A stretch of 6,275 nt of DNA from Candidatus Desantisiibacteriota bacterium (GTDB lineage Bacteria > JACRDZ01): positions 1-6,275 of the forward strand of contig JACQWU010000207.1 of the NCBI GenBank assembly GCA_016209155.1. Direction: 5' to 3'. Both the position numbers and the translations under genes were made by a program. The notes below the pieces were generated by a model, which did not search any database, was not told the origin of the DNA, and saw only the letters and a program-made list of their open reading frames with translations. Every line of letters starts with the position of its first letter. The first letter of the stretch is position 1. Positions 1 to 6,275 of this stretch are shown piece after piece.

Positions 1-1920
1 TGTTTCCACCGCAGCAAGAGGAGCTTCCAGTTTATAACGTATGCCTGGATTCATCCCGTATTGATAAATGCCCGGCTCTTTTGGTGTGGTTTTAAATATT
101 AAAGTATCAAATAAATCAATACTCTTATAAGCATATACTCCCGAAAAAGAAGTAGTATCATCAAAATAATTAGCTATAGCCCATTTATTAAATATTTCCT
201 TAAATGTTTCTGTAAAGCCATAATCAATTAAATTATCATTAATAGAAGTAACACCTTTTTCTTTATTTTTCACCAGACTATTTATAAAAGCATCACCACT
301 AAAATGATCATTAAGATATGTCAGAAACATTAAAGAAACACCGTAATCCCTGACACTATCCTTCCAGGTCAGAAGATTATCATTAGAATTTTCAAAAAAT
401 GCTTTAAGGTGGCTTTTCTGCGGCCACATACTTCTACTGCTGAGATTATTTACAACTCCCGCAAGCTCCGAACAACCTTCCTCAAGCCATAATTCCTCAT
501 CAGGATCATAAAAACCGTGAATTTTATGCTGAAATTCATGGGCTAATATTGAATAAATTGATTCCGGACCTTCAGGAAAATAAATCCCCGGATCATCATC
601 ATAATGATCGATTGTAGGTTTAGAATCTTTCAACTTAACTTTACTTGATTCATAATAAACTTTACCATGCTCAAAAGTAGGATAAGCATCAAGATATATA
701 ATTTTACGTTCATTACTATGCAAATTATTTGTCCCGTCGGGATAATCATCCATTCTTGTAGAATACCCGCCCACCCAGGTTTTATTAATCCAATTATTTT
801 TTAAAGCCAGATCATTATCTATATCCAGTAGAAATATCGTAACATGCTCATCATTGTCTAACCCTTTTTCCTGTTCCTGACCAAAGACATCCCTTGTCCT
901 CGTATAAATATTAGAACTATCTGTTGAAAATTTTGCTGCAATTTGATCTACATCCGCCCCGGTAACATATCCGGAGGGATTGACATCAGCATCGTACCAC
1001 ACATCAAGAGCCACATAAATATAAATATTATCAGTTACCTTGCGGCAGACTGCGGATGTTTGCTGCCATTTAGTATTCTGAAAAATATTCCACATTCCCC
1101 TTACCTCTCCAAGCGTATCATATTGAACCTGACCGATCATTGAAACACGCCCGCGCTTCATTAGCTCATTTCGTGTAAGAGCGCGTAAAGGCATATCCTT
1201 TAATTTTTTTTCCATCACCCAAATCACCGGAACCCCGCACGAAGCCCCTGGCAAATAAGCAATATCATCAGCATGCAACCCGCTTTTTAGCAACAAAAAA
1301 AACAATAAAAAGAATATAGAATTTTTATTAAATTTTTTCAGCTCAAACCTCATTTCCTCATTTTCATCACATTCCAATTTATTGCAGTTCCATATTATAG
1401 TAAAATCACTTTTCCCCTGAACTTCCCTGGAAGGCTTTACTTCCGGAGGCACACCCATATACCACCTTTTTTTCTCACCGCTGGACAATTTTATTATATC
1501 CATTTCAACAAATAAAATATTTATTTTATCATCAATCGAATTATATAAAGTTATCTCCATATTCTTCAATATCTTATTCCATTTCTTAGATATAGCGGCA
1601 TTCCATCTTATATTTTGAAACTGCTTATTAATCAGACTCTCAAAATTTTCTATCTTATCCTTAGAAACTATTTCCCACGACATAGGAGCAAGACTATATT
1701 TAGAAAAAATAGAAGCACTCGATAAAAAACCTGTCACCTTCATAAAACTATCCTTAAACTGCCCCATTTCATTAGCTTTCTCACCTACAAGCTGAAAGGT
1801 GATTTTATTAGTAGTCTGAATCCCTAAAATTTTTTTAGGAAAACCGCCCAGCTGAATAATTTTTCCATAAACATTAATCTTATTATCATAAATTTTTGCT
1901 TCTGATTTATTAATATACAT
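1..1920 (-). CDS. Unknown N-terminal module joined in frame to a secreted M30-like zinc metallopeptidase (partial, C-terminus outside window)
   Basis: The frame is open from 1986 to base 1 with no stop, giving 640 codons from the ATG at 1920. Residues 1-189 are an unrecognised beta-rich module. Its pattern (VYGKIIQLGG, later FQLVG, KVTGFL, SWEI) is faintly OB-fold-like. At residue 190 (base 1353) comes MRFELKKFNKN, then a hydrophobic run SIFFLLFFLLL and an LHA/DD cleavage-like site, which is a convincing signal peptide. The exported part carries TIFLLDIDND, WVGGY, SNERKIIYLDAYP and the zinc motif HEFQH (residues 461-465). WLEEG follows, with Glu481 the likely third ligand, and then CSELAG. 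That layout fits gluzincin peptidases and most resembles family M30 (hyicolysin), by recall only. Neither ATG has a strong ribosome binding site. The start at 1920 lies 28 bases after the upstream gene's stop, so the two are probably one operon. The true peptidase start could instead be 1353, giving 451 residues in the window. Confidence is high for the peptidase and moderate for the start. Confidence 0.82.
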   Translation of the reverse strand, partial: MYINKSEAKIYDNKINVYGKIIQLGGFPKKILGIQTTNKITFQLVGEKANEMGQFKDSFMKVTGFLSSASIFSKYSLAPMSWEIVSKDKIENFESLINKQFQNIRWNAAISKKWNKILKNMEITLYNSIDDKINILFVEMDIIKLSSGEKKRWYMGVPPEVKPSREVQGKSDFTIIWNCNKLECDENEEMRFELKKFNKNSIFFLLFFLLLKSGLHADDIAYLPGASCGVPVIWVMEKKLKDMPLRALTRNELMKRGRVSMIGQVQYDTLGEVRGMWNIFQNTKWQQTSAVCRKVTDNIYIYVALDVWYDADVNPSGYVTGADVDQIAAKFSTDSSNIYTRTRDVFGQEQEKGLDNDEHVTIFLLDIDNDLALKNNWINKTWVGGYSTRMDDYPDGTNNLHSNERKIIYLDAYPTFEHGKVYYESSKVKLKDSKPTIDHYDDDPGIYFPEGPESIYSILAHEFQHKIHGFYDPDEELWLEEGCSELAGVVNNLSSRSMWPQKSHLKAFFENSNDNLLTWKDSVRDYGVSLMFLTYLNDHFSGDAFINSLVKNKEKGVTSINDNLIDYGFTETFKEIFNKWAIANYFDDTTSFSGVYAYKSIDLFDTLIFKTTPKEPGIYQYGMNPGIRYKLEAPLAAVET

Positions 1921-1948
1921 ATTAGACAAAGGCTCATCAGCCGCCAGC

Positions 1949-2656
1949 TTAAAATTTAAAGAAAGGCGGGCCAAATAAATTATTACTCAGTGCCTTTTTT
2001 TCAACTTTAATAACCTCAATAACATCCTCAACTTTTTCATTATTCAAAAAAGTTGAATATCTTTTACTTAAAATTGAAAACCCGTGCTTTTCCAGAGCTT
2101 TGGCAATCTCATCCTCCTCATTACCTGCTTGAGTCGAATATAATTTTTTCATCTTTTCAATAATATTTTTCACCTCAGTCATATCCATATCATTTGTTAC
2201 CCAGTCTTCCTCAACCAATTCATTATCAACCATAATATTTATCTTCGCAACATTAAACCCATTGACAACTTTTTTCTCACTGGTTTTTATCACTTCAATT
2301 TTTTTATTTTTGATAACAGATGAAGAATCCTCTGCCGGTTTCTCCTGATTTTGCCCCGTATTCTTCATTTCCTCCTTTGCCTTTTCAGAAAGTTTATACC
2401 TGAAATAAAATTTTTTCTTATGAGAAATAAAATAACCTGTATCCTCTCCAAAAAGTGATACAGTTGAAGTCTTATTTTCCAGATCATCCATCCTCATATT
2501 ATTTCCCGAAAAAAATAAAACAGTATTTATCATCCCCTCAAAATTAGTACTCCTCTCCACCTGCTCAATAACAATTCCCGGATAAACATAAACAGGACAA
2601 ACCATAATAAAAACGATACAGTTTATCAAAAAATATTTTATCTTTAAATTTTCCAT
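1949..2656 (-). CDS. Exported DUF4412/LolA-like protein of unknown function
   Basis: This is a complete protein of 235 residues. Residues 1-26 form a signal peptide: a short basic start, the hydrophobic run YFLINCIVFIMVCPVYV, then a likely cut before GIVIEQ. The mature part begins with a strand (IVIEQVERSTN) followed by FFSGNNMRMDD, a glycine/Arg pattern, and GYFISHKKKFYFRYK. This order matches the DUF4412 group, whose members resemble the LolA lipoprotein-binding fold. A charged linker rich in Lys, Glu and Gln (about residues 90-125) leads to VVNGFNVAKINI and the DWVTNDMD segment, also usual in this group. The C-terminus (VIKVEKKALSNNLFGPP) resembles the family's normal end, so I regard the gene as intact and not frameshifted into the next one. 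It is the first gene of the minus-strand pair. The function and substrate are unknown; a periplasmic carrier or scaffold role is only an inference from the fold. Confidence 0.8.
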   Translation of the reverse strand: MENLKIKYFLINCIVFIMVCPVYVYPGIVIEQVERSTNFEGMINTVLFFSGNNMRMDDLENKTSTVSLFGEDTGYFISHKKKFYFRYKLSEKAKEEMKNTGQNQEKPAEDSSSVIKNKKIEVIKTSEKKVVNGFNVAKINIMVDNELVEEDWVTNDMDMTEVKNIIEKMKKLYSTQAGNEEDEIAKALEKHGFSILSKRYSTFLNNEKVEDVIEVIKVEKKALSNNLFGPPFFKF

Positions 2657-2700
2657 ATTAATCCCATCCCCGTCACCCTATACCAAATCCTATCTATATT

Positions 2701-2729
2701 ATTATATTATTTGTATTGTATTATGTATT
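2701..2729 (-). promoter_or_regulatory. Possible promoter for the minus-strand gene pair
   Basis: On the minus strand a perfect TATAAT lies at 2706-2701. The 6-mer 17 bases upstream (2729-2724, AATACA) matches the sigma70 -35 consensus in only three positions. The site is about 45 bases before the ATG at 2656. The surrounding AT-rich repeats of TAT make a chance -10 match easy, so this is weak. A purine-rich GGGATGGGAT just before the ATG may act as ribosome binding site. Confidence 0.25.
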
Positions 2730-2735
2730 GCTTAT

Positions 2736-2758
2736 GTAGGGCAAGGCTTTAGCCTTGC
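2736..2758. repeat. GTAGG-led palindromic repeat, copy 1
   Basis: GTAGG at 2736-2740 is followed by GCAAGGCT, a TT spacer and AGCCTTGC, a perfect 8-bp inverted repeat. A second copy lies at 2959-2981, differing only in the spacer (TC for TT). It is an intergenic dispersed hairpin repeat of REP-like character with no protein-coding content. Confidence 0.85.
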
Positions 2759-2932
2759 ATATATTGTAATTTAAATCGCCATAAAAAAACATACAAATAA
2801 ACCTTAATTTCCCCGCACATCAAATTAAATTATAACACCGGCAGACAAAATGTCCAGAATTTTATTGAAAATTTAATCTTACCGATAATACTATAAAAAC
2901 TCCTGCGAGAATCACAGTAAAAGCATGACAAA

Positions 2933-2952
2933 TTCATTAAAATTTTAATGAA
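2933..2952. repeat. Perfect 20-bp AT-rich palindrome
   Basis: Bases 2933-2942 (TTCATTAAAA) are exactly the reverse complement of 2943-2952, so the dyad has no central spacer. It sits between divergently transcribed genes, 6 bases before the second GTAGG repeat. A binding site for a dimeric regulator is possible, but so is an end sequence of the adjacent repeat. There is no second copy in the window. Confidence 0.75.
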
Positions 2953-2958
2953 GAACCT

Positions 2959-2981
2959 GTAGGGCAAGGCTTCAGCCTTGC
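2959..2981. repeat. GTAGG-led palindromic repeat, copy 2
   Basis: GTAGG at 2959-2963, GCAAGGCT at 2964-2971, TC spacer, AGCCTTGC at 2974-2981. It is identical to the copy at 2736-2758 except for one base in the spacer, and both copies have the same orientation, 223 bases apart. Confidence 0.85.
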
Positions 2982-3084
2982 TAATCATGTAACTTTCTGT
3001 CTTTATCCACAAATATTAAATAACTAAAATTACTAATTGAGCATTGACAATTATAAGGGGATGCACCCACCAACTACCCGCAAG

Positions 3085-3113
3085 TTGACAATCAGGCTAG
3101 TTTATAATATATT
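3085..3113 (+). promoter_or_regulatory. Strong sigma70-type promoter toward the lipoprotein gene
   Basis: TTGACA (3085-3090, six of six consensus) is followed by a 17-base spacer and TATATT (3108-3113, five of six). Transcription would begin near 3120, giving a leader of about 75 bases to the small broken gene at 3194 and about 265 bases to the ATG at 3384. The leader contains the 11-bp hairpin at 3143-3172. A second TTGACAAT at 3044-3051 lacks a matching -10. Confidence 0.65.
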
Positions 3114-3142
3114 TAGGAAATTAAAAAACTACAAAAATATAA

Positions 3143-3172
3143 TACCTGAATCTGAAGTGCAAGATTCAGGTA
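3143..3172 (+). repeat. 11-bp leader hairpin
   Basis: TACCTGAATCT (3143-3153) and AGATTCAGGTA (3162-3172) pair perfectly around an 8-base loop (GAAGTGCA). The hairpin starts about 23 bases after the predicted transcription start. No T-run follows, so it is not a standard terminator. It may protect the 5' end of the transcript, be part of a regulatory leader, or be a stray palindromic repeat. Confidence 0.65.
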
Positions 3173-3193
3173 ATACCCTATTAAATCAAAAAC

Positions 3194-3372
3194 ATGATGA
3201 ATACAAAAAAACATATTATACTTTTTTTAATCGGTGTTGCAGCCTGGTCATTTTTTTATATCATTGGCCTGCCGTCAGATTATTTTATTAATTGGAATCT
3301 GGATATGTCTGGTTAGAACTACCCATTATTGGTATGGCAATAAAAAAATTAAAAAATCAAAATTATAAATAA
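3194..3372 (+). pseudogene. Frameshifted remnant of a small membrane-protein gene
   Basis: From the ATG at 3194 a 40-codon frame encodes a basic start and a membrane segment (KKHIILFLIGVAAWSFFYII), then GLPSDYFINWNLDM, and stops at 3316. A different frame, open from 3292 to the TAA at 3370-3372, continues with ESGYVWLELPIIGMAIKKLK. Joined across the overlap at 3292-3313, the two halves read like one protein. They more likely represent the start and end of a larger multi-helix membrane protein whose middle was deleted, because the first half ends and the second begins in membrane-like sequence. The second half ends just before the AGGAG of the next gene, as expected for an operon partner. There is no clear ribosome binding site before 3194. 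I do not recognise the family; it could still be a functional small protein of 40 residues. Confidence 0.45.
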
Positions 3373-3376
3373 GGAG
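3372..3376 (+). promoter_or_regulatory. Ribosome binding site AGGAG for the lipoprotein gene
   Basis: AGGAG lies 7 bases before the ATG at 3384 and fixes that start. It is the only strong Shine-Dalgarno match in front of any gene in the window. Confidence 0.85.
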
Positions 3377-3383
3377 AAAATAA

Positions 3384-4778
3384 ATGTCTTACAAAATAAA
3401 TTTTTTTATAATTTTTATCATAATAGCGACTATTTCCTGTTCTCTGGGGTGCGGTTCAGGTTCAAAAAACAATAATTCAAAATCATCTTCATTAAATTCC
3501 ACCCCGACTCATATTTCCGGATATGGTAATTTATTGGGTAGAATATTTGATAGCGCTAAAGTTCCCGTATCTAATGCTAAAATAGAATATTCACCTGATA
3601 CATCCTCAATTAATAGCACTTATTCCGGACATTCTGATTCAAACGGTTATTATAGTTTTGAAGCGCCTCCCGGAACCGGTGTTATTAAAGTTACCGGTGC
3701 AGGCGGAACAGTGATATATGAACATATACCGGTTACAGTAGTTCAAAATGGAAATACCATAATAAAATTTCCTGAAGGACAAAAGGCCGCATTTACATTA
3801 GCACAGTTAAACACCACAATCAATGAAACAGTAACAAATAACTCCAGATGGGGAACTGTGGCGCTTACAATACCAGGCTCAACAGAAATAGTGTATTTTA
3901 ACTTTGTTATTAATGACAAATGGGTGATTAAGAACACACCCATTGAAGCACAGCCGGCAGAACAAAATGGACAAAATATAACAATCTCTTTTTCTCTTGA
4001 TCTCGGTGTTAATGACAGCACTGACGTAACATCCGCCCAGTGTTCCATGGATATTTCATCATACATTCTCGATGATAAACCGGCAGGCAAATTCACTTCA
4101 TTTATCGGAGAAGAACAATTTATTGTTTCAAGCGGAACTTATGGAATTTATGAAGATATTGAAAATGCCCGAATTTCCAATACAAATGAGTTTAAAGATA
4201 TTATGCCCGGGAAGTATAATAATGGGATGGTCTATGAATCAACGGCAAGCCATGATTTATCAAAAATTCCTAACCAGGACTGTAAAAAAAATGAATGTGT
4301 ACTTGCGGCAGTTTCCAATAGTCTAAGACTTCTAAAAAATAAATTCAAACTTAATATTCCTGAAAGTTTTATGGAAATAAATAGTCTCAAGAAACCCTTA
4401 AAATGGACGTCAGCAGGATGCGATATTAGTAAATGGATTAGTTTAAAAAGAAATTATACCTGTTCATATATTCAAACTGAAACTACAAAAGATTTCCGAA
4501 GAATATTTAAAGCGATAAAAGAGGGAAAAGATGTGGAAATACAGGGCGGTCAGCTTGACGGGAATCTTGAACATGTTGCTATGATTGTTGCAATAACTGC
4601 ATTGGATAATGGAGGTTATTCAATAAAAATTGCCGATGATACAAAACAGGACAAAGATGGAGGTTTTGTAATTCGTGAAATTAAATGGTACTGGGGTGAT
4701 AATGACATATTGCATGGTTTTTGGCCGGCACCCTATCCAATGTATTTCCGTAAATTTGTTATTGAATCCCCTAATTAA
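3384..4778 (+). CDS. Probable lipoprotein with carboxypeptidase-regulatory-like domain and C39/papain-like cysteine peptidase domain
   Basis: 464 residues, complete. Residues 5-22 are a hydrophobic export signal ending SLGC, so Cys23 is a plausible lipidation site although the lipobox is not ideal; Cys19 is an alternative. A Ser/Asn-rich linker (24-44) leads to a beta-sandwich of the carboxypeptidase regulatory-like type (about 46-128): GRIFDSAKVPVSNAKIEY, then SDSNGYYSFEAPPGT. Residues 130-260 are beta-rich and unrecognised. The C-terminal part (about 285-464) has the order of a papain-fold/C39-like peptidase: Gln298, then Cys305 at the start of a helix (ECVLAAVSNSLRLL), His397 in LEHVAMIVAI, and Asp418/Asp419 in KIADDTKQD. 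Cys300 and Cys305 lie close together; Cys305 has the better spacing to Gln298. The likely location is anchored in the envelope facing outward from the cytoplasm, acting on peptide or protein substrates that I cannot identify. It sits behind the promoter at 3085 and may have had the broken gene at 3194 as operon partner. Confidence 0.85.
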   Translation: MSYKINFFIIFIIIATISCSLGCGSGSKNNNSKSSSLNSTPTHISGYGNLLGRIFDSAKVPVSNAKIEYSPDTSSINSTYSGHSDSNGYYSFEAPPGTGVIKVTGAGGTVIYEHIPVTVVQNGNTIIKFPEGQKAAFTLAQLNTTINETVTNNSRWGTVALTIPGSTEIVYFNFVINDKWVIKNTPIEAQPAEQNGQNITISFSLDLGVNDSTDVTSAQCSMDISSYILDDKPAGKFTSFIGEEQFIVSSGTYGIYEDIENARISNTNEFKDIMPGKYNNGMVYESTASHDLSKIPNQDCKKNECVLAAVSNSLRLLKNKFKLNIPESFMEINSLKKPLKWTSAGCDISKWISLKRNYTCSYIQTETTKDFRRIFKAIKEGKDVEIQGGQLDGNLEHVAMIVAITALDNGGYSIKIADDTKQDKDGGFVIREIKWYWGDNDILHGFWPAPYPMYFRKFVIESPN

Positions 4779-4894
4779 TGAAGAATCCTAAAGTCAAATT
4801 GCCACTATGCAGCCTTTAAATTAAATCCAATGAACATAACACCTTCCTTTAAACCATTGTTTTATTTCTTTCTCCATACTCTCTATATGAGTAA

Positions 4895-4996
4895 TATCGG
4901 GATGCTGATTTTCTGAATATTGATACTTTGACCTTGAACACAACAGGCAGTCAATTTGCAATGGATAATTTTACATATAATACTGCTATTTGGTAA
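4895..4996 (+). pseudogene. C-terminal scrap of a secreted beta-sandwich-type protein
   Basis: The frame 4895-4996 reads FLNIDTLTLNTTGSQFAMDNFTYNTAIW before its TAA. The ID.LTL...G..FAMDNFTY pattern is common near the C-terminus of secreted beta-sandwich proteins, including many PEP-CTERM proteins. There is no start codon or signal before it, and a stop lies directly upstream at 4892. I read it as the end of a lost gene. The family assignment is from pattern memory and the fragment is short. Confidence 0.35.
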
Positions 4997-5030
4997 AACA
5001 TCGTTATTTTGGAAAAGAAAGTATCAATAT
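4917..5030. repeat. 13-bp inverted repeat pair enclosing an 88-base core
   Basis: ATATTGATACTTT (4917-4929) is the exact reverse complement of AAAGTATCAATAT (5018-5030). The pair could mark the ends of a very small non-autonomous element, or the scar of an inversion. No clear target-site duplication is visible outside the arms, and the core encodes nothing complete. Confidence 0.5.
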
Positions 5031-5178
5031 CTCAAGTGAGCAGGGTTATGAAATTGGCAGACCATCTCTTTTACTTTTGAAAGCCGATCAAAGCGGTACA
5101 AATATAAACATATTTGTTGGCGGAAAAAGCACTAACGGCGCAGGGCGAGTTTATTTGATTTGGACGGCTGTGCAATGA
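4981..5178 (+). pseudogene. C-terminal fragment of an unrecognised protein
   Basis: The frame is open from 4981 to the TGA at 5176-5178. It reads plausibly as protein: SEQGYEIGRPSLLLLKADQ, then GTNINIFVGGKS and GRVYLIWTAVQ, alternating strands like a small beta domain. The only start is a TTG at 4990 with no ribosome binding site, and the left part overlaps another remnant and the right arm of the 13-bp inverted repeat. It is most likely a 3' gene remnant, though a small intact gene of 62 codons cannot be excluded. I do not recognise the family. Confidence 0.35.
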
Positions 5179-5203
5179 ATAAAAGAAATAATATAGATCC
5201 CCG

Positions 5204-5281
5204 GTAGGACATACGTCCATGAGGTAGGAGCAATCTCCAGATTGCGATAATTTGCTCGATTAATCCTGTTAAAATCCTACC
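5204..5281. repeat. Tandem GTAGG-led palindromes with closing TCCTACC
   Basis: Two units follow each other. GTAGG (5204-5208) opens GGAC-ATAC-GTCC (5207-5218), and GTAGG (5224-5228) is followed by A, GCAATCT, CC and AGATTGC (5230-5245), a perfect 7-bp stem. GGTAGGA at 5223-5229 is also the reverse complement of TCCTACC at 5275-5281, so the second unit is bounded by its own short inverted repeat. The stems differ in sequence from the copies near 2740 and 2960, but the leader is the same. Confidence 0.65.
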
Positions 5282-5343
5282 GCACACTCGATAACGCATT
5301 GATATTTAATATTTTAAAAATTTTTATTAGTGTCAATGCCATT

Positions 5344-5366
5344 GGACAGGCGTCCCGCCTGTCTAC
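5344..5366. repeat. GACAGGCG palindromic repeat
   Basis: GACAGGCG (5345-5352), spacer TCC, CGCCTGTC (5356-5363): a perfect 8-bp hairpin stem. It is followed by TAC, as if the GTAGG leader were present in the reverse orientation in degenerate form. It is the fifth palindrome of this general style in the window. A looser GCATTGA/TCAATGC pair (5296-5302 and 5333-5339) lies just before it. Confidence 0.7.
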
Positions 5367-5388
5367 TATAGCGTCTTCAAATTTTTTA

Positions 5389-5416
5389 TTGCATTTCAAC
5401 TTTTATCCGTTATAAT
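5389..5416 (+). promoter_or_regulatory. Probable promoter of yaeQ
   Basis: A perfect TATAAT at 5411-5416 has TTGCAT (5389-5394) 16 bases upstream, matching the -35 consensus in three positions. The predicted transcript would have a leader of about 50 bases. No strong ribosome binding site precedes the ATG at 5475. Confidence 0.4.
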
Positions 5417-5474
5417 AATTTTATCATTCTGGTTCTTGTCCAAGATAAAACCTTACAGAAAGTAAAATTAAATT

Positions 5475-6032
5475 ATGGCACCTAAAGCTACCATCTATAA
5501 AGTCACCCTTAACATCTCCGATATGGATCGCAACTATTACGCGCAGCACTCATTAACCCTGGCAAAACACCCTTCAGAAACCGACGAAAGACTAATGGTG
5601 CGCTTACTCGCATTTGCAATGTACGCCGATGAGACTTTGGCTTTCGGCAAAGGCATCAGCGAAGAAGACCCCGCACTCTGGCTTAAAAACCTGACCGGAG
5701 ACATCGATTTATGGATAGAAGTCGGAAAACCCGACCAGCGCGTCATCACCAAAGCCTGCACCCGCGCCAAACAAGTCGCTCTTATCCTTTACGGATCCTC
5801 CGCCGATATATGGTGGAAAAATAATCATGAATCCTTAACCCATAAAACCAATTTAACCGTAAAACAACTCCCCTACGCAACCACACAGGCAATGGCCTCC
5901 ATGGCCGGATGTAACATGGATTTAAATTGCAATATAGAAGACAACCAAATCTTTTTGATGAGCGATGAAACCACTCTTGCCATAGACCCCGTAATTTTAC
6001 TCCAACCCAAAAACAAAATTCATCAAAAATAA
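5475..6032 (+). CDS. yaeQ: YaeQ family protein (PD-(D/E)XK nuclease-like fold)
   Basis: 185 residues, close to the usual length of about 180. The sequence follows the E. coli YaeQ pattern throughout: MAPKATIYKVTLNISDMDRN, SLTLAKHPSETDERLMVRLL, ADETLAFGKGIS, GDIDLWIEVGKPD, ITKACTRAKQVALILYG, and IFLMSD near the end. YaeQ proteins have a variant PD-(D/E)XK nuclease-like fold. Candidate site residues here are Glu38, Asp78, Glu82 and Lys93, all in the conserved blocks. The biological role is not settled: E. coli YaeQ was first linked to suppression of rfaH loss, and no reaction is firmly known. It stands alone, with repeats on the left and non-coding sequence on the right, and is cytoplasmic with no signal peptide. 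Its codons are far richer in G and C than those of the lipoprotein gene, which suggests acquisition by transfer or a different expression class. Confidence 0.95.
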   Translation: MAPKATIYKVTLNISDMDRNYYAQHSLTLAKHPSETDERLMVRLLAFAMYADETLAFGKGISEEDPALWLKNLTGDIDLWIEVGKPDQRVITKACTRAKQVALILYGSSADIWWKNNHESLTHKTNLTVKQLPYATTQAMASMAGCNMDLNCNIEDNQIFLMSDETTLAIDPVILLQPKNKIHQK

Positions 6033-6241
6033 CCATTCCACATTAATCATAATATATTAAATAAAAATTAACCAACATATATTAACATGCGTTTACGTCA
6101 AATTCCCCCTTCCCTTTTCTTGACTAAACTAAAATTTTTTGGTATTATTCAAAAACTACCCAATAAAATGGCATCTGAAAAAAATTAGGATTTTATTATT
6201 TTTGAAGGGAGTTATCCAAAAAGGTGCAGAAACTACTTTTC
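6033..6241. other. Non-coding stretch after yaeQ
   Basis: AT-rich sequence with no credible open frame, no clear rho-independent terminator and no palindrome of note before the dispersed repeat at the right edge. Confidence 0.5.
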
Positions 6242-6275
6242 CGTCATTCCCGCGAAAGCAGGAATCCAGTATTTA
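6242..6275. repeat. ATTCCCGC..GCAGGAAT dispersed hairpin repeat (may continue beyond window)
   Basis: CGTCATTCCCGCGAAAGCAG and the following GAATCCAG form a hairpin with arms 6246-6253 and 6258-6265 around GAAA. Seven of eight pairs match, with a C/A mismatch at 6251/6260. The same core, ATTCCC-N8-GGGAAT, defines the neisserial dRS3 repeat, and similar sequences are scattered in many proteobacterial and environmental genomes. It lies at the window edge, so its full extent is unknown. Confidence 0.7.

Follow-up and report, generated by a model that had tools for sequence, protein, structure and literature searches.

Does the long open reading frame at one end of this contig encode a single protein, in which an unknown module is fused to a secreted metallopeptidase through an internal signal peptide, or does it hold two cistrons that have run together? 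The window analyzed here is one whole contig of 6275 bases from a draft genome of 3.08 Mb (352 contigs, 79% complete), and statistics for the same genome were drawn from 60 of its contigs (569 kb). On the minus strand, as the preliminary description had reported, a frame without stop codons runs from 1986 to base 1; a TAA at 1989-1987 bounds it. The description's placement of a signal peptide at residue 190 also holds, ATG 1353 being codon 190 counted from ATG 1920, and the in-frame join of module and peptidase is real in the given sequence. The peptidase frame reaches the contig end at base 1 and consequently lacks its C-terminus; none of the other contigs of the genome matched the contig end as a continuation of the peptidase.

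The mature part of the peptidase occupies 4-1269 on the minus strand, and its earlier designation as an M30-like enzyme is confirmed by both profile and fold. A profile built from 18 sequences (A2) matches lugdulysin (7bb8) with an E-value of 2.7e-49, in an alignment that begins in the N-terminal part and reaches almost to the C-terminus. AlphaFold, run with 37 sequences, gave high confidence for the peptidase alone, beginning near residue 262 in the joined chain, and the predicted fold aligns with 7bb8/7bb9 at Z 28–29 over 301–315 residues (3.9 Å rmsd), the next entry scoring 13.5. The relation to lugdulysin in sequence and fold thus extends across the catalytic unit. The zinc-binding motif HEFQH lies at 526-540 on the minus strand (peptidase residues 272-276), and a further glutamate, Glu292 of a WLEEG motif (478-480, minus strand), follows about 16 residues past the second histidine, the HExxH and third Glu arrangement of M30. 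H272, E273, H276, and Glu292 are all invariant in the A2 and A3 sets and, by analogy with other gluzincins, Glu292 is likely the third zinc ligand.

Pfam PF10460 (Peptidase_M30) left the window protein unmatched at an E-value of 0.01 and recognized one of the 18 A2 members (E 1.4e-4). The NF045524 model (MXAN_6640 family putative metalloprotease) matches 16 of the 18 A2 members and finds the window protein with an E-value of 7.6e-06 and 25.9 bits, below its curated cut-off of 140, in what is a partial test because the C-terminus is missing; the window protein is a distant member or a neighbor of that family. Like lugdulysin (7bb8/7bb9), a family M30 enzyme from Staphylococcus lugdunensis, it has a secreted gluzincin fold of ~300 residues with HExxH and a distal Glu. 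The two share about 20% identity, however, the solved chain of lugdulysin contains nothing that corresponds to the module, and the window enzyme, unlike lugdulysin, is cut short by the contig end. We conclude that the peptidase is an M30-type gluzincin, complete at its N-terminal side from its own signal peptide on.

ATG 1353 opens MRFELKKFNKNSIFFLLFFLLLKSGLHADD, which reads MRFELKKFNKN-SIFFLLFFLLL-KSGLHA/DD and constitutes a good signal peptide, MRFELKKFNKNSIFFLLFFLLLKSGLHA (1270-1353, minus strand). Its net charge is about +3 and its core 11 residues long, and by eye it can be acceptably cleaved after Ala28. The core is followed by a lysine and then LHA/DD, and the best 19-residue mean hydropathy is 1.55. 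These residues are more in keeping with a signal that is cleaved than with an anchor left in the membrane. The preliminary description had raised the architecture of a type II membrane protein, with the module inside, the peptidase outside, and one uncut membrane segment between them. The positive charges ahead of the hydrophobic run do suit an N-in orientation, but 11 core residues followed by Lys and LHA/DD are too short a stretch, and too polar, to anchor a protein stably, and an uncut hydrophobic segment of about 17–20 residues, as in type II signal-anchor proteins, was not found. Relatives of the enzyme, moreover, carry standard signal peptides without the module, and the enzyme is complete without it. 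We found no positive support for such a tether and regard it as hardly probable at all.

Relatives of the peptidase were recovered from 45 of 366 genomes, the window's own included; a first scan of genome contigs gave no matches, and a second, alignment-based scan added 80 peptidase loci. In the first set, the hydrophobic core lies 4–58 codons past the start of the open frame in all 21 readable cases. In the second, it falls within 70 codons in 71 of 80 and at 78–108 in three; two have no clear core, and four run off the locus. Neither in frame nor nearby was the module present in about 95 peptidase relatives from many phyla (tblastn in the second set), and none of these has a module-like domain ahead of its signal peptide. 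Within the 569-kb sample of the genome itself, 70 frames have signal peptide-like sequences, among which this one is the sole clean internal case; four other internal hits appeared by eye to be membrane or Rossmann segments and were set aside. We infer from the placement in relatives that Met 1353 is the natural N-terminus of the peptidase.

These comparisons bear on the possibility of a real, fixed fusion, made as one pre-protein in which the internal signal would direct export and be cut, leaving the module in the cytoplasm as a long N-terminal extension of that signal, which may contribute to timing or folding. The codon model described below shows a continuous coding frame with no sign of decay, and a well-placed start signal at 1353 is lacking, both in keeping with such a protein. 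Against this, the fusion is seen in none of the relatives, is unique within the sampled part of its own genome, and involves a module without relatives that could show selection. We consider it unlikely, and a functional role for the fusion has no positive support. We also found no paper on such a module-peptidase fusion.

The module itself (1354-1920, minus strand; 189 codons from ATG 1920, with TTG 1929 and TTG 1974 as alternative starts) is real coding sequence. In random DNA of the composition of this 33% GC genome, 189 non-coding codons would stay open with a probability of 5e-7, and a fourth-order, three-phase codon model trained on 412 long frames from the 569 kb of the same genome favors the module frame. 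This frame scores positively in almost all 60-base bins between 1920 and 1, the other frames being mostly strongly negative, and is preferred from about 1950 through base 1. Across the junction (1396-1354) it scores 2.2 nats vs. -5.8 and -23.0 for the other two. The scores contain no signature of an indel at the junction, where the model is blind within about 30 bases. The preliminary description had offered, as its second reading, that two genes, perhaps overlapping by ATGA, were joined through a single-base indel or an assembly error. For a single indel to give the module back a stop in the ATGA frame, it would have to fall within about 1396-1354, since a stop at 1397 already closes that frame. 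The overlap is itself weak evidence for two genes, a coin flip: among 319 ATG-initiated frames of 200 codons or more in this genome, the next base is A in 160 (50%). The reading as two genes nevertheless fits better than the tether.

Translation starts in the region are poorly marked. A purine-rich GAGGAA directly precedes ATG 1353 at a spacing of 2, which is unusually close given that well-defined starts with a ribosome-binding match of 5 or more have spacings of 3–15. No convincing ribosome-binding site was identified at 1920 or 1974, which would suit coupled translation after the upstream gene. ATG 1458, in frame inside the module, has a ribosome-binding-like site stronger than any other in the region (-8.5 kcal/mol), probably by chance; as a peptidase start this codon was set aside, as 46 residues would precede the hydrophobic core.

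Separate searches with the two parts of the joined chain gave different outcomes, the peptidase having many relatives without the module and the module having no convincing ones. No convincing match to the module was found in Pfam, NCBIfam, PADLOC, PHROGs, or the PDB, in 386 genomes (including the other three of its phylum) and 8 more, in plasmids or viral contigs, or beside any peptidase relative. The sole Pfam match was to DUF6772 (0.095) and was not accepted. A match of residues 67-143 to PHROG 5304, annotated as a peptidase (0.0029), was attributed to chance, the module lacking an HExxH and the match any other support. Weak genome matches (E 0.003–0.9) were likewise judged chance; the five loci read contain unrelated-looking proteins, by eye haemagglutinin-like, tape-measure-like, TPR, and others. 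Predicted alone, the module has a mean pLDDT of 30, and within the whole chain it is mostly below 50, which leaves its fold unassigned and gives no ground for claiming a new one. The module has no signal peptide, though both neighboring genes have one. On the searches made here, it appears to be a lineage-specific orphan.

The first gene of the cluster (1949-2656, minus strand) is complete, has an N-terminal signal-like sequence, and encodes a DUF4412 protein (Pfam PF14371, E 8.2e-07, above the cut-off). The domain is present at full length, covering residues 40-231 of 235 and stopping four residues ahead of the gene's own stop; the gene lies outside the reported chain in a different frame, and 38 of its bases are shared with the module's open frame. 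A stand-alone relative in an unrelated genome (G080) can be aligned as far as residue 231 and has 10 more residues beyond it, and the DUF4412 relatives read all stand alone and end within about 10–35 residues of the same point, with no module. Because the domain fills the protein and the G080 relative ends so close to the same point, we take the stop at 1949 to be the natural one, and the module is probably not a tail that the DUF4412 protein has lost. In that alternative, a +1 frameshift at the TTT TAA stop, where AAATTTTAAG permits a slip, would have severed the C-terminal part of an exported DUF4412 protein, so that the module too would be exported. The frame overlap, the module's want of a good start, and a mildly positive score of its frame at 1948-1921, upstream of ATG 1920 (2.2 nats), are consistent with this, but the position of the domain end and the module-free ends of the relatives make it very unlikely. 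The G080 genome carries two DUF4412-like genes in tandem (L193, 662-1354 and 1480-2181; the first by eye).

Two further genes and several short repeats were noticed elsewhere in the window. A short palindromic repeat, TGTAGGGCAAGGCTTYAGCCTTGC, is present twice, at 2735-2760 and 2958-2983; its core occurs 14 times in the genome (reversed control, 0), and it looks like a dispersed REP-like element. Additional short palindrome-rich stretches at 5200-5390 and 6218-6275, e.g., GACAGGCGTCCCGCCTGTC and TTCCCGCGAAAGCAGGAA, resemble dispersed repeats. On the plus strand, 3384-4778 encodes a lipoprotein-like protein with a lipobox-like LGC and a carboxypeptidase-regulatory-like domain just below the cut-off (PF13620, E 6.3e-07); the C-terminal part has Cys, His, and Asp motifs that by eye recall papain-like peptidases. 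A YaeQ protein is encoded at 5475-6032 on the same strand (PF07152, E 5.4e-68).

We think it reasonably probable that two cistrons of a small operon have been joined by loss of the module stop, either in the organism or in the assembly. The operon would comprise two exported proteins, the DUF4412 protein and the M30 metallopeptidase, and the orphan coding segment would separate their genes. The peptidase would be an ordinary secreted enzyme beginning at Met 1353, whose signal peptide would direct Sec export and be cut after LHA. The module would formerly have been a separate, lineage-specific cistron translated after the DUF4412 gene, and a recent mutation or an error in assembly would have removed its stop, letting the two frames run on as one. 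Should the sequence be correct, a ribosome reading the module would continue into the peptidase, where the internal signal may still work and be cut, and the active enzyme outside the cell would be the same. What is observed directly is the continuity of the frame, the enzyme family, the position of the signal peptide in relatives, and the lack of the module elsewhere. An enzyme complete from its signal peptide on, a complete DUF4412 protein, and the absence of any other clean internal signal peptide in 569 kb of the genome favor joined cistrons. Counting against them, no stop separates module and peptidase as sequenced, the module frame scores as coding up to 1354, the GAGGAA sits very close to ATG 1353, and no close relative at hand has module and peptidase apart.

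An ordinary secreted enzyme adjoining an orphan frame can account for what looked, in a single draft contig, like a startling fusion; the enzyme is ordinary, and the junction mildly curious. The case warns against calling a long frame one protein, as in an automatic annotation the signal peptide, placed at residue 190 or 208, could go unnoticed and a secreted enzyme be labeled cytoplasmic. We find it quite doubtful that a lineage-specific cytoplasmic domain is truly fused ahead of an M30 signal peptide, where it would control export or hold the peptidase at the membrane. If the fusion were true, it would represent an unusual means of attaching a cytoplasmic domain to a secreted protease.
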